This document shows, piece after piece, positions 1-40,034 of a stretch of DNA of 40,034 nt (its first letter is position 1; each line of letters opens with the position of its first letter). The DNA comes from a virus. Where the stretch lies: the IMG/VR virus record IMGVR_UViG_3300008625_000739, positions 1 to 40,034 of that record; one strand, written 5' to 3'. A program made the translations under genes and the position numbers. The notes below the pieces were generated by a model. It was not told the DNA's origin and did no database searches. It was given only the letters and a program-made list of their open reading frames with translations.

Positions 1-30
1 GATTCTCCAGGGCTTTTAGTATCTCCAGAT

Positions 31-2118
31 TTACCATATACCCTTAACCGCCGCCATTAGACGAGCGTTATTATCGCCTTGCACATGGTTAACATCGTCC
101 GTATACTTAAGGCTCAACTCAAAGTTACTGTTCTTAGAAACTTTTTCCTCGTATGACATAGTATAATCAATGTGCCGGCCATTTGGCTCCATGTCTGCAA
201 TAAAGTCTGAAAATTGCAATCCACCTTGCTCAATGCGTAGTGGTTGTGCGATTTTAAGTTTTAACTTCTTGTAAGACATGTTAGCACCAAAACCCATAGC
301 ATGAAAGTCTTCTACGTCTTTGACGTAACCATAACTGCCGTTTGCTGTACCAAATGCATAAGTGGCATTAGCACTAAAGTTCCATTCACCAATGCTTTTC
401 TTACGGCTAATATTAATATAACGAGTGTTAGGATTATTAATATGCATCAGGCTCTGTCCAGGTGACCAACCCAAAAGGCTGTTATCCATACCAATTGCGA
501 CATCAACTTCTCCGTAACGCAAACCCACGACGGCATTGTCAATCTCACCATATTCGTCTGCTTTAGTAGCACCAAACGTTAGAGCAGTATTGCCATTAAA
601 ATCAAACACAGGAACCATATTAATGTCACTAAAGGACATGATTTTGCTGTTATCTACAAAACTATTTTGCATATTTAATAGTTGATCCTGCACAAAACTT
701 AACTGCCAAAAATTCGGCCCGCCTTGCATCACTTCAGCAAACCTGAATCGATGAAACCCGCCGCCAGTATCTTGCTCTTCTGTCTCGTCGTCGCTAGATG
801 TCGACACAGCCGCAGGTGCAGGAGAAAGTAACGTTCCGAAGGAACCGTCTTCATACACAATAATCCAATCCATGCGGCCGTCGTTGTTAGCATGAGTGGG
901 AAACAACGCGCCTTTGGATCCTGCCTTCGGCACGTTTGCAAAGATAGGAGTGCCAAGTTGTCGGAATGTTCCATTTCCGTTGTTTAACCAGATCCCTCCG
1001 TGTTGTGAACCAACATTGCCTCCATAATTAAAAAAATGGTTAATAAAAAGGTCGTTTCTACCGTCGCCGTTTAGGTCAACCAGCATCGGCGCTTGGCCCT
1101 TTGTGTGTGGGACAACACCATTTAGACCAAATTGCTGTTTTAAACTCACACCGCCTGGGCCTGTAGCAAAAACACGAATCCAACTATTTGTGGCACATAC
1201 GTCACCGCATTCGTCATGCACAATGATGTCGCGGCCGTTGTTATAGACGGCCCTCAGTCCTGCTACGCCGGGAATCGTATCTGGATATATTTGCATCAAT
1301 GAGAATGATTTACCCCCATTGTTCTTATACACGTTAATAGCGCCACGCCTTGCTGACACACCATCCAACGCAATAGTTGAGTGATCATCCATGTAGCCTC
1401 CCGAGGAACGAGAGTCCATATCTCCGGAAATAAGTTCAGGATACCCGTCACCGTCCAGATCCATAAGTGTTCCTGCAAAAGCCTGGTTCATCATCCTTAT
1501 TTGTCCGAGGTCACTGATCTCCCCGTTTACGTTCATTCCTCTTGCGCCAGGATTGAAGCCAAGATAAACCACCGTACCACCAGAGAAGCCAACAATATCT
1601 AAACGCCCGTCTTTATTGACATCTCCTATTGCTGAACCGTGCCAATGAAAACTAGGGCCAGGGGCCGCATTAATGCCGTTATAGATTAAAGCAGGACGTA
1701 GGTCTCCACCCCAACCATTTCCTAGCGCAATAGGCCCTTGGGCAAAATAATTTCCAGTCCATTCGCTTACTGTCGAAGCAGAGGGAACACCCCCGGCTCT
1801 CGTCGGACTATAAGATCCGTCTGGATTACTGAGAAACACAAAAGGTGGAACACTCTTAGTCCAGCCCATCGGACAGCCTTGATTACAGTAAACGCCATGG
1901 GCCGCTGGAAAAACCATCACATCAGTTTTTCCATCACCGTTCCAATCTCTTGCAACGGCATTCCCGCTATCCGCAAAGTGCTCAAGCCACGGGACGGTTC
2001 CGTGACCTGCTTTGAAACTATACGGTCCCTCTAATGCATCTGCTGTACTATGGTAACCAATTACCAAATGGTAACCAATTACCAAAGCCATTAGAGCGAC
2101 CACCTTTATTATCTTCAT
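31..2118 (-). CDS. Secreted FG-GAP/VCBS repeat protein with barrel-like C-terminus
   Basis: About 695 residues. I chose the ATG at 2118 because AAGGAG lies just upstream and the protein then begins with a clean signal peptide (two Lys, a hydrophobic core, then ADA before LEG). The middle holds five FG-GAP/VCBS-type calcium loops of the form DxNxDGxxD (for example DWNGDGKTDV, DVNKDGRLDI, DLDGDGYPEL, DLNGDGRNDL), which usually build a beta-propeller used in adhesion. After an acidic linker (SSDDETEEQD) the last ~230 residues alternate polar and hydrophobic residues and end in an aromatic (GIW). They include QPLRIEQGGLQF, which resembles the QPLRVESG region of autotransporter beta-barrels of proteobacterial S8 peptidases. 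I infer export and display at the cell surface or outer membrane. It could instead be a virion adhesin, but a signal peptide argues against that. It follows the VWA gene by 10 nt. Function unproven. Confidence 0.75.
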   Translation of the reverse strand: MKIIKVVALMALVIGYHLVIGYHSTADALEGPYSFKAGHGTVPWLEHFADSGNAVARDWNGDGKTDVMVFPAAHGVYCNQGCPMGWTKSVPPFVFLSNPDGSYSPTRAGGVPSASTVSEWTGNYFAQGPIALGNGWGGDLRPALIYNGINAAPGPSFHWHGSAIGDVNKDGRLDIVGFSGGTVVYLGFNPGARGMNVNGEISDLGQIRMMNQAFAGTLMDLDGDGYPELISGDMDSRSSGGYMDDHSTIALDGVSARRGAINVYKNNGGKSFSLMQIYPDTIPGVAGLRAVYNNGRDIIVHDECGDVCATNSWIRVFATGPGGVSLKQQFGLNGVVPHTKGQAPMLVDLNGDGRNDLFINHFFNYGGNVGSQHGGIWLNNGNGTFRQLGTPIFANVPKAGSKGALFPTHANNDGRMDWIIVYEDGSFGTLLSPAPAAVSTSSDDETEEQDTGGGFHRFRFAEVMQGGPNFWQLSFVQDQLLNMQNSFVDNSKIMSFSDINMVPVFDFNGNTALTFGATKADEYGEIDNAVVGLRYGEVDVAIGMDNSLLGWSPGQSLMHINNPNTRYINISRKKSIGEWNFSANATYAFGTANGSYGYVKDVEDFHAMGFGANMSYKKLKLKIAQPLRIEQGGLQFSDFIADMEPNGRHIDYTMSYEEKVSKNSNFELSLKYTDDVNHVQGDNNARLMAAVKGIW
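2051..2086. repeat. Two perfect tandem copies of an 18-bp unit
   Basis: Positions 2051-2068 and 2069-2086 are identical (unit TGGTAACCAATTACCAAA on the plus strand). The repeat is in frame within the signal peptide of the FG-GAP gene and duplicates six residues (LVIGYH, then LVIGYH again), lengthening the hydrophobic core. Confidence 0.9.
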
Positions 2119-2128
2119 TCCTATCTCC

Positions 2129-3427
2129 TTAACTGTAAGATGTTTCATAGTATGCATGAGCACCAAACGGTGGTGTCGGTGCTCCCTCTAAATTGTGAGT
2201 ATGAATAATCCAGCATACGTCACAATACTGTTCATCGCCCCAAGAACCCCACGGATAACCATCCGTGAACATAACAAGTTTCTTAGGTTCGATTGCGTTT
2301 TCCTTTAGGTATTCATATACTGCTTCAAAACTTGTACCGCCACCGCCAACAATTTCATACTCGTTTATTTCGAAGAGATTGTCAGCAGTGAAATCTTTGA
2401 CGCTGTATATGTCAGTATCAAAGCAAAACACCTTGATATTGAATGTAGTGTAGGCATCCATAATGCCTTTGATTTCTGACAAGAAGTCTCGAACCATATC
2501 TTCACTGATACTGCCGCTTACGTCGATACCTATTACAATATCGATCGTATCATCAGGCATCATACCAGGCAACATCACGCCAGTATGCCAGGCCTTTCGA
2601 TTGGGTTTCATCCAGGAAAAGTCGCTTTTAATAGTGCTCTTAATTTGGACGTCCAACAGATCTCGCCAATTCATCTTAGGCTCTGTGAGTTCCCTGAGCA
2701 TACGTTTGACGCCTGCCGGCACATTACCAGCACCAGCAGTCTGAGCCGCTGACATGATTGCTTCTTTCATCTCATCACGGATTTCTTTTCTTTCCTTTTC
2801 CGAAAGTACCGGACGCTTGCCGCTTTCATTACCATCTTCGGAATCACCAGATCCGTCTTCGCTATCTCCATCCTGATCAAGATGGTCATCCAGTACACGA
2901 TTTAATAGATCGTCAATATCGATCTTTTCAGCGTTCTCATACAGATCGTCATATACTTCTTCATATGACCAATCATCGTATTTTCGGTCGTATACGATAG
3001 GAACTACGTCAATCGGCTCACCGATTCTGTATCTGATCAAATCACCATTAACGCAATAATCTGCGGCGATGTTTGACAACTGCGGATCTCGGTCGTTTCT
3101 ACGACCAATGTGATCGTATACAACATGAAGAACTTCGTGTCCAAACAGAAATTCCATATTTTTAGATGACAGCATTTTGCAGAATTCAGTATTGTAGTAG
3201 AACCTGCGGCCATCTGTGGCGGCAGTAGGACACCATGCGTCAGCGTTTACAAGGGTTAAGCGAGTAGCCAAATTACCAAAAAACGGTTCTTTGAGCAACA
3301 AGCCAATTCTTGCTGTAGTAAGGGCTTCGCGAATCTCTTTGTCTAGATCCGGATCTGTTTCAAACCCGACCTTAAGGTTGGGATTATTCTTCAGTTTTTT
3401 GTCAGCGGTAGTAGAATTATCGGACAT
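2129..3427 (-). CDS. Metallopeptidase-like plus VWA domain protein (DUF2201 type)
   Basis: 432 residues. The N-terminal half carries a zinc-peptidase-like HEVLH motif (residues 97-101) followed by VYDH. A very acidic linker (DQDGDSEDGSGDSEDGNESG) separates it from a C-terminal von Willebrand factor A domain with MIDAS elements DVSGS, GGGGTS and MFTDG. This order matches the DUF2201 family, whose members usually pair with MoxR-type AAA+ ATPases; the MoxR gene is directly upstream. MoxR/VWA pairs are generally thought to act as chaperone-like machines that insert metals or remodel complexes, but the phage substrate is unknown. A sigma70-like promoter lies at 3461-3489. No strong ribosome-binding site is seen before the ATG. 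Confidence 0.85.
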   Translation of the reverse strand: MSDNSTTADKKLKNNPNLKVGFETDPDLDKEIREALTTARIGLLLKEPFFGNLATRLTLVNADAWCPTAATDGRRFYYNTEFCKMLSSKNMEFLFGHEVLHVVYDHIGRRNDRDPQLSNIAADYCVNGDLIRYRIGEPIDVVPIVYDRKYDDWSYEEVYDDLYENAEKIDIDDLLNRVLDDHLDQDGDSEDGSGDSEDGNESGKRPVLSEKERKEIRDEMKEAIMSAAQTAGAGNVPAGVKRMLRELTEPKMNWRDLLDVQIKSTIKSDFSWMKPNRKAWHTGVMLPGMMPDDTIDIVIGIDVSGSISEDMVRDFLSEIKGIMDAYTTFNIKVFCFDTDIYSVKDFTADNLFEINEYEIVGGGGTSFEAVYEYLKENAIEPKKLVMFTDGYPWGSWGDEQYCDVCWIIHTHNLEGAPTPPFGAHAYYETSYS

Positions 3428-3460
3428 TTTTGTACTCGAGTTTTTACTTTCTATACTAAT

Positions 3461-3489
3461 ATTTTAGCATTTTTCGGGCGATTTGTCAC
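3461..3489 (-). promoter_or_regulatory. Sigma70-like promoter for the VWA gene, with upstream box
   Basis: On the minus strand GTGACA (3489-3484), 17 bp, TAAAAT (3466-3461). Thirteen bp further upstream is TCAAGCACTTAG (about 3514-3503), a box also found upstream of the promoters at 5126-5155 and 10968-10996. Confidence 0.7.
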
Positions 3490-3525
3490 GAAAAATGGTG
3501 CTCTAAGTGCTTGATTTAAATGAGT

Positions 3526-3565
3526 CCCCCTGGAGTTATTCCAGCATTGCGCTGGCTCCAGGGGG
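3526..3565 (-). terminator. Stem-loop after the MoxR gene
   Basis: Nested inverted repeats: CCCCCTGGAG (3526-3535) pairs with CTCCAGGGGG (3556-3565), with an inner CCAGC/GCTGG stem (3541-3545/3551-3555). It lies 16 nt past the stop of the MoxR gene and before the VWA promoter. The minus-strand exit is not U-rich, so it is either a weak terminator or an RNA-stabilising or processing hairpin. Confidence 0.55.
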
Positions 3566-3580
3566 TTCCCAAGTACTCTG

Positions 3581-4705
3581 TCAGCCCTCCATCGCTGAGA
3601 TCACATACTTGCCGAAGCGTTTATGAAACTCGTCGAACGACTTGAGTTTGCCCGGCACTAGCGGGAGGTTATAGTTAGTGAGCGCCATCTTAGCACCCAT
3701 TACCGTAACTTCTGTAAGGAAGTTATCCATCATAAAGCGGAAGAAGTTATCGCACATTTCATGCCACTCTTTGCCCGGATTGGCTTTCTTTGACTTCTTA
3801 AAAGCATCACGCAACTCGTAGCACATGGCAATCGTCAGTGAGTACATCGCTGACACTTCCTTTACCGTAAGGCTTTTCACCTTCCCTTCCAAAATGTCGG
3901 TTGGGTTAGGCAATTTGCCAGAATGTTTACGATGGGCGTTGAACTTGATCGCCATACCTTCGCCTACAGTACCGGCAACGAGATCCGAAACTTCGCTTTC
4001 AGTCATTTCAGGATCGCCATCTTCATCCTGAAGCAATTCACTCACGAACACCCAGGATCTGGGAGTAGCAAAGGACCGCTCATTTGAGCCCGGATCAAAG
4101 TTATAAAGGTCGTTTTTGGCGAATGTAAGGTAACCAAGAACGTCACGATGTATTTGATTTTCGATCGCCCAATCCTGCCAGGTCTCAAAATCAGCCGCCA
4201 CTTCAACATGAACGAAGCGATTAGCCAACGGTGCTGGCATACGATAAGTGACACCACGGTCAGTCTCGCGGTTACCAGCCGCCACAATAACGACATTATC
4301 GGGCAGGTTGTAAGTACCAATTCTGCGGTTAAGCACCAACTGGTAAGCGGCCGCCTGAGTAGCCATGGGAGCAGAGTTCATCTCGTCCAAAAACAGGACG
4401 ACGACATCATACTGGCTAGCCAATTCTTCTGAAGGAAGATCAACTGGCTGAGCCCATGACATATTGTTTTCTGTCTGGTTGTAGTAAGGAATACCACGGA
4501 GATCAGTAGGCTCCATAAGAGCCATACGCAGGTCCAACATGAGACCATTGACGTCATCGGCCAACTGACTCACGAGATCAGACTTGCCAACTCCGGGAGG
4601 TCCCCAAAGGAATACGGGTCGCTTACGAAGCATCGCGCGACGAATCGCCTTCTTGGCCTCCTTCAGGGTATTAGTGCGAACTTCGCTTGTTTGATTTTTG
4701 CTCAT
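3581..4705 (-). CDS. MoxR-family AAA+ ATPase
   Basis: 374 residues from the ATG at 4705, which has AAGGAG upstream; a start at 4747 would overlap the preceding gene and lacks this site. Walker A is GPPGVGKS (residues 35-42), Walker B is VVLFLDEMNSA, and sensor 1 is VVIVAAGN followed by an arginine-rich region (PAPLANRFVHVEV), all typical of MoxR/CobS-like AAA+ ATPases. It sits beside the metallopeptidase/VWA gene, the usual partner, so the two probably form one ATP-driven complex. CobS-like ATPases occur in other marine T4-like phages, sometimes annotated as cobalamin-related; nothing here ties this one to cobalamin. A stem-loop follows the stop. Confidence 0.9.
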   Translation of the reverse strand: MSKNQTSEVRTNTLKEAKKAIRRAMLRKRPVFLWGPPGVGKSDLVSQLADDVNGLMLDLRMALMEPTDLRGIPYYNQTENNMSWAQPVDLPSEELASQYDVVVLFLDEMNSAPMATQAAAYQLVLNRRIGTYNLPDNVVIVAAGNRETDRGVTYRMPAPLANRFVHVEVAADFETWQDWAIENQIHRDVLGYLTFAKNDLYNFDPGSNERSFATPRSWVFVSELLQDEDGDPEMTESEVSDLVAGTVGEGMAIKFNAHRKHSGKLPNPTDILEGKVKSLTVKEVSAMYSLTIAMCYELRDAFKKSKKANPGKEWHEMCDNFFRFMMDNFLTEVTVMGAKMALTNYNLPLVPGKLKSFDEFHKRFGKYVISAMEG

Positions 4706-4725
4706 TGTACTTGGGTCTCCTTGAG

Positions 4726-5088
4726 TTATCGTCTGAGGTATACGCAACCATGCTCGGTGATGACACTCTCACCACAGTCATCGCTGAAGATGTTGCCACG
4801 AACTCCGTTCTTGACAGGCGCTTTCCACGAGCCCTTAAGAATGTCGCCGTTGTTCATATCAACAAAACTGTGGACAGACTGGCTTCGGTCACGCAACACT
4901 TCATTGCCGTTGTCGTCGTAATCGCGACTGACTTTGATAACCTTCGCATAGCGATTACCAAAATTGACAGTGATGTAGTCTGACGGAGAATGAGTAAATT
5001 TCATGCGCTCAAAATACTCATCTTGCAGTCTCTGGACCAAATCGCAATATTCATAGATTCGGTCATTCATTTCACGGGTGTTTTTCAT
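4726..5088 (-). CDS. Hypothetical protein (120 aa)
   Basis: First gene of the MoxR/VWA operon, 20 nt upstream of the MoxR start. The N-terminal 35 residues look helical (MNDRIYEYCDLVQRLQDEYF); the rest is probably a small beta domain ending GCVYLRR. The region KGSWKAPVKNGVRGNIF reads like a short description of a solvent-exposed beta hairpin. I recognise no family. Its promoter is at 5126-5155. Context suggests an accessory factor of the MoxR/VWA pair, but that is inference from position only. Confidence 0.8.
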   Translation of the reverse strand: MKNTREMNDRIYEYCDLVQRLQDEYFERMKFTHSPSDYITVNFGNRYAKVIKVSRDYDDNGNEVLRDRSQSVHSFVDMNNGDILKGSWKAPVKNGVRGNIFSDDCGESVITEHGCVYLRR

Positions 5089-5125
5089 GTACTTGGGTTA
5101 CCTTATTTCTTTAGCCTATACATAT

Positions 5126-5155
5126 ATTATATCGTATTTTGGTGCAAAAGTCTAA
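5126..5155 (-). promoter_or_regulatory. Sigma70-like promoter with repeated upstream box
   Basis: Minus strand TTAGAC (5155-5150), 18 bp, TATAAT (5131-5126). The box TCAAGCACTTAG lies at 5179-5168, and a related TCAAGCATTTAC copy lies at about 5214-5203; each copy is preceded on the minus strand by CCCTTATTTT. Confidence 0.7.
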
Positions 5156-5234
5156 TATTTTGAACACCTAAGTGCTTGAAAAATAAGGGCTTTTTAGATA
5201 ACGTAAATGCTTGAAAAATAAGGGTTTTTTTAAA

Positions 5235-5263
5235 AAGAAAGAAAAAGGGGCGATTCGCCCCTT
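5235..5263 (-). terminator. Rho-independent terminator after the HNH gene
   Basis: GGGGCG (5247-5252) pairs with CGCCCC (5256-5261) around a 3-nt loop, extended by flanking A/T pairs. On the minus strand the hairpin is followed by TTTTTCTTTCTTTTT. It starts 5 nt after the stop codon of the HNH gene. Confidence 0.85.
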
Positions 5264-5267
5264 CTTC

Positions 5268-5780
5268 CTAGCCTAGTTTTTCATTAATTGCTTGAATAAT
5301 ATGCTCAGCATATTTTTCGGGGTTCTCTAAATCAGATATCATATCCAGAATACTAGCAACAAATTCTATATCTGTATTAGTGTCTCCTTTATTTTGATTT
5401 AGCCTGGCAGCCCTTATACGCATATTACTAGGATGGTCTGTGCCTCCTTCTGCTTTGGGTATAATATGATCCAATTGGGGACTGTACATTTTGTCCTTGG
5501 TAATGGAATTCAATCCACTGCCCCAATCATATGAAAACCATTCGTCAATTACGTAATGACCTCTACTTTTTTCTAGATTATTCTCAATAAATTCTAATGC
5601 TTCTTCTTTAGTCCACTTATACTTTTGTTTATAAAATCCTAAAATTTTATGCTTGAAAAGTATATCGGGATCGTTAATATTATCTATTAAGTAATCATAA
5701 AGGTCTTGAGTATAATACGTGTCATCATCATACTGAGTAGTAAAGACTCTGTTTTGTATTTGCTCATTTAACGTAGGCAT
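5268..5780 (-). CDS. HNH endonuclease
   Basis: 170 residues. The HNH core is seen at residues 102-131: LDHIIPKAEGGTD with the catalytic DH at 104-105, Asn119 in HPSNMRI, and NQNKGD with Asn130 and Lys131. The N-terminal 100 residues are mostly helical with no motif I recognise, and the C-terminal tail is an acidic helix. It directly follows the ParB-like gene (1-nt gap) and shares its transcript, ending in a strong terminator. It could be a free-standing homing nuclease or half of a two-gene nuclease module with the ParB-like protein; the sequence does not decide. Confidence 0.85.
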   Translation of the reverse strand: MPTLNEQIQNRVFTTQYDDDTYYTQDLYDYLIDNINDPDILFKHKILGFYKQKYKWTKEEALEFIENNLEKSRGHYVIDEWFSYDWGSGLNSITKDKMYSPQLDHIIPKAEGGTDHPSNMRIRAARLNQNKGDTNTDIEFVASILDMISDLENPEKYAEHIIQAINEKLG

Positions 5781-5781
5781 A

Positions 5782-7002
5782 TTAGGCCGCCTTTTGTAAG
5801 GGCATTACGCGAAAGTCTTTAAGGTACTTGTCGGCAATTACCTTGTTGTTAAATGTAATCGGCTTCCATTTAACATGCGGTGCAGTAGTTTTTATCAACT
5901 TATGCAATGCGCCTGCAATAATAGAGGGCTCTGGAATGTTTAGTTCTTCTCCAACTCCCTCCTTTTTGGCACGTTTGGCATCAAGGTGCAAACCATTCCT
6001 ACTAGGAAGGTACTTATGGTTAATGGCTTGCCCTATTTCATAGTCTATTTGATAGATGTCTAAATCAAGTCCTTCTTGATTCTTAATAAACTCACAAATG
6101 CCCCAAATATTAGGACTAGCAATAGGACTACTGCTAAGGGCGCCAACGTGGATTCTTACAGCACGTTCAAATATTTCCTGGCCATAATCATCATAGTGAC
6201 GTGACATATTGAACACACCTGTACACTCTTTTGATTTTGCTTTTTCTCCACCTTTCTCTATCATCTTAGCCTGTACACGCTTTAAAATGTTATAGATGTT
6301 CCAAGCAGTTGTGTACGCTGGTTTAGTATCTTCTAAAGCCTGTACCTCATCCTTTGCGCCTTCTTCTATTAAAGATTTAACTGCTTGTACCATGTTGCGG
6401 TATCTATCGTAATGGCTAGCCACAAGGCTGTTTAGATTAACTGCGGCATATTGCCATACATCAACACTACGGCGCTCACTCTCTTCGTACTCTAAAGGAA
6501 TGTCACGAACGCCTAATATCACGCATGACAGATAACGATGTTGTGCATCATTAAGATAAAATAGATCTTCTTTTTTACTATACCGCGCGGTTCCCATAAG
6601 GACCCATTTGGGGTCAAATACAAAAAGAATATCTAATAGCAAATGGCGTAGTTGTATACCGCGTTGAACTTGGTTATTCTTTACTACTTTTATGACTGGC
6701 TTAAAGGCATCAGGATGCCTTTTTAATCCTTTTTCTATTAAGTCATTAGAGGTTAACCAATCTAAATCAATACCAAGCAATGCCTGTGAGTTCTTCAGTA
6801 CTGTTAGAATTTGATTGGCAATTTGAAATAGGGATGGATCATCGCCTAATCCGCTTGTGTCTACATATTCAGGTACTTTACTACAAAGTTCAATTCTTTC
6901 AGAAGTAGTAAGTTTGCTGATATGCTTACGCTTTGTCTTCGGTCCGAAGACCTGAAGTAGGTCTTCGCCGAAAATCTCTTTCGGATCTTTGTCTGGATAC
7001 AT
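5782..7002 (-). CDS. ParB-like (DGQHR-type) protein
   Basis: 406 residues with AAGGAG 8 nt before the ATG. Around residues 150-170 the segment FYLNDAQHRYLSCVILG resembles the D-G-Q-H-R motif of ParB/Srx-fold and DGQHR proteins, with the preceding KWVLMGTARYSK as the leading strand. The rest is mainly helical (VWQYAAVNLNSLVASHYDRY and others). In this fold the motif lies at a nucleotide or DNA binding site; in related phage and mobile-element proteins the exact activity is mostly unknown. The gene is tightly coupled to the HNH nuclease downstream, so the two likely act together. Assignment rests on the motif and context only. Confidence 0.65.
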   Translation of the reverse strand: MYPDKDPKEIFGEDLLQVFGPKTKRKHISKLTTSERIELCSKVPEYVDTSGLGDDPSLFQIANQILTVLKNSQALLGIDLDWLTSNDLIEKGLKRHPDAFKPVIKVVKNNQVQRGIQLRHLLLDILFVFDPKWVLMGTARYSKKEDLFYLNDAQHRYLSCVILGVRDIPLEYEESERRSVDVWQYAAVNLNSLVASHYDRYRNMVQAVKSLIEEGAKDEVQALEDTKPAYTTAWNIYNILKRVQAKMIEKGGEKAKSKECTGVFNMSRHYDDYGQEIFERAVRIHVGALSSSPIASPNIWGICEFIKNQEGLDLDIYQIDYEIGQAINHKYLPSRNGLHLDAKRAKKEGVGEELNIPEPSIIAGALHKLIKTTAPHVKWKPITFNNKVIADKYLKDFRVMPLQKAA

Positions 7003-7014
7003 GATACTGTCTCC

Positions 7015-7130
7015 TTAATAATCGATAACGGTCATCAACCATCCGGGTGCTTTACCGGTGCCTGGCTGCGTTTCTTTATAAAGGGGATCCTTAGGATGTA
7101 TCTTGGAAACAGTTTAGAATTGTATGCCAT
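7015..7130 (-). pseudogene. Small ORF broken by a one-base frameshift
   Basis: An ATG at 7130 with AGGAG 9 nt upstream starts MAYNSK, but the frame then ends at 7035 after 31 codons. One base out of frame, the same DNA encodes TVSKIHPKDPLYKETQPGTG and goes on APGWLMTVIDY to a stop at 7015, just before the ParB-like gene's ribosome-binding site. One extra A in the AAA run at the junction would give a single 38-residue protein. This is a real frameshift, a sequencing error or a recoding site. Function unknown. Confidence 0.5.
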
Positions 7131-7216
7131 CTTTTTTTCTCCTGTGGAATGATGATTTTGTTTACAACTTTGTTTACATGATGTCTTCGGTCTAAGCCAA
7201 CATCAGTTCAGGAGTA

Positions 7217-7235
7217 AGGGGGGCAGCGCCCCCCT
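7217..7235 (-). terminator. GC-rich hairpin after the 81-aa gene
   Basis: AGGGGGGC pairs with GCCCCCCT around a 3-nt loop, 23 nt past the stop at 7259. The minus-strand exit (TTACTCC) is only weakly U-rich, so termination may be partial. Confidence 0.6.
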
Positions 7236-7258
7236 GTGTCCTGTGTGGTTAGTAATGA

Positions 7259-7504
7259 TTACTGACCAGCAAGTGCGCGGTAACCAGCGGCTACAACTGC
7301 GCGAGAAGGAGTACCCATGCGATACTTGTTGACAACACGACCTTTTGTGTCGGTGTGTGCATTCAAGTAAATCGAGTGACCTTTGAATCGAAGATTCTGA
7401 ATGGTCGCACCCGGGTTACCAACTCCCCAACGAGCAGAGATCTGCGCCGCTGAAAGTTCCTGTCCTTCTTGAAGTGCGTTTAGTACTTTATCAGTATTGC
7501 TCAT
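7259..7504 (-). CDS. Small winged-helix-like DNA-binding protein
   Basis: 81 residues. The sequence TDKVLNALQEGQELSAAQIS followed by ARWGVGNPGATIQNLR reads as a helix-turn-helix: a first helix, an AAQI turn, and a recognition helix starting at GNPGATIQNL. A beta hairpin follows (GHSIYLNAHTDTKGRVVNKY) as in winged-helix folds. Similar small proteins are common in marine T4-like phages without a known role. It is transcribed alone from a strong promoter (7601-7629) through a roughly 90-nt leader containing two perfect palindromes, and ends at a hairpin, which is the layout of an autoregulated gene. Regulatory function is inferred. Confidence 0.75.
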   Translation of the reverse strand: MSNTDKVLNALQEGQELSAAQISARWGVGNPGATIQNLRFKGHSIYLNAHTDTKGRVVNKYRMGTPSRAVVAAGYRALAGQ

Positions 7505-7518
7505 TTTACATTTTCCTT

Positions 7519-7530
7519 GGGCTCGAGCCC
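7519..7530. promoter_or_regulatory. 12-bp palindrome next to the ribosome-binding site
   Basis: GGGCTCGAGCCC lies immediately upstream of the AAGGAAAATG ribosome-binding region of the 81-aa HTH gene. In the RNA it could form a short GC hairpin; in DNA it could be an operator half. Confidence 0.5.
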
Positions 7531-7563
7531 TATTTACTATAGCAGAAAAGGTCTGCCAACCTC

Positions 7564-7581
7564 TTTCGCGATATCGCGAAA
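7564..7581. promoter_or_regulatory. 18-bp perfect palindrome in the leader
   Basis: TTTCGCGATATCGCGAAA lies about 20 bp downstream of the -10 at 7601-7606, a suitable position for a repressor operator or for an early-transcript hairpin. A shorter relative (TTTTCGCGAAAA) lies in another leader at 38004-38015. Confidence 0.65.
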
Positions 7582-7600
7582 TTCTTTACAACTATATATA

Positions 7601-7629
7601 ATGATATACTCACTACCATTATTTGTCAA
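7601..7629 (-). promoter_or_regulatory. Strong sigma70-like promoter
   Basis: Minus strand TTGACA (7629-7624), 17 bp, TATCAT (7606-7601), driving the 81-aa HTH gene. Upstream is TCAAAAAGTTAG (7650-7639), a weaker match to the TCAAGCACTTAG box. Confidence 0.75.
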
Positions 7630-7648
7630 CCTTTTTTACTAACTTTTT

Positions 7649-7676
7649 GATTGCCCGGGATTAATCCCGGGCAATC
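7649..7676. repeat. 28-bp perfect palindrome
   Basis: A 14+14 bp perfect inverted repeat with no spacer (arms GATTGCCCGGGATT and its complement), between the 59-aa gene at 7691-7870 and the promoter of the HTH gene. No U-run follows on either strand, so it is not a classic terminator; a protein-binding site or RNA-processing hairpin is possible. Confidence 0.8.
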
Positions 7677-7690
7677 TGTGTGGTTTCTAC

Positions 7691-7870
7691 TTAGTGTATT
7701 GTGACTTCCTCGTCTTCGTCGTGTCCTGTTAAAACTTGTACAAGGCTTTCTAGAGATTTTATCTCATTTTGTTGCAGCTCTATGAGCAAGGCTTGTGTGT
7801 CTGCTAACCTTCCCCATACAATGCTTAATTCTGCTAATTGCTTTTGTCTTTTTTGTCTTTTAGTAGACAT
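7691..7870 (-). CDS. Hypothetical coiled-coil protein (59 aa)
   Basis: A 59-residue ORF starting MSTKRQKRQKQLAELS with GGAG 5 nt before the ATG and a promoter at 7903-7931. It is basic at the N-terminus, has a long amphipathic helix (LADTQALLIELQQNEIKSLE) and an acidic tail (GHDEDEEVTIH). This suggests a short coiled-coil protein. No family recognised. Confidence 0.75.
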   Translation of the reverse strand: MSTKRQKRQKQLAELSIVWGRLADTQALLIELQQNEIKSLESLVQVLTGHDEDEEVTIH

Positions 7871-7902
7871 TTACGCTCCGTGTTGTGTTTATCGTATATA
7901 AT

Positions 7903-7931
7903 AATATAGCAAAGACAATAACAGAAATCAA
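7903..7931 (-). promoter_or_regulatory. Sigma70-like promoter
   Basis: Minus strand TTGATT (7931-7926), 17 bp, TATATT (7908-7903), about 30 nt upstream of the 59-aa gene's ATG. Confidence 0.55.
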
Positions 7932-7974
7932 GCATTTCTACATAAAATAAACTTATAGCAATTATAAATTCTTT

Positions 7975-8220
7975 TTATGAATTATTTTCAACTATTTCTA
8001 CATCAGCGAAAGGCACTAGAAAAACCCAGCCTTTTTCATGGTCTTTTATTTCATAGACTTGAGTCTCAAGATCCATGGCCATGATCATTCCTACTCGGTT
8101 TAGGGATTTTTCACCTGCTACTGGAAGATCGGATGTCGAATATGATCCGCCCGGGCGTCCAAACTGGTCCACAGGAAACTTCTTCTTGTACGTACATTTT
8201 GGTGTGTCATACATGCTCAT
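7975..8220 (-). CDS. Hypothetical protein (81 aa)
   Basis: I place the start at the ATG at 8220 (MSMYDTPKCTYKKK); a longer frame to 8262 would overlap the preceding gene by more than 50 nt. The C-terminal half (QVYEIKDHEKGWVFLVPFAD) looks like a small beta-barrel (SH3- or Tudor-like) with the strand EIVENNS at the end. The centre has NRVGMIMAMDLE. No family recognised. It overlaps the preceding gene by 14 nt, so translation is probably coupled. Confidence 0.7.
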   Translation of the reverse strand: MSMYDTPKCTYKKKFPVDQFGRPGGSYSTSDLPVAGEKSLNRVGMIMAMDLETQVYEIKDHEKGWVFLVPFADVEIVENNS

Positions 8221-8404
8221 CTTGTTTTCTTTCAGACTTGTTAGAAAATTGGCCAAAGTCACTGGGTGAATCTATGCGAGCGTAGCCCAGCGTCTCGATA
8301 AACCACATCATCGCATCCGGATGAAGTGAGCATACTCGAGCACCATTCTCGTCATAGAACCCAGGACCTTGGTAATCGGTCAACATTGTTAAATTAGTTC
8401 TCAT
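8207..8404 (-). CDS. Hypothetical protein (65 aa)
   Basis: AAGGAG lies 7 nt before the ATG. The sequence MRTNLTMLTDYQGPGFYDEN has an aromatic-rich start, then MMWFIETLGYARIDSPSDFG. No motif identified. It is part of a run of small, tightly packed or overlapping minus-strand genes from 10.9 kb down to 8.0 kb. Confidence 0.7.
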   Translation of the reverse strand: MRTNLTMLTDYQGPGFYDENGARVCSLHPDAMMWFIETLGYARIDSPSDFGQFSNKSERKQDEHV

Positions 8405-8415
8405 TGTGCTTCTCC

Positions 8416-8586
8416 TTAATCTATATGTCCTGTGATGGCCAAAAGAATTATTACACCGATCGCAATTCCGAATACAGCAAAAGATTTAACGAGTCCTTTG
8501 AAAAACCCTTCGGGATCGTTTACTAGATAGTGGATATTAATACCAACACTTAACACTGGCACCACTAACAAAATGAATAACCACAT
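8416..8586 (-). CDS. Small two-helix membrane protein (56 aa)
   Basis: ORF of 56 residues: first membrane segment MWLFILLVVPVLSVGINI, a loop YLVNDPEGFFKGLVKS, and a second segment FAVFGIAIGVIILLAI, ending TGHID. GAGG precedes the ATG, and the gene fills the gap between its neighbours. It is likely an inner-membrane protein; small phage membrane proteins often affect lysis or superinfection, but nothing in the sequence shows that here. Confidence 0.7.
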   Translation of the reverse strand: MWLFILLVVPVLSVGINIHYLVNDPEGFFKGLVKSFAVFGIAIGVIILLAITGHID

Positions 8587-8590
8587 TATG

Positions 8591-8920
8591 CTATGCCTCT
8601 ACTGATAAACGAGTGCTAGGCACTCTCCATAAGCCGTGTTGCATACAATCCACAACAACCCTAGAGCGTTTTATTTCTCGTACTACTCCAGACATTGTAG
8701 GGGGGACCTTTCCTCTATTAGTTTTGCGTCCTGTGTCAACAGTAACCTTATCTCCTACTTTTAGAGATTTTATTAATGTGTTACCTTTCCGTCTGCGTTC
8801 TCGAATAATATTTTGATGAATCATATCCAACTCATCCATGGATAGATCTCGAAAATCAGTGTTCATGATTCGTTTGAACGCCGAACTCATTTCGTCATGA
8901 TTGACATGAATATTATACAT
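8591..8920 (-). CDS. Hypothetical protein with KOW/SH3-like C-terminus (109 aa)
   Basis: The N-terminal half is helical (DLSMDELDMIHQNIIRERRR). The C-terminal half, LKVGDKVTVDTGRKTNRGKV, then PPTMSGVVREIKRSRVVVDC, has the small beta-barrel pattern (GDKV, a G-x-V turn, then two strands) of KOW or SH3-like domains that bind RNA, DNA or proteins. Fold assignment is inference. It is part of the small-gene operon and starts 1 nt after the next gene's stop. Confidence 0.7.
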   Translation of the reverse strand: MYNIHVNHDEMSSAFKRIMNTDFRDLSMDELDMIHQNIIRERRRKGNTLIKSLKVGDKVTVDTGRKTNRGKVPPTMSGVVREIKRSRVVVDCMQHGLWRVPSTRLSVEA

Positions 8921-8921
8921 A

Positions 8922-9110
8922 TTACCACCTATCCTCTTTCCAGGTATAATAATTAAGACGCTTCTGCACCGTTTCGCCGGCGAAATTTTCTGAGATATAT
9001 CTGTTAAACAGTTTTGTAGTCATTTCAGGGCAATCGTCTGCTATCCAGATGCGATCCATTTCAAAGTAAAGATCAACATCAGACATTTTCTTTGGATTAA
9101 TCTTGCTCAT
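8922..9110 (-). CDS. Hypothetical protein (62 aa)
   Basis: The start at ATG 9110 is favoured because it overlaps the stop of the tiny upstream ORF as ATGA, a coupling arrangement; the alternative at 9131 would use GTG. The protein is MSKINPKKMSDVDLYFEMDR and continues with an aromatic, helical stretch ending NYYTWKEDRW. No family recognised. Confidence 0.65.
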   Translation of the reverse strand: MSKINPKKMSDVDLYFEMDRIWIADDCPEMTTKLFNRYISENFAGETVQKRLNYYTWKEDRW

Positions 9111-9184
9111 GGCTGTGTCAGTGTTGCCCACAAAGTCAGAACTAAGCCTGCCATAATAAACAACTCGATAATAACATCAACCAT
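9107..9184 (-). CDS. Tiny single-helix membrane peptide (25 aa)
   Basis: The 25-codon frame MVDVIIELFIMAGLVLTLWA followed by TLTQP is a single hydrophobic helix. Its ATG overlaps the TGA of the upstream gene, and its own TGA overlaps the ATG of the downstream gene as ATGA, which fits tight operon packing. AAAGG lies about 10 nt upstream. At this length it could still be chance. Confidence 0.45.
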   Translation of the reverse strand: MVDVIIELFIMAGLVLTLWATLTQP

Positions 9185-9587
9185 TGGTTAATACCTTTCG
9201 TTGTCGTTTAACCATATCGTTGATGTAGCCTTCTACACACGATTCGTGGCCACCGACGCGCCAATGGTAGTATCCCTTCATCGCGTCGTCAGATTTTTTC
9301 GGTTTCCAGTCGTATATAGTAGCGACTAGTTTATGCTTCCAATATTCTGGTTCAACATCATCTCCTGTAACGCTCATCTCTACACGAAACTCGTTATGTA
9401 CGTTTTGATATCCTCGCGAAGCGCGGATCCGCGCATCCTCAAATGAGTATTCGGGGTCTTTGTCCATACCTACATTAAAAATAAAGAGAGATCGAATCTC
9501 CTCGTAGGTTGCGACAACTGCCCCTTGATAGGTTGTCAGGTGAATGTTAACGTCATCACCCAATGCTGTGATAGTGTAGTCAACCAT
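9177..9587 (-). CDS. Hypothetical protein (136 aa)
   Basis: An alpha/beta protein, MVDYTITALGDDVNIHLTTY, with a paired strand FRVEMSVTGDDVEPEYWKHK and a C-terminal region YYHWRVGGHESCVEGYINDM ending basic (KRQRKVLTNG). No family recognised. It starts 1 nt after the upstream gene's stop and belongs to the same operon. Confidence 0.75.
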   Translation of the reverse strand: MVDYTITALGDDVNIHLTTYQGAVVATYEEIRSLFIFNVGMDKDPEYSFEDARIRASRGYQNVHNEFRVEMSVTGDDVEPEYWKHKLVATIYDWKPKKSDDAMKGYYHWRVGGHESCVEGYINDMVKRQRKVLTNG

Positions 9588-9588
9588 T

Positions 9589-9879
9589 TTAAAAATACCT
9601 CACGCGAGTATTGTCAGTGTTTTCGAATTTATCCGCTTTGTTGCGCCGTATACCGGGCAATGCTCCTTTCGGAACTTCGTTTTCAGTCAAGTAGCCAAAC
9701 CCCTTGTAATTGCCAGAGTCCATAAGGACTTGCTCAACCATCAACATCACGCCTTGGCGCCAGTAGCGATCAACAGGAACGTATTTGCTTTCTACCTCGC
9801 TCCAACGCATAGATGCTTCAAGGGCTCGATTTGCCATACCCTTAACTTTCTCAACTTCGATTGTCTTTCGATGTGCCAT
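9589..9879 (-). CDS. Hypothetical protein (96 aa)
   Basis: MAHRKTIEVEKVKGMANRAL is basic and helical, then SEVESKYVPVDRYWRQGVML suggests a conserved aromatic and charged core. The C-terminus is basic (RRNKADKFENTDNTRVRYF). The start codon shares one base with the stop of the upstream 188-aa gene. No family recognised. Confidence 0.75.
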   Translation of the reverse strand: MAHRKTIEVEKVKGMANRALEASMRWSEVESKYVPVDRYWRQGVMLMVEQVLMDSGNYKGFGYLTENEVPKGALPGIRRNKADKFENTDNTRVRYF

Positions 9880-10445
9880 TACGAGTTCAACTCCTGAATC
9901 ATATCATACGCTTCTTGTCGCGAAAGTCCCATATCGCGATGGTCCTTCTTGGTGATACAAAACAAGGCCCACAACTGCTTCTTGGTCGCTTCGCCTTCGA
10001 GAGCAGTCCACTTCTTTACGGACTTCTTCTTGGCGGCCTTCTTTTTCTTGGATGACGCCTTCTTTACTCGATCGCTCGCACCAGGCTCGTAAACATACGG
10101 CTGGTTCCATTTGCCGAGATTAATGTCAACATACCAACCAACATCAAAGTAGTCTGTCATAATGTCGGAGTTATCGTAGTTATCGATGTTGAGCAGATCG
10201 TTGGCCTTGGTCAAAAACTCCTTGGCTTTGCCAGTCCAATGACTATCGATCCAGTATACGTTTACCTGGTTATGGGTATGCTCTGCGGTTCTGGAATTTT
10301 CAAAGTCGATGGCACCAGACTTGATGGTAAGGACCACTGTGCTGTGATTTTGGACGGACAATGAACCTTTGAGTCCGTACTCCTTCAGCAGTTTTCGCAT
10401 TGCGGGTTGAACTGCTTTCTTCCGTTCTTGATTATACCATGCCAT
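9879..10445 (-). CDS. Hypothetical protein with Lys-rich linker and DUF3072-like tail (188 aa)
   Basis: The N-terminal ~125 residues (MAWYNQERKKAVQPAMRKLL to INLGKWNQPYVYEPG) resemble a domain found in phage and plasmid hypothetical proteins, including NSDIMTDYFDVGWYVDINLG. A Lys/Ser/Ala-rich linker follows (VKKASSKKKKAAKKKSVKK). The tail EATKKQLWALFCITKKDHRD then RQEAYDMIQELN resembles the short DUF3072-type T-x-K-Q-L-W-A-L helix pair. Role unknown; the basic linker would suit nucleic-acid contact. It overlaps both neighbours by one base. Confidence 0.75.
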   Translation of the reverse strand: MAWYNQERKKAVQPAMRKLLKEYGLKGSLSVQNHSTVVLTIKSGAIDFENSRTAEHTHNQVNVYWIDSHWTGKAKEFLTKANDLLNIDNYDNSDIMTDYFDVGWYVDINLGKWNQPYVYEPGASDRVKKASSKKKKAAKKKSVKKWTALEGEATKKQLWALFCITKKDHRDMGLSRQEAYDMIQELNS

Positions 10446-10936
10446 TACGCGGCCTCCGCACGAAATTCTTCGAAAGTTTTGGTTTCACCGTCCTCATAAA
10501 CATAAAGGACAGGATTGTATTTGTCCGCTTCACCAGCAACGATGGTCTTGGACGACCGCATTCCAATGACGCCTTCAGCGTCATCGGACCAACTGTAGTC
10601 CCGAGCGCGGAACTGTTCAGCATAAAAGCCGATATCAGTTTCGACCAGGATCCAAGGAGTTTCCCACTCCTCGCCAACCGGCTCGCACTCGTCGAGCAAG
10701 TTACAACCGATCACATACTCCTCAAAGGCGGGATTGTCCCGGACGGTAACCGCGTCACCAACACGATCAGCAAGACCGCCGGGTTTAACAGCCTCAATGG
10801 CTTCCATGGGTGACAGGTTTTCAACCACATAAAGTTCGCCACCCTTGGCTTTCCAGTATTGAGGACATTCACCCTGGCCGTCCCAATCATGGGCGCCGTA
10901 GTTTTCGAGAATCTGTGTAGTAATAACGATTTTCAT
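10445..10936 (-). CDS. Hypothetical protein (163 aa)
   Basis: The start at ATG 10936 (MKIVITTQILENYGAHDWDG) fits the promoter at 10968-10996 and removes an implausible 20-residue extension. The first half has QGECPQYWKAKGGELYVVEN, a sequence type widespread in phage hypothetical proteins. The C-terminal part is acidic, ending VYEDGETKTFEEFRAEAA. It is the first gene of the 10.9-8.0 kb operon, so it is probably expressed strongly and early. Function unknown. Confidence 0.75.
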   Translation of the reverse strand: MKIVITTQILENYGAHDWDGQGECPQYWKAKGGELYVVENLSPMEAIEAVKPGGLADRVGDAVTVRDNPAFEEYVIGCNLLDECEPVGEEWETPWILVETDIGFYAEQFRARDYSWSDDAEGVIGMRSSKTIVAGEADKYNPVLYVYEDGETKTFEEFRAEAA

Positions 10937-10967
10937 ATTTCTGCCTGTTTCTTTAGCGTATATATAC

Positions 10968-10996
10968 ATTATACGGGATCTGGGCGAAATTGTCAT
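10968..10996 (-). promoter_or_regulatory. Sigma70-like promoter of the small-gene operon
   Basis: Minus strand ATGACA (10996-10991), 17 bp, TATAAT (10973-10968). The upstream box TCAACAACTTAC lies at about 11021-11010. The spacer contains TTTCGCCC, like the spacer of the promoter at 3461-3489. Confidence 0.8.
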
Positions 10997-11055
10997 GAAA
11001 AAAGGTGATGTAAGTTGTTGATTTTAAAGGACTTTTAAAAAAATGCTAAAAAATA

Positions 11056-11472
11056 CTAGAATTCAAGCGATAATCGCATAGATTCCACAATTTTATTAAG
11101 GGAATTTCCGCTTAAATAAAACATTGTAGCCAGTTTTTCTTCAAAAATCGAGATTTTCATTGCTTTATGTAATTTCCCTATTTTATTAGAATGTATGAAA
11201 TACGGGCTTGGGATATAGTGGTCCAAATCTAGATACAGATGCAGTTTCCCTTCGTAATCATCTATATCTAGATCGAACTTGTATTCCTTTATATCCAACT
11301 CTTTTGTTATTGTTAGATATCCCGGCTTAGTAAGTCGTAGTCCATTGCTAGATTCTCTAATATTATACCACCAGAAATCAAGATATTTTTTTCTATTTTT
11401 TTGATTATCTGGTATATCTAGCAGACTAAAAAATTTTGTTGTGTAGTCTAATTTTGTTAATTGCTTACTCAC
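11056..11472 (-). CDS. Hypothetical protein (138 aa)
   Basis: It starts with GTG at 11472, overlapping the preceding gene by 8 nt. The sequence SKQLTKLDYTTKFFSLLDIP is helical, then the segment YLTITKELDIKEYKFDLDID forms beta strands, with YEGKLHLYLDLDHYIPSPYF after. The C-terminus, MFYLSGNSLNKIVESMRLSL, is helical. Short phage proteins with this pattern are common in T4-like genomes but I cannot name a function. Confidence 0.7.
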   Translation of the reverse strand: MSKQLTKLDYTTKFFSLLDIPDNQKNRKKYLDFWWYNIRESSNGLRLTKPGYLTITKELDIKEYKFDLDIDDYEGKLHLYLDLDHYIPSPYFIHSNKIGKLHKAMKISIFEEKLATMFYLSGNSLNKIVESMRLSLEF

Positions 11473-11758
11473 TAGGTTTTACTTTTTTCCCTTTAGATAA
11501 TAAAAACACTGAGAATTTATCTGTCTTAAATTGGGAATTTAATTTTTTAGCCAAGTTATGTGCGTGACCTGGATTACCAAAGGCTATTCTTTTGTATTTT
11601 GGCCCAGGGTAATTGACTAATAGATTACTTGTCTTAAGGTTGATTGGCTGACCGTCATAGAACACTGTCCAGATACCTTCTACTTCTAAAATCTGGTCTG
11701 ACTTATATGTGTCCTTGTTAATGTGTTCTAAAAGAACTTTAGGTTTTGGCCTGCTCAT
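11465..11758 (-). CDS. Conserved phage hypothetical protein (97 aa)
   Basis: The core WTVFYDGQPINLKTSNLLVN and YPGPKYKRIAFGNPGHAHNL then AKKLNSQFKTDKFSVFLLSK is of a type often seen in marine T4-like phages. The ATG is preceded by an AG-rich ribosome-binding region (GGAGAAGCAGATTAAAT) and by a leader hairpin (11777-11808). The gene lies after a GATAAATA late-type box at 11810-11817. Function unknown. Confidence 0.75.
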   Translation of the reverse strand: MSRPKPKVLLEHINKDTYKSDQILEVEGIWTVFYDGQPINLKTSNLLVNYPGPKYKRIAFGNPGHAHNLAKKLNSQFKTDKFSVFLLSKGKKVKPSE

Positions 11759-11776
11759 ATTTAATCTGCTTCTCCA

Positions 11777-11808
11777 TTATATGTACAAGGCATAATATGT
11801 ACATATAA
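11777..11808 (-). promoter_or_regulatory. Leader hairpin between a late-type box and the ribosome-binding site
   Basis: A perfect 11-bp inverted repeat, TTATATGTACA (11777-11787) and TGTACATATAA (11798-11808), with a 10-nt loop. It lies directly between GATAAATA (11810-11817) and the GGAG before the 97-aa gene. Confidence 0.65.
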
Positions 11809-11809
11809 C

Positions 11810-11817
11810 TATTTATC
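11810..11817 (-). promoter_or_regulatory. Late-type promoter box GATAAATA
   Basis: Minus-strand GATAAATA differs by one base from the T4 late -10 box TATAAATA. It lies about 50 nt upstream of the 97-aa gene. The same octamer occurs at 38050-38057 and, on the plus strand, at 33302-33309. Confidence 0.45.
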
Positions 11818-11835
11818 CGCAGATTAAATATTTTA

Positions 11836-12078
11836 TTACTCGAATTCTCCAGCGTCAAACTCTACTTTAATAACGTTGTCTTCAAGTTTTTCTTTTTGTA
11901 ATCTAATGATTTCTTCTTGACAAGTTGCAATATGAGTCAAAAGTACAGCCAAACAATGTTCAAGATCTTGGCAATGTTGCTTGCCTATCCTTAACTCATT
12001 TTGTCCGGTGTGTCTAATTCCGGCAATTTGGTTAAGTAGATTTTCTACAGGGCGCAAATTAAGTTGAGGATTTGGCAT
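11836..12078 (-). CDS. Hypothetical coiled-coil protein (80 aa)
   Basis: MPNPQLNLRPVENLLNQIAG starts a mostly helical protein, with a long C-terminal helix (CLAVLLTHIATCQEEIIRLQ) and an acidic end (KVEFDAGEFE). It contains three cysteines (QHCQDLEHC and ATC). No family recognised. It overlaps the end of the upstream gene by 20 nt. Confidence 0.65.
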   Translation of the reverse strand: MPNPQLNLRPVENLLNQIAGIRHTGQNELRIGKQHCQDLEHCLAVLLTHIATCQEEIIRLQKEKLEDNVIKVEFDAGEFE

Positions 12079-12547
12079 ATCTTAATGCTTCCTTTGCCTT
12101 TTCAATCGTTTTAAACGGGCCTTTATATCCGTATCTATCTAATGTAATAAGTTTAGGACAAAACGCCGATGTCCATCCTATTTTTATAAAGTTAACAATA
12201 TAATATCCGGCACAAAACCAACATTTACTATCCTCTCTTTTATTAAACATCGGAAGTTTTCTTTTAAGATCATATATAACATTATATGCATTCTTAGAAT
12301 TAATTGGATAGTTGTGTACTTCTTCAGATGCTTTTGTTGGTTTATCACTTGCTTTATATTTAATAAAGCGAAGTGGATACTTATCTAACAATGTTTTTTT
12401 AGAATTGAATGCTATCTTTTTGCCGTGTTGCGTAACAACATAGTGAGAGTCTCCTATTCTGTTTAATAAGCCGACACTTTCACCATTTCGTGATAGTATC
12501 CAAAATCTGTCTTTTACTAGTGGTTTTGCTACAGTGTCATCTGTCAT
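12059..12547 (-). CDS. Conserved T4-like phage hypothetical protein (162 aa)
   Basis: The sequence has the layout of a recurrent phage family: an N-terminal beta unit (FWILSRNGESVGLLNRIGDS), a middle region with VYDLKRKLPMF-like text (here NVIYDLKRKLPMFNKR), and a C-terminal segment CWFCAGYYIVNFIKIGWTSA followed by FCPKLITLDRYGYKGPFKT. Related proteins in marine myoviruses are uncharacterised. The gene shares the transcript of the leaderless 90-aa gene just upstream. Confidence 0.7.
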   Translation of the reverse strand: MTDDTVAKPLVKDRFWILSRNGESVGLLNRIGDSHYVVTQHGKKIAFNSKKTLLDKYPLRFIKYKASDKPTKASEEVHNYPINSKNAYNVIYDLKRKLPMFNKREDSKCWFCAGYYIVNFIKIGWTSAFCPKLITLDRYGYKGPFKTIEKAKEALRYAKSST

Positions 12548-12820
12548 TTATCTACCTATGTCCTTGATACAGTCTTTGCTGATAACTTGATATGCTCCTT
12601 TATTATAAGCAGGAGCGATTGTATGATTTGTTGATTTCAATGAATCACGGCACGGGCCCAATGGGATTCGTGTGTCTAATGAAGGATAATTAGGGCTATT
12701 AGTTTCGTAATTGGGAAAGGGATTAACCGTAGAAGTTAATCTTATTTTCTTTTTCCGGCCAAATACCTTTAGACGCTTCTTCCGCGCCGCCCTTACTTGC
12801 CTTTCTTGATACGTGCTCAT
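12548..12820 (-). CDS. Basic hypothetical protein (90 aa)
   Basis: MSTYQERQVRAARKKRLKVF and GRKKKIRL make a very basic N-terminus; the rest is Pro/Asn-rich with little predicted secondary structure (NPFPNYETNSPNYPSLDTRI) and ends HTIAPAYNKGAYQVISKDCI. Such proteins recur in marine T4-like phages. The promoter (12828-12856) ends 7 nt before the ATG and no ribosome-binding site fits, so the transcript is probably leaderless. Confidence 0.75.
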   Translation of the reverse strand: MSTYQERQVRAARKKRLKVFGRKKKIRLTSTVNPFPNYETNSPNYPSLDTRIPLGPCRDSLKSTNHTIAPAYNKGAYQVISKDCIKDIGR

Positions 12821-12827
12821 ATATAAT

Positions 12828-12856
12828 ATTATAATTGAAAAAGTTTATATAGTCAA
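12828..12856 (-). promoter_or_regulatory. Sigma70-like promoter giving a leaderless start
   Basis: Minus strand TTGACT (12856-12851), 17 bp, TATAAT (12833-12828); only 7 nt separate the -10 from the ATG at 12820. Confidence 0.75.
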
Positions 12857-12862
12857 GTGATA

Positions 12863-13108
12863 TTAATCGTCTTTGTTTATATCACCAATATCTACTTTGA
12901 GGTTTATTCTGTATTCGTCCCAGTATTTCTTGTGTGCTTCAGTATGAATTAACTTAGCAAGTTTCGCTTGACGTTCACGATATTCGCCTTGCTTGAGCCA
13001 ATACTCTTCTTCAGTGTATCCACTTTTGTTAACGTTTTCCATGAACTCTCTTTGCTGTTTAATGAGTTCTTCGATTGCTTTTTGCTTTTCAGTTTTTTTG
13101 ATCGTCAT
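12863..13108 (-). CDS. Hypothetical helical protein (81 aa)
   Basis: A highly charged helical sequence (MTIKKTEKQKAIEELIKQQR, YWLKQGEYRERQAKLAKLIH) likely to form a coiled coil, with a short beta end (INLKVDIGDINKDD). It overlaps the upstream gene by 20 nt. No family recognised. Confidence 0.65.
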   Translation of the reverse strand: MTIKKTEKQKAIEELIKQQREFMENVNKSGYTEEEYWLKQGEYRERQAKLAKLIHTEAHKKYWDEYRINLKVDIGDINKDD

Positions 13109-13292
13109 TTAAGTTATCGTTTGCTACTGATAATACAAAATCTTGTATTGTAACATCATCATTGTTTTGGAAATTATCACAATATAAGTCCCAATAATAG
13201 TCCATATACATTACTGAAACTTCTCTTGGCATTTTTTGATAAAAATACCACTTTTCAAATTCTTCTATTTTTTCTTTTATATCTGTAGTCAC
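13089..13292 (-). CDS. Hypothetical acidic protein (67 aa)
   Basis: It starts with GTG, which overlaps the exonuclease stop as GTGA, indicating translational coupling. The sequence TTDIKEKIEEFEKWYFYQKM and VMYMDYYWDLYCDNFQNNDD is acidic and rich in Trp/Tyr. No family recognised; the position suggests co-expression with the exonuclease. Confidence 0.65.
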   Translation of the reverse strand: MTTDIKEKIEEFEKWYFYQKMPREVSVMYMDYYWDLYCDNFQNNDDVTIQDFVLSVANDNLNDDQKN

Positions 13293-14257
13293 TGTGAATA
13301 CCTTGCGTTTAATAAGTCGCTAAATTTGTTTGCTTCTTCGCCTAGTTTAAGTAAATTGTGCTTACCGCAAAATTTAAGAAAGTGTAGTCCAACGTTGCCA
13401 TTGTCTTTTTGGACAATTTCTCCGATGGTTTCGACTATTTCATTACGAATTTCTTCAGGTTGTGCTGTAAGATCAATTAATATACGATTACGCTCATAAT
13501 CATCTTTTACGCGGTGTTCTATTTCGTTATGGTCTATCCATCGCTGTAACATCATATTGTTCCAAACATAACCCTTATTGTGCCTGTCCTCAAATGCTTC
13601 TTTTAACACAGTCTTACGAACACGTGGATAAGCAGTAAACACGTTATCGCTTGGATCACCACGCATACACTTTTCAAACAATAACCATTCTGGATTAGGA
13701 ATCTCTTTGGGCTCTTTAGTTTTCTTATCAATAACCATATTGCCCTTCTTGTCAAAAATGCCTTCGTTGGTTATTAACTGATCCGTAATGCCATTATACT
13801 GTTTAACATTAGTATCTAGCAGTTGATAAAAATCACTGTCACTGCTAATGATAAAATGTTCGTCATCTGGATGTCCTTGTATAAATCCAGCAATAAGATC
13901 ATCCGCTTCAAGTGTTGGATTTTGAATTACAGTACAATTGGTTTTGCTTCTAAGAAATGCAGTAAAATCTTCAAACACTTCCCAAAACAATTCATCTTCT
14001 TCCTGTTCTTTTTCAGTAAGTGCTTGTCGTGCTACTACTCTATTCTTTTTGTATGGCTCATAAAAGGACTTGCGCCAACTTCTGCCTTCCAAACAAAATA
14101 TAACATGGTCAGCATTAAACTCACGCCATACTTTGGCCACGGATCCAAGAGTTACATGGATAGCAAGACCTAGTTTAGTGTCAGTATCAACACTTTTGGC
14201 AACTACGTGCCTTGCTCTAAAAAACATATTAGCGGTGTCTATTAATAGATATTTCAT
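13289..14257 (-). CDS. 5'-3' exonuclease / flap endonuclease (T4 RNase H-like)
   Basis: 322 residues. The FEN/5'-3' exonuclease acidic motifs are clear: LLIDTANMFF at the start (first metal-binding Asp), TLEADDLIAGF, ISSDSDFYQLL, and KCMRGDPSDNVFT, which is the helix-hairpin-helix entry seen in the family. Such enzymes remove RNA primers and flaps on the lagging strand and supply a nuclease for phage replication. The length matches T4 RNase H (about 305 residues). It is coupled to a small disrupted ORF upstream (TAA next to ATG) and to two small genes downstream. Confidence 0.9.
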   Translation of the reverse strand: MKYLLIDTANMFFRARHVVAKSVDTDTKLGLAIHVTLGSVAKVWREFNADHVIFCLEGRSWRKSFYEPYKKNRVVARQALTEKEQEEDELFWEVFEDFTAFLRSKTNCTVIQNPTLEADDLIAGFIQGHPDDEHFIISSDSDFYQLLDTNVKQYNGITDQLITNEGIFDKKGNMVIDKKTKEPKEIPNPEWLLFEKCMRGDPSDNVFTAYPRVRKTVLKEAFEDRHNKGYVWNNMMLQRWIDHNEIEHRVKDDYERNRILIDLTAQPEEIRNEIVETIGEIVQKDNGNVGLHFLKFCGKHNLLKLGEEANKFSDLLNARYSQ

Positions 14258-14438
14258 TTAACCTTCTGCTTTTGCGATGGCTCTGGACCAATAACGAACA
14301 ATAATTTCTTGTACATCTTTATCTGTCCAATCGCTGGGCATATCATAACCCTTAACAACTAGCCAGATTGTATTAGCTAATTCTCTGTCTAATTTTTTAT
14401 CTAAATCTTTGTCCGTTATATGTCCGATTAAAAAACAT
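14258..14438 (-). pseudogene. Small ORF out of frame with its only ATG
   Basis: The reading frame GHITDKDLDKKLDRELANTI then WLVVKGYDMPSDWTDKDVQE through to KAEG ends in a TAA directly before the exonuclease ATG and looks like a real 59-residue protein. It has no ATG, GTG or TTG start in frame. An ATG at 14438 is one base out; removing one T from the six-T run after it would give MFLIGHITDK in frame. So this is a frameshifted gene, a sequencing error or an unusual start. There is no ribosome-binding site before the ATG. Confidence 0.45.
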
Positions 14439-14448
14439 GAAAAGTAGA

Positions 14449-14469
14449 ACGGCTAGCTCTGCCTAGCCG
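14449..14469 (-). terminator. Terminator after the small membrane protein
   Basis: CGGCTAG (14450-14456) pairs with CTAGCCG (14463-14469) around a 6-nt loop; the minus-strand exit is U-rich (TTCTACTTTTC, then a six-T run). It lies 25 nt beyond the stop of the 77-aa gene. Confidence 0.75.
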
Positions 14470-14494
14470 AACCACTTTATCAGAGTAAGCGATA

Positions 14495-14728
14495 TTACTT
14501 CTTCGTAAATAGCCAATAAAGAACTGCAACCGCTACTAAGCCAACAAGTCCGTTGCTACCTAGTGCATTTACAAGTCCGATAATGTTACCTACTACATCG
14601 CCTGGCAAAAACGCTACACCAGGGCCGAAAATGATTTGTAGGACTACTGCTAGTGAAACTAGAGCAACGCCTACTTCAGTCAATTTTCTTACCCAGCCTA
14701 ACGCTGTGTCAACGATATTTCCAGCCAT
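14495..14728 (-). CDS. Small membrane protein with two hydrophobic helices (77 aa)
   Basis: The sequence MAGNIVDTALGWVRKLTEVG is amphipathic, followed by helix one (VALVSLAVVLQIIFGPGVAF) and helix two (GSNGLVGLVAVAVLYWLFTK). The ribosome-binding site AGGAGG is nearly perfect and the promoter (14816-14845) is close to consensus, so high expression is likely. A terminator isolates it as a single-gene unit. Proteins of this type occur in marine phages without a known role; a virion or membrane-associated role would fit, but it could also be a holin-like or VirB2-like small protein. Confidence 0.8.
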   Translation of the reverse strand: MAGNIVDTALGWVRKLTEVGVALVSLAVVLQIIFGPGVAFLPGDVVGNIIGLVNALGSNGLVGLVAVAVLYWLFTKK

Positions 14729-14754
14729 ATCTTACCTCCTTTTTGGTTGTTTTT

Positions 14755-14774
14755 GATATAAAATATTTTATATC
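14755..14774. promoter_or_regulatory. 20-bp perfect palindrome in the leader
   Basis: GATATAAAATATTTTATATC, in the 5' leader of the small membrane protein gene between its promoter and its AGGAGG. It could be an RNA-stabilising hairpin or an operator. Confidence 0.6.
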
Positions 14775-14815
14775 GTTGTTACTCTGTATTACTACAGAAT
14801 TTTTACAACACTTTC

Positions 14816-14845
14816 AGTATAACATTGTCATACTAACTGTGTCAA
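14816..14845 (-). promoter_or_regulatory. Strong sigma70-like promoter
   Basis: Minus strand TTGACA (14845-14840), 18 bp, TATACT (14821-14816), inside the 3' end of the SGNH-like gene and driving the small membrane protein. Confidence 0.75.
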
Positions 14846-15427
14846 GTATTTTAATAATATTCTCGCCCACTTTCTGTGTGCGGCAGGTCCGAAATACTGT
14901 GTTCCGGAGTTAAAATCAAAATTTTGTGCTTTTAACTGAGAAACCATGGTTTCATCGGAATCATATGGACTAATATAAGAATCGCCAAAATCATATTGCT
15001 CGTCAGTAGAAACATCTAAGCAATTTTGTGCATTGAACATTAAATGTTTAACATCTAATGTTTTTAAATCTTCGTGTAATTGAATCACGTCTTTTAAGTG
15101 ATCCTGTGGAGTAGCAAGGGAATAATTCCATTCCTCAAAACCTACTACCGCAACTGTGTCTTCTGGATTAGGCTTATTGCTAATATATTTCATTACTTCA
15201 TTTATAATGGTTTTATTTACCCAACCTGGTTTAGATATATTAAAAGTGCCTATTTTCATAACAGGCGTAAAATGTATCCAGAACGCCTGTGCTTTATTTT
15301 CTGGGTGTGAGTCATCACCATGCGTTTTATATAATGAATCTTCGTTGGCATATATATGATCATTGACGCATTGAACGCCTGATGTATGTGCCCCTCCTAC
15401 GCATATGATAGAACTAATGGTATTCAT
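14828..15427 (-). CDS. SGNH/GDSL hydrolase-like phage protein
   Basis: 199 residues. The N-terminal ICVGGAHTSGVQC sits where SGNH proteins have GDS, but here Gly-Ala replaces the catalytic Ser; NISKPGWVN is like the block with Gly/Asn; VVGFEEWNYS follows strand three; and the C-terminal YFGPAAHRKWARILLKYLTQ is the D-x-x-H-like helix found in related phage proteins. The fold is plausible but the catalytic Ser is not evident, so activity is uncertain. A sigma70 promoter for the next gene is embedded in its last codons. Confidence 0.5.
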   Translation of the reverse strand: MNTISSIICVGGAHTSGVQCVNDHIYANEDSLYKTHGDDSHPENKAQAFWIHFTPVMKIGTFNISKPGWVNKTIINEVMKYISNKPNPEDTVAVVGFEEWNYSLATPQDHLKDVIQLHEDLKTLDVKHLMFNAQNCLDVSTDEQYDFGDSYISPYDSDETMVSQLKAQNFDFNSGTQYFGPAAHRKWARILLKYLTQLV

Positions 15428-15432
15428 TTAAA

Positions 15433-15807
15433 TTATTTATATTCTTTTTTCCCGTTTTGTATGTCTCGCATTTGTATATTAATATTGCTACCTACGACGT
15501 CTTCATCATATGTTTCCATAGCAATTTGTCTACATAAGTCTTGAAACCATTGATCCACCACTTCTTCGTCTGTTTCACCAGTTAATCCGTGACCACGTAA
15601 CATTTTAACGAATGGGTCGTTCCAATCTAATTCAAACGCACCATTAAGTGGGTTCTCACTATTAATTTCTACATCCACAATGGTAAACCATGGTTCACCC
15701 TTTTTTGTCGCTTTCTCCTTTGGCGTCAATTTTTTCTTTGGTTCTTTAACTGGTTCTGGGGTTGGCTCAGAACCAAATGCATTTTTTAGTTTTTCAAATA
15801 TATCCAT
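15433..15807 (-). CDS. Conserved hypothetical protein next to QueE (124 aa)
   Basis: The start at ATG 15807 overlaps the QueE stop (TAATG). A proline/lysine-rich segment (SEPTPEPVKEPKKKLTPKEK) leads to the core GEPWFTIVDVEINSENPLNG followed by AFELDWNDPFVKMLRGHGLT and DEEVVDQWFQDLCRQIAMET. This core is familiar from marine T4-like phages beside QueE, with no known function. Tight coupling suggests it works with the deazaguanine pathway or with expression of QueE. Confidence 0.75.
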   Translation of the reverse strand: MDIFEKLKNAFGSEPTPEPVKEPKKKLTPKEKATKKGEPWFTIVDVEINSENPLNGAFELDWNDPFVKMLRGHGLTGETDEEVVDQWFQDLCRQIAMETYDEDVVGSNINIQMRDIQNGKKEYK

Positions 15808-16691
15808 TATGTTCCCCATGCATTACCAAACAGATCAGAGTGTAGTCTTGGACTATAACGTAATCCATGTTTCATAACTGCTTCTGCGACAATGCGTGTA
15901 TTCTTTTTATAATCATCATATAAACCACCTACAGGCATACAATAAACAGGACAGTCAACGCCTGCTTCTTTATATACTGCAATGGCTTTTTCTACTTCAT
16001 CCATGCTTTCTTCGCTATCAATAACAAATTTAAAATACATGTCTGAGAAAGGCATTTTATAATATGCGGCCGCCACATCAGGCTTAATTGCTTTTCCCCA
16101 TGGTTCGCCGCTTGCTGATAGTTTAGGAGAGCACGACCAGGTAACATATGGTCTGATAGGAGTCCTGTAATTAGCAAAATCACCGGTCCAATTTCGCCAG
16201 TCGTAAAACCATTCAAAAATTTTGTCAGTTAAATTTCTAGTAGTATTAGTCTCGAATGTAACATTTTTTAAATCCTGCATACGATCATGTGCAAATAAAT
16301 CAGGATATATTTTTTGCCACATCATAGGCTCACCGCCCGTAATAACTAAATGTATGTCTTGCCCATTGGGCATTATCCAACTGCCATTGGGCGTTTTTGC
16401 CAATAGATCATCTACTAATTTGTCTAAGTCTACATCTGTTGCTAAATATTTAAATCGTGGATCCCAACTTGCATAACTGTCACATCCTGTGCTAACTAAT
16501 GGCAAATCATCAAAGTGTGTATAATCAGCGGCAAAAACGCCGAGTCGCTCTTTGCTTAACTCACCGCGTGGCATTCCAAAACCTTGGCATTTTAAATTAC
16601 AACCAAACAGTCGCAAGAAAACAGACGGCACGCCTGTAAACTTACCCTCTCCTTGTAAACTATAAAATATTTCTGTATATCTAATCTTCAT
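15807..16691 (-). CDS. queE: 7-carboxy-7-deazaguanine synthase, QueE
   Basis: 294 residues from the ATG at 16691 (AAGGA upstream). QueE is the radical SAM enzyme that turns 6-carboxytetrahydropterin into 7-carboxy-7-deazaguanine. The start KIRYTEIFYSLQGEGKFTGV with S-x-Q-G-E-G is diagnostic, RLFGCNLKC carries Cys31 and Cys35, and TGCDSYASWD carries the third Cys (Cys70), so the cluster-binding loop is C-x3-C-x34-C, expanded compared with C-x3-C-x2-C. LVITGGEPMMW is the SAM-binding GGEP motif and ETNTTRNL follows. It is in an operon with QueD and an amidinotransferase. Confidence 0.9.
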   Translation of the reverse strand: MKIRYTEIFYSLQGEGKFTGVPSVFLRLFGCNLKCQGFGMPRGELSKERLGVFAADYTHFDDLPLVSTGCDSYASWDPRFKYLATDVDLDKLVDDLLAKTPNGSWIMPNGQDIHLVITGGEPMMWQKIYPDLFAHDRMQDLKNVTFETNTTRNLTDKIFEWFYDWRNWTGDFANYRTPIRPYVTWSCSPKLSASGEPWGKAIKPDVAAAYYKMPFSDMYFKFVIDSEESMDEVEKAIAVYKEAGVDCPVYCMPVGGLYDDYKKNTRIVAEAVMKHGLRYSPRLHSDLFGNAWGT

Positions 16692-17007
16692 CGGGTTTAT
16701 TTCCTTGCCATTTATCGCCAAATAATTTATGTAGTGGTATTGCTTGATGTTCTTCCTTAGTCATACCCCAACTAGGCCCCTTTAACATTCGCTGTATTTT
16801 AATTTGCATATCGTCGTATTCTTCTTTCCATTCTTGCTTTTCTTCTTCTAATCTTTTTGGAAGTTTATCTAATATTATAACAATTTCTTTAAGATTGTCA
16901 AGTGTATTACGTTCAGTTCGTGATATGTATACACTGTGTCGAGGTATTTTAAAATTATCGAAGCATTTGTCTATTAGGTCTTTTGCCTTATTAATGTCAT
17001 CTTGCAT
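16681..17007 (-). CDS. Hypothetical coiled-coil protein (108 aa)
   Basis: The ATG at 17007 is preferred over an upstream TTG because GGAGG lies 11 nt before it. The first helix MQDDINKAKDLIDKCFDNFK and the long charged stretch IVIILDKLPKRLEEEKQEWK followed by EEYDDMQIKIQRML suggest a coiled coil; then GPSWGMTKEEHQAIPLHKLF. It overlaps both the amidinotransferase end and the QueE start. No family recognised; position places it in the deazaguanine operon. Confidence 0.7.
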   Translation of the reverse strand: MQDDINKAKDLIDKCFDNFKIPRHSVYISRTERNTLDNLKEIVIILDKLPKRLEEEKQEWKEEYDDMQIKIQRMLKGPSWGMTKEEHQAIPLHKLFGDKWQGNKPDED

Positions 17008-18199
17008 AACTCTCAATGCCTCCTTCCCTGTGTATGTCTAACGTTAAGCAATGCAATCCACCATCCCAAAAGAATCTATGCCTAAACGGAGTTACTATAG
17101 GCTCTACATTATGCTTTCTAAACCATTTAAATAATTCTTTATTTTCGGTTAGGCACAGTACAGTTTCAGGATTTACCATCAATACATTAACGTCCCAAAT
17201 TGTTTCTTCACAAAATCCTACCCACTCGCTAAACCATTTATCTACGTAGTCAATAAGTTCGTCGTTGTGTTCTTCGCCTGGAATCCACCATTTTCCTTGT
17301 ACTTTTTCTCTAACTTCTAAGAATGGTGACATATTAGACCATTGGGCGTCTGGCAAGTAGAATACGTCCCAATTTGGAAAATACTTTTTAAACTGTAGTG
17401 CTTCGCCATTTGATATAAATGCGCCGGGTTTTATTGGTGCGTATATACCATCCGAATGCCCGTCGTTAAAAGCAGTTATAATATTATAGTTGTCTTTAAA
17501 ATGATTTTTAAAGTATTTGTAAACATGCGGCCGCAATCCATCTAATATTATTGTATCCCCAAGCCGCACAATATTTGGTCCCTCATTCAAATAATCGTCT
17601 TTCCACGGGAATTCAATAATATTTGCGCCTTGTTCTTTTAATTCTTTGAATAATGGTTCATAAAATATAGCAAGGGCTCGGCTGGCACCTCCCTGTGGAT
17701 ATAATGGATTAATAGTATTTATACAAGCCGGGTTTACTTCTGGCATGCTGTACGGTCTTAACTTATAAAAAGTTTCTCCTACTATGATTTGATCGTCCCG
17801 TGGAAATAATGGCGGTCGGGTGAGTGCGCCTGGATCTGCATATATATCGTAGTTTGCTAAAAAACTTTCGACACCTTTCCTATCAATTAATCTTGGAAAA
17901 TAATTTAATACTTCATCAATAATAATGTTTAAGTTTTCATCAACACAAGCTCCACCAACTTTGTATATATTATATACTTGATCAAAATCAAAAAGTTTCG
18001 GGCGTTTAACAGTTACGCCATAACTTTCTAATACTTCTTTAATGTTCTCTAAATCTTCTATGGTTTCTTCAGTAATTTGTTGCAGAATATTTTTTACTTT
18101 AATATTATCAACGTAGTCAAAGAACTCCGGACGATAGCAATCGCCTAACCAACATTCTTTTAGTGGTTGGAATCCTGTGTTACAATTGATTACACCCAT
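16997..18199 (-). CDS. Arginine:X amidinotransferase (AGAT-like)
   Basis: 400 residues of the pentein fold. Family members move the amidino group of arginine to an amine (glycine, inosamine or others). Seen: NCNTGFQPLKECWLGD at the start; His248 and Asp250 in DGHSDGIYAPIKPGAFIS, matching the H-x-D-x region of glycine amidinotransferase; and the catalytic Cys384 in GGLHCLTLDIHREG, matching the vertebrate GGGFHCWTCD motif. Length is near that of the AGAT core. It lies between QueE and QueD with overlapping ends, so it is in the deazaguanine operon. The acceptor is unknown: glycine is possible, but an amine linked to the modified base is an attractive alternative. Class-II glutamine amidotransferases that make archaeosine are unrelated. 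Confidence 0.85.
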   Translation of the reverse strand: MGVINCNTGFQPLKECWLGDCYRPEFFDYVDNIKVKNILQQITEETIEDLENIKEVLESYGVTVKRPKLFDFDQVYNIYKVGGACVDENLNIIIDEVLNYFPRLIDRKGVESFLANYDIYADPGALTRPPLFPRDDQIIVGETFYKLRPYSMPEVNPACINTINPLYPQGGASRALAIFYEPLFKELKEQGANIIEFPWKDDYLNEGPNIVRLGDTIILDGLRPHVYKYFKNHFKDNYNIITAFNDGHSDGIYAPIKPGAFISNGEALQFKKYFPNWDVFYLPDAQWSNMSPFLEVREKVQGKWWIPGEEHNDELIDYVDKWFSEWVGFCEETIWDVNVLMVNPETVLCLTENKELFKWFRKHNVEPIVTPFRHRFFWDGGLHCLTLDIHREGGIESYAR

Positions 18200-18666
18200 C
18201 CATTAAACCCTGCTTCGGGGTTATGATAGGTTGAACTGTTCTTGTCATTTTCTCTTGCTTCTACACTAATAACCCATGCTCTGCCACCTGTTCTTTCGCG
18301 TAACCATCCATCAGCATAATTACAGATACGCATAGCAGTGCCTTCCATACCTGGCCCTTCTTCTTGTACAATTAATTTACATACACCCGCATCGTGTAGC
18401 ATTTGGAATGTTTCCATATATGGGTCATCGTGATCAATAACAAACGTATGGTCATAATTCTCTTCTAACCATCTCTTTAGTTCTTTCAAGTCACTATAAT
18501 CAACAAGAAATCCTTCTTTTGTCATAGTGTGTGCGCCAAACGTAAAATGAAAACTACGGCTATAGCCGTGTATCATAGCGCAGTTTCCGTCATGCTTGTG
18601 TTGTCTATGAGCACACGGAAAGTTATAAAATGTTTTTGTAGATGTAAATTCAGGTACTCCGCTCAT
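18190..18666 (-). CDS. queD: 6-carboxytetrahydropterin synthase-like protein, QueD
   Basis: 158 residues, T-fold. QueD converts dihydroneopterin triphosphate to 6-carboxytetrahydropterin. Zinc-site region: FPCAHRQHKHDGNCAMIHGY, with the first His in CAH, the catalytic Cys in GNCAM and His in IHGY. The usual HGH has become HGY, so one zinc ligand may be missing or replaced. VDYSDLKELKRWLEENYDHT matches the D-[FY]-x-x-L-K segment and the conserved DH, and VEAREN is the terminal glutamate region. AAGGAG precedes the ATG. It is followed by the amidinotransferase with an overlap. Confidence 0.85.
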   Translation of the reverse strand: MSGVPEFTSTKTFYNFPCAHRQHKHDGNCAMIHGYSRSFHFTFGAHTMTKEGFLVDYSDLKELKRWLEENYDHTFVIDHDDPYMETFQMLHDAGVCKLIVQEEGPGMEGTAMRICNYADGWLRERTGGRAWVISVEARENDKNSSTYHNPEAGFNGWV

Positions 18667-18774
18667 TTATTTTTCTCCTTGCCATAAAAGATTATAGCCT
18701 AATACAATGGTGTGCATAATGACTAGATTGCGTACTAGCGTCTTATCAACACCTTCTAAATATTTTGATAACAT
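18667..18774 (-). CDS. Tiny hydrophobic protein (35 aa)
   Basis: ORF MLSKYLEGVDKTLVRNLVIM then HTIVLGYNLLWQGEK, with a near-ideal GAGGAGGAA ribosome-binding site upstream and a stop directly before the queD ATG (TAA-ATG). Its one hydrophobic segment (LVIMHTIVLGYNLLW) could enter the membrane. Strong ribosome-binding site and tight packing argue that it is translated. No family recognised. Confidence 0.6.
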   Translation of the reverse strand: MLSKYLEGVDKTLVRNLVIMHTIVLGYNLLWQGEK

Positions 18775-18808
18775 TCATTTCCTCCTCAGTTGATCTTTAA
18801 TGTTTTTA

Positions 18809-19351
18809 TTACCAATTTTTATCACTCCACCAGTTTTCCCACGGAAAAACAATCCACGAGGGATCTTCAATTTTATTAATCACTAATGAGGTGTAAGAGA
18901 TTTCTGTAAATCTACTCTCCTCATTATTAACTAGCGAAGCAAAACGAACATTAGAGCCTACAACTTTGTCCCAAGACTTAACACCCGGTATCGGCGCATT
19001 CATCCAATCATTTACAATCCAATCAAATGTAGCACCAGAATCATTTATATCATCAACAACAAGTATATTTTTAGGTTCGATTACTTCTTCATGACTAAAA
19101 CTAGTTTTAGTTATGCCTGACGCGTCTGCCGCCATTTCTAAACTAGATTGTAGATTGTGTCCATCTCGTAATCTAACATCTAATGTATGTAACGGTGTTT
19201 CTAAATAATGACTCAACATTGTAGCAGGAATTAGTCCTCCCCTTGTAATACCTACAATGTATTCAGGCCGCCAATTACCAGCATAAATCTGTTGAGTAAT
19301 ATCTAAAACTTGCGACTTAATGTCTTGTGTATTTAGATAGATCATTTTCAT
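18809..19351 (-). CDS. Purine phosphoribosyltransferase-like protein
   Basis: 180 residues, type I phosphoribosyltransferase fold. The PRPP-binding loop is ILVVDDINDSGATFD, and YIVGITRGGLIPATMLSHYL supplies the preceding RGG motif. The size and layout fit xanthine/hypoxanthine/guanine phosphoribosyltransferases, which join a base to PRPP. Substrate specificity cannot be read from the sequence. Located between FolE and the QueD operon, it may recycle guanine for GTP, the FolE substrate, or handle deazaguanine bases. AAGGAG precedes the ATG. Confidence 0.8.
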   Translation of the reverse strand: MKMIYLNTQDIKSQVLDITQQIYAGNWRPEYIVGITRGGLIPATMLSHYLETPLHTLDVRLRDGHNLQSSLEMAADASGITKTSFSHEEVIEPKNILVVDDINDSGATFDWIVNDWMNAPIPGVKSWDKVVGSNVRFASLVNNEESRFTEISYTSLVINKIEDPSWIVFPWENWWSDKNW

Positions 19352-19368
19352 ATATTTAAGTCTCCTTG

Positions 19369-20055
19369 CTATCGCGGAGCAAATTCTTGCTGAAGTTTGA
19401 TATTGTCAAAGAACTCTTTTTTAGTAGAAGCATCTTCTTTAAATGATCCTTTAAGCACTGTTGTTTGTGTTAGACTAGAGTGTGCCATGACACCCCTATT
19501 TTCTACGCAACCATGCGTTGCTTGTACGTAAACACCTACATTACTAGAACCTGTTGCTTTAATAATTTCATGTGCTATGTCGTTGGCAAGTTCTTCTTGT
19601 AGTGTTCCCCGTCTGGCACACCATTGTGCTATACGTGTATATTTGGATAATCCTATAAGTGTGTCTGCCGCGATAATGCCAATATATGCAACTCCGGTTA
19701 CTGGTTGAAAATGATGGGAGCAAACGCTACGTATTTCACTTCTTACAACAAGCATGCCTTCGTAACCATCCTCTACATGATTAGGAAATGCGGTTGCATT
19801 GGGCATGTTATCAAAACGGCCGCTCATAAGTTCTCTTATATACATTTTTGCTAAACGACGCGGCGTGTCAATAGAGTTAGGATCACTATGCCTATCAATA
19901 AGCAGAGTGTCCAATACTCCTTCAAACTTTTCCGTTAGTTCATCAATGAGCAGATCTTTTTCTTCTTCTTCGATAAATTCTGATATATTGTCTCCTGCCC
20001 AAAAACGTCCACCGTGTTCTAGCATTCTGTTTCTAATTGTTTTACTAATGCTCAT
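19369..20055 (-). CDS. folE: GTP cyclohydrolase I, FolE
   Basis: 228 residues from the ATG at 20055, which has GGAG 6 nt upstream; four codons further back a TTG is less likely. It makes dihydroneopterin triphosphate from GTP, the first step of the deazaguanine pathway. Zinc and active-site motifs are VCSHHFQPVTG and THGCVENRG, with LIGLSKYTRIAQWCARR, PRRLAKMYIRELMSG and NDIAHEIIKATGSSNVGVYV typical of FolE. A consensus promoter (20077-20105) starts the FolE / phosphoribosyltransferase / QueD / amidinotransferase / QueE unit. Confidence 0.95.
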   Translation of the reverse strand: MSISKTIRNRMLEHGGRFWAGDNISEFIEEEEKDLLIDELTEKFEGVLDTLLIDRHSDPNSIDTPRRLAKMYIRELMSGRFDNMPNATAFPNHVEDGYEGMLVVRSEIRSVCSHHFQPVTGVAYIGIIAADTLIGLSKYTRIAQWCARRGTLQEELANDIAHEIIKATGSSNVGVYVQATHGCVENRGVMAHSSLTQTTVLKGSFKEDASTKKEFFDNIKLQQEFAPR

Positions 20056-20076
20056 ATATTTCTCCAAGTACTATAT

Positions 20077-20105
20077 ATTATAAAGATTATTTAGGCAAAT
20101 GTCAA
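20077..20105 (-). promoter_or_regulatory. Consensus sigma70 promoter for the folE-queE operon
   Basis: Minus strand TTGACA (20105-20100), 17 bp, TATAAT (20082-20077), both hexamers perfect. The ATG of folE lies 21 nt downstream of the -10, leaving a short leader with GGAG. Confidence 0.9.
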
Positions 20106-20112
20106 TTATTTG

Positions 20113-21312
20113 TTAAAATTTAGACTCCGCAACATGGTCTCTATATCTATTTCCATCACGGCGCCACTGTTCTCCGTTGCCCTCCATAATATCACATATG
20201 CGATCAATAGTACCATTCGTCCAATCGGATATTCTTCCCATGTTAAAACTTGGCATTCTTAGAGCAGTATCAATTTTTTCAATAGCAGAGTGCATACTCC
20301 AAGGAATATACAAACGATCTGCATCATTAGCAAAAGTTTCAGGGAAACTGCGATATGCAGGATATACTACATTACACCCTAGTGTATCCGCTTCACTTAC
20401 AGTATTGCTTACCCAATCTTGTAGCGCACAATTGAATAATACCTTACTGTCGTTAACGATATTATAATAATCATTCTTATTTAGGTCAGTATAAATTTTT
20501 AGAACTCCTTCTGCTTGTAATTTCAATGCACGATCTAAATATTTTTGATTGTTACTGCGTAAAGGCCCGCCGCTTAGAACAGCGAACTCAACATCAGTTA
20601 TACTATCTACATATTGATTTTGGTGCTTTAGATGGCCAGTTACTGTTTCAACAATATCCATAAAGAAGTCAGGTTGTTTTTCTTGATCAAATCTTGCCGC
20701 AAATACAACACGATTAGATCTTTCACTCCACTTCTTTACCTTATTTCCTACTCTTTCAAGAACTTCACTTTTGCCAAAACTCAATCCTGATATGTTGTAT
20801 ATAGGAGCAGTCCAGTTAGCAATACGCATATGGGCAACCATTTCTTCATTAGTAGCCAATACTGTAGCAAACTCATTAACCATTTGCTCATACAAACTCA
20901 TCCACTTGGACATACCCCATACATGGACAAAGTCATCAGGATCTACCGCCTGGGCAAGACAACGGACATAAACTTTGGGGCGTTGATTTTCGGGAATCTG
21001 GTTCATAATATACGGAAGTGATTCTATACCAGGTTGAAACATATCCTCAAAGAAGATAGCATCCTCCCCTGTCACAGTTCCATCACGCATCATTTGGACT
21101 AGGTTCATCATTTGGCTCATACCAAAATAACTGCGTCCATGTGCGTCTAACACTTGTCCTACAGATATTGCTTTAGTATTGTCAATAGTCTCACCGGGCA
21201 CAACTATATAGTCTATGCCTCTGCGTTTAAATACACGCTCACTCCATTCTTGTAATTGTAATGTATATCTTCCTTCATAAGGCTCAAGTCCCATGTATAT
21301 TAATTTACGCAT
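20113..21312 (-). CDS. GT-B-like glycosyltransferase
   Basis: 399 residues. The start KLIYMGLEPYEGRYTLQLQE is the Rossmann-type entry of GT-B transferases; VVFAARFDQEKQPDFFMDIV opens the second Rossmann domain; and VSEADTLGCNVVYPAYRSFP is the E-x7-E-like donor-binding region. The acceptor is unknown: phage glycosyltransferases modify DNA, host surface sugars or virion proteins, and the neighbouring deazaguanine genes make DNA decoration possible but unproven. AAAGGA precedes the ATG. Confidence 0.75.
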   Translation of the reverse strand: MRKLIYMGLEPYEGRYTLQLQEWSERVFKRRGIDYIVVPGETIDNTKAISVGQVLDAHGRSYFGMSQMMNLVQMMRDGTVTGEDAIFFEDMFQPGIESLPYIMNQIPENQRPKVYVRCLAQAVDPDDFVHVWGMSKWMSLYEQMVNEFATVLATNEEMVAHMRIANWTAPIYNISGLSFGKSEVLERVGNKVKKWSERSNRVVFAARFDQEKQPDFFMDIVETVTGHLKHQNQYVDSITDVEFAVLSGGPLRSNNQKYLDRALKLQAEGVLKIYTDLNKNDYYNIVNDSKVLFNCALQDWVSNTVSEADTLGCNVVYPAYRSFPETFANDADRLYIPWSMHSAIEKIDTALRMPSFNMGRISDWTNGTIDRICDIMEGNGEQWRRDGNRYRDHVAESKF

Positions 21313-21401
21313 TGTGTTTTCCTTTAGTAATTAAGTAGATGGGCGTTACTGTAAGAACCATGCTATTAGCACAGTAAACATCGCCGTTGTTGGTATTACC
21401 T

Positions 21402-21550
21402 CTAAACAGTAACTCCATCTATGTTCGTTGTCTTAAGACCAGTTACATACCATTCAGGTGCAGGTCTTGCTTTGTTCCAGGCGGCAAATCTAGATTTTTC
21501 GCCCAAATAAAAATTTCTATTTGCATCTCTGCAAGTATAAACCTATTCAT
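21402..21550 (-). pseudogene. Small ORF broken by a one-base frameshift
   Basis: The ATG at 21550 overlaps the cupin stop as ATGA, a normal coupling signal, and gives MNRF. That frame soon becomes unlike a protein and stops after 35 codons. One base out of frame the DNA reads YTCRDANRNFYLGEKSRFAA then WNKARPAPEWYVTGLKTTNI DGVTV, a convincing small protein that ends at 21402. One extra T in the TTT run would join them into 49 residues. Real frameshift, sequencing error or recoding site. Confidence 0.5.
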
Positions 21551-21960
21551 TGATAAAGCCTTTCTATATCAACCTCATCACAAAATTCTCCATATTGTAT
21601 TTCTACAATATGCAATGGTGTATAAGAAGGGTTCATGATTTGATGCCATTCTCCGGCTGGCACGTGGTAAGATTCATGCTTATTTAATATAATAGTTCTA
21701 GCATCACGTTCTATAAAATTATGCCGATTGCTAAGATCTCCTTTGCTACAAGATTCAGTATAGTTTGGTGCTAATATAAGTCTTGCAACACCAGATTCTA
21801 CAATCCAAAACTCATTTCTATGTTCATGACGTTGGAAACTCATACAGGAGTTAGGATTTACGACTAGCTCCTTAACCTTCATACTTTTGAAGTTAGCAAG
21901 AACATCATAAACTCCCCAATCTCGTTGGATATCAAATTTATTGTTGTCTTTGTTCTGCAT
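21547..21960 (-). CDS. Cupin, mannose-6-phosphate isomerase type II-like
   Basis: 137 residues from the ATG at 21960, which overlaps the preceding gene by 23 nt. The cupin barrel includes NSCMSFQRHEHRNEFWIVES (metal-binding H-x-H with a Glu), ILNKHESYHVPAGEWHQIMN (second motif with His) and PLHIVEIQYGEFCDE, the usual ending of type II phosphomannose isomerases such as the C-terminal part of ManC. It is a stand-alone cupin; it could isomerise a sugar phosphate or an unrelated small molecule. It sits near the glycosyltransferase, which would suit nucleotide-sugar supply. Confidence 0.8.
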   Translation of the reverse strand: MQNKDNNKFDIQRDWGVYDVLANFKSMKVKELVVNPNSCMSFQRHEHRNEFWIVESGVARLILAPNYTESCSKGDLSNRHNFIERDARTIILNKHESYHVPAGEWHQIMNPSYTPLHIVEIQYGEFCDEVDIERLYQ

Positions 21961-22159
21961 TGCTTTTTTTATAAGGTTTTCTAAAATGTGGATACCCTGG
22001 CCAATATCTTGCCTTGCCAGTCTCCTTCCAGCGTAAAAAGTCGCTATATGGACTCTTTTCCTTATATAAATGTGCCTCATCAAAGACTCGTCCAAATTCT
22101 CGACAGAAGTCACGATATGCATCCAAATCATCAAAGATTTGTTTCACTGCTTTTTTCAT
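21938..22159 (-). CDS. Conserved phage hypothetical protein (73 aa)
   Basis: MKKAVKQIFDDLDAYRDFCR EFGRVFDEAHLYKEKSPYSD is of a type common in marine T4-like phages, with a charged helical N-terminus and a basic, aromatic C-terminus (YWPGYPHFRKPYKKSNAEQR). Function unknown. It is more convincing than the alternative upstream extension of the cupin on the same DNA. Confidence 0.7.
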   Translation of the reverse strand: MKKAVKQIFDDLDAYRDFCREFGRVFDEAHLYKEKSPYSDFLRWKETGKARYWPGYPHFRKPYKKSNAEQRQQ

Positions 22160-22180
22160 AACAGTACCTTGTTATTGTTG

Positions 22181-22636
22181 TTAGTTAATGTTTTTATAAG
22201 CGATTACAGGATAGACGCAATGGCATCCATTCTCGTCATCTTCGCTTACGTCTATTTGGACTTCTCTGCCTTTATAGCGTTCGTTGATTGCTAGGTAGAG
22301 ATCGTCTGCTATCATTTCACAGGACTTGTAGTCTAATTGTAAAGTGCCTGTGGAATAAAGATTTTCCAACCAACGTTTAAATTGAATAAATTCAATATCT
22401 CTGTCGTCGTGGAATACTTGTATAGTAACCTTAAAGTGGAATGTGTGGCGATGTGGATATCCGAGAAAGGATACATCATACTCATCACCAGTTGCTAATG
22501 CGGGATCTTCTAATGCGGCCGGGTATTTGTGTATACCCTCTTTTTGAAATTTAACCCAAATCATTTTGGGCATTTGTTGAACTTTTTCTGTTCTCAGTTG
22601 ACGTCTATGATCGTCTATGTTGAATACTTCGTTCAT
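22181..22636 (-). CDS. T-fold-like protein, distant QueD relative
   Basis: 151 residues. GYPHRHTFHFKVTIQVFHDD matches the H-x-H-x-[YF]-x-[VL]-x-V strand of QueD/PTPS proteins, FIQFKRWLENLY matches the D-F-x-x-L-K helix, DYKSCEMIADDLYLAINERY matches the P-T-S-E-x-[IL]-A helix (here SCEMIA), and VQIDVSEDDENGCHCVY matches the V-x-[VL]-x-E-T-x-x-[NG] ending. The N-terminal zinc His and the catalytic Cys of QueD are not evident. I infer a non-canonical T-fold enzyme or partner subunit. It lies next to the ferredoxin, within the region that carries DpdA. Confidence 0.55.
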   Translation of the reverse strand: MNEVFNIDDHRRQLRTEKVQQMPKMIWVKFQKEGIHKYPAALEDPALATGDEYDVSFLGYPHRHTFHFKVTIQVFHDDRDIEFIQFKRWLENLYSTGTLQLDYKSCEMIADDLYLAINERYKGREVQIDVSEDDENGCHCVYPVIAYKNIN

Positions 22637-22638
22637 AA

Positions 22639-22977
22639 TTAACTCGCAGGTTCAGTTGATATAAGGGGTTCTTTGTCTGTTTTGTCACGCCAGTCATCGC
22701 TTCCTGGCATTGGGCTTTTTGTTTCTGTAATGTTAGGCCACTCTAGTGAATATTTTCTATTGAACTCTAGAAAGTCAATAGAGCCTGTTTGTTTATAATC
22801 GGTATCTGTATCAATTGCTCCAATTGGGCATTCAGGTTCGCAGATACCGCAATCTATACATTCATCGGGATGGATTACTAGTGTATTTTCTCCTTCGTAA
22901 AAGCAATCAACTGGGCAAACTTCTACGCAATCAGTTAGTTTGCACTTGATACACTTTTCATTTACAACGTAAGTCAT
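22639..22977 (-). CDS. fdxA: 7Fe ferredoxin (FdxA type)
   Basis: 112 residues. Cysteines at 9, 17 and 50 (3Fe-4S) and at 21, 40, 43 and 46 (4Fe-4S) match the 7Fe FdI/FdxA pattern, with extra Cys12 and Cys25 as in Azotobacter FdI. The text [20 protein letters not shown] followed by [20 protein letters not shown] is almost that of alphaproteobacterial FdxA. It supplies low-potential electrons; QueE needs reductant for its radical SAM cluster, which would make sense in this region, but this is inference. The C-terminal tail is truncated and diverged. The promoter at 22987-23015 ends 9 nt before the ATG. Confidence 0.9.
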
Positions 22978-22986
22978 TATACATAT

Positions 22987-23015
22987 AGTATACTATGACC
23001 ACTTGATTGTGTCAA
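22987..23015 (-). promoter_or_regulatory. Sigma70-like promoter for the ferredoxin gene
   Basis: Minus strand TTGACA (23015-23010), 17 bp, TATACT (22992-22987), 9 nt before the ferredoxin ATG and inside the end of the 87-aa gene. No ribosome-binding site fits, so a leaderless start is predicted. Confidence 0.75.
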
Positions 23016-23256
23016 GTAAAGTCTTGTGATTTTTAAGGTAGCGTATTTTAATTTCATCGCTCGATACACCGTCCCAAACAAAGTCCTCACCATATATTAA
23101 ACCAAGTTGGCCTAGGTGGTTGCATATCATCGCAATTGCTTCTACTGTGCGATAGTTAGCATTTAAAGCACCGCCTTCTACGCTATTTCCGTTTGATTCT
23201 CCGATCCATCTATCTCGGCGGGTTATTTTATCTACTTTAAACTTCCCTAGTTCCAT
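22993..23256 (-). CDS. Hypothetical protein (87 aa)
   Basis: MELGKFKVDKITRRDRWIGE and GGALNANYRTVEAIAMICNH then LGQLGLIYGEDFVWDGVSSD suggest a small alpha/beta protein with a basic start. No motif recognised. It lies between ClpP and the ferredoxin with short gaps. The ferredoxin promoter is embedded in its last codons. Confidence 0.7.
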   Translation of the reverse strand: MELGKFKVDKITRRDRWIGESNGNSVEGGALNANYRTVEAIAMICNHLGQLGLIYGEDFVWDGVSSDEIKIRYLKNHKTLLDTIKWS

Positions 23257-23283
23257 AATTATTGTTACACATATGTTACAATC

Positions 23284-23925
23284 TTAATAAACAGATCTAA
23301 TCTCGTCTGCAATGCCATATTCTACTGCTTCTTCAGCACTTAACCAAACATCCTCTGGCGGCAATAGTATTTCACGAATCTTCTTTTCAGAAAGTCCAGT
23401 GCATTTTTTATAATGTGCTATCATACGGTCTGTTGACATTTCAAATTCACGTACAACTGCGAATAATTCGTGTTCTTTACCACGCGAACCCCAACTATAT
23501 TGGTGTGACAAAATAGAAGTATTAGGAGTAATAACTCTATGTCCTTTTTGTCCCGCCATAAATGTAAGTATTCCGCATGAGGCGATCATTCCTAAACCTA
23601 CTGTTCTAACAGGAATCGCAGATCCTTTCATAACATCAATAAGAGCAAAAGCGGCGTGTACTGCACCACCGGGGCTGTTAATCATAAGTGTTAAATGCTT
23701 TGGTCTATGTTTTTTAGGTATTACATTCTTCTCAAGAATAAAACGAATTGCCATTGCACATGACTCTTCGTTAAAGTCTGTCATAAACATATGTATATTG
23801 TTATCATAAAGTGGATCACCAATCATCTGTGGTCCTGCAGGTGGACGCTGTTTGCGCGGGCCCCCTTTGTCGTCGTCTGTTTCTACTGTATCTTCTACCT
23901 TTGCTTTTATTTTTTTGACTGCCAT
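23284..23925 (-). CDS. clpP: ClpP-like serine protease
   Basis: 213 residues, the normal ClpP length. Catalytic triad visible: Ser116 in IASCGILTFMAG (usual ASMA is ASCG), His141 in SILSHQYSWG and Asp192 in PPEDVWLSAEEAVEYGIAD. LTLMINSPGGAVHAAFALID is the oxyanion and strand region. The N-terminal ~45 residues (VEDTVETDDDKGGPRKQRPP) are atypical: charged and Pro-rich, with no leader processing site seen. It degrades unfolded proteins with an AAA+ partner; a phage copy may use host ClpX/ClpA or the phage MoxR, which is speculative. Confidence 0.9.
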   Translation of the reverse strand: MAVKKIKAKVEDTVETDDDKGGPRKQRPPAGPQMIGDPLYDNNIHMFMTDFNEESCAMAIRFILEKNVIPKKHRPKHLTLMINSPGGAVHAAFALIDVMKGSAIPVRTVGLGMIASCGILTFMAGQKGHRVITPNTSILSHQYSWGSRGKEHELFAVVREFEMSTDRMIAHYKKCTGLSEKKIREILLPPEDVWLSAEEAVEYGIADEIRSVY

Positions 23926-23936
23926 ACTATTGCTCC

Positions 23937-25427
23937 TTAGTTAAATAGTTCGTTGAACGCCTTATCTGCGCTATATTTTTCTTTTCTTACTTCTTCTACT
24001 TTGCCCATTGGTTCTATACCAAATTCATCGGCCATAGCATCTGCTTTGAATTCGCCTTGTATTCTAGCAAACCACTTACTATACTTATGTATTTCTGCCA
24101 TGGCATTATTATAATCTTTATGGGCAAATATATCTGTAATAACATCAGAGATAGTTGCGCCATTGGGTGCTACTAGACTAGGGGGATATATTCCTTCGTC
24201 ATAGCACTCATTTGCTCGCTGTGTTGCTAGGATATGCATATAAACGTTATGCCCCATTTGTATTGCATAACTAAAACTATCCCAACTAGTTTTTCCTTCC
24301 TTGCCTATTTTATTTAAATCGCCCGGACCATATTGGCAAACATCCTTCATTTCAATCATTTCTGTAATAACACTGGGTTCCCACGCGACACCCGGATGTT
24401 CAATGTTATAATCATATATTCTGCTATCAGTTGAATACTTCTTGTCGTCGATAGCCTTAATCATTCTATAAGTCCATCCGCCCTTGCGTAGATGATCTGT
24501 ATGTATGCTTGTATAGATTGTACCATATGCTGTTGCTAGAAACGGCGAAGCACAGTCATATGAAAGTATAATATCTGGACTCGTTGTATCTCTTACTGTT
24601 CGTTGTAGTGCGGTTAGCATAATACTCCATAATAATTCACCTGTACCAAGGAAGTGTATCCATTCACAATCTTGTAGCAACCCGTCCCTACGCAATGTAA
24701 CAAAACGTTTCAACGCAATCTCAATATCTTTTTTGTTCCAACCCGCCATAGCAAAACATTCAAAGTTTGCTTTTTCACCTGTGCTATATGGTTTTACTGC
24801 TTCATACCATTTCTCTGCTTGATCCCAGTTATTACCTTGCAGAACATTTAAAAACTTTGTCGCACCCGGTGTCCTTGCTTGAGCAAAGAAGTCATTATTA
24901 TTTAATGTGCCTTGTAAACACTTTTGCCAAGTATCTAATCCGTGCTTTGTTCCTGCGGCCCAATCAACGCCCATAGTAGGCAGGTCCAACACCATAGAGT
25001 AATCGAAGGTACCTTCTAAAAAACGCAAAACCTTTTCACGAGTTTTGTCTGTTTTTTCATCTACTCCGTATGGTTCTAGCCATTGTCCTTCCCACACACC
25101 TTTAGAAATCTGAAAGCCTCCGCTATCACCTAGTAAAATAGTATTAGCGTTATCTCTATTACGAATCATATCCTCTTTGGGATCATGCTTATCAAGATTT
25201 ATATTAGCATGGCCTGCAGAATACAATGCCCACGGATACTTAAAGTATCCTTCATCCATATTGAGAAAGTTTAATCCTTCAACGCCATTGGTAAAGCGAG
25301 AAGGAATTCTGTCAGCAGGAATGTATTCTTCATAACGTTGCTTGCCAATATATGAGGCATAAAAAGAACTAATTGCTGGCAAATATATTGCGTAATCTTT
25401 CTGTGTTTTCCTAAAGTCTGATTGCAT
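23937..25427 (-). CDS. dpdA: DpdA-like DNA tRNA-guanine transglycosylase
   Basis: 496 residues. TGT-fold motifs: LLGDSGGFQI (Asp101, Gly, Gly, Phe, Gln106), SMVLDLPTMGVD, FLGTGELLWSI (259-269) and SYDCASPFLATAYG with Asp291 as the likely nucleophile equivalent (DCV in TGT). The length and the DCASP variant fit the phage DpdA group, which exchange guanine for 7-deazaguanine bases in DNA rather than tRNA. The RNA-binding C-terminal zinc motif of bacterial TGT is not evident. It is coupled to the sliding clamp upstream (TAATG), a hint that modification follows replication. Ligand could be preQ0, preQ1 or a derivative. Confidence 0.85.
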   Translation of the reverse strand: MQSDFRKTQKDYAIYLPAISSFYASYIGKQRYEEYIPADRIPSRFTNGVEGLNFLNMDEGYFKYPWALYSAGHANINLDKHDPKEDMIRNRDNANTILLGDSGGFQISKGVWEGQWLEPYGVDEKTDKTREKVLRFLEGTFDYSMVLDLPTMGVDWAAGTKHGLDTWQKCLQGTLNNNDFFAQARTPGATKFLNVLQGNNWDQAEKWYEAVKPYSTGEKANFECFAMAGWNKKDIEIALKRFVTLRRDGLLQDCEWIHFLGTGELLWSIMLTALQRTVRDTTSPDIILSYDCASPFLATAYGTIYTSIHTDHLRKGGWTYRMIKAIDDKKYSTDSRIYDYNIEHPGVAWEPSVITEMIEMKDVCQYGPGDLNKIGKEGKTSWDSFSYAIQMGHNVYMHILATQRANECYDEGIYPPSLVAPNGATISDVITDIFAHKDYNNAMAEIHKYSKWFARIQGEFKADAMADEFGIEPMGKVEEVRKEKYSADKAFNELFN

Positions 25428-26158
25428 TACTTACTTTGTGCTGGTAAAATATATTTGTATTTTGCTAGACCACTGTCTACTATAATTTGTAATGCGCCTT
25501 TGTCACTAATTGACATAACTTTGTCACCAGCCAAATTAAGAATTTTTTGTACAAATAACACTGGCCATGACCAACTACCTTTAAGTGTGCCGTCGATACT
25601 GGTTTCAAAAACAAATTGCCCTGCGTGTGTGCTATGGTCACCAAATTCAAATATTAAATTCTTTTTCTCGGTTTTAACTGTAAATACGTCTTCTTCAGAA
25701 TTGATTTGTGCCTGCCAACCAAATTTTTGTATAGATTGCACAGATGGTTCAAATTCAATATCCCACTCAGATAACTTAAATTTAGCACTTTTTAATTTAT
25801 TTTCAATAATTTCTGCATTCATAAACCTATAATCATTTTGAAAATCACCGGCATCTGATTCAAAGTGAATACCTACTGGAATCACAGTTCCGTTGCGTTC
25901 TTGCTGGTTAATAGTAAGAACGGCATCCTCTTTATATGCAGGAATTTTTAGTAACGTATCAAGTTTATTTAGGTTTGGCATACCGAATGTACCAATAAAT
26001 TCAGCAACCGGATCATGTGTTTCTGCTATTAATACTACTGCTCTACTTTCTTCCATTGATTCAATGGTTGTCCCTTCTGTAGAACCATTTATTTTTACAA
26101 TGTTTAAAAAGCCTAAAGAATGTATGTGGCTAATAATGTCTGTTAAAATGTCTTTCAT
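25427..26158 (-). CDS. DNA polymerase sliding clamp (gp45-like)
   Basis: 243 residues, close to T4 gp45 (228). The segments FIGTFGMPNLNKLDTLLKIP, NEFEPSVQSIQKFGWQAQIN-like text and the C-terminal LQIIVDSGLAKYKYILPAQS match clamp signatures. It tethers polymerase to DNA and, in T4, activates late transcription. The gene has its own consensus promoter (26182-26210), an operator-like inverted repeat on the -35 and an AGGAG ribosome-binding site. DpdA follows by overlap. The clamp loader genes are not in this window. Confidence 0.85.
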   Translation of the reverse strand: MKDILTDIISHIHSLGFLNIVKINGSTEGTTIESMEESRAVVLIAETHDPVAEFIGTFGMPNLNKLDTLLKIPAYKEDAVLTINQQERNGTVIPVGIHFESDAGDFQNDYRFMNAEIIENKLKSAKFKLSEWDIEFEPSVQSIQKFGWQAQINSEEDVFTVKTEKKNLIFEFGDHSTHAGQFVFETSIDGTLKGSWSWPVLFVQKILNLAGDKVMSISDKGALQIIVDSGLAKYKYILPAQSK

Positions 26159-26181
26159 ATATTACTCCTAGTAATTGATAT

Positions 26182-26210
26182 ATTATATATTGTATTTTGT
26201 TTTTTGTCAA
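26182..26210 (-). promoter_or_regulatory. Consensus sigma70 promoter of the clamp gene
   Basis: Minus strand TTGACA (26210-26205), 17 bp, TATAAT (26187-26182), both perfect. The leader includes AGGAG before the ATG. Confidence 0.9.
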
Positions 26211-26233
26211 GGTAACCTTGACAATTGTCAAGG
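26204..26233. promoter_or_regulatory. Operator-like triple inverted repeat over the -35
   Basis: Three copies of a 9-bp half-site alternate in orientation: TTGTCAAGG (26204-26212), CCTTGACAA (26216-26224), TTGTCAAGG (26225-26233). The last two form a perfect 18-bp palindrome, and the first overlaps the clamp -35, so bound protein would block the promoter. Confidence 0.7.
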
Positions 26234-27139
26234 TATTGGATGTGACGTAACGTCTTTTACGTAACCAAGACTTGGAACTTGTTTTATTCCCTTCGGTAGT
26301 TCTCCTGGCTTTTTTATAATTGCCCAACTAGTTCTATATTGATAATGTTCTTCTTTAAGAAGATCAAATCCATTCTTATCAGCAAGTCCTGTTAATAATT
26401 CTTTAGTCATATAACAATAATATGAATTTTCAAATTTTGTAGCAGTTTTTTCTAACAAGCAATCAGCATAACTTAAAAACATTATGCCACCTGGTAATAG
26501 TAAATCATAAATGCTTGCTAGATATTTGTCAATGATGTCGTAAGGTAAAAACTCAAAATAGTTCCAACTAAACACAAAACCAAACGTATTATGTGGAAGT
26601 TGTGAAAAGTCTGCGTTTTCGTAGTTATATACTCTAATTCTTCTTTGATACATAGGATGAAATTGTTGGTTTATATTATGTACTACATCTAAATCTTTAC
26701 TAGCAATGAAAAATGGATCCATGCCAGTCATATTTTTAGTCCAGATTTTAGATCTAGGGGTTACTTCTAGGCCCGGATATTGATAGTTAACATATTTTGC
26801 TATTCTAGATAAAATTATTTCTTGTAGTTCATGATCCCATTCACTATTACTTACTTCTTCTAACGCTCTAAATTTTCGCGTTTCGTAGTGATCATAACTG
26901 CGAGCAAGATTTTTAGGTTGTACACTTTTATAAAACCTTGCTTGTAAGTTTTCATATCCATCTTTAATTACTGTATCTATTTCATTAATATTATCTTCAA
27001 ATTTGTCAATAACTTCTAAATCTATACTAGTATTACTTTTTTGCAAATATTTTTTAATTTCGGCATAATTTCTTTTAATACCATCAGTATTAATACTATC
27101 AAACAATGTTTTTTCTTTAATATATTCTTTCAGTTTCAT
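26228..27139 (-). CDS. Class I SAM-dependent methyltransferase-like protein
   Basis: 303 residues. The second half has the methyltransferase-like pattern RIRVYNYENADFSQLPHNTF then GFVFSWNYFEFLPYDIIDKY LASIYDLLLPGGIMFLSYAD, which matches motifs IV-V of class I enzymes (DxF-x-x-x-W, LLLPGG). The usual G-x-G-x-G first motif is not obvious (FIASKDLDVVHNINQQFHPM precedes), so the SAM site may be diverged. The N-terminal ~90 residues are helical. It overlaps the DNA polymerase stop (ATGA) and is thus translated with it. Target unknown; DNA, protein or a modified base are all possible. Confidence 0.65.
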   Translation of the reverse strand: MKLKEYIKEKTLFDSINTDGIKRNYAEIKKYLQKSNTSIDLEVIDKFEDNINEIDTVIKDGYENLQARFYKSVQPKNLARSYDHYETRKFRALEEVSNSEWDHELQEIILSRIAKYVNYQYPGLEVTPRSKIWTKNMTGMDPFFIASKDLDVVHNINQQFHPMYQRRIRVYNYENADFSQLPHNTFGFVFSWNYFEFLPYDIIDKYLASIYDLLLPGGIMFLSYADCLLEKTATKFENSYYCYMTKELLTGLADKNGFDLLKEEHYQYRTSWAIIKKPGELPKGIKQVPSLGYVKDVTSHPIP

Positions 27140-29790
27140 AATTCAAATAAATCATCAAACGTGCTTCTAGAAGTGCCTTGGCGCAAATCCCAGTTAAGTA
27201 CATTTAATAGATTTCCTACCTTTTTGTCAATAATGGTCTGTTCCATCGCTATGTGGTCAAACGGAAGTTCCTTAAACCACTGGGGTATTCGTTGCTCGTC
27301 AATAGGGTACGCAACGCTAGTCATATTTAACGGATTATTCTTAAGTTTGCAAACAATTGTCTTTTGCCCGTCCATAATCTGCATACTGTACTTGTCACTA
27401 TTCATATTACGCAACGTATTCCAATTCATCGCGGCTCTAACGTGTCCAGGCATGTTTGCTTTGCCTTGGCGTTCTTCTTTCTTTGTATACATTGTAAGGT
27501 TGTTTACACGTTTTGGAGTGCCTTTTTCCCAGCCCGGTTTATCAGCAAAGTCATGTTTAAATGCTTTAATCTTTTCTATCACTTCTTCTTCTTTTGCTCC
27601 GGTTAACACATCGAGCAATAATATATTTAGAAAATCCTGCATAAACACCGGCGTATCTGATCTCTTGAGATCCATGCCCATTGCTTTTACTTTACCTGGT
27701 CCATCTTGATCTGTGCGTTTGCCTTCTAAATCATATATAAGGGCCGCATATCTCTTTTTAGTAATATATAGTCCACTGCTTGCAACAATTTCTCTACCAC
27801 ATTGAATAATTTCACCTAGTTCATGATTGCAATTGAATGTTTGTTGCATAAACGCAGGGAAGTTTTTGTTGACTTCATCAGACACTTTGTCATATAGTTC
27901 AATGATTGCTTCTCGGTCCCATGGAATATTGCCAGCGTCTATATCATCTTTAAGTACATTATATGCGGAAAAATAACAAGAGTCTGTATCGCCATATATA
28001 ATAGCATCGCCTTGATAGTCATACTCTCCTGTAATAATCTTATTAATATAACTAGCCATATGCTTAGTAATAGTTCTACCTGATAATGTTGTGCTTTGAC
28101 CTAAACGCATATCAAAAAATCTACAGTAGGGATTAAGCAATGCACCATATAAACTATTTAGATTAATCTTTTTAACAAGTTGCCTTTTATCCCAGAACGC
28201 AATCTCTTCAGGTGTCTTTGCTTCACGCAATTTGCTCTGCATAGCCTTACGCTCTGCATACCATTTTTCAAGCAATCCTGGAATAATGCCTTTCTTGTCA
28301 TTTCTAAACAATGTTCCATTGGCACTAAGTATGATTTTATTATCACTGTTAAACACCATCTTATGTATATCGATAGCGTTTTTAACTTCTATCTTACCGT
28401 CCTCCCAATCAATAGTAATCTCAGTATTTCTATCACGGTTCATTACTGCTTCATATTCCAACGAGCCAAACAATCCTTCCCAACTATCTGAATGTGTTTT
28501 ACCACTATCAATAACACTCTTGATATGGTTTTGTGTTATTGTTGGACGTAATTGCCCAATGATGGTTTCCGGGCTCATATTGAGTGCTCGCAAAGCAGAT
28601 GGATACAGAGAATTAATATCTACAGAACCAATCCAATGGTGTAGTCCTTTACGTGGCTTAGCAACCCAAGCGCCGGCAGCCGTGGCAGATTTTTCATTAT
28701 CCCTGTCAGGTTTGTTGGGAACGATAAGTCCTTGCGAATGGGCGTCATTAATAATAGCCTGTTCTGTAAGTGCTACTGCTCCCATTGTTGTGGGAATAAG
28801 CACAGTATTTTCATGTGCCAATACGTTAGCAAGATCAATGAACTTTAGTTTCTCATCCATACGCACAATAAGCATAACGTCTTGCCTATTGTATTCAATA
28901 AACTTCTCGAAGTCTCTGTTATATAATTGGTCAAGTGTGCCTTCATATGGAACCTTTCTATCATTTAATTCATATTCAGATACTGTATCCAGCGAATAGG
29001 AATGCATTTCATGATATGTGTACTTACGATATAGTTCCAGATAGTCCAAATGTATGCGTCCTATTAAATGAAAGCCTTCTTGCCGCGCTCCAAACTTTTC
29101 ATACTCATACTTTTTAGGAAACTGATTCCATAAACAATAACGCCGTGTATCGTCTCTGCTCATTACTTTTGTAGTTCTATTAATCAGATATGGTAAATCA
29201 TACCCTTCGCTATTCCAGCCAGTAATAATATCAGAGTCTTGTATGAGATCAAGAAACGTTTCTATTAGTTTCTTTTCGTCTTTGTAATCAAATATAAATG
29301 TATTGTCAAAGTTTTTAGCAATGCCCTTGCCAATTTCTTCAGACATTCCCTTGGGACGCAATGTAAGTGTTATTAACTGTTTCATTTGTGACAAATAAAC
29401 AGTAATAGCAGTAATAGGTGCTGTTGGATCACCGGGCTCGCTAAAGCCTTTTTCTGGATCGAAGTCTGCCTCAATATCTACGTAGCAAACATTTAGATTA
29501 GGAGATTCTGCACCTAAATAGTTTTCAGAAAGACATCTAAATACAGGATTAACATCACTTTCATAAACAGTATTGCTACGGTTTATTTTTAGTTCTCTGT
29601 TAAACTCTTTTTTGCTTTTGGAATGGAAACGGCTTACAGGCCAGCCGTGTATGGTTTGGAACTTGCCCCTTGGGTCGTCAAAGTAAAAGGTATATTCTAC
29701 TGGAAACTCTTTAAACTTGCGTTTACTGTCTACACGCTCGGCCACGTGTATCTTGTTTTGTTCCTTATCTAAATAAGCGTCTACATACAT
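27136..29790 (-). CDS. Family B DNA polymerase (gp43-like)
   Basis: 884 residues, near T4 gp43 (898). 3'-5' exonuclease motifs: VDIEADFD (DIE at 105-107), TGWNSEGYDLPYL, and YNRQDVMLIV. Polymerase motifs: SVDINSLYPSALRALNMSPE (motif A, about residue 388), KINLNSLYGALLNP (motif B, about 540) and IYGDTDSCYF (motif C, about 598). It is the replicative polymerase. The C-terminal residues (STFDDLFEL) resemble the clamp-binding tail of phage gp43s. The promoter (29798-29826) ends 7 nt before the ATG, so the mRNA is probably leaderless. Confidence 0.97.
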   Translation of the reverse strand: MYVDAYLDKEQNKIHVAERVDSKRKFKEFPVEYTFYFDDPRGKFQTIHGWPVSRFHSKSKKEFNRELKINRSNTVYESDVNPVFRCLSENYLGAESPNLNVCYVDIEADFDPEKGFSEPGDPTAPITAITVYLSQMKQLITLTLRPKGMSEEIGKGIAKNFDNTFIFDYKDEKKLIETFLDLIQDSDIITGWNSEGYDLPYLINRTTKVMSRDDTRRYCLWNQFPKKYEYEKFGARQEGFHLIGRIHLDYLELYRKYTYHEMHSYSLDTVSEYELNDRKVPYEGTLDQLYNRDFEKFIEYNRQDVMLIVRMDEKLKFIDLANVLAHENTVLIPTTMGAVALTEQAIINDAHSQGLIVPNKPDRDNEKSATAAGAWVAKPRKGLHHWIGSVDINSLYPSALRALNMSPETIIGQLRPTITQNHIKSVIDSGKTHSDSWEGLFGSLEYEAVMNRDRNTEITIDWEDGKIEVKNAIDIHKMVFNSDNKIILSANGTLFRNDKKGIIPGLLEKWYAERKAMQSKLREAKTPEEIAFWDKRQLVKKINLNSLYGALLNPYCRFFDMRLGQSTTLSGRTITKHMASYINKIITGEYDYQGDAIIYGDTDSCYFSAYNVLKDDIDAGNIPWDREAIIELYDKVSDEVNKNFPAFMQQTFNCNHELGEIIQCGREIVASSGLYITKKRYAALIYDLEGKRTDQDGPGKVKAMGMDLKRSDTPVFMQDFLNILLLDVLTGAKEEEVIEKIKAFKHDFADKPGWEKGTPKRVNNLTMYTKKEERQGKANMPGHVRAAMNWNTLRNMNSDKYSMQIMDGQKTIVCKLKNNPLNMTSVAYPIDEQRIPQWFKELPFDHIAMEQTIIDKKVGNLLNVLNWDLRQGTSRSTFDDLFEL

Positions 29791-29797
29791 GTAATAT

Positions 29798-29826
29798 ATT
29801 ATAACAGAATATTTGCTATTTTACAA
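29798..29826 (-). promoter_or_regulatory. Sigma70-like promoter of the DNA polymerase gene
   Basis: Minus strand TTGTAA (29826-29821), 17 bp, TATAAT (29803-29798), 7 nt before the ATG; no ribosome-binding site lies between, so a leaderless start is expected. The -35 overlaps the stop of the leucine dehydrogenase-like gene. Confidence 0.7.
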
Positions 29827-30960
29827 GCCTTTTAGTTTGTTTTCTACGATTTCTTTTGCTACAATATTGGTAGGTTTATTTTGTTCTTGACTTTGTTCTA
29901 ATATCTCATATGCTCTTAAATCAAGATCTTCTAATCTATCTTTTACTAATGGATTATCCCACGACACATTTAAACTAGTGGTTATGTCGTGTGATATGTC
30001 ATAGGAAGACCGTACTTGAACAACACCTCCTGAATTTGCTAAGTAGTCAGGAACGTACAAAATACCACGATCAAATAATATTTGAGCAACATCGTTGTTT
30101 TCTAATTGGTTATTGGCGCCGCCACAGATAATTTTAGCATGGCAAACATTAGCAAAATTTTCAGTAATCATACCGCCTGTGGCACAAGGAGCATATACGT
30201 CTACAGGAAGTTGGTTGATTTCTTCTATACTATCACACCATTGTAGTCTATTCGATATACCTCCCAATTGCCACTGTTCATTGCGTGAAATTACATCTTT
30301 TTTTACTTTATCATATTTTTCTTTATGAATATCGTATACGTAAATAGTTAATGACCGTTGACAGTCATTATCTGTTAAAAATTTTACTAATCTTTCTCCT
30401 ACCTTTCCTAGTCCTACGATTCCTATTGACCTTTTATTTAACAGATATTTATTGAATTCAATGACGGGCTTGTTTCGAAAGAACTTGTAAGCACCACAAA
30501 GAGAATTATAAACACCATATGCTGTAGCCCATCCCGAATCGTCTCCTTCATATCCTAAAACATATTGTGTATGCCTACGTATTTCTTTAAGATCTTGAGT
30601 AGTAGTTCCGATATCACCCGCAGTATAATAGATACCATCTAGTTTTTCTAATGCTTCTGCAAACGATTTCCATAAGTCACAAGAATTTGCGCCACTATAA
30701 GCACGAGTATTAATAGTTGTTTTGCCGCCGCCGTTGTGTAATCCGGCTAATGCATTTTTATATGTCATGTGCTTTGATAAACGCAACGCATCATAGCGTT
30801 GCTCCTCAAAGTCGTTATATTCCATATAACGACATCCACCGATAGCGGGGCCTAGTTGCGTATTATGAATGGATATGCAGGCATCTAATCCTGTAGTGTC
30901 ATTGGTTGCACGAACTACTCGTTCGTAACCACCAACATGTTGATCAGTTAGTTTTAACAC
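29821..30960 (-). CDS. Leucine dehydrogenase-like amino acid dehydrogenase
   Basis: 379 residues, as in bacterial leucine/phenylalanine dehydrogenases. Lys68 in MTYKNALAGL, Lys80 in GGGKTTI and Asp116 in TAGDIGTT match the substrate and catalytic residues; QLGPAIGGCRY is the LeuDH-type G-P-A-x-G-G start; and RSIGIVGLGKVGERLVKFL is the NAD-binding Rossmann motif. CATGGMIT and YVPDYLANSGG match the C-terminal active-site edge. It reversibly deaminates leucine or a related amino acid, making NH3 and NADH. Starts with GTG, with AGAGGA upstream. It is an unusual metabolic gene for a phage; its substrate cannot be fixed here. Confidence 0.85.
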   Translation of the reverse strand: MLKLTDQHVGGYERVVRATNDTTGLDACISIHNTQLGPAIGGCRYMEYNDFEEQRYDALRLSKHMTYKNALAGLHNGGGKTTINTRAYSGANSCDLWKSFAEALEKLDGIYYTAGDIGTTTQDLKEIRRHTQYVLGYEGDDSGWATAYGVYNSLCGAYKFFRNKPVIEFNKYLLNKRSIGIVGLGKVGERLVKFLTDNDCQRSLTIYVYDIHKEKYDKVKKDVISRNEQWQLGGISNRLQWCDSIEEINQLPVDVYAPCATGGMITENFANVCHAKIICGGANNQLENNDVAQILFDRGILYVPDYLANSGGVVQVRSSYDISHDITTSLNVSWDNPLVKDRLEDLDLRAYEILEQSQEQNKPTNIVAKEIVENKLKGL

Positions 30961-30989
30961 TAAAAATCCTCTTTGGAGTATTTAGTTAT

Positions 30990-31247
30990 TTACAGCGTTT
31001 TTCCGACTGATTCTAGAATACCTTCAAGTTCACCAATATCAGCAAGTTGATCTTGCCAGTCTGATTTATATGCTGTGCGAATTGCTTTATTTAGAACGGA
31101 AGGCTTAACATTCATTTCTTCAGCAATTGCTTTGACAGTGTCTCTAAGTCCTTCTTTAAGGTCGTCTACTTCTTGCAGTACTCGAGTACCTTCATTGACC
31201 AATTGGGATAGTCGTGCTTTTTCTTCTGGTGTATATGTTTCTGCCAT
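30990..31247 (-). CDS. DsbA-like double-strand DNA-binding late regulator
   Basis: 85 residues. The sequence TPEEKARLSQLVNEGTRVLQ followed by DDLKEGLRDTVKAIAEEMNV then KPSVLNKAIRTAYKSDWQDQ is of the helical DsbA family of T4-like phages, which binds DNA near late promoters. The spacing (a long acidic helix, a helix-turn-helix-like PSVLNKAIRTAYK, and a tail) fits. I name the family but not a T4 symbol because divergence is high. Confidence 0.7.
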   Translation of the reverse strand: MAETYTPEEKARLSQLVNEGTRVLQEVDDLKEGLRDTVKAIAEEMNVKPSVLNKAIRTAYKSDWQDQLADIGELEGILESVGKTL

Positions 31248-31248
31248 T

Positions 31249-31401
31249 TTATGCCTCCGCCTTTTTAGATGTTTTCTTTTTTGCTACCTTCTTGGTAGTT
31301 TTTTCTTTTGCTGGTTTGGTTGCCTTTAATATACTCGCTAGTGATTTTTCAAGTTTATCGAGTCTAACATGCACCGCTTCCATTTCTCTTTTAAGATTCA
31401 T
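31249..31401 (-). CDS. Small histone-like Lys/Ala-rich protein (50 aa)
   Basis: A 50-residue ORF: MNLKREMEAVHVRLDKLEKS LASILKATK forms a short coiled coil, and the tail PAKEKTTKKVAKKKTSKKAE is an H1-like basic stretch. It ends 1 nt before the DsbA-like gene's ATG and overlaps the stop of the upstream 71-aa gene by 4 nt, so it is packed as a real gene. Likely binds DNA; function unknown. Confidence 0.7.
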   Translation of the reverse strand: MNLKREMEAVHVRLDKLEKSLASILKATKPAKEKTTKKVAKKKTSKKAEA

Positions 31402-31613
31402 TGATTTTCTCCTTTGTTATGTTGTTCCCCGGTGTTAATTTTGTGAGAGAGTCCTTCTATATCTATATAAATTCCTTTAATAAGTCTAATATTATTATTA
31501 TCTCCTAAGAAATATCCTATTTCTTTTGTTTTATCTGGATTGGTTTTTGTTCCGCTAATAAAATTACCATTTATAAATTCACCATCTAGTAAAGTTTTGT
31601 CAACAAGAGTCAT
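31398..31613 (-). CDS. Hypothetical protein related to the beta-rich array (71 aa)
   Basis: EIGYFLGDNNNIRLIKGIYI resembles the middle segment of the 277-aa array protein (TGYLLTDNNYVIKGTELYYD) and of the 250-aa one (GVFISNCGTKYIKDGQLYYI). So it looks like a detached middle domain of that family. The short C-terminal tail (HKINTGEQHNKGENQ) is polar. Possibly a gene fragment or an independent small version. Confidence 0.55.
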   Translation of the reverse strand: MTLVDKTLLDGEFINGNFISGTKTNPDKTKEIGYFLGDNNNIRLIKGIYIDIEGLSHKINTGEQHNKGENQ

Positions 31614-31660
31614 TTTTCCAAAACCTTCTACTATAATATCAATAGTTTTATCATTGAATA

Positions 31661-32248
31661 TTATACGGTGAAATTCACCGTCGTATGTAATGCCGTTGTC
31701 AAACTTATAACATCAGAGCATAATTCTGAGTCAGGTCTAGGTGGACCAAATTCGTCTGCAGGAACCTGTGGCGGTGGCGGCGGTGGCGGCGGCGGTGGCG
31801 GCGGCGGTGGCGGTAGCGGCTGATTGCGCCAACTAATGTCAGGATCCCATAACGAAATTGTTTCATCAATTTCTATAACAAAAAACCACTCTCGATTGCC
31901 ACCCACAGCGTCTGATAAGATTACATTGCTGAAATCCCCTTGCATTACTTCATTAATATTTTCAACAACCCCACTAGCAATATGATCAGTATTCCAATTT
32001 TTATATTTACTGTCTTTTGAAGATACTACTCTAGATGTATAAAAACTAATTTCGTTCACTCTTAAAAATCTATCGTCAGAACAAGAAATGCTTATATAAG
32101 TTTTTTCTTTATCTGAGAATTTTATGCCTTTATAGCATAATAACTCTTCTTTGTTTTCTAAGAATCCATAATCCAGTAGTTCTCCATTTATTTTAATCCT
32201 ATAATAAGAGTTAGTGTTGGAGTCTTGTTCTAGTTTTATTTTTAACAT
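31661..32248 (-). CDS. Beta-rich protein with a long polyproline run
   Basis: 195 residues. The first ~130 (KIKLEQDSNTNSYYRIKING ... FFVIEIDETISLWDPDISWR) are beta-rich and similar in layout to the N-terminal domain of the neighbouring array proteins. A run of about 15 consecutive prolines (31775-31820, encoded by CCG/CCA/CCT/CCC repeats) follows, then DEFGPPRPDSELCSDVISLT to the end. Such runs stall ribosomes without EF-P. The ATG overlaps the upstream stop (TAATG). It ends 48 nt before the 71-aa gene. Confidence 0.65.
   Translation of the reverse strand: MLKIKLEQDSNTNSYYRIKINGELLDYGFLENKEELLCYKGIKFSDKEKTYISISCSDDRFLRVNEISFYTSRVVSSKDSKYKNWNTDHIASGVVENINEVMQGDFSNVILSDAVGGNREWFFVIEIDETISLWDPDISWRNQPLPPPPPPPPPPPPPPPQVPADEFGPPRPDSELCSDVISLTTALHTTVNFTV
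31769..31822. repeat. GGC/GGT triplet-repeat tract
   Basis: A plus-strand tract of GGC/GGT triplets, encoding the proline run on the minus strand. Its base composition is far richer in G+C than the AT-rich surroundings, and it is prone to slippage in triplet steps. Confidence 0.85.
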
Positions 32249-32553
32249 TATACTTCTAGTGTTGCTTCATAATGAATATCATCAAATGTCTTGAATGATA
32301 AATTTAAACCATTGACCGTAATAGTATGTAATTGTATTTCTGCTAAAGCGGTTTTTATATTTTCCACTACTAATTTATAACTCCCCGGTTCTAATACTAA
32401 GATAATTTTTTCATCTAAGTATTTCCCTTCCTGCCTTTTGGGAGTAACTCCCCGCTCACTTAGTAGAAAATCATTTATCCATATGCGTATAACAGGGGGT
32501 TTGAAATCCCATTCGCTATCGATATAAAAATGTAATTCTTTCACTTCCGACAT
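32248..32553 (-). CDS. Small beta-sandwich protein of the array (101 aa)
   Basis: MSEVKELHFYIDSEWDFKPP VIRIWINDFLLSER and LVLEPGSYKLVVENIKTALA EIQLHTITVNGLNLSFKTFD match the N-terminal domain of the larger array proteins (strand pattern with YKLVVEN and then an N-G-x-[ND]-L ending; compare YTLVVEH and LNDLIH). Carbohydrate-binding-module-like folds have this layout. A promoter at 32560-32588 ends 6 nt before the ATG. Confidence 0.65.
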   Translation of the reverse strand: MSEVKELHFYIDSEWDFKPPVIRIWINDFLLSERGVTPKRQEGKYLDEKIILVLEPGSYKLVVENIKTALAEIQLHTITVNGLNLSFKTFDDIHYEATLEV

Positions 32554-32559
32554 ACATAT

Positions 32560-32588
32560 ATTATATAGTTAGAATTGATTTTTGTCAA
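32560..32588 (-). promoter_or_regulatory. Sigma70-like promoter giving a leaderless start
   Basis: Minus strand TTGACA (32588-32583), 17 bp, TATAAT (32565-32560), with only 6 nt to the ATG at 32553. Confidence 0.75.
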
Positions 32589-32591
32589 TGT

Positions 32592-33197
32592 TTATTTGGC
32601 AATTAATGCAGGGGTGGCAACTTTTGAGATCCATTCATCTCTGCCCATGTCATGACTTAACGGTGTGCCTAAATCTGCCAAGTCTATAGCGTCTACAATA
32701 CGATCTGCGCTTATGTTTGAACCGCTTCGTAATGCTCTGCCTTTTAGTGTTGCTTGCAAGATGGCATCTTGCGCTGGATCTTCATCCCATATGGGATTGT
32801 CTGGATCTATAGTAAGTCTTACAATTGAGATAGGTGCATCATGGTCGAAACGCATTTTGCTTGCCCAGTTAATAGCATCTTCTGGATTGTCAAATGCAAA
32901 TATACCAGCGTCTTCGTTATAGCGTGAGCCGCCTGGACCTTTTACCCAGTTACTTGGGTGGAACTGTTCTAGCCCTTTCTTTTTAATGTTGTCAACATTC
33001 TTTGTGAAAGTAACGTGAAATAGTACATCAGGTAAATCGTCTAATCCTTCATATACGTCTTGAATATATTTTTTATAGGATAGGCCGTCAGGAGTATAAC
33101 CAATCTTATACTTCCTTCCTCGGTGTTTCGTTTGGCCGCTCTTTCTAGTTTTAAGTAAAGCACTGCCCACTTTGCTTGCTAAGTCACTAACTTTCAT
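32592..33197 (-). CDS. ADP-ribosyltransferase-fold-like protein (201 aa)
   Basis: LFHVTFTKNVDNIKKKGLEQ is the H-x-T-x-x-x-x-x-x-I-x-x-x-G-L pattern that starts RNA 2'-phosphotransferase and ADP-ribosyltransferase-like proteins. GIFAFDNPEDAINWASKM and SIVRLTIDPDNPIWDEDPAQ fit the second half of such a fold (strand, helix with DA, then strand). The N-terminus is basic (KTRKSGQTKHRGRKYKIGYT). Activity, acceptor and catalytic Glu cannot be confirmed. A late-type TATAAATA box lies 6 nt before the ATG. It lies between the array and the plus-strand cassette. Confidence 0.55.
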   Translation of the reverse strand: MKVSDLASKVGSALLKTRKSGQTKHRGRKYKIGYTPDGLSYKKYIQDVYEGLDDLPDVLFHVTFTKNVDNIKKKGLEQFHPSNWVKGPGGSRYNEDAGIFAFDNPEDAINWASKMRFDHDAPISIVRLTIDPDNPIWDEDPAQDAILQATLKGRALRSGSNISADRIVDAIDLADLGTPLSHDMGRDEWISKVATPALIAK

Positions 33198-33203
33198 ATT
33201 ATG

Positions 33204-33211
33204 TATTTATA
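33204..33211 (-). promoter_or_regulatory. Late-type box TATAAATA abutting the ATG
   Basis: A perfect T4-late-like octamer on the minus strand, 6 nt upstream of the ATG at 33197. Confidence 0.4.
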
Positions 33212-33223
33212 TTCAAAATACTA

Positions 33224-33252
33224 TTGACTTATTTTACCCTAGCATATATAAT
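33224..33252 (+). promoter_or_regulatory. Sigma70-like promoter for the plus-strand cassette
   Basis: TTGACT (33224-33229), 17 bp, TATAAT (33247-33252), 77 nt before the GIY-YIG ATG. It is divergent from the ADP-ribosyltransferase-like gene. Confidence 0.8.
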
Positions 33253-33301
33253 ATATGTTATGAGAATTGAAGAAGATAATGCTTATAAGAGTTGATAAAG
33301 A

Positions 33302-33309
33302 GATAAATA
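33302..33309 (+). promoter_or_regulatory. Late-type box GATAAATA before the endonuclease
   Basis: Plus-strand GATAAATA with TAGGAG 8 nt further downstream and the ATG at 33329. T4 free-standing homing endonuclease genes are often late-transcribed, which would fit. Confidence 0.45.
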
Positions 33310-33328
33310 AACATAGTAGGAGAATATT

Positions 33329-33979
33329 ATGTTTGTTTATAAAATCAGCAACACTATAAACGATAAGGTTTATATAGGCATTACTTCTTACAGTATTGAA
33401 GAACGTTATAATTGGCATGTTAGAGATTGTAAGCAAGGTATAGAAAAAAAGTTATACAAAGCTATGAAAAAACATGGAATTGAAAATTTTAAAATAGACT
33501 TGCTTGAAAAAGCTGATGGTACTATAATAGACAAAAGAGAAGAGTTTTATATAGAAAAGTTTGATAGTTTTAATAACGGATACAATGCAAGTCCTATATC
33601 TCACGGTATAAAACATCATACAGAAGAAGCAAAAAAACTTATGTCTGAAAAAGCAAAAGGAAGAAAGCCTTCTAAAGAAGAATTAGAAAGACGTTCAGAA
33701 TCAATGAAACAGTTTTGGAGAGAAAACTCGGAACGCAAAGAGCAATATGCTGAACATGCAAGACAAAAGTTTAAAGGAAAAAAGCGTACTGATGAGTTTA
33801 GAGAAAACGCAAGACAACGTATGTTAGGAACAAAACGTTCAGAAGAAACAAAAAATAAAATAGGCAAAGCAAATAAAGGCAAACCTCAACCTACTCACGT
33901 TTGTCCTCATTGCGGTAAAGAAGGAAAAAGTAACGCAATGATTAGGTGGCATTTTGATAACTGTAAGGAAAAGAAATAA
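33329..33979 (+). CDS. GIY-YIG homing endonuclease with NUMOD3-like repeats
   Basis: 216 residues. KVYIGITSYSIEERYNWHVR holds the GIY-YIG core (the first motif is VYKISN; VYIG is the YIG part) with catalytic Arg and, later, the Glu in KREEFYIEKF. The middle is a set of basic NUMOD3-like DNA-binding repeats (AKGRKPSKEELERRSESMKQ; FKGKKRTDEFRENARQRMLG; TKRSEETKNKIGKANKGKPQ), and the end is a C2H2-like zinc finger, CPHCGKEGKSNAMIRWHFDN. It is a typical seg-like mobile gene. It overlaps the GMP reductase start by one base (TAATG) and has TAGGAG before its ATG. Confidence 0.92.
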   Translation: MFVYKISNTINDKVYIGITSYSIEERYNWHVRDCKQGIEKKLYKAMKKHGIENFKIDLLEKADGTIIDKREEFYIEKFDSFNNGYNASPISHGIKHHTEEAKKLMSEKAKGRKPSKEELERRSESMKQFWRENSERKEQYAEHARQKFKGKKRTDEFRENARQRMLGTKRSEETKNKIGKANKGKPQPTHVCPHCGKEGKSNAMIRWHFDNCKEKK

Positions 33980-35094
33980 TGCGCCTGGAAGAAGATATTA
34001 AATTAGATTTTAAAGATGTCCTTATTCGTCCTAAGCGTTCAACGCTAGGATCCCGCAAAGAAGTAAGTTTAAATAGAAAATTTGTATTTAGAAATAGTGG
34101 TTGGAAGTTTGGCAGTATTCCAATCATGGCGGCTAACATGGATGGTGTTGGCACATTTACTATGGCTGACAAACTTACAGAGTTAAACTTATTCACTTGT
34201 CTTGTCAAGACTTATAGTGCAAAGGAACTTATAGAGTATTTTAAAGACACACAAAACTATAAAAGATTAAACTCTGTAGCAATGAGCATAGGCATTGCTG
34301 ATACAGATTTGGAAAAATGGCGTGAAGTTAGAAATGCTACTGATGTGCGTTATGTCTGTATTGACGTCGCAAATGGGTACTCAGAACGTTTTAGTGAGTT
34401 TGTAAAGAAGTTTAGAGATGAATACCCAACAGTAACAATTATTGCCGGTAACGTAGTGACTGGAGAAATGACAGAGGAGTTATTATTAAATGGAGCGGAT
34501 ATTATTAAAGTTGGAATTGGTCCTGGCAGTGTATGTACTACTCGCCTCCAGACTGGGGTTGGCTACCCTCAGCTTAGTTCTATTATTGAATGTGCAGACG
34601 CGGCTCATGGGCTTGGCGGGCATATTATTGCTGATGGGGGATGCAATAGCCCTGGTGACATTGCGAAAGCGTTCGCAGGGGGGTCAGATTTCGTAATGTT
34701 GGGCGGCATGCTTGCCGGGCACGATGAAGGTGAAGGCAAGATTATTACTAAAACATATAGAACAGACGAAATTGCTCCGCGCGGAATAACAGCAAATATT
34801 AGATACGTAGAGGAAAAGAAACAGTTTGTACAATTTTATGGCATGAGTTCACAGGCCGCCAATAATAAACACTTTGGTGGATTAAAAGAGTATAGATCTT
34901 CCGAAGGGCGTGAAGTATTAGTGCCGTATCGCGGCCCTGTTGCTAATACTGTACAAGATATATTAGGTGGCATTCGTAGCACTTGTACATATGCTGGTGC
35001 TAGGAAACTTAAACAGTTATCTAAATGCACTACGTTTGTGCGTTGCGCACAAACTCATAATTCTGTTTATGAGAAAAATACTATTGGCCGCTAA
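33979..35094 (+). CDS. guaC: GMP reductase, GuaC
   Basis: 371 residues. GPGSVCTTR has the catalytic Cys186 in exactly the position of E. coli GuaC; HIIADGGCNSPGDIAKAFAG GSDFVMLGGMLAGHDEGEGK is the GuaC-type phosphate-binding loop; and QFYGMSSQAANNKH and YRGPVANTVQDILGGIRSTC match GuaC rather than IMP dehydrogenase (no CBS domains). It converts GMP to IMP with NADPH. In a deazaguanine phage this would shift purine pools away from guanine or feed IMP. It is translationally coupled to the endonuclease, and its stop overlaps the convergent 250-aa gene in CTAA. Confidence 0.92.
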   Translation: MRLEEDIKLDFKDVLIRPKRSTLGSRKEVSLNRKFVFRNSGWKFGSIPIMAANMDGVGTFTMADKLTELNLFTCLVKTYSAKELIEYFKDTQNYKRLNSVAMSIGIADTDLEKWREVRNATDVRYVCIDVANGYSERFSEFVKKFRDEYPTVTIIAGNVVTGEMTEELLLNGADIIKVGIGPGSVCTTRLQTGVGYPQLSSIIECADAAHGLGGHIIADGGCNSPGDIAKAFAGGSDFVMLGGMLAGHDEGEGKIITKTYRTDEIAPRGITANIRYVEEKKQFVQFYGMSSQAANNKHFGGLKEYRSSEGREVLVPYRGPVANTVQDILGGIRSTCTYAGARKLKQLSKCTTFVRCAQTHNSVYEKNTIGR

Positions 35095-35843
35095 TCGTTA
35101 CCAAATATGTTGTCAACAACCCATCCATAAAAAGGTGTTTTAAATTTAAACTCCCATCTTCCGTTTAAATTTAAACATGCACTCTTAGAAACTCGATGCA
35201 TAAGTTTTCCTTCCTTAACAAACACATCTTTATTGTTTGAATTATCAGCAATAAAGTGTATATCATCGCTACAGATATAATATAATTGTCCATCTTTAAT
35301 ATATTTTGTCCCACAATTTGAAATAAAAACACCTTCTATAAATTCTTTTTCTTCTTTTTCTCTATTATACGTATATGGATTGAGTCCCTTAACTCCACTA
35401 TGTCTGTAATTTAATATATGGTAATTTTTTTTAAATTTATCAAACTCAGTAGGTAAAATTTCAACAGAAAATTTTTCATTATTAATCTGATTAATTAGAT
35501 AAAATGGATCCCGTGTACAGTCTAAATACGCGGTTCCTCTTCTGTGTATAAGATCTAATAAATCAACACCATCCATATACAAAGACGTTATGTCTATACC
35601 AAAGTCACCATTTAAATAGTCGTCAGGATATATGCCGTTTGAATGCTCAACGACTAACGTATAATTTTCTTCCTTTTTTTGGTCAATAAGTACATTAAAA
35701 TTAAACTTTTCTTGTAATTTATTATTGACGTTTAGTTTATGATTGTAATCAGGAATATTTCCGTTACTATCTAATAGATAAAATGTTACATTTGGTGTTT
35801 TTTCTGAATTATACTTATAGTCGACTCCTATCTCTATCTCCAT
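35091..35843 (-). CDS. Beta-rich array protein A (250 aa)
   Basis: Paralogue of the next gene. The N-terminal domain IEIGVDYKYNSEKTPNVTFY ... NYTLVVEHSNGIYPDDY is followed by LYMDGVDLLDLIHRRGTAYL and DPFYLINQINNEKFSVEILP, all of which match the 277-aa protein (INDIDLNDLIHRRSHVYANC; DPNYILQLINDERFSVHMLP). The end, CLNLNGRWEFKFKTPFYGWV then VDNIFGND, is nearly identical to its paralogue. No enzyme motif is seen. A structural, tail-associated or cell-surface role is possible but unproven. Confidence 0.75.
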   Translation of the reverse strand: MEIEIGVDYKYNSEKTPNVTFYLLDSNGNIPDYNHKLNVNNKLQEKFNFNVLIDQKKEENYTLVVEHSNGIYPDDYLNGDFGIDITSLYMDGVDLLDLIHRRGTAYLDCTRDPFYLINQINNEKFSVEILPTEFDKFKKNYHILNYRHSGVKGLNPYTYNREKEEKEFIEGVFISNCGTKYIKDGQLYYICSDDIHFIADNSNNKDVFVKEGKLMHRVSKSACLNLNGRWEFKFKTPFYGWVVDNIFGND

Positions 35844-35907
35844 TGATCCACAAAAATATATACGTATATTTAAAATTCAATTGAATTTTAAAATAGTAGC
35901 ATATAAT

Positions 35908-36741
35908 TTAAGTTAGATCATCACCAAAAATATTATCTGTAATCCAAGAGTATAAAGGAGTTCTAAACTTAAATTCCCATCTTCCGGGCATACTTAAACA
36001 AGAGCTGTTTGGAATATGGTGTATAAGTTTTTTATTATGTATAAAATTTAAAAGATTTTCTGCTTTGCCAGACCCAGTATAAGTAAACTTTGGCTCGTAC
36101 ACCCCTCCTAAGTAACTATGTTCTGGCACATACAATTCCCCTTCGACATATAAATTTTCATTATTTGTATGTTTAACAATGAAACAAAGATCATCAGTAC
36201 AATCGTAATAAAGTTCAGTACCTTTAATAACATAATTATTATCTGTTAAAAGGTAACCAGTATACTCTGTAAACTCGTTAGTTCTATTATTAAAAACTTT
36301 AGGAGTATTACCAGTTATTTTATTGTGTCTATAACTTAATAATCTATAATTTTTTTGTTCTTTATTAACTTCGTGCGGAAGCATATGCACACTAAATCGT
36401 TCATCATTGATAAGTTGTAAGATATAATTCGGATCATCTGTGCAATTTGCATATACGTGGCTGCGTCTGTGTATTAAATCATTAAGATCTATATCGTTAA
36501 TACATAAGTTACATATATCTATTCCTTCTATTTCGCTTGCGTAAAGTTCTAATACTAACGTATATTCAGTATCTATACTATCATCTATCGATGCTTCCAA
36601 AAGTGCTGTAGTTTCTGAACGATCGGATATGATGCAACTTTCTGATATTTTGTTGCGATTAGAATCTAATAGATATGTATTCCAACTTGGTTTAACGGAT
36701 GAAGGACACGTATATTCAATATCTATACGGGGTTTAATCAT
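35908..36741 (-). CDS. Beta-rich array protein B (277 aa)
   Basis: Same three-part layout as array protein A: a beta N-terminal domain (RIDIEYTCPSSVKPSWNTYL), a middle repeated segment (INDIDLNDLIHRRSHVYANC; TDDPNYILQLINDERFSVHM) and a C-terminal CLSMPGRWEFKFRTPLYSWI followed by TDNIFGDDLT. It has an extra segment (EGELYVPEHSYLGGVYEPKF) with no match in A. The gene starts 1 nt after the next gene's stop. Function unknown. Confidence 0.75.
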   Translation of the reverse strand: MIKPRIDIEYTCPSSVKPSWNTYLLDSNRNKISESCIISDRSETTALLEASIDDSIDTEYTLVLELYASEIEGIDICNLCINDIDLNDLIHRRSHVYANCTDDPNYILQLINDERFSVHMLPHEVNKEQKNYRLLSYRHNKITGNTPKVFNNRTNEFTEYTGYLLTDNNYVIKGTELYYDCTDDLCFIVKHTNNENLYVEGELYVPEHSYLGGVYEPKFTYTGSGKAENLLNFIHNKKLIHHIPNSSCLSMPGRWEFKFRTPLYSWITDNIFGDDLT

Positions 36742-36742
36742 T

Positions 36743-37339
36743 TTATTGCAAGAGCAATTCCAATAACCAAAGGTATAATGGTGTTTTAAATTTAAAAGAA
36801 TAGGTCATATTATCTGCAGAAAGATAATCACCGTGCGTACTCCATACACACATGCCATTGTCAATGGTAACCTCATTAAGTAAATCAACACTTCGAATAT
36901 AGTCTATGAATCCGTGTGTCTCAAATTCAGATTCAGGACACACTATGGTTTTTAAATTTCCGTGCTGATATAGCAAAGATTCAATAGATATGTCATTTAG
37001 TTCTATATCTTTAATGAAAAATCCGTAGTCTATTCTACCGCCTGGCAAATCTGGATCTTCAGGCAGTAAATCCCAAATGTCTTCTCGGTTAGACATACTA
37101 ATGATTTCTATTAAGTTATCGCTTTCTATGTCATCATCTAAGTCAACATTGAAGGTTTTTATAGATATTTTTTTATCTGACTGCCAACTAATAGTTTCGT
37201 TATCAGGGTTATCTAATTCTTCATTGTCTGCTACAATCTTTCCATTAATTTTTATAGTACACCTAGGAAGTGGTAAAGTACCATCTATGTAATCTGTTAA
37301 TTCAAAATATACTTTAATAGGGATTGTTTCTATTGTCAT
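36743..37339 (-). CDS. Beta-rich array protein C (198 aa)
   Basis: Start at ATG 37339 (MTIETIPIKVYFELTDY); an upstream extension would overlap the terminator hairpin and the end of the next gene. The C-terminal motif MTYSFKFKTPLYLWLLELLL matches array A and B (F-K-F-[KR]-T-P-x-Y-x-W). FIKDIELNDISIESLLYQHG matches their INDIDLNDLIH segment. A late-type TATAAATA box (37345-37352) lies 5 nt before the ATG. Confidence 0.75.
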   Translation of the reverse strand: MTIETIPIKVYFELTDYIDGTLPLPRCTIKINGKIVADNEELDNPDNETISWQSDKKISIKTFNVDLDDDIESDNLIEIISMSNREDIWDLLPEDPDLPGGRIDYGFFIKDIELNDISIESLLYQHGNLKTIVCPESEFETHGFIDYIRSVDLLNEVTIDNGMCVWSTHGDYLSADNMTYSFKFKTPLYLWLLELLLQ

Positions 37340-37344
37340 ATTAC

Positions 37345-37352
37345 TATTTATA
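37345..37352 (-). promoter_or_regulatory. Late-type box TATAAATA abutting the ATG of array protein C
   Basis: A perfect T4-late-like octamer on the minus strand, 5 nt from the ATG at 37339, in a non-coding gap, so a late leaderless transcript is possible. Confidence 0.5.
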
Positions 37353-37372
37353 AATTGAAATTTATACCAATG

Positions 37373-37408
37373 AAAAAAAGACATAGCATTATATAATGCT
37401 ATGTCTTT
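37373..37408 (-). terminator. Rho-independent terminator after array protein D
   Basis: A perfect 14-bp stem (37377-37390 with 37395-37408) and 4-nt loop, followed on the minus strand by seven T residues. It lies 22 nt past the stop of the 184-aa gene. Confidence 0.95.
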
Positions 37409-37430
37409 ACGTTTGTTGTTTAGTATTTGA

Positions 37431-37985
37431 TTATTCGAAGTAACCAAGTCCCGCGAACCAGGTTGTGAAGTTGCCTTCATATGTTAAAACAAGTATTGAT
37501 TCTTCTGTCATCCAGCCTGCATTTGCCCAGGGACCCGTGACGTAGTATACTTGCGAGCCATCCCCCAATCCTAGGTCATAAGTGCCTGTGCTTTCGCTAG
37601 TGATGCTGCCTTCGACAATACCAGACGCAGCCGCGTCTGTTAATCGATTATATACTTTTACGTGTTCTTTAAGAAAGTCGTTTGATTCGTCACATATACA
37701 TCCGTCGATTTGAATTTGGTTGAATAAGGCAGTAACGTTTTGTTCGAATCCGGCCTCATCATCTGTCTTAGCAACTGCTTCTAAACGTAATTTGAGTGTG
37801 TGAGTACTTGCATCGTCATCTTCATTTAAATAGCCGTCTGTTACAGATACTAATAGTGGATTAGAATCAGGTTGAACTTCGTTAACTTCTAGAATATCTT
37901 CTTTAAGAAGATCGTCTTTATAAATTGCAATTTTCATGGAATCATTTGTAGATTCCTTACTAAACGTAAATCCGATATTGCTCAT
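37431..37985 (-). CDS. Beta-rich array protein D (184 aa)
   Basis: The N-terminal ~95 residues (FTFSKESTNDSMKIAIYKDD ... ASTHTLKLRLEAVAKTDD) and the following QIQIDGCICDESNDFLKEHV KVYNRL fit the layout of the array N-terminal domain (strands ending at an I-D-G-x segment). The C-terminus VLTYEGNFTTWFAGLGYFE plays the part of the F-x-F-x-T-P motif in looser form. It has its own late-type box (38050-38057), a leader with two palindromes and an AAAGGA ribosome-binding site, and a strong terminator, so it is probably abundant. A virion protein is a reasonable guess. Confidence 0.7.
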   Translation of the reverse strand: MSNIGFTFSKESTNDSMKIAIYKDDLLKEDILEVNEVQPDSNPLLVSVTDGYLNEDDDASTHTLKLRLEAVAKTDDEAGFEQNVTALFNQIQIDGCICDESNDFLKEHVKVYNRLTDAAASGIVEGSITSESTGTYDLGLGDGSQVYYVTGPWANAGWMTEESILVLTYEGNFTTWFAGLGYFE

Positions 37986-38003
37986 TCTATGTTCCTTTAT
38001 TGT

Positions 38004-38015
38004 TTTTCGCGAAAA
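38004..38015. promoter_or_regulatory. TTTTCGCGAAAA palindrome in the leader
   Basis: A 12-bp palindrome close to the ribosome-binding site of array protein D, sharing TTTCGCGA with the 7564-7581 palindrome. Confidence 0.5.
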
Positions 38016-38039
38016 CCAATTTTATAATTATAAAATTGG
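38016..38039. promoter_or_regulatory. 24-bp perfect palindrome in the leader
   Basis: A 12+12 bp inverted repeat (arm CCAATTTTATAA) between the late-type box and the ribosome-binding site of array protein D. It would fold as an RNA hairpin near the 5' end, as seen in stabilised phage late mRNAs. Confidence 0.7.
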
Positions 38040-38049
38040 AATGTAGCAA

Positions 38050-38057
38050 TATTTATC
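38050..38057 (-). promoter_or_regulatory. Late-type promoter box GATAAATA
   Basis: On the minus strand this is TTTAGATAAATATTG. It lies about 65 nt before the ATG of array protein D and just at the end of the glycosyltransferase gene. Confidence 0.55.
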
Positions 38058-38719
38058 TAAAATTTAGATAATAATGTGTTATCGCCATTAAAATGCCAAA
38101 ACCCAGTATGTCTTAATTCGATAGACTTATCTATCCATACTTTGAGACCCGCCTGTTGAACACTTCTACAAAAACTATAATCTTCTGTTAAATACTGCCC
38201 AGTCTTATCTACTGTACAATTAAAGAAATCATATTGAAATTCTGTCTCAGGACCTAAACCAATATCGTCATGATATTTTGTAGCACCTGCTTCGATTAGT
38301 TTCTCAAATACTTGGCGTTTAATAAGCATAAAGCCTGTGCCTGTGCTATGTGCTTCTATTAAGTCGCCCTTGCGTTCGCCATTCTCTTTGATATTTACCA
38401 CATACTTGGGTGGAATAGTCTTTTGTGGATATACACCACACGCAACGTCTACATCGTATGTTACTAACTTAACTATATCCTCTGGTGCCCAGCCAATGTC
38501 TGCATCAACAAACATTAGATGACTGCCCTTACCCATAAGGAACTTCGCGGCACAACTATTGCGTCCGCGATTAATATTGCTTTCGTTGCTCAAAGTGTCT
38601 ATTTGGAATGCTAACTTGTTCTGCATACCAAATACAGTCCATTTAATATAACTTTGAAAGCATGACTCGCTTATTTGACCACCATAACAAGGCGTACAAA
38701 AGTGTATATTGATATCCAT
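38057..38719 (-). CDS. GT-A family glycosyltransferase
   Basis: 220 residues. NINRGRNSCAAKFLMGKGSH then LMFVDADIGWAPEDIVKLVT has the GT-A nucleotide-sugar site with D-x-D (VDADIGW). ACGVYPQKTIPPKYVVNIKE and GTGFMLIKRQVFEKL follow, then YLTEDYSFCRSVQQAGLKVW (the E-D acceptor motif) and ELRHTGFWHF. This layout is seen in glycosyltransferases of marine myoviruses. The acceptor is unknown. An AATAAATA box lies 6 nt before the ATG; there is no good ribosome-binding site. Confidence 0.85.
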   Translation of the reverse strand: MDINIHFCTPCYGGQISESCFQSYIKWTVFGMQNKLAFQIDTLSNESNINRGRNSCAAKFLMGKGSHLMFVDADIGWAPEDIVKLVTYDVDVACGVYPQKTIPPKYVVNIKENGERKGDLIEAHSTGTGFMLIKRQVFEKLIEAGATKYHDDIGLGPETEFQYDFFNCTVDKTGQYLTEDYSFCRSVQQAGLKVWIDKSIELRHTGFWHFNGDNTLLSKF

Positions 38720-38731
38720 TTAGTATATTTA

Positions 38732-39622
38732 TTATACATGAGGATCTATTATTTTTATTCTGTTGATTACAGTCTCCTTTGCGCCGTTGAACTTACTCAC
38801 TTCATGTGACTTGACGTATGCCGTAACTTCCATTATATCGCCTACTTCACATGAAAGATTATTATAGCCACCAATAAAGAACTTTACTAAATTGCCGTCT
38901 TCGTCTCTGCTTGTGACAACGTGTGAACTGTGTTTCGGAATAAAACGTTTGGAGATGACTGAGAGAGTAAACTCACAACGTTTATGGAGTGTACCGGAGT
39001 AGTCACTGGTTTCAGCCAACTCACGTTCGTATTCAGCCTGTTTGTCCCACTGAATGCTTGAGAAGTATGCCTTGGGCAAAGCAGACACGAGTCCAAGATC
39101 AACTACTGGAATAGACTCGGTGTTGATCAATTTAAGCACCTTTTCGTTGAATTCGCTAAGAGTGCCAGCCAACTGCTTAAATAGCAGACCTTTGAAGTAT
39201 TCGATCATGCTGTCAGCAAGTTCAATGTCTTTTTTCTTGATATACTTGCCTTTGTCTGCACCATCTAAAATATCATATATGGCATAAACCATATGGTCCC
39301 TGTTAGCAAGAAAGTTCTTAACCTTCCCGGCGGCTTCAATCAATCCAGTGTGTGGATCAGTGATCACTTGCGAGTGGCGCCTATTGACATAAGCCATATA
39401 GGTGTCACTACTCTTGACATGTTGCATGCCGTTCTTGCGATACGCCGCGGCGGCTAACTCAATACACATTCGCGTATCAAGTAAATGCTCTTTAGTTCTA
39501 AGACCTTTGTAGATCTTATATGCGCTTACGGGATTTTGACCACGACTGTCACCAACTTGTAGCACGACTCTGTTCCTAATCTTGTTATCCAATTTTTTGT
39601 CCTGTGAGAGCATCAACCGCAT
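38732..39622 (-). CDS. Hypothetical protein with OB-fold-like C-terminus (296 aa)
   Basis: The N-terminal ~200 residues are helical (KEHLLDTRMCIELAAAAYRK; LADSMIEYFKGLLFKQLAGT) with a basic patch (QDKKLDNKIRNRVV). The C-terminal ~90 (CEFTLSVISKRFIPKHSSHV; GYNNLSCEVGDIMEVTAYVK SHEVSKFNGAKETVINRIKI) read as a beta-barrel of the OB type often found in DNA-binding phage proteins. Overlap with the preceding gene is 38 nt, or 29 if Met4 (39613) is the start. Function unknown; DNA-metabolism role is likely. Confidence 0.65.
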   Translation of the reverse strand: MRLMLSQDKKLDNKIRNRVVLQVGDSRGQNPVSAYKIYKGLRTKEHLLDTRMCIELAAAAYRKNGMQHVKSSDTYMAYVNRRHSQVITDPHTGLIEAAGKVKNFLANRDHMVYAIYDILDGADKGKYIKKKDIELADSMIEYFKGLLFKQLAGTLSEFNEKVLKLINTESIPVVDLGLVSALPKAYFSSIQWDKQAEYERELAETSDYSGTLHKRCEFTLSVISKRFIPKHSSHVVTSRDEDGNLVKFFIGGYNNLSCEVGDIMEVTAYVKSHEVSKFNGAKETVINRIKIIDPHV

Positions 39623-39890
39623 CCTCGCCTAAGTTGGCACGGATCTCAACCAGTTCTTCTTCAGTATACGGTGTTGCCATACGCCACTCGACATACTTCT
39701 GAATCTCTTTCTTCATCTCGTAGTCACGAGAGCGAGCAGACCAGTTGTAGGTTGTGTCTGTGATCAAGTTCGCTTCAAGAAGCATATCCATACACTCCTT
39801 GGGCGGAACTTTGTTATTTGATTTCCAGCGAACAGTATAGCCACCTTCAATCCAAACGTCATTAATGATTTCGTTGGCAGTAGTAGGCAT
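39585..39890 (-). CDS. Hypothetical protein (101 aa)
   Basis: AAGGAG lies 7 nt before the ATG. The sequence MPTTANEIINDVWIEGGYTV RWKSNNKVPPKECMDMLLEA and SARSRDYEMKKEIQKYVEWR suggests a helical protein; the C-terminus (YTEEELVEIRANLGEDAVDA) is acidic. No family recognised. Co-transcribed with the OB-fold-like gene. Confidence 0.7.
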   Translation of the reverse strand: MPTTANEIINDVWIEGGYTVRWKSNNKVPPKECMDMLLEANLITDTTYNWSARSRDYEMKKEIQKYVEWRMATPYTEEELVEIRANLGEDAVDALTGQKIG

Positions 39891-39930
39891 GGTCGCTCCT
39901 TATGCAAATAACGGTTTCATTTTTCCTTTT

Positions 39931-40034
39931 TTATACTGAATTGTCGATGGGAAGAACCATCGGATCACATTCAGTAAAAATTTTATGTATACCTTTCTTA
40001 TGACACACAGCATCATGCCAACAAGGATACACCT
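39931..40034 (-). CDS. Partial small protein at the window edge
   Basis: The frame VYPCWHDAVCHKKGIHKIFT and ECDPMVLPIDNSV, ending at 39931, continues beyond the window edge, so the start is missing. The Cys/His content (C-W-H, V-C-H, E-C-D) could bind a metal. Real coding is likely from its composition and its place before the next ribosome-binding site. Confidence 0.5.
   Translation of the reverse strand, partial: VYPCWHDAVCHKKGIHKIFTECDPMVLPIDNSV

What the first reader, a model, noticed from the sequence alone, without database searches (positions are those of the whole stretch)
16997..18199. Arginine amidinotransferase inside a QueE-QueD-FolE operon with DpdA nearby
The catalytic Cys384 and His248 match glycine/inosamine amidinotransferases, and the gene overlaps its neighbours in the deazaguanine operon. 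Known phage decoration of 7-deazaguanine (such as archaeosine-type) uses glutamine amidotransferase-related enzymes, which this is not. An amidinotransferase could convert an amine such as preQ1's aminomethyl group to a guanidinomethyl group, a hypothetical DNA base, or act on another amine. This is speculative, but the linkage is striking.
Basis: partly seen in the sequence, partly recalled or inferred. Interest (0 to 1): 0.75.

Follow-up and report, generated by a model that had tools for sequence, protein, structure and literature searches.

The report
Phage amidinotransferase amid deazaguanine genes
An uncultured phage carries a real amidinotransferase-like enzyme between two genes for making modified guanine, but wider comparison suggests it more likely decorates an amino sugar or another small amine than the guanine base proposed at first.

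Summary
The gene at 16997-18199 (minus) encodes a 400-aa amidinotransferase-fold protein (model pLDDT 84; Z 28 to AGAT/SxtG, 23 or less to arginine deiminases). Asp135, His248, Asp250 and Cys384 are invariant in 57 chosen relatives. It overlaps QueD, also in 9 of 9 records of its own lineage, and is under purifying selection. The proposed guanidinomethyl-preQ1 is weakly supported: QueC is undetected in 24 of 26 related records and QueF in 26 of 28. The gene belongs to a large, mostly phage-borne family (at least 538 IMG/VR relatives) that mostly sits elsewhere. In loci sampled by DpdA or glycosyltransferase, it lies near deazaguanine genes no more often than its density in long records predicts (10 seen, 6.9-10.4 expected). 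The constant partner of the DpdA-like gene is the glycosyltransferase at 20113-21312 (63 of 80 and 77 of 80 loci), with sugar-nucleotide genes around. In two loci the order is glycosyltransferase, epimerase, amidinotransferase, short StrS-type aminotransferase, FolE. Best reading: it transfers an amidino group to an amine, most likely an amino sugar. The acceptor of the window's own copy, and whether any sugar ends on DNA, are untested.

The parts
16997..18199 (-). amidinotransferase-like protein, 400 aa (Asp135, His248-x-Asp250, Cys384; Glu206 at the AGAT Asp254 position)
18190..18666 (-). QueD-like 6-carboxytetrahydropterin synthase; HGY in 7 of 7 aligned where phage 9g QueD has HGH
16681..17016 (-). 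orf111, unknown, between amidinotransferase and QueE
   Evidence: no Pfam or PHROG family; dN/dS 0.28 against L003
15807..16721 (-). QueE-like radical SAM 7-carboxy-7-deazaguanine synthase
   Evidence: phrog_2076 3.3e-55
18809..19351 (-). phosphoribosyltransferase
   Evidence: PF00156 4.7e-13
19369..20067 (-). GTP cyclohydrolase I (FolE)
   Evidence: PF01227 1.8e-40
20113..21312 (-). glycosyltransferase-like protein (Glycos_transf_1 type), constant neighbour of the DpdA-like gene
   Evidence: PF00534 1e-4, below cut-off; homologue in phage BUCT-ZZ01 (71% identity) passes PF13692 and PF00534 cut-offs; association
21547..22134 (-). phosphomannose-isomerase-type cupin
   Evidence: PF01050 7.3e-27; TIGR01479 1.9e-23, below its cut-off
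22181..22636 (-). orf151 (phrog_17812), unknown, conserved beside the DpdA-like gene
   Evidence: 66 of 80 DpdA-anchored and 65 of 80 GT-anchored loci
23937..25427 (-). DpdA-like (TGT-like) protein
   Evidence: motifs and weak alignment to E. coli Tgt; PA5oct homologue 36.8%

Best explanation
The gene makes an active, Cys-dependent amidinotransferase-like enzyme of a mostly phage-borne branch. It takes the amidino group of arginine onto Cys384 (His248 as acid/base, Asp135 and Asp250 holding the guanidinium) and passes it to an amine. The amine is most likely an amino group on a phage-made sugar, as StrB acts after StrS in streptomycin synthesis (recalled). Its place between QueD and QueE reflects a modular modification island that holds deazaguanine genes, a glycosyltransferase and sugar genes side by side; it does not act on preQ1. 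Shown: fold, residues, selection, context. Inferred: arginine as donor, transfer rather than hydrolysis, sugar as acceptor, and where the sugar goes.
For: Fold: model pLDDT 84.2, pTM 0.88; AGAT Z 28.1 (rmsd 3.5, 287 aligned), SxtG 28.0 (3.5, 286), StrB 27.6 (2.9, 280), HsvA 27.4 (3.2, 281), against 23.2 (5.2, 294) or less for deiminases. Residues 57 of 57 chosen rows. dN/dS 0.08-0.23 in the 7 of 10 unsaturated pairs. Sugar context: in L051 and L065 the order is glycosyltransferase, epimerase, amidinotransferase, StrS/DegT-type aminotransferase, FolE, with frames that overlap at mechanical starts. In four long records (G040, G041, G043, G049) one copy lies 3.9-5.5 kb from a DegT/StrS-family aminotransferase and 5.1-7.4 kb from an epimerase, with a carbamoyltransferase-type gene in the same region (Pfam-tested for carbamoyltransferase in G040 only). 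The window's own phage (G001) has such an aminotransferase, epimerase, PIG-L deacetylase and carbamoyltransferase 21.6-29.5 kb away. Aminotransferase found in 5 of 5 lineage records tested, epimerase in 4 of 5. Near the window gene: glycosyltransferase and phosphomannose-isomerase-type cupin.
Against: Sugar genes lie within 3 kb of the amidinotransferase in a minority of 83 loci: aminotransferase 3, carbamoyltransferase 3, epimerase 3. The commoner flank genes are unknown proteins: DUF6875-like in 29 loci, ATE_C-like in 28, DUF6614 in 23. The aminotransferase of L051 and L065 is short (221 aa) and matches only parts of the 360-position family, so its activity is unsure; none of the aminotransferases reaches an NCBIfam cut-off. 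In the window's clade none is adjacent. The Asp254 position of AGAT is Glu here and Asn, Ser or Thr in 37 of 57, so the chemistry may differ. The four long records share one conserved cluster and are not independent. The sugar genes could serve a surface glycan.
Confidence: 0.37

Rival explanations
1. The enzyme makes a soluble guanidino compound (from glycine, lysine, a polyamine or another amine) as an ordinary metabolic gene of the phage; the deazaguanine neighbourhood is coincidental.
For: Glycine amidinotransferase is already listed among viral metabolic genes. The family is abundant, sits in many unrelated places and reaches three strong copies in one record. It is not enriched near deazaguanine genes.
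Against: The QueD overlap is kept in 9 of 9 lineage records. A partner such as a guanidinoacetate methyltransferase was not searched for; no acceptor pocket could be tested.
Confidence: 0.3
2. One reading: guanidinylation of a 7-deazaguanine amine such as preQ1, before or after insertion into DNA.
For: Overlap with QueD, QueE close by, DpdA-like gene at 5.7 kb; amidinotransferases of at least three separate branches lie beside deazaguanine genes; a queuosine-precursor-type transporter (Vut_1) occurs in L003 and 7 other loci.
Against: QueC not found in 24 of 26 and QueF not in 26 of 28 records. 17 of 18 strong copies outside the window's clade in long deazaguanine records lie 27 kb or more from mapped deazaguanine genes (G028 and G029 look like near-copies). 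PA5oct, Vibrio 2.275.O and BUCT-ZZ01, which carry deazaguanine genes, have no copy.
Confidence: 0.08
3. It acts on a protein or on arginine itself (deiminase- or dihydrolase-like host takeover).
For: Same superfamily as deiminases and peptidylarginine deiminases (Z about 18.6-23.2); diverged copies in one genome; Asp254 position variable.
Against: Sequence and fold stand nearest to amidinotransferases.
Confidence: 0.15
4. The protein is catalytically dead.
For: Asp254 equivalent not conserved.
Against: Cys, His and two Asp invariant in 57 of 57 chosen rows; purifying selection.
Confidence: 0.07

Closest known systems
StrB / AGAT / HsvA / SxtG amidinotransferases
   Same: Fold over 280-288 residues, Z 27-28; equivalents of AGAT Asp170, His303, Asp305 and Cys407
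   Different: 21-23% identity in the structural alignments; AGAT Asp254 and Arg322 equivalents not kept (roles of these residues recalled); His374, Arg375 and Asp379, invariant in the 57 rows, read Asn, Ala and Gly in AGAT
Putative glycine amidinotransferase in the radical-SAM module of Campylobacter phages CP220/CPt10 (PMC2853527, passages seen)
   Same: Amidinotransferase in a phage that also has a QueD-like gene, about 7.6 kb away in CPt10; PMC6884629 (passage) cites Campylobacter phages with deazaguanine DNA, but I did not see whether CPt10 is one
   Different: Distant branch, weak match; among radical SAM genes, not between QueD and QueE
Phage 7-deazaguanine DNA modification (PMC6884629, passages seen)
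   Same: FolE, QueD, QueE and a DpdA-like gene
   Different: No QueC or QueF found in the window's lineage; a glycosyltransferase is the constant companion instead
Carboxymethylcytosine handle for hypermodification (PMC12783734, passages seen)
   Same: A carboxyl-bearing base as handle would be the analogue of carboxy-deazaguanine here (my analogy)
   Different: Different base, ligase and chemistry; the word amidinotransferase does not occur

Membership tests
AGAT/StrB amidinotransferase | Pentein fold nearest to known amidinotransferases | tested here: met
   Z 27.4-28.1 for AGAT, SxtG, StrB, HsvA
AGAT/StrB amidinotransferase | Cys407, His303, Asp305, Asp170 equivalents | tested here: met
   Cys384, His248, Asp250, Asp135, 57 of 57 chosen rows
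AGAT/StrB amidinotransferase | Asp254 equivalent (recalled as part of the catalytic triad) | tested here: not met
   Glu206 in the window; column N 19, S 13, D 12, T 5, E 2, Q 2 of 57. So not filed as a member of AGAT/StrB proper, only as working like one
AGAT/StrB amidinotransferase | Arginine donor and amine acceptor | not testable with these tools
   needs enzyme assay
Phage 7-deazaguanine DNA modification | FolE, QueD, QueE | tested here: met
   QueD with an altered HGY motif
Phage 7-deazaguanine DNA modification | DpdA transglycosylase | tested here: inconclusive
   motifs only; no family hit; no alignment to 9g DpdA
Phage 7-deazaguanine DNA modification | QueC, making preQ0 | tested here: not met
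   no match in 24 of 26 records; G044 has a partial hit over the cut-off (25.4 bits, positions 128-208 of 210), G022 one below it; none in the 4 window-lineage records or the 8 records. Records may be incomplete
Phage 7-deazaguanine DNA modification | Gat, ArcS or other amidotransferase | not tested
   only QueF was searched
Phage 7-deazaguanine DNA modification | Modified base in virion DNA | not testable with these tools
   needs LC-MS
StrS/StrB-type guanidino-sugar pathway | Amino-sugar-type aminotransferase in the same genome | tested here: met
   G001 45222-46223, PF01041; 5 of 5 lineage records tested
StrS/StrB-type guanidino-sugar pathway | Aminotransferase adjacent to the amidinotransferase | tested here: not met
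   about 22 kb apart in G001; within 3 kb in L051, L065, L073 of 83 loci

The most novel reading that the evidence does not exclude
These phages carry a hypermodified guanine in which a 7-deazaguanine made without QueC bears a sugar put on by the DpdA-linked glycosyltransferase, and in some lineages that sugar is an amino sugar guanidinylated by this enzyme: a cationic glycosylated deazaguanine DNA.
Probability: 0.1. Interest if true: 0.9.

Novelty: new variant of a known kind. Interest (0 to 1): 0.5.

Why it matters
If the island works as read, an abundant group of uncultured phages would glycosylate 7-deazaguanine. None of the titles and abstract starts listed in my searches names that (open-access library only, most of those papers not opened). 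It would join the deazaguanine and sugar-hypermodification worlds, point to named test phages (BUCT-ZZ01; PA5oct-type), and give the large phage amidinotransferase family, so far filed as glycine amidinotransferase, a testable substrate.

Tried and rejected
Operon overlap as evidence of function: rejected, since 18 of 51 same-strand neighbours in the window overlap. Enrichment near deazaguanine genes: not found. In 157 loci (3 window-clade loci dropped) 10 copies lie within 1.5 kb of a cluster gene against 6.9-10.4 expected (P 0.16 and 0.59). The two densities use 18 strong, or 27 strong-plus-weak, copies in 41 records; the 27 was my own count from the rows. Flanks were searched with a richer model than whole records, and only genes within 10 kb of the anchor were mapped.

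A comparison sample anchored on DNA polymerase gave 7 contigs over 50 kb among 80 and was dropped. Whether DpdA and amidinotransferase co-occur more than expected is therefore untested. Seen: DpdA in 17 of 41 amidinotransferase records (5 of them window clade), and in 7 of the 11 unrelated records of 100 kb or more.

First fold from 5 sequences was poor (pLDDT 37) and not used. orf151 as a second QueD: by eye it has a zinc-like HKYP...HRH pattern, but profile comparison does not support it (probability 23.5%; 2.7%; PDB nothing relevant). BUCT-ZZ01 shows no DpdA-like match (31-kb stretch, whole collection), which counts against glycosyltransferase and DpdA always going together.

Rows left out before counts: copies under 280 or over 520 aa; 28 or so of the 85 distinct copies not taken into A6, by my choice; the deazaguanine label of 19 loci was set by hand. 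My first confidence for the best reading was 0.40; I lowered it to 0.37 on rechecking because the aminotransferase of L051 and L065 is short.

Full report
What is there. The window is a 40,034-base virus record. Its first-reader gene is an ATG frame of 400 codons at 16997-18199 minus. A protein-identical copy lies in a 178,943-base contig, L002/G001. Around it, on the same strand, are QueD-like (10-nt overlap), orf111, QueE-like, a phosphoribosyltransferase, FolE, a glycosyltransferase-like protein, a phosphomannose-isomerase-type cupin, orf151, a ferredoxin-like protein, a ClpP-like protease and a DpdA-like protein.

What the protein is. Alone it has no Pfam or NCBIfam match at E 0.01 and one unnamed PHROG (phrog_25854, 3e-14). 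phmmer finds HsvA, SxtG, StrB and AGAT; a 57-row profile finds AGAT at 3e-24. The AlphaFold model (pLDDT 84.2, pTM 0.88) aligns to AGAT, SxtG, StrB and HsvA at Z 27.4-28.1 (280-287 residues, rmsd 2.9-3.5) and to arginine deiminases at 23.2 or less. Asp135, His248, Asp250 and Cys384 are present in all 57 rows, which I chose from 85 distinct copies; 11 of 12 further divergent copies keep them and one, cut by its contig end, does not show them. The position of AGAT Asp254 is Glu in the window and Asn 19, Ser 13, Asp 12, Thr 5, Glu 2, Gln 2 of 57. dN/dS is 0.08-0.23 in 7 of 10 pairs, 3 being saturated. So it is a selected, probably active enzyme that works like an amidinotransferase; I do not file it as AGAT or StrB proper.

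How widely it occurs. The window's clade (10 loci, 14, several being near-copies) keeps the QueD overlap, and 9 of 9 lineage records searched whole have the gene, three of them with further copies. Of 83 amidinotransferase loci, 19 have deazaguanine genes in the flanks by my labelling; 3 of these are window clade and some are near-copies. Many contigs are short, so 19 is a lower bound. The commonest other flank genes are a DUF6875-like protein (29 loci), an ATE_C-like protein (28) and a DUF6614 protein (23) (the first two are below Pfam cut-offs). On a tree of 85 copies the deazaguanine-neighbour label needs 10 changes, at least 7 forced by well-supported branches, against 19.7 for shuffled labels: several branches have reached such loci.

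Is it tied to deazaguanine? In 44 long deazaguanine records 19 have a match, some weak. Of 18 strong copies outside the window clade, 17 lie 27 kb or more from the nearest mapped deazaguanine gene and 1 lies 7 kb away (G028 and G029 look like near-copies). A richer model adds a divergent subgroup, with Asp at the 254 position, near FolE or PRT in 8 loci, which speaks for a link. Overall 10 copies within 1.5 kb of the cluster compare with 6.9-10.4 expected from density. So nearness is real in several lineages but not more frequent than the family's abundance predicts.

Why not preQ1. QueC (PF06508) gives no match in 8 of 8 close records and in 24 of 26 of a wider set that overlaps it; G044 has a partial hit over the cut-off and G022 one below it. 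QueF (PF14489) gives none in 26 of 28; one hit is Vibrio phage 2.275.O, where QueF is annotated, and one, below cut-off, falls by coordinates in a FolE-like frame of G004. Records may be incomplete and the host could supply preQ0 or preQ1; a Vut_1 transporter lies in L003 and 7 other amidinotransferase loci but in only 2 of 80 and 3 of 80 of the anchored samples. With FolE, QueD and QueE alone the expected product is 7-carboxy-7-deazaguanine (pathway in PMC6884629 passages). Other amidotransferases (Gat, ArcS) were not searched.

What the island looks like. The constant partner of the DpdA-like gene is the glycosyltransferase: 63 of 80 DpdA-anchored loci have it, and 77 of 80 glycosyltransferase-anchored loci have DpdA. 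Both lie side by side in Pseudomonas phage PA5oct (the glycosyltransferase there is only 20% identical). The glycosyltransferase is also with FolE, QueD and QueE in Synechococcus phage BUCT-ZZ01 at 71% identity, where it passes Pfam cut-offs; no DpdA-like match was found there. By my cluster model an epimerase-type gene is in 76 of 80 glycosyltransferase-anchored and 39 of 80 DpdA-anchored loci. DegT/StrS-type aminotransferase is in 14 and 27 of 80, cytidylyltransferase in 29 and 31, a phosphomannomutase-type protein in 24 and 17, UDP-sugar dehydrogenase types in up to 8 and 34 (DpdA- and glycosyltransferase-anchored).

The sugar acceptor. In L051 and L065 the frames run glycosyltransferase, epimerase, amidinotransferase, aminotransferase, FolE, overlapping at mechanical starts; that aminotransferase is short, 221 aa in both. 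In G040, G041, G043 and G049 a copy lies 3.9-5.5 kb from a full-length DegT/StrS-family aminotransferase and 5.1-7.4 kb from an epimerase, with a carbamoyltransferase-type gene in the region. The window's phage has aminotransferase, epimerase, PIG-L deacetylase and carbamoyltransferase 21.6-29.5 kb from the gene. Against this, such genes are within 3 kb in only 3 (aminotransferase), 3 (carbamoyltransferase) and 3 (epimerase) of 83 loci. I hold the amino-sugar reading at 0.37 and a plain small-amine role at 0.3.

Known before. Glycine amidinotransferase is already named among viral metabolic genes (PMC8226683 table passage; PMC10653327 passage); PMC11360552 (passages) discusses creatine synthesis, chiefly GAMT. 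A putative amidinotransferase in an exchangeable radical-SAM module of Campylobacter phages was described in 2010 (PMC2853527 passages). In PMC6884629 the word occurs once, in a reference title on archaeal tRNA. Searches pairing amidinotransferase with deazaguanine, Campylobacter phage or hypermodification, and DpdA with glycosyltransferase, listed no title or abstract start proposing this link. PMC8306585 was seen in listings only; Cui 2023 was not held and was seen only as a reference.

Noticed in passing
window 20113-21312 and 23937-25427; L268: A glycosyltransferase is the constant partner of the DpdA-like gene (63 of 80 and 77 of 80 loci), also side by side in Pseudomonas phage PA5oct; glycosylated deazaguanine DNA would be new to me.
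   Followed up: partly
window 18190-18666: The QueD-like protein reads HGY where phage 9g QueD reads HGH (7 of 7 aligned), so a zinc ligand appears lost.
   Followed up: partly
window 22181-22636: orf151 (phrog_17812), unknown, stays near the DpdA-like gene in 66 of 80 and 65 of 80 loci.
   Followed up: partly
L254 8782-9315: A protein of about 170-200 aa without Pfam match is near the DpdA-like gene in 70 of 80 and 72 of 80 loci, yet no match was seen in the flanks of the window's own lineage.
   Followed up: partly
L003; L098 5797-6444: Vut_1 (queuosine-precursor-type) transporter gene in the deazaguanine region of 8 amidinotransferase loci.
   Followed up: no
L031, L036, L087, L093 and others: A recurring phage cassette: DUF6875-like, ATE_C-like, amidinotransferase, DUF6614; function unknown.
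   Followed up: partly
L018 (marine virus AG-345-D19): An amidinotransferase near a carbamoyltransferase-type frame and, by eye only, a sulfotransferase-like frame.
   Followed up: no
L268 (PA5oct) 12004-13626: A DpdA-like gene annotated as hypothetical protein in 11 Pseudomonas phage records of 284-288 kb.
   Followed up: partly
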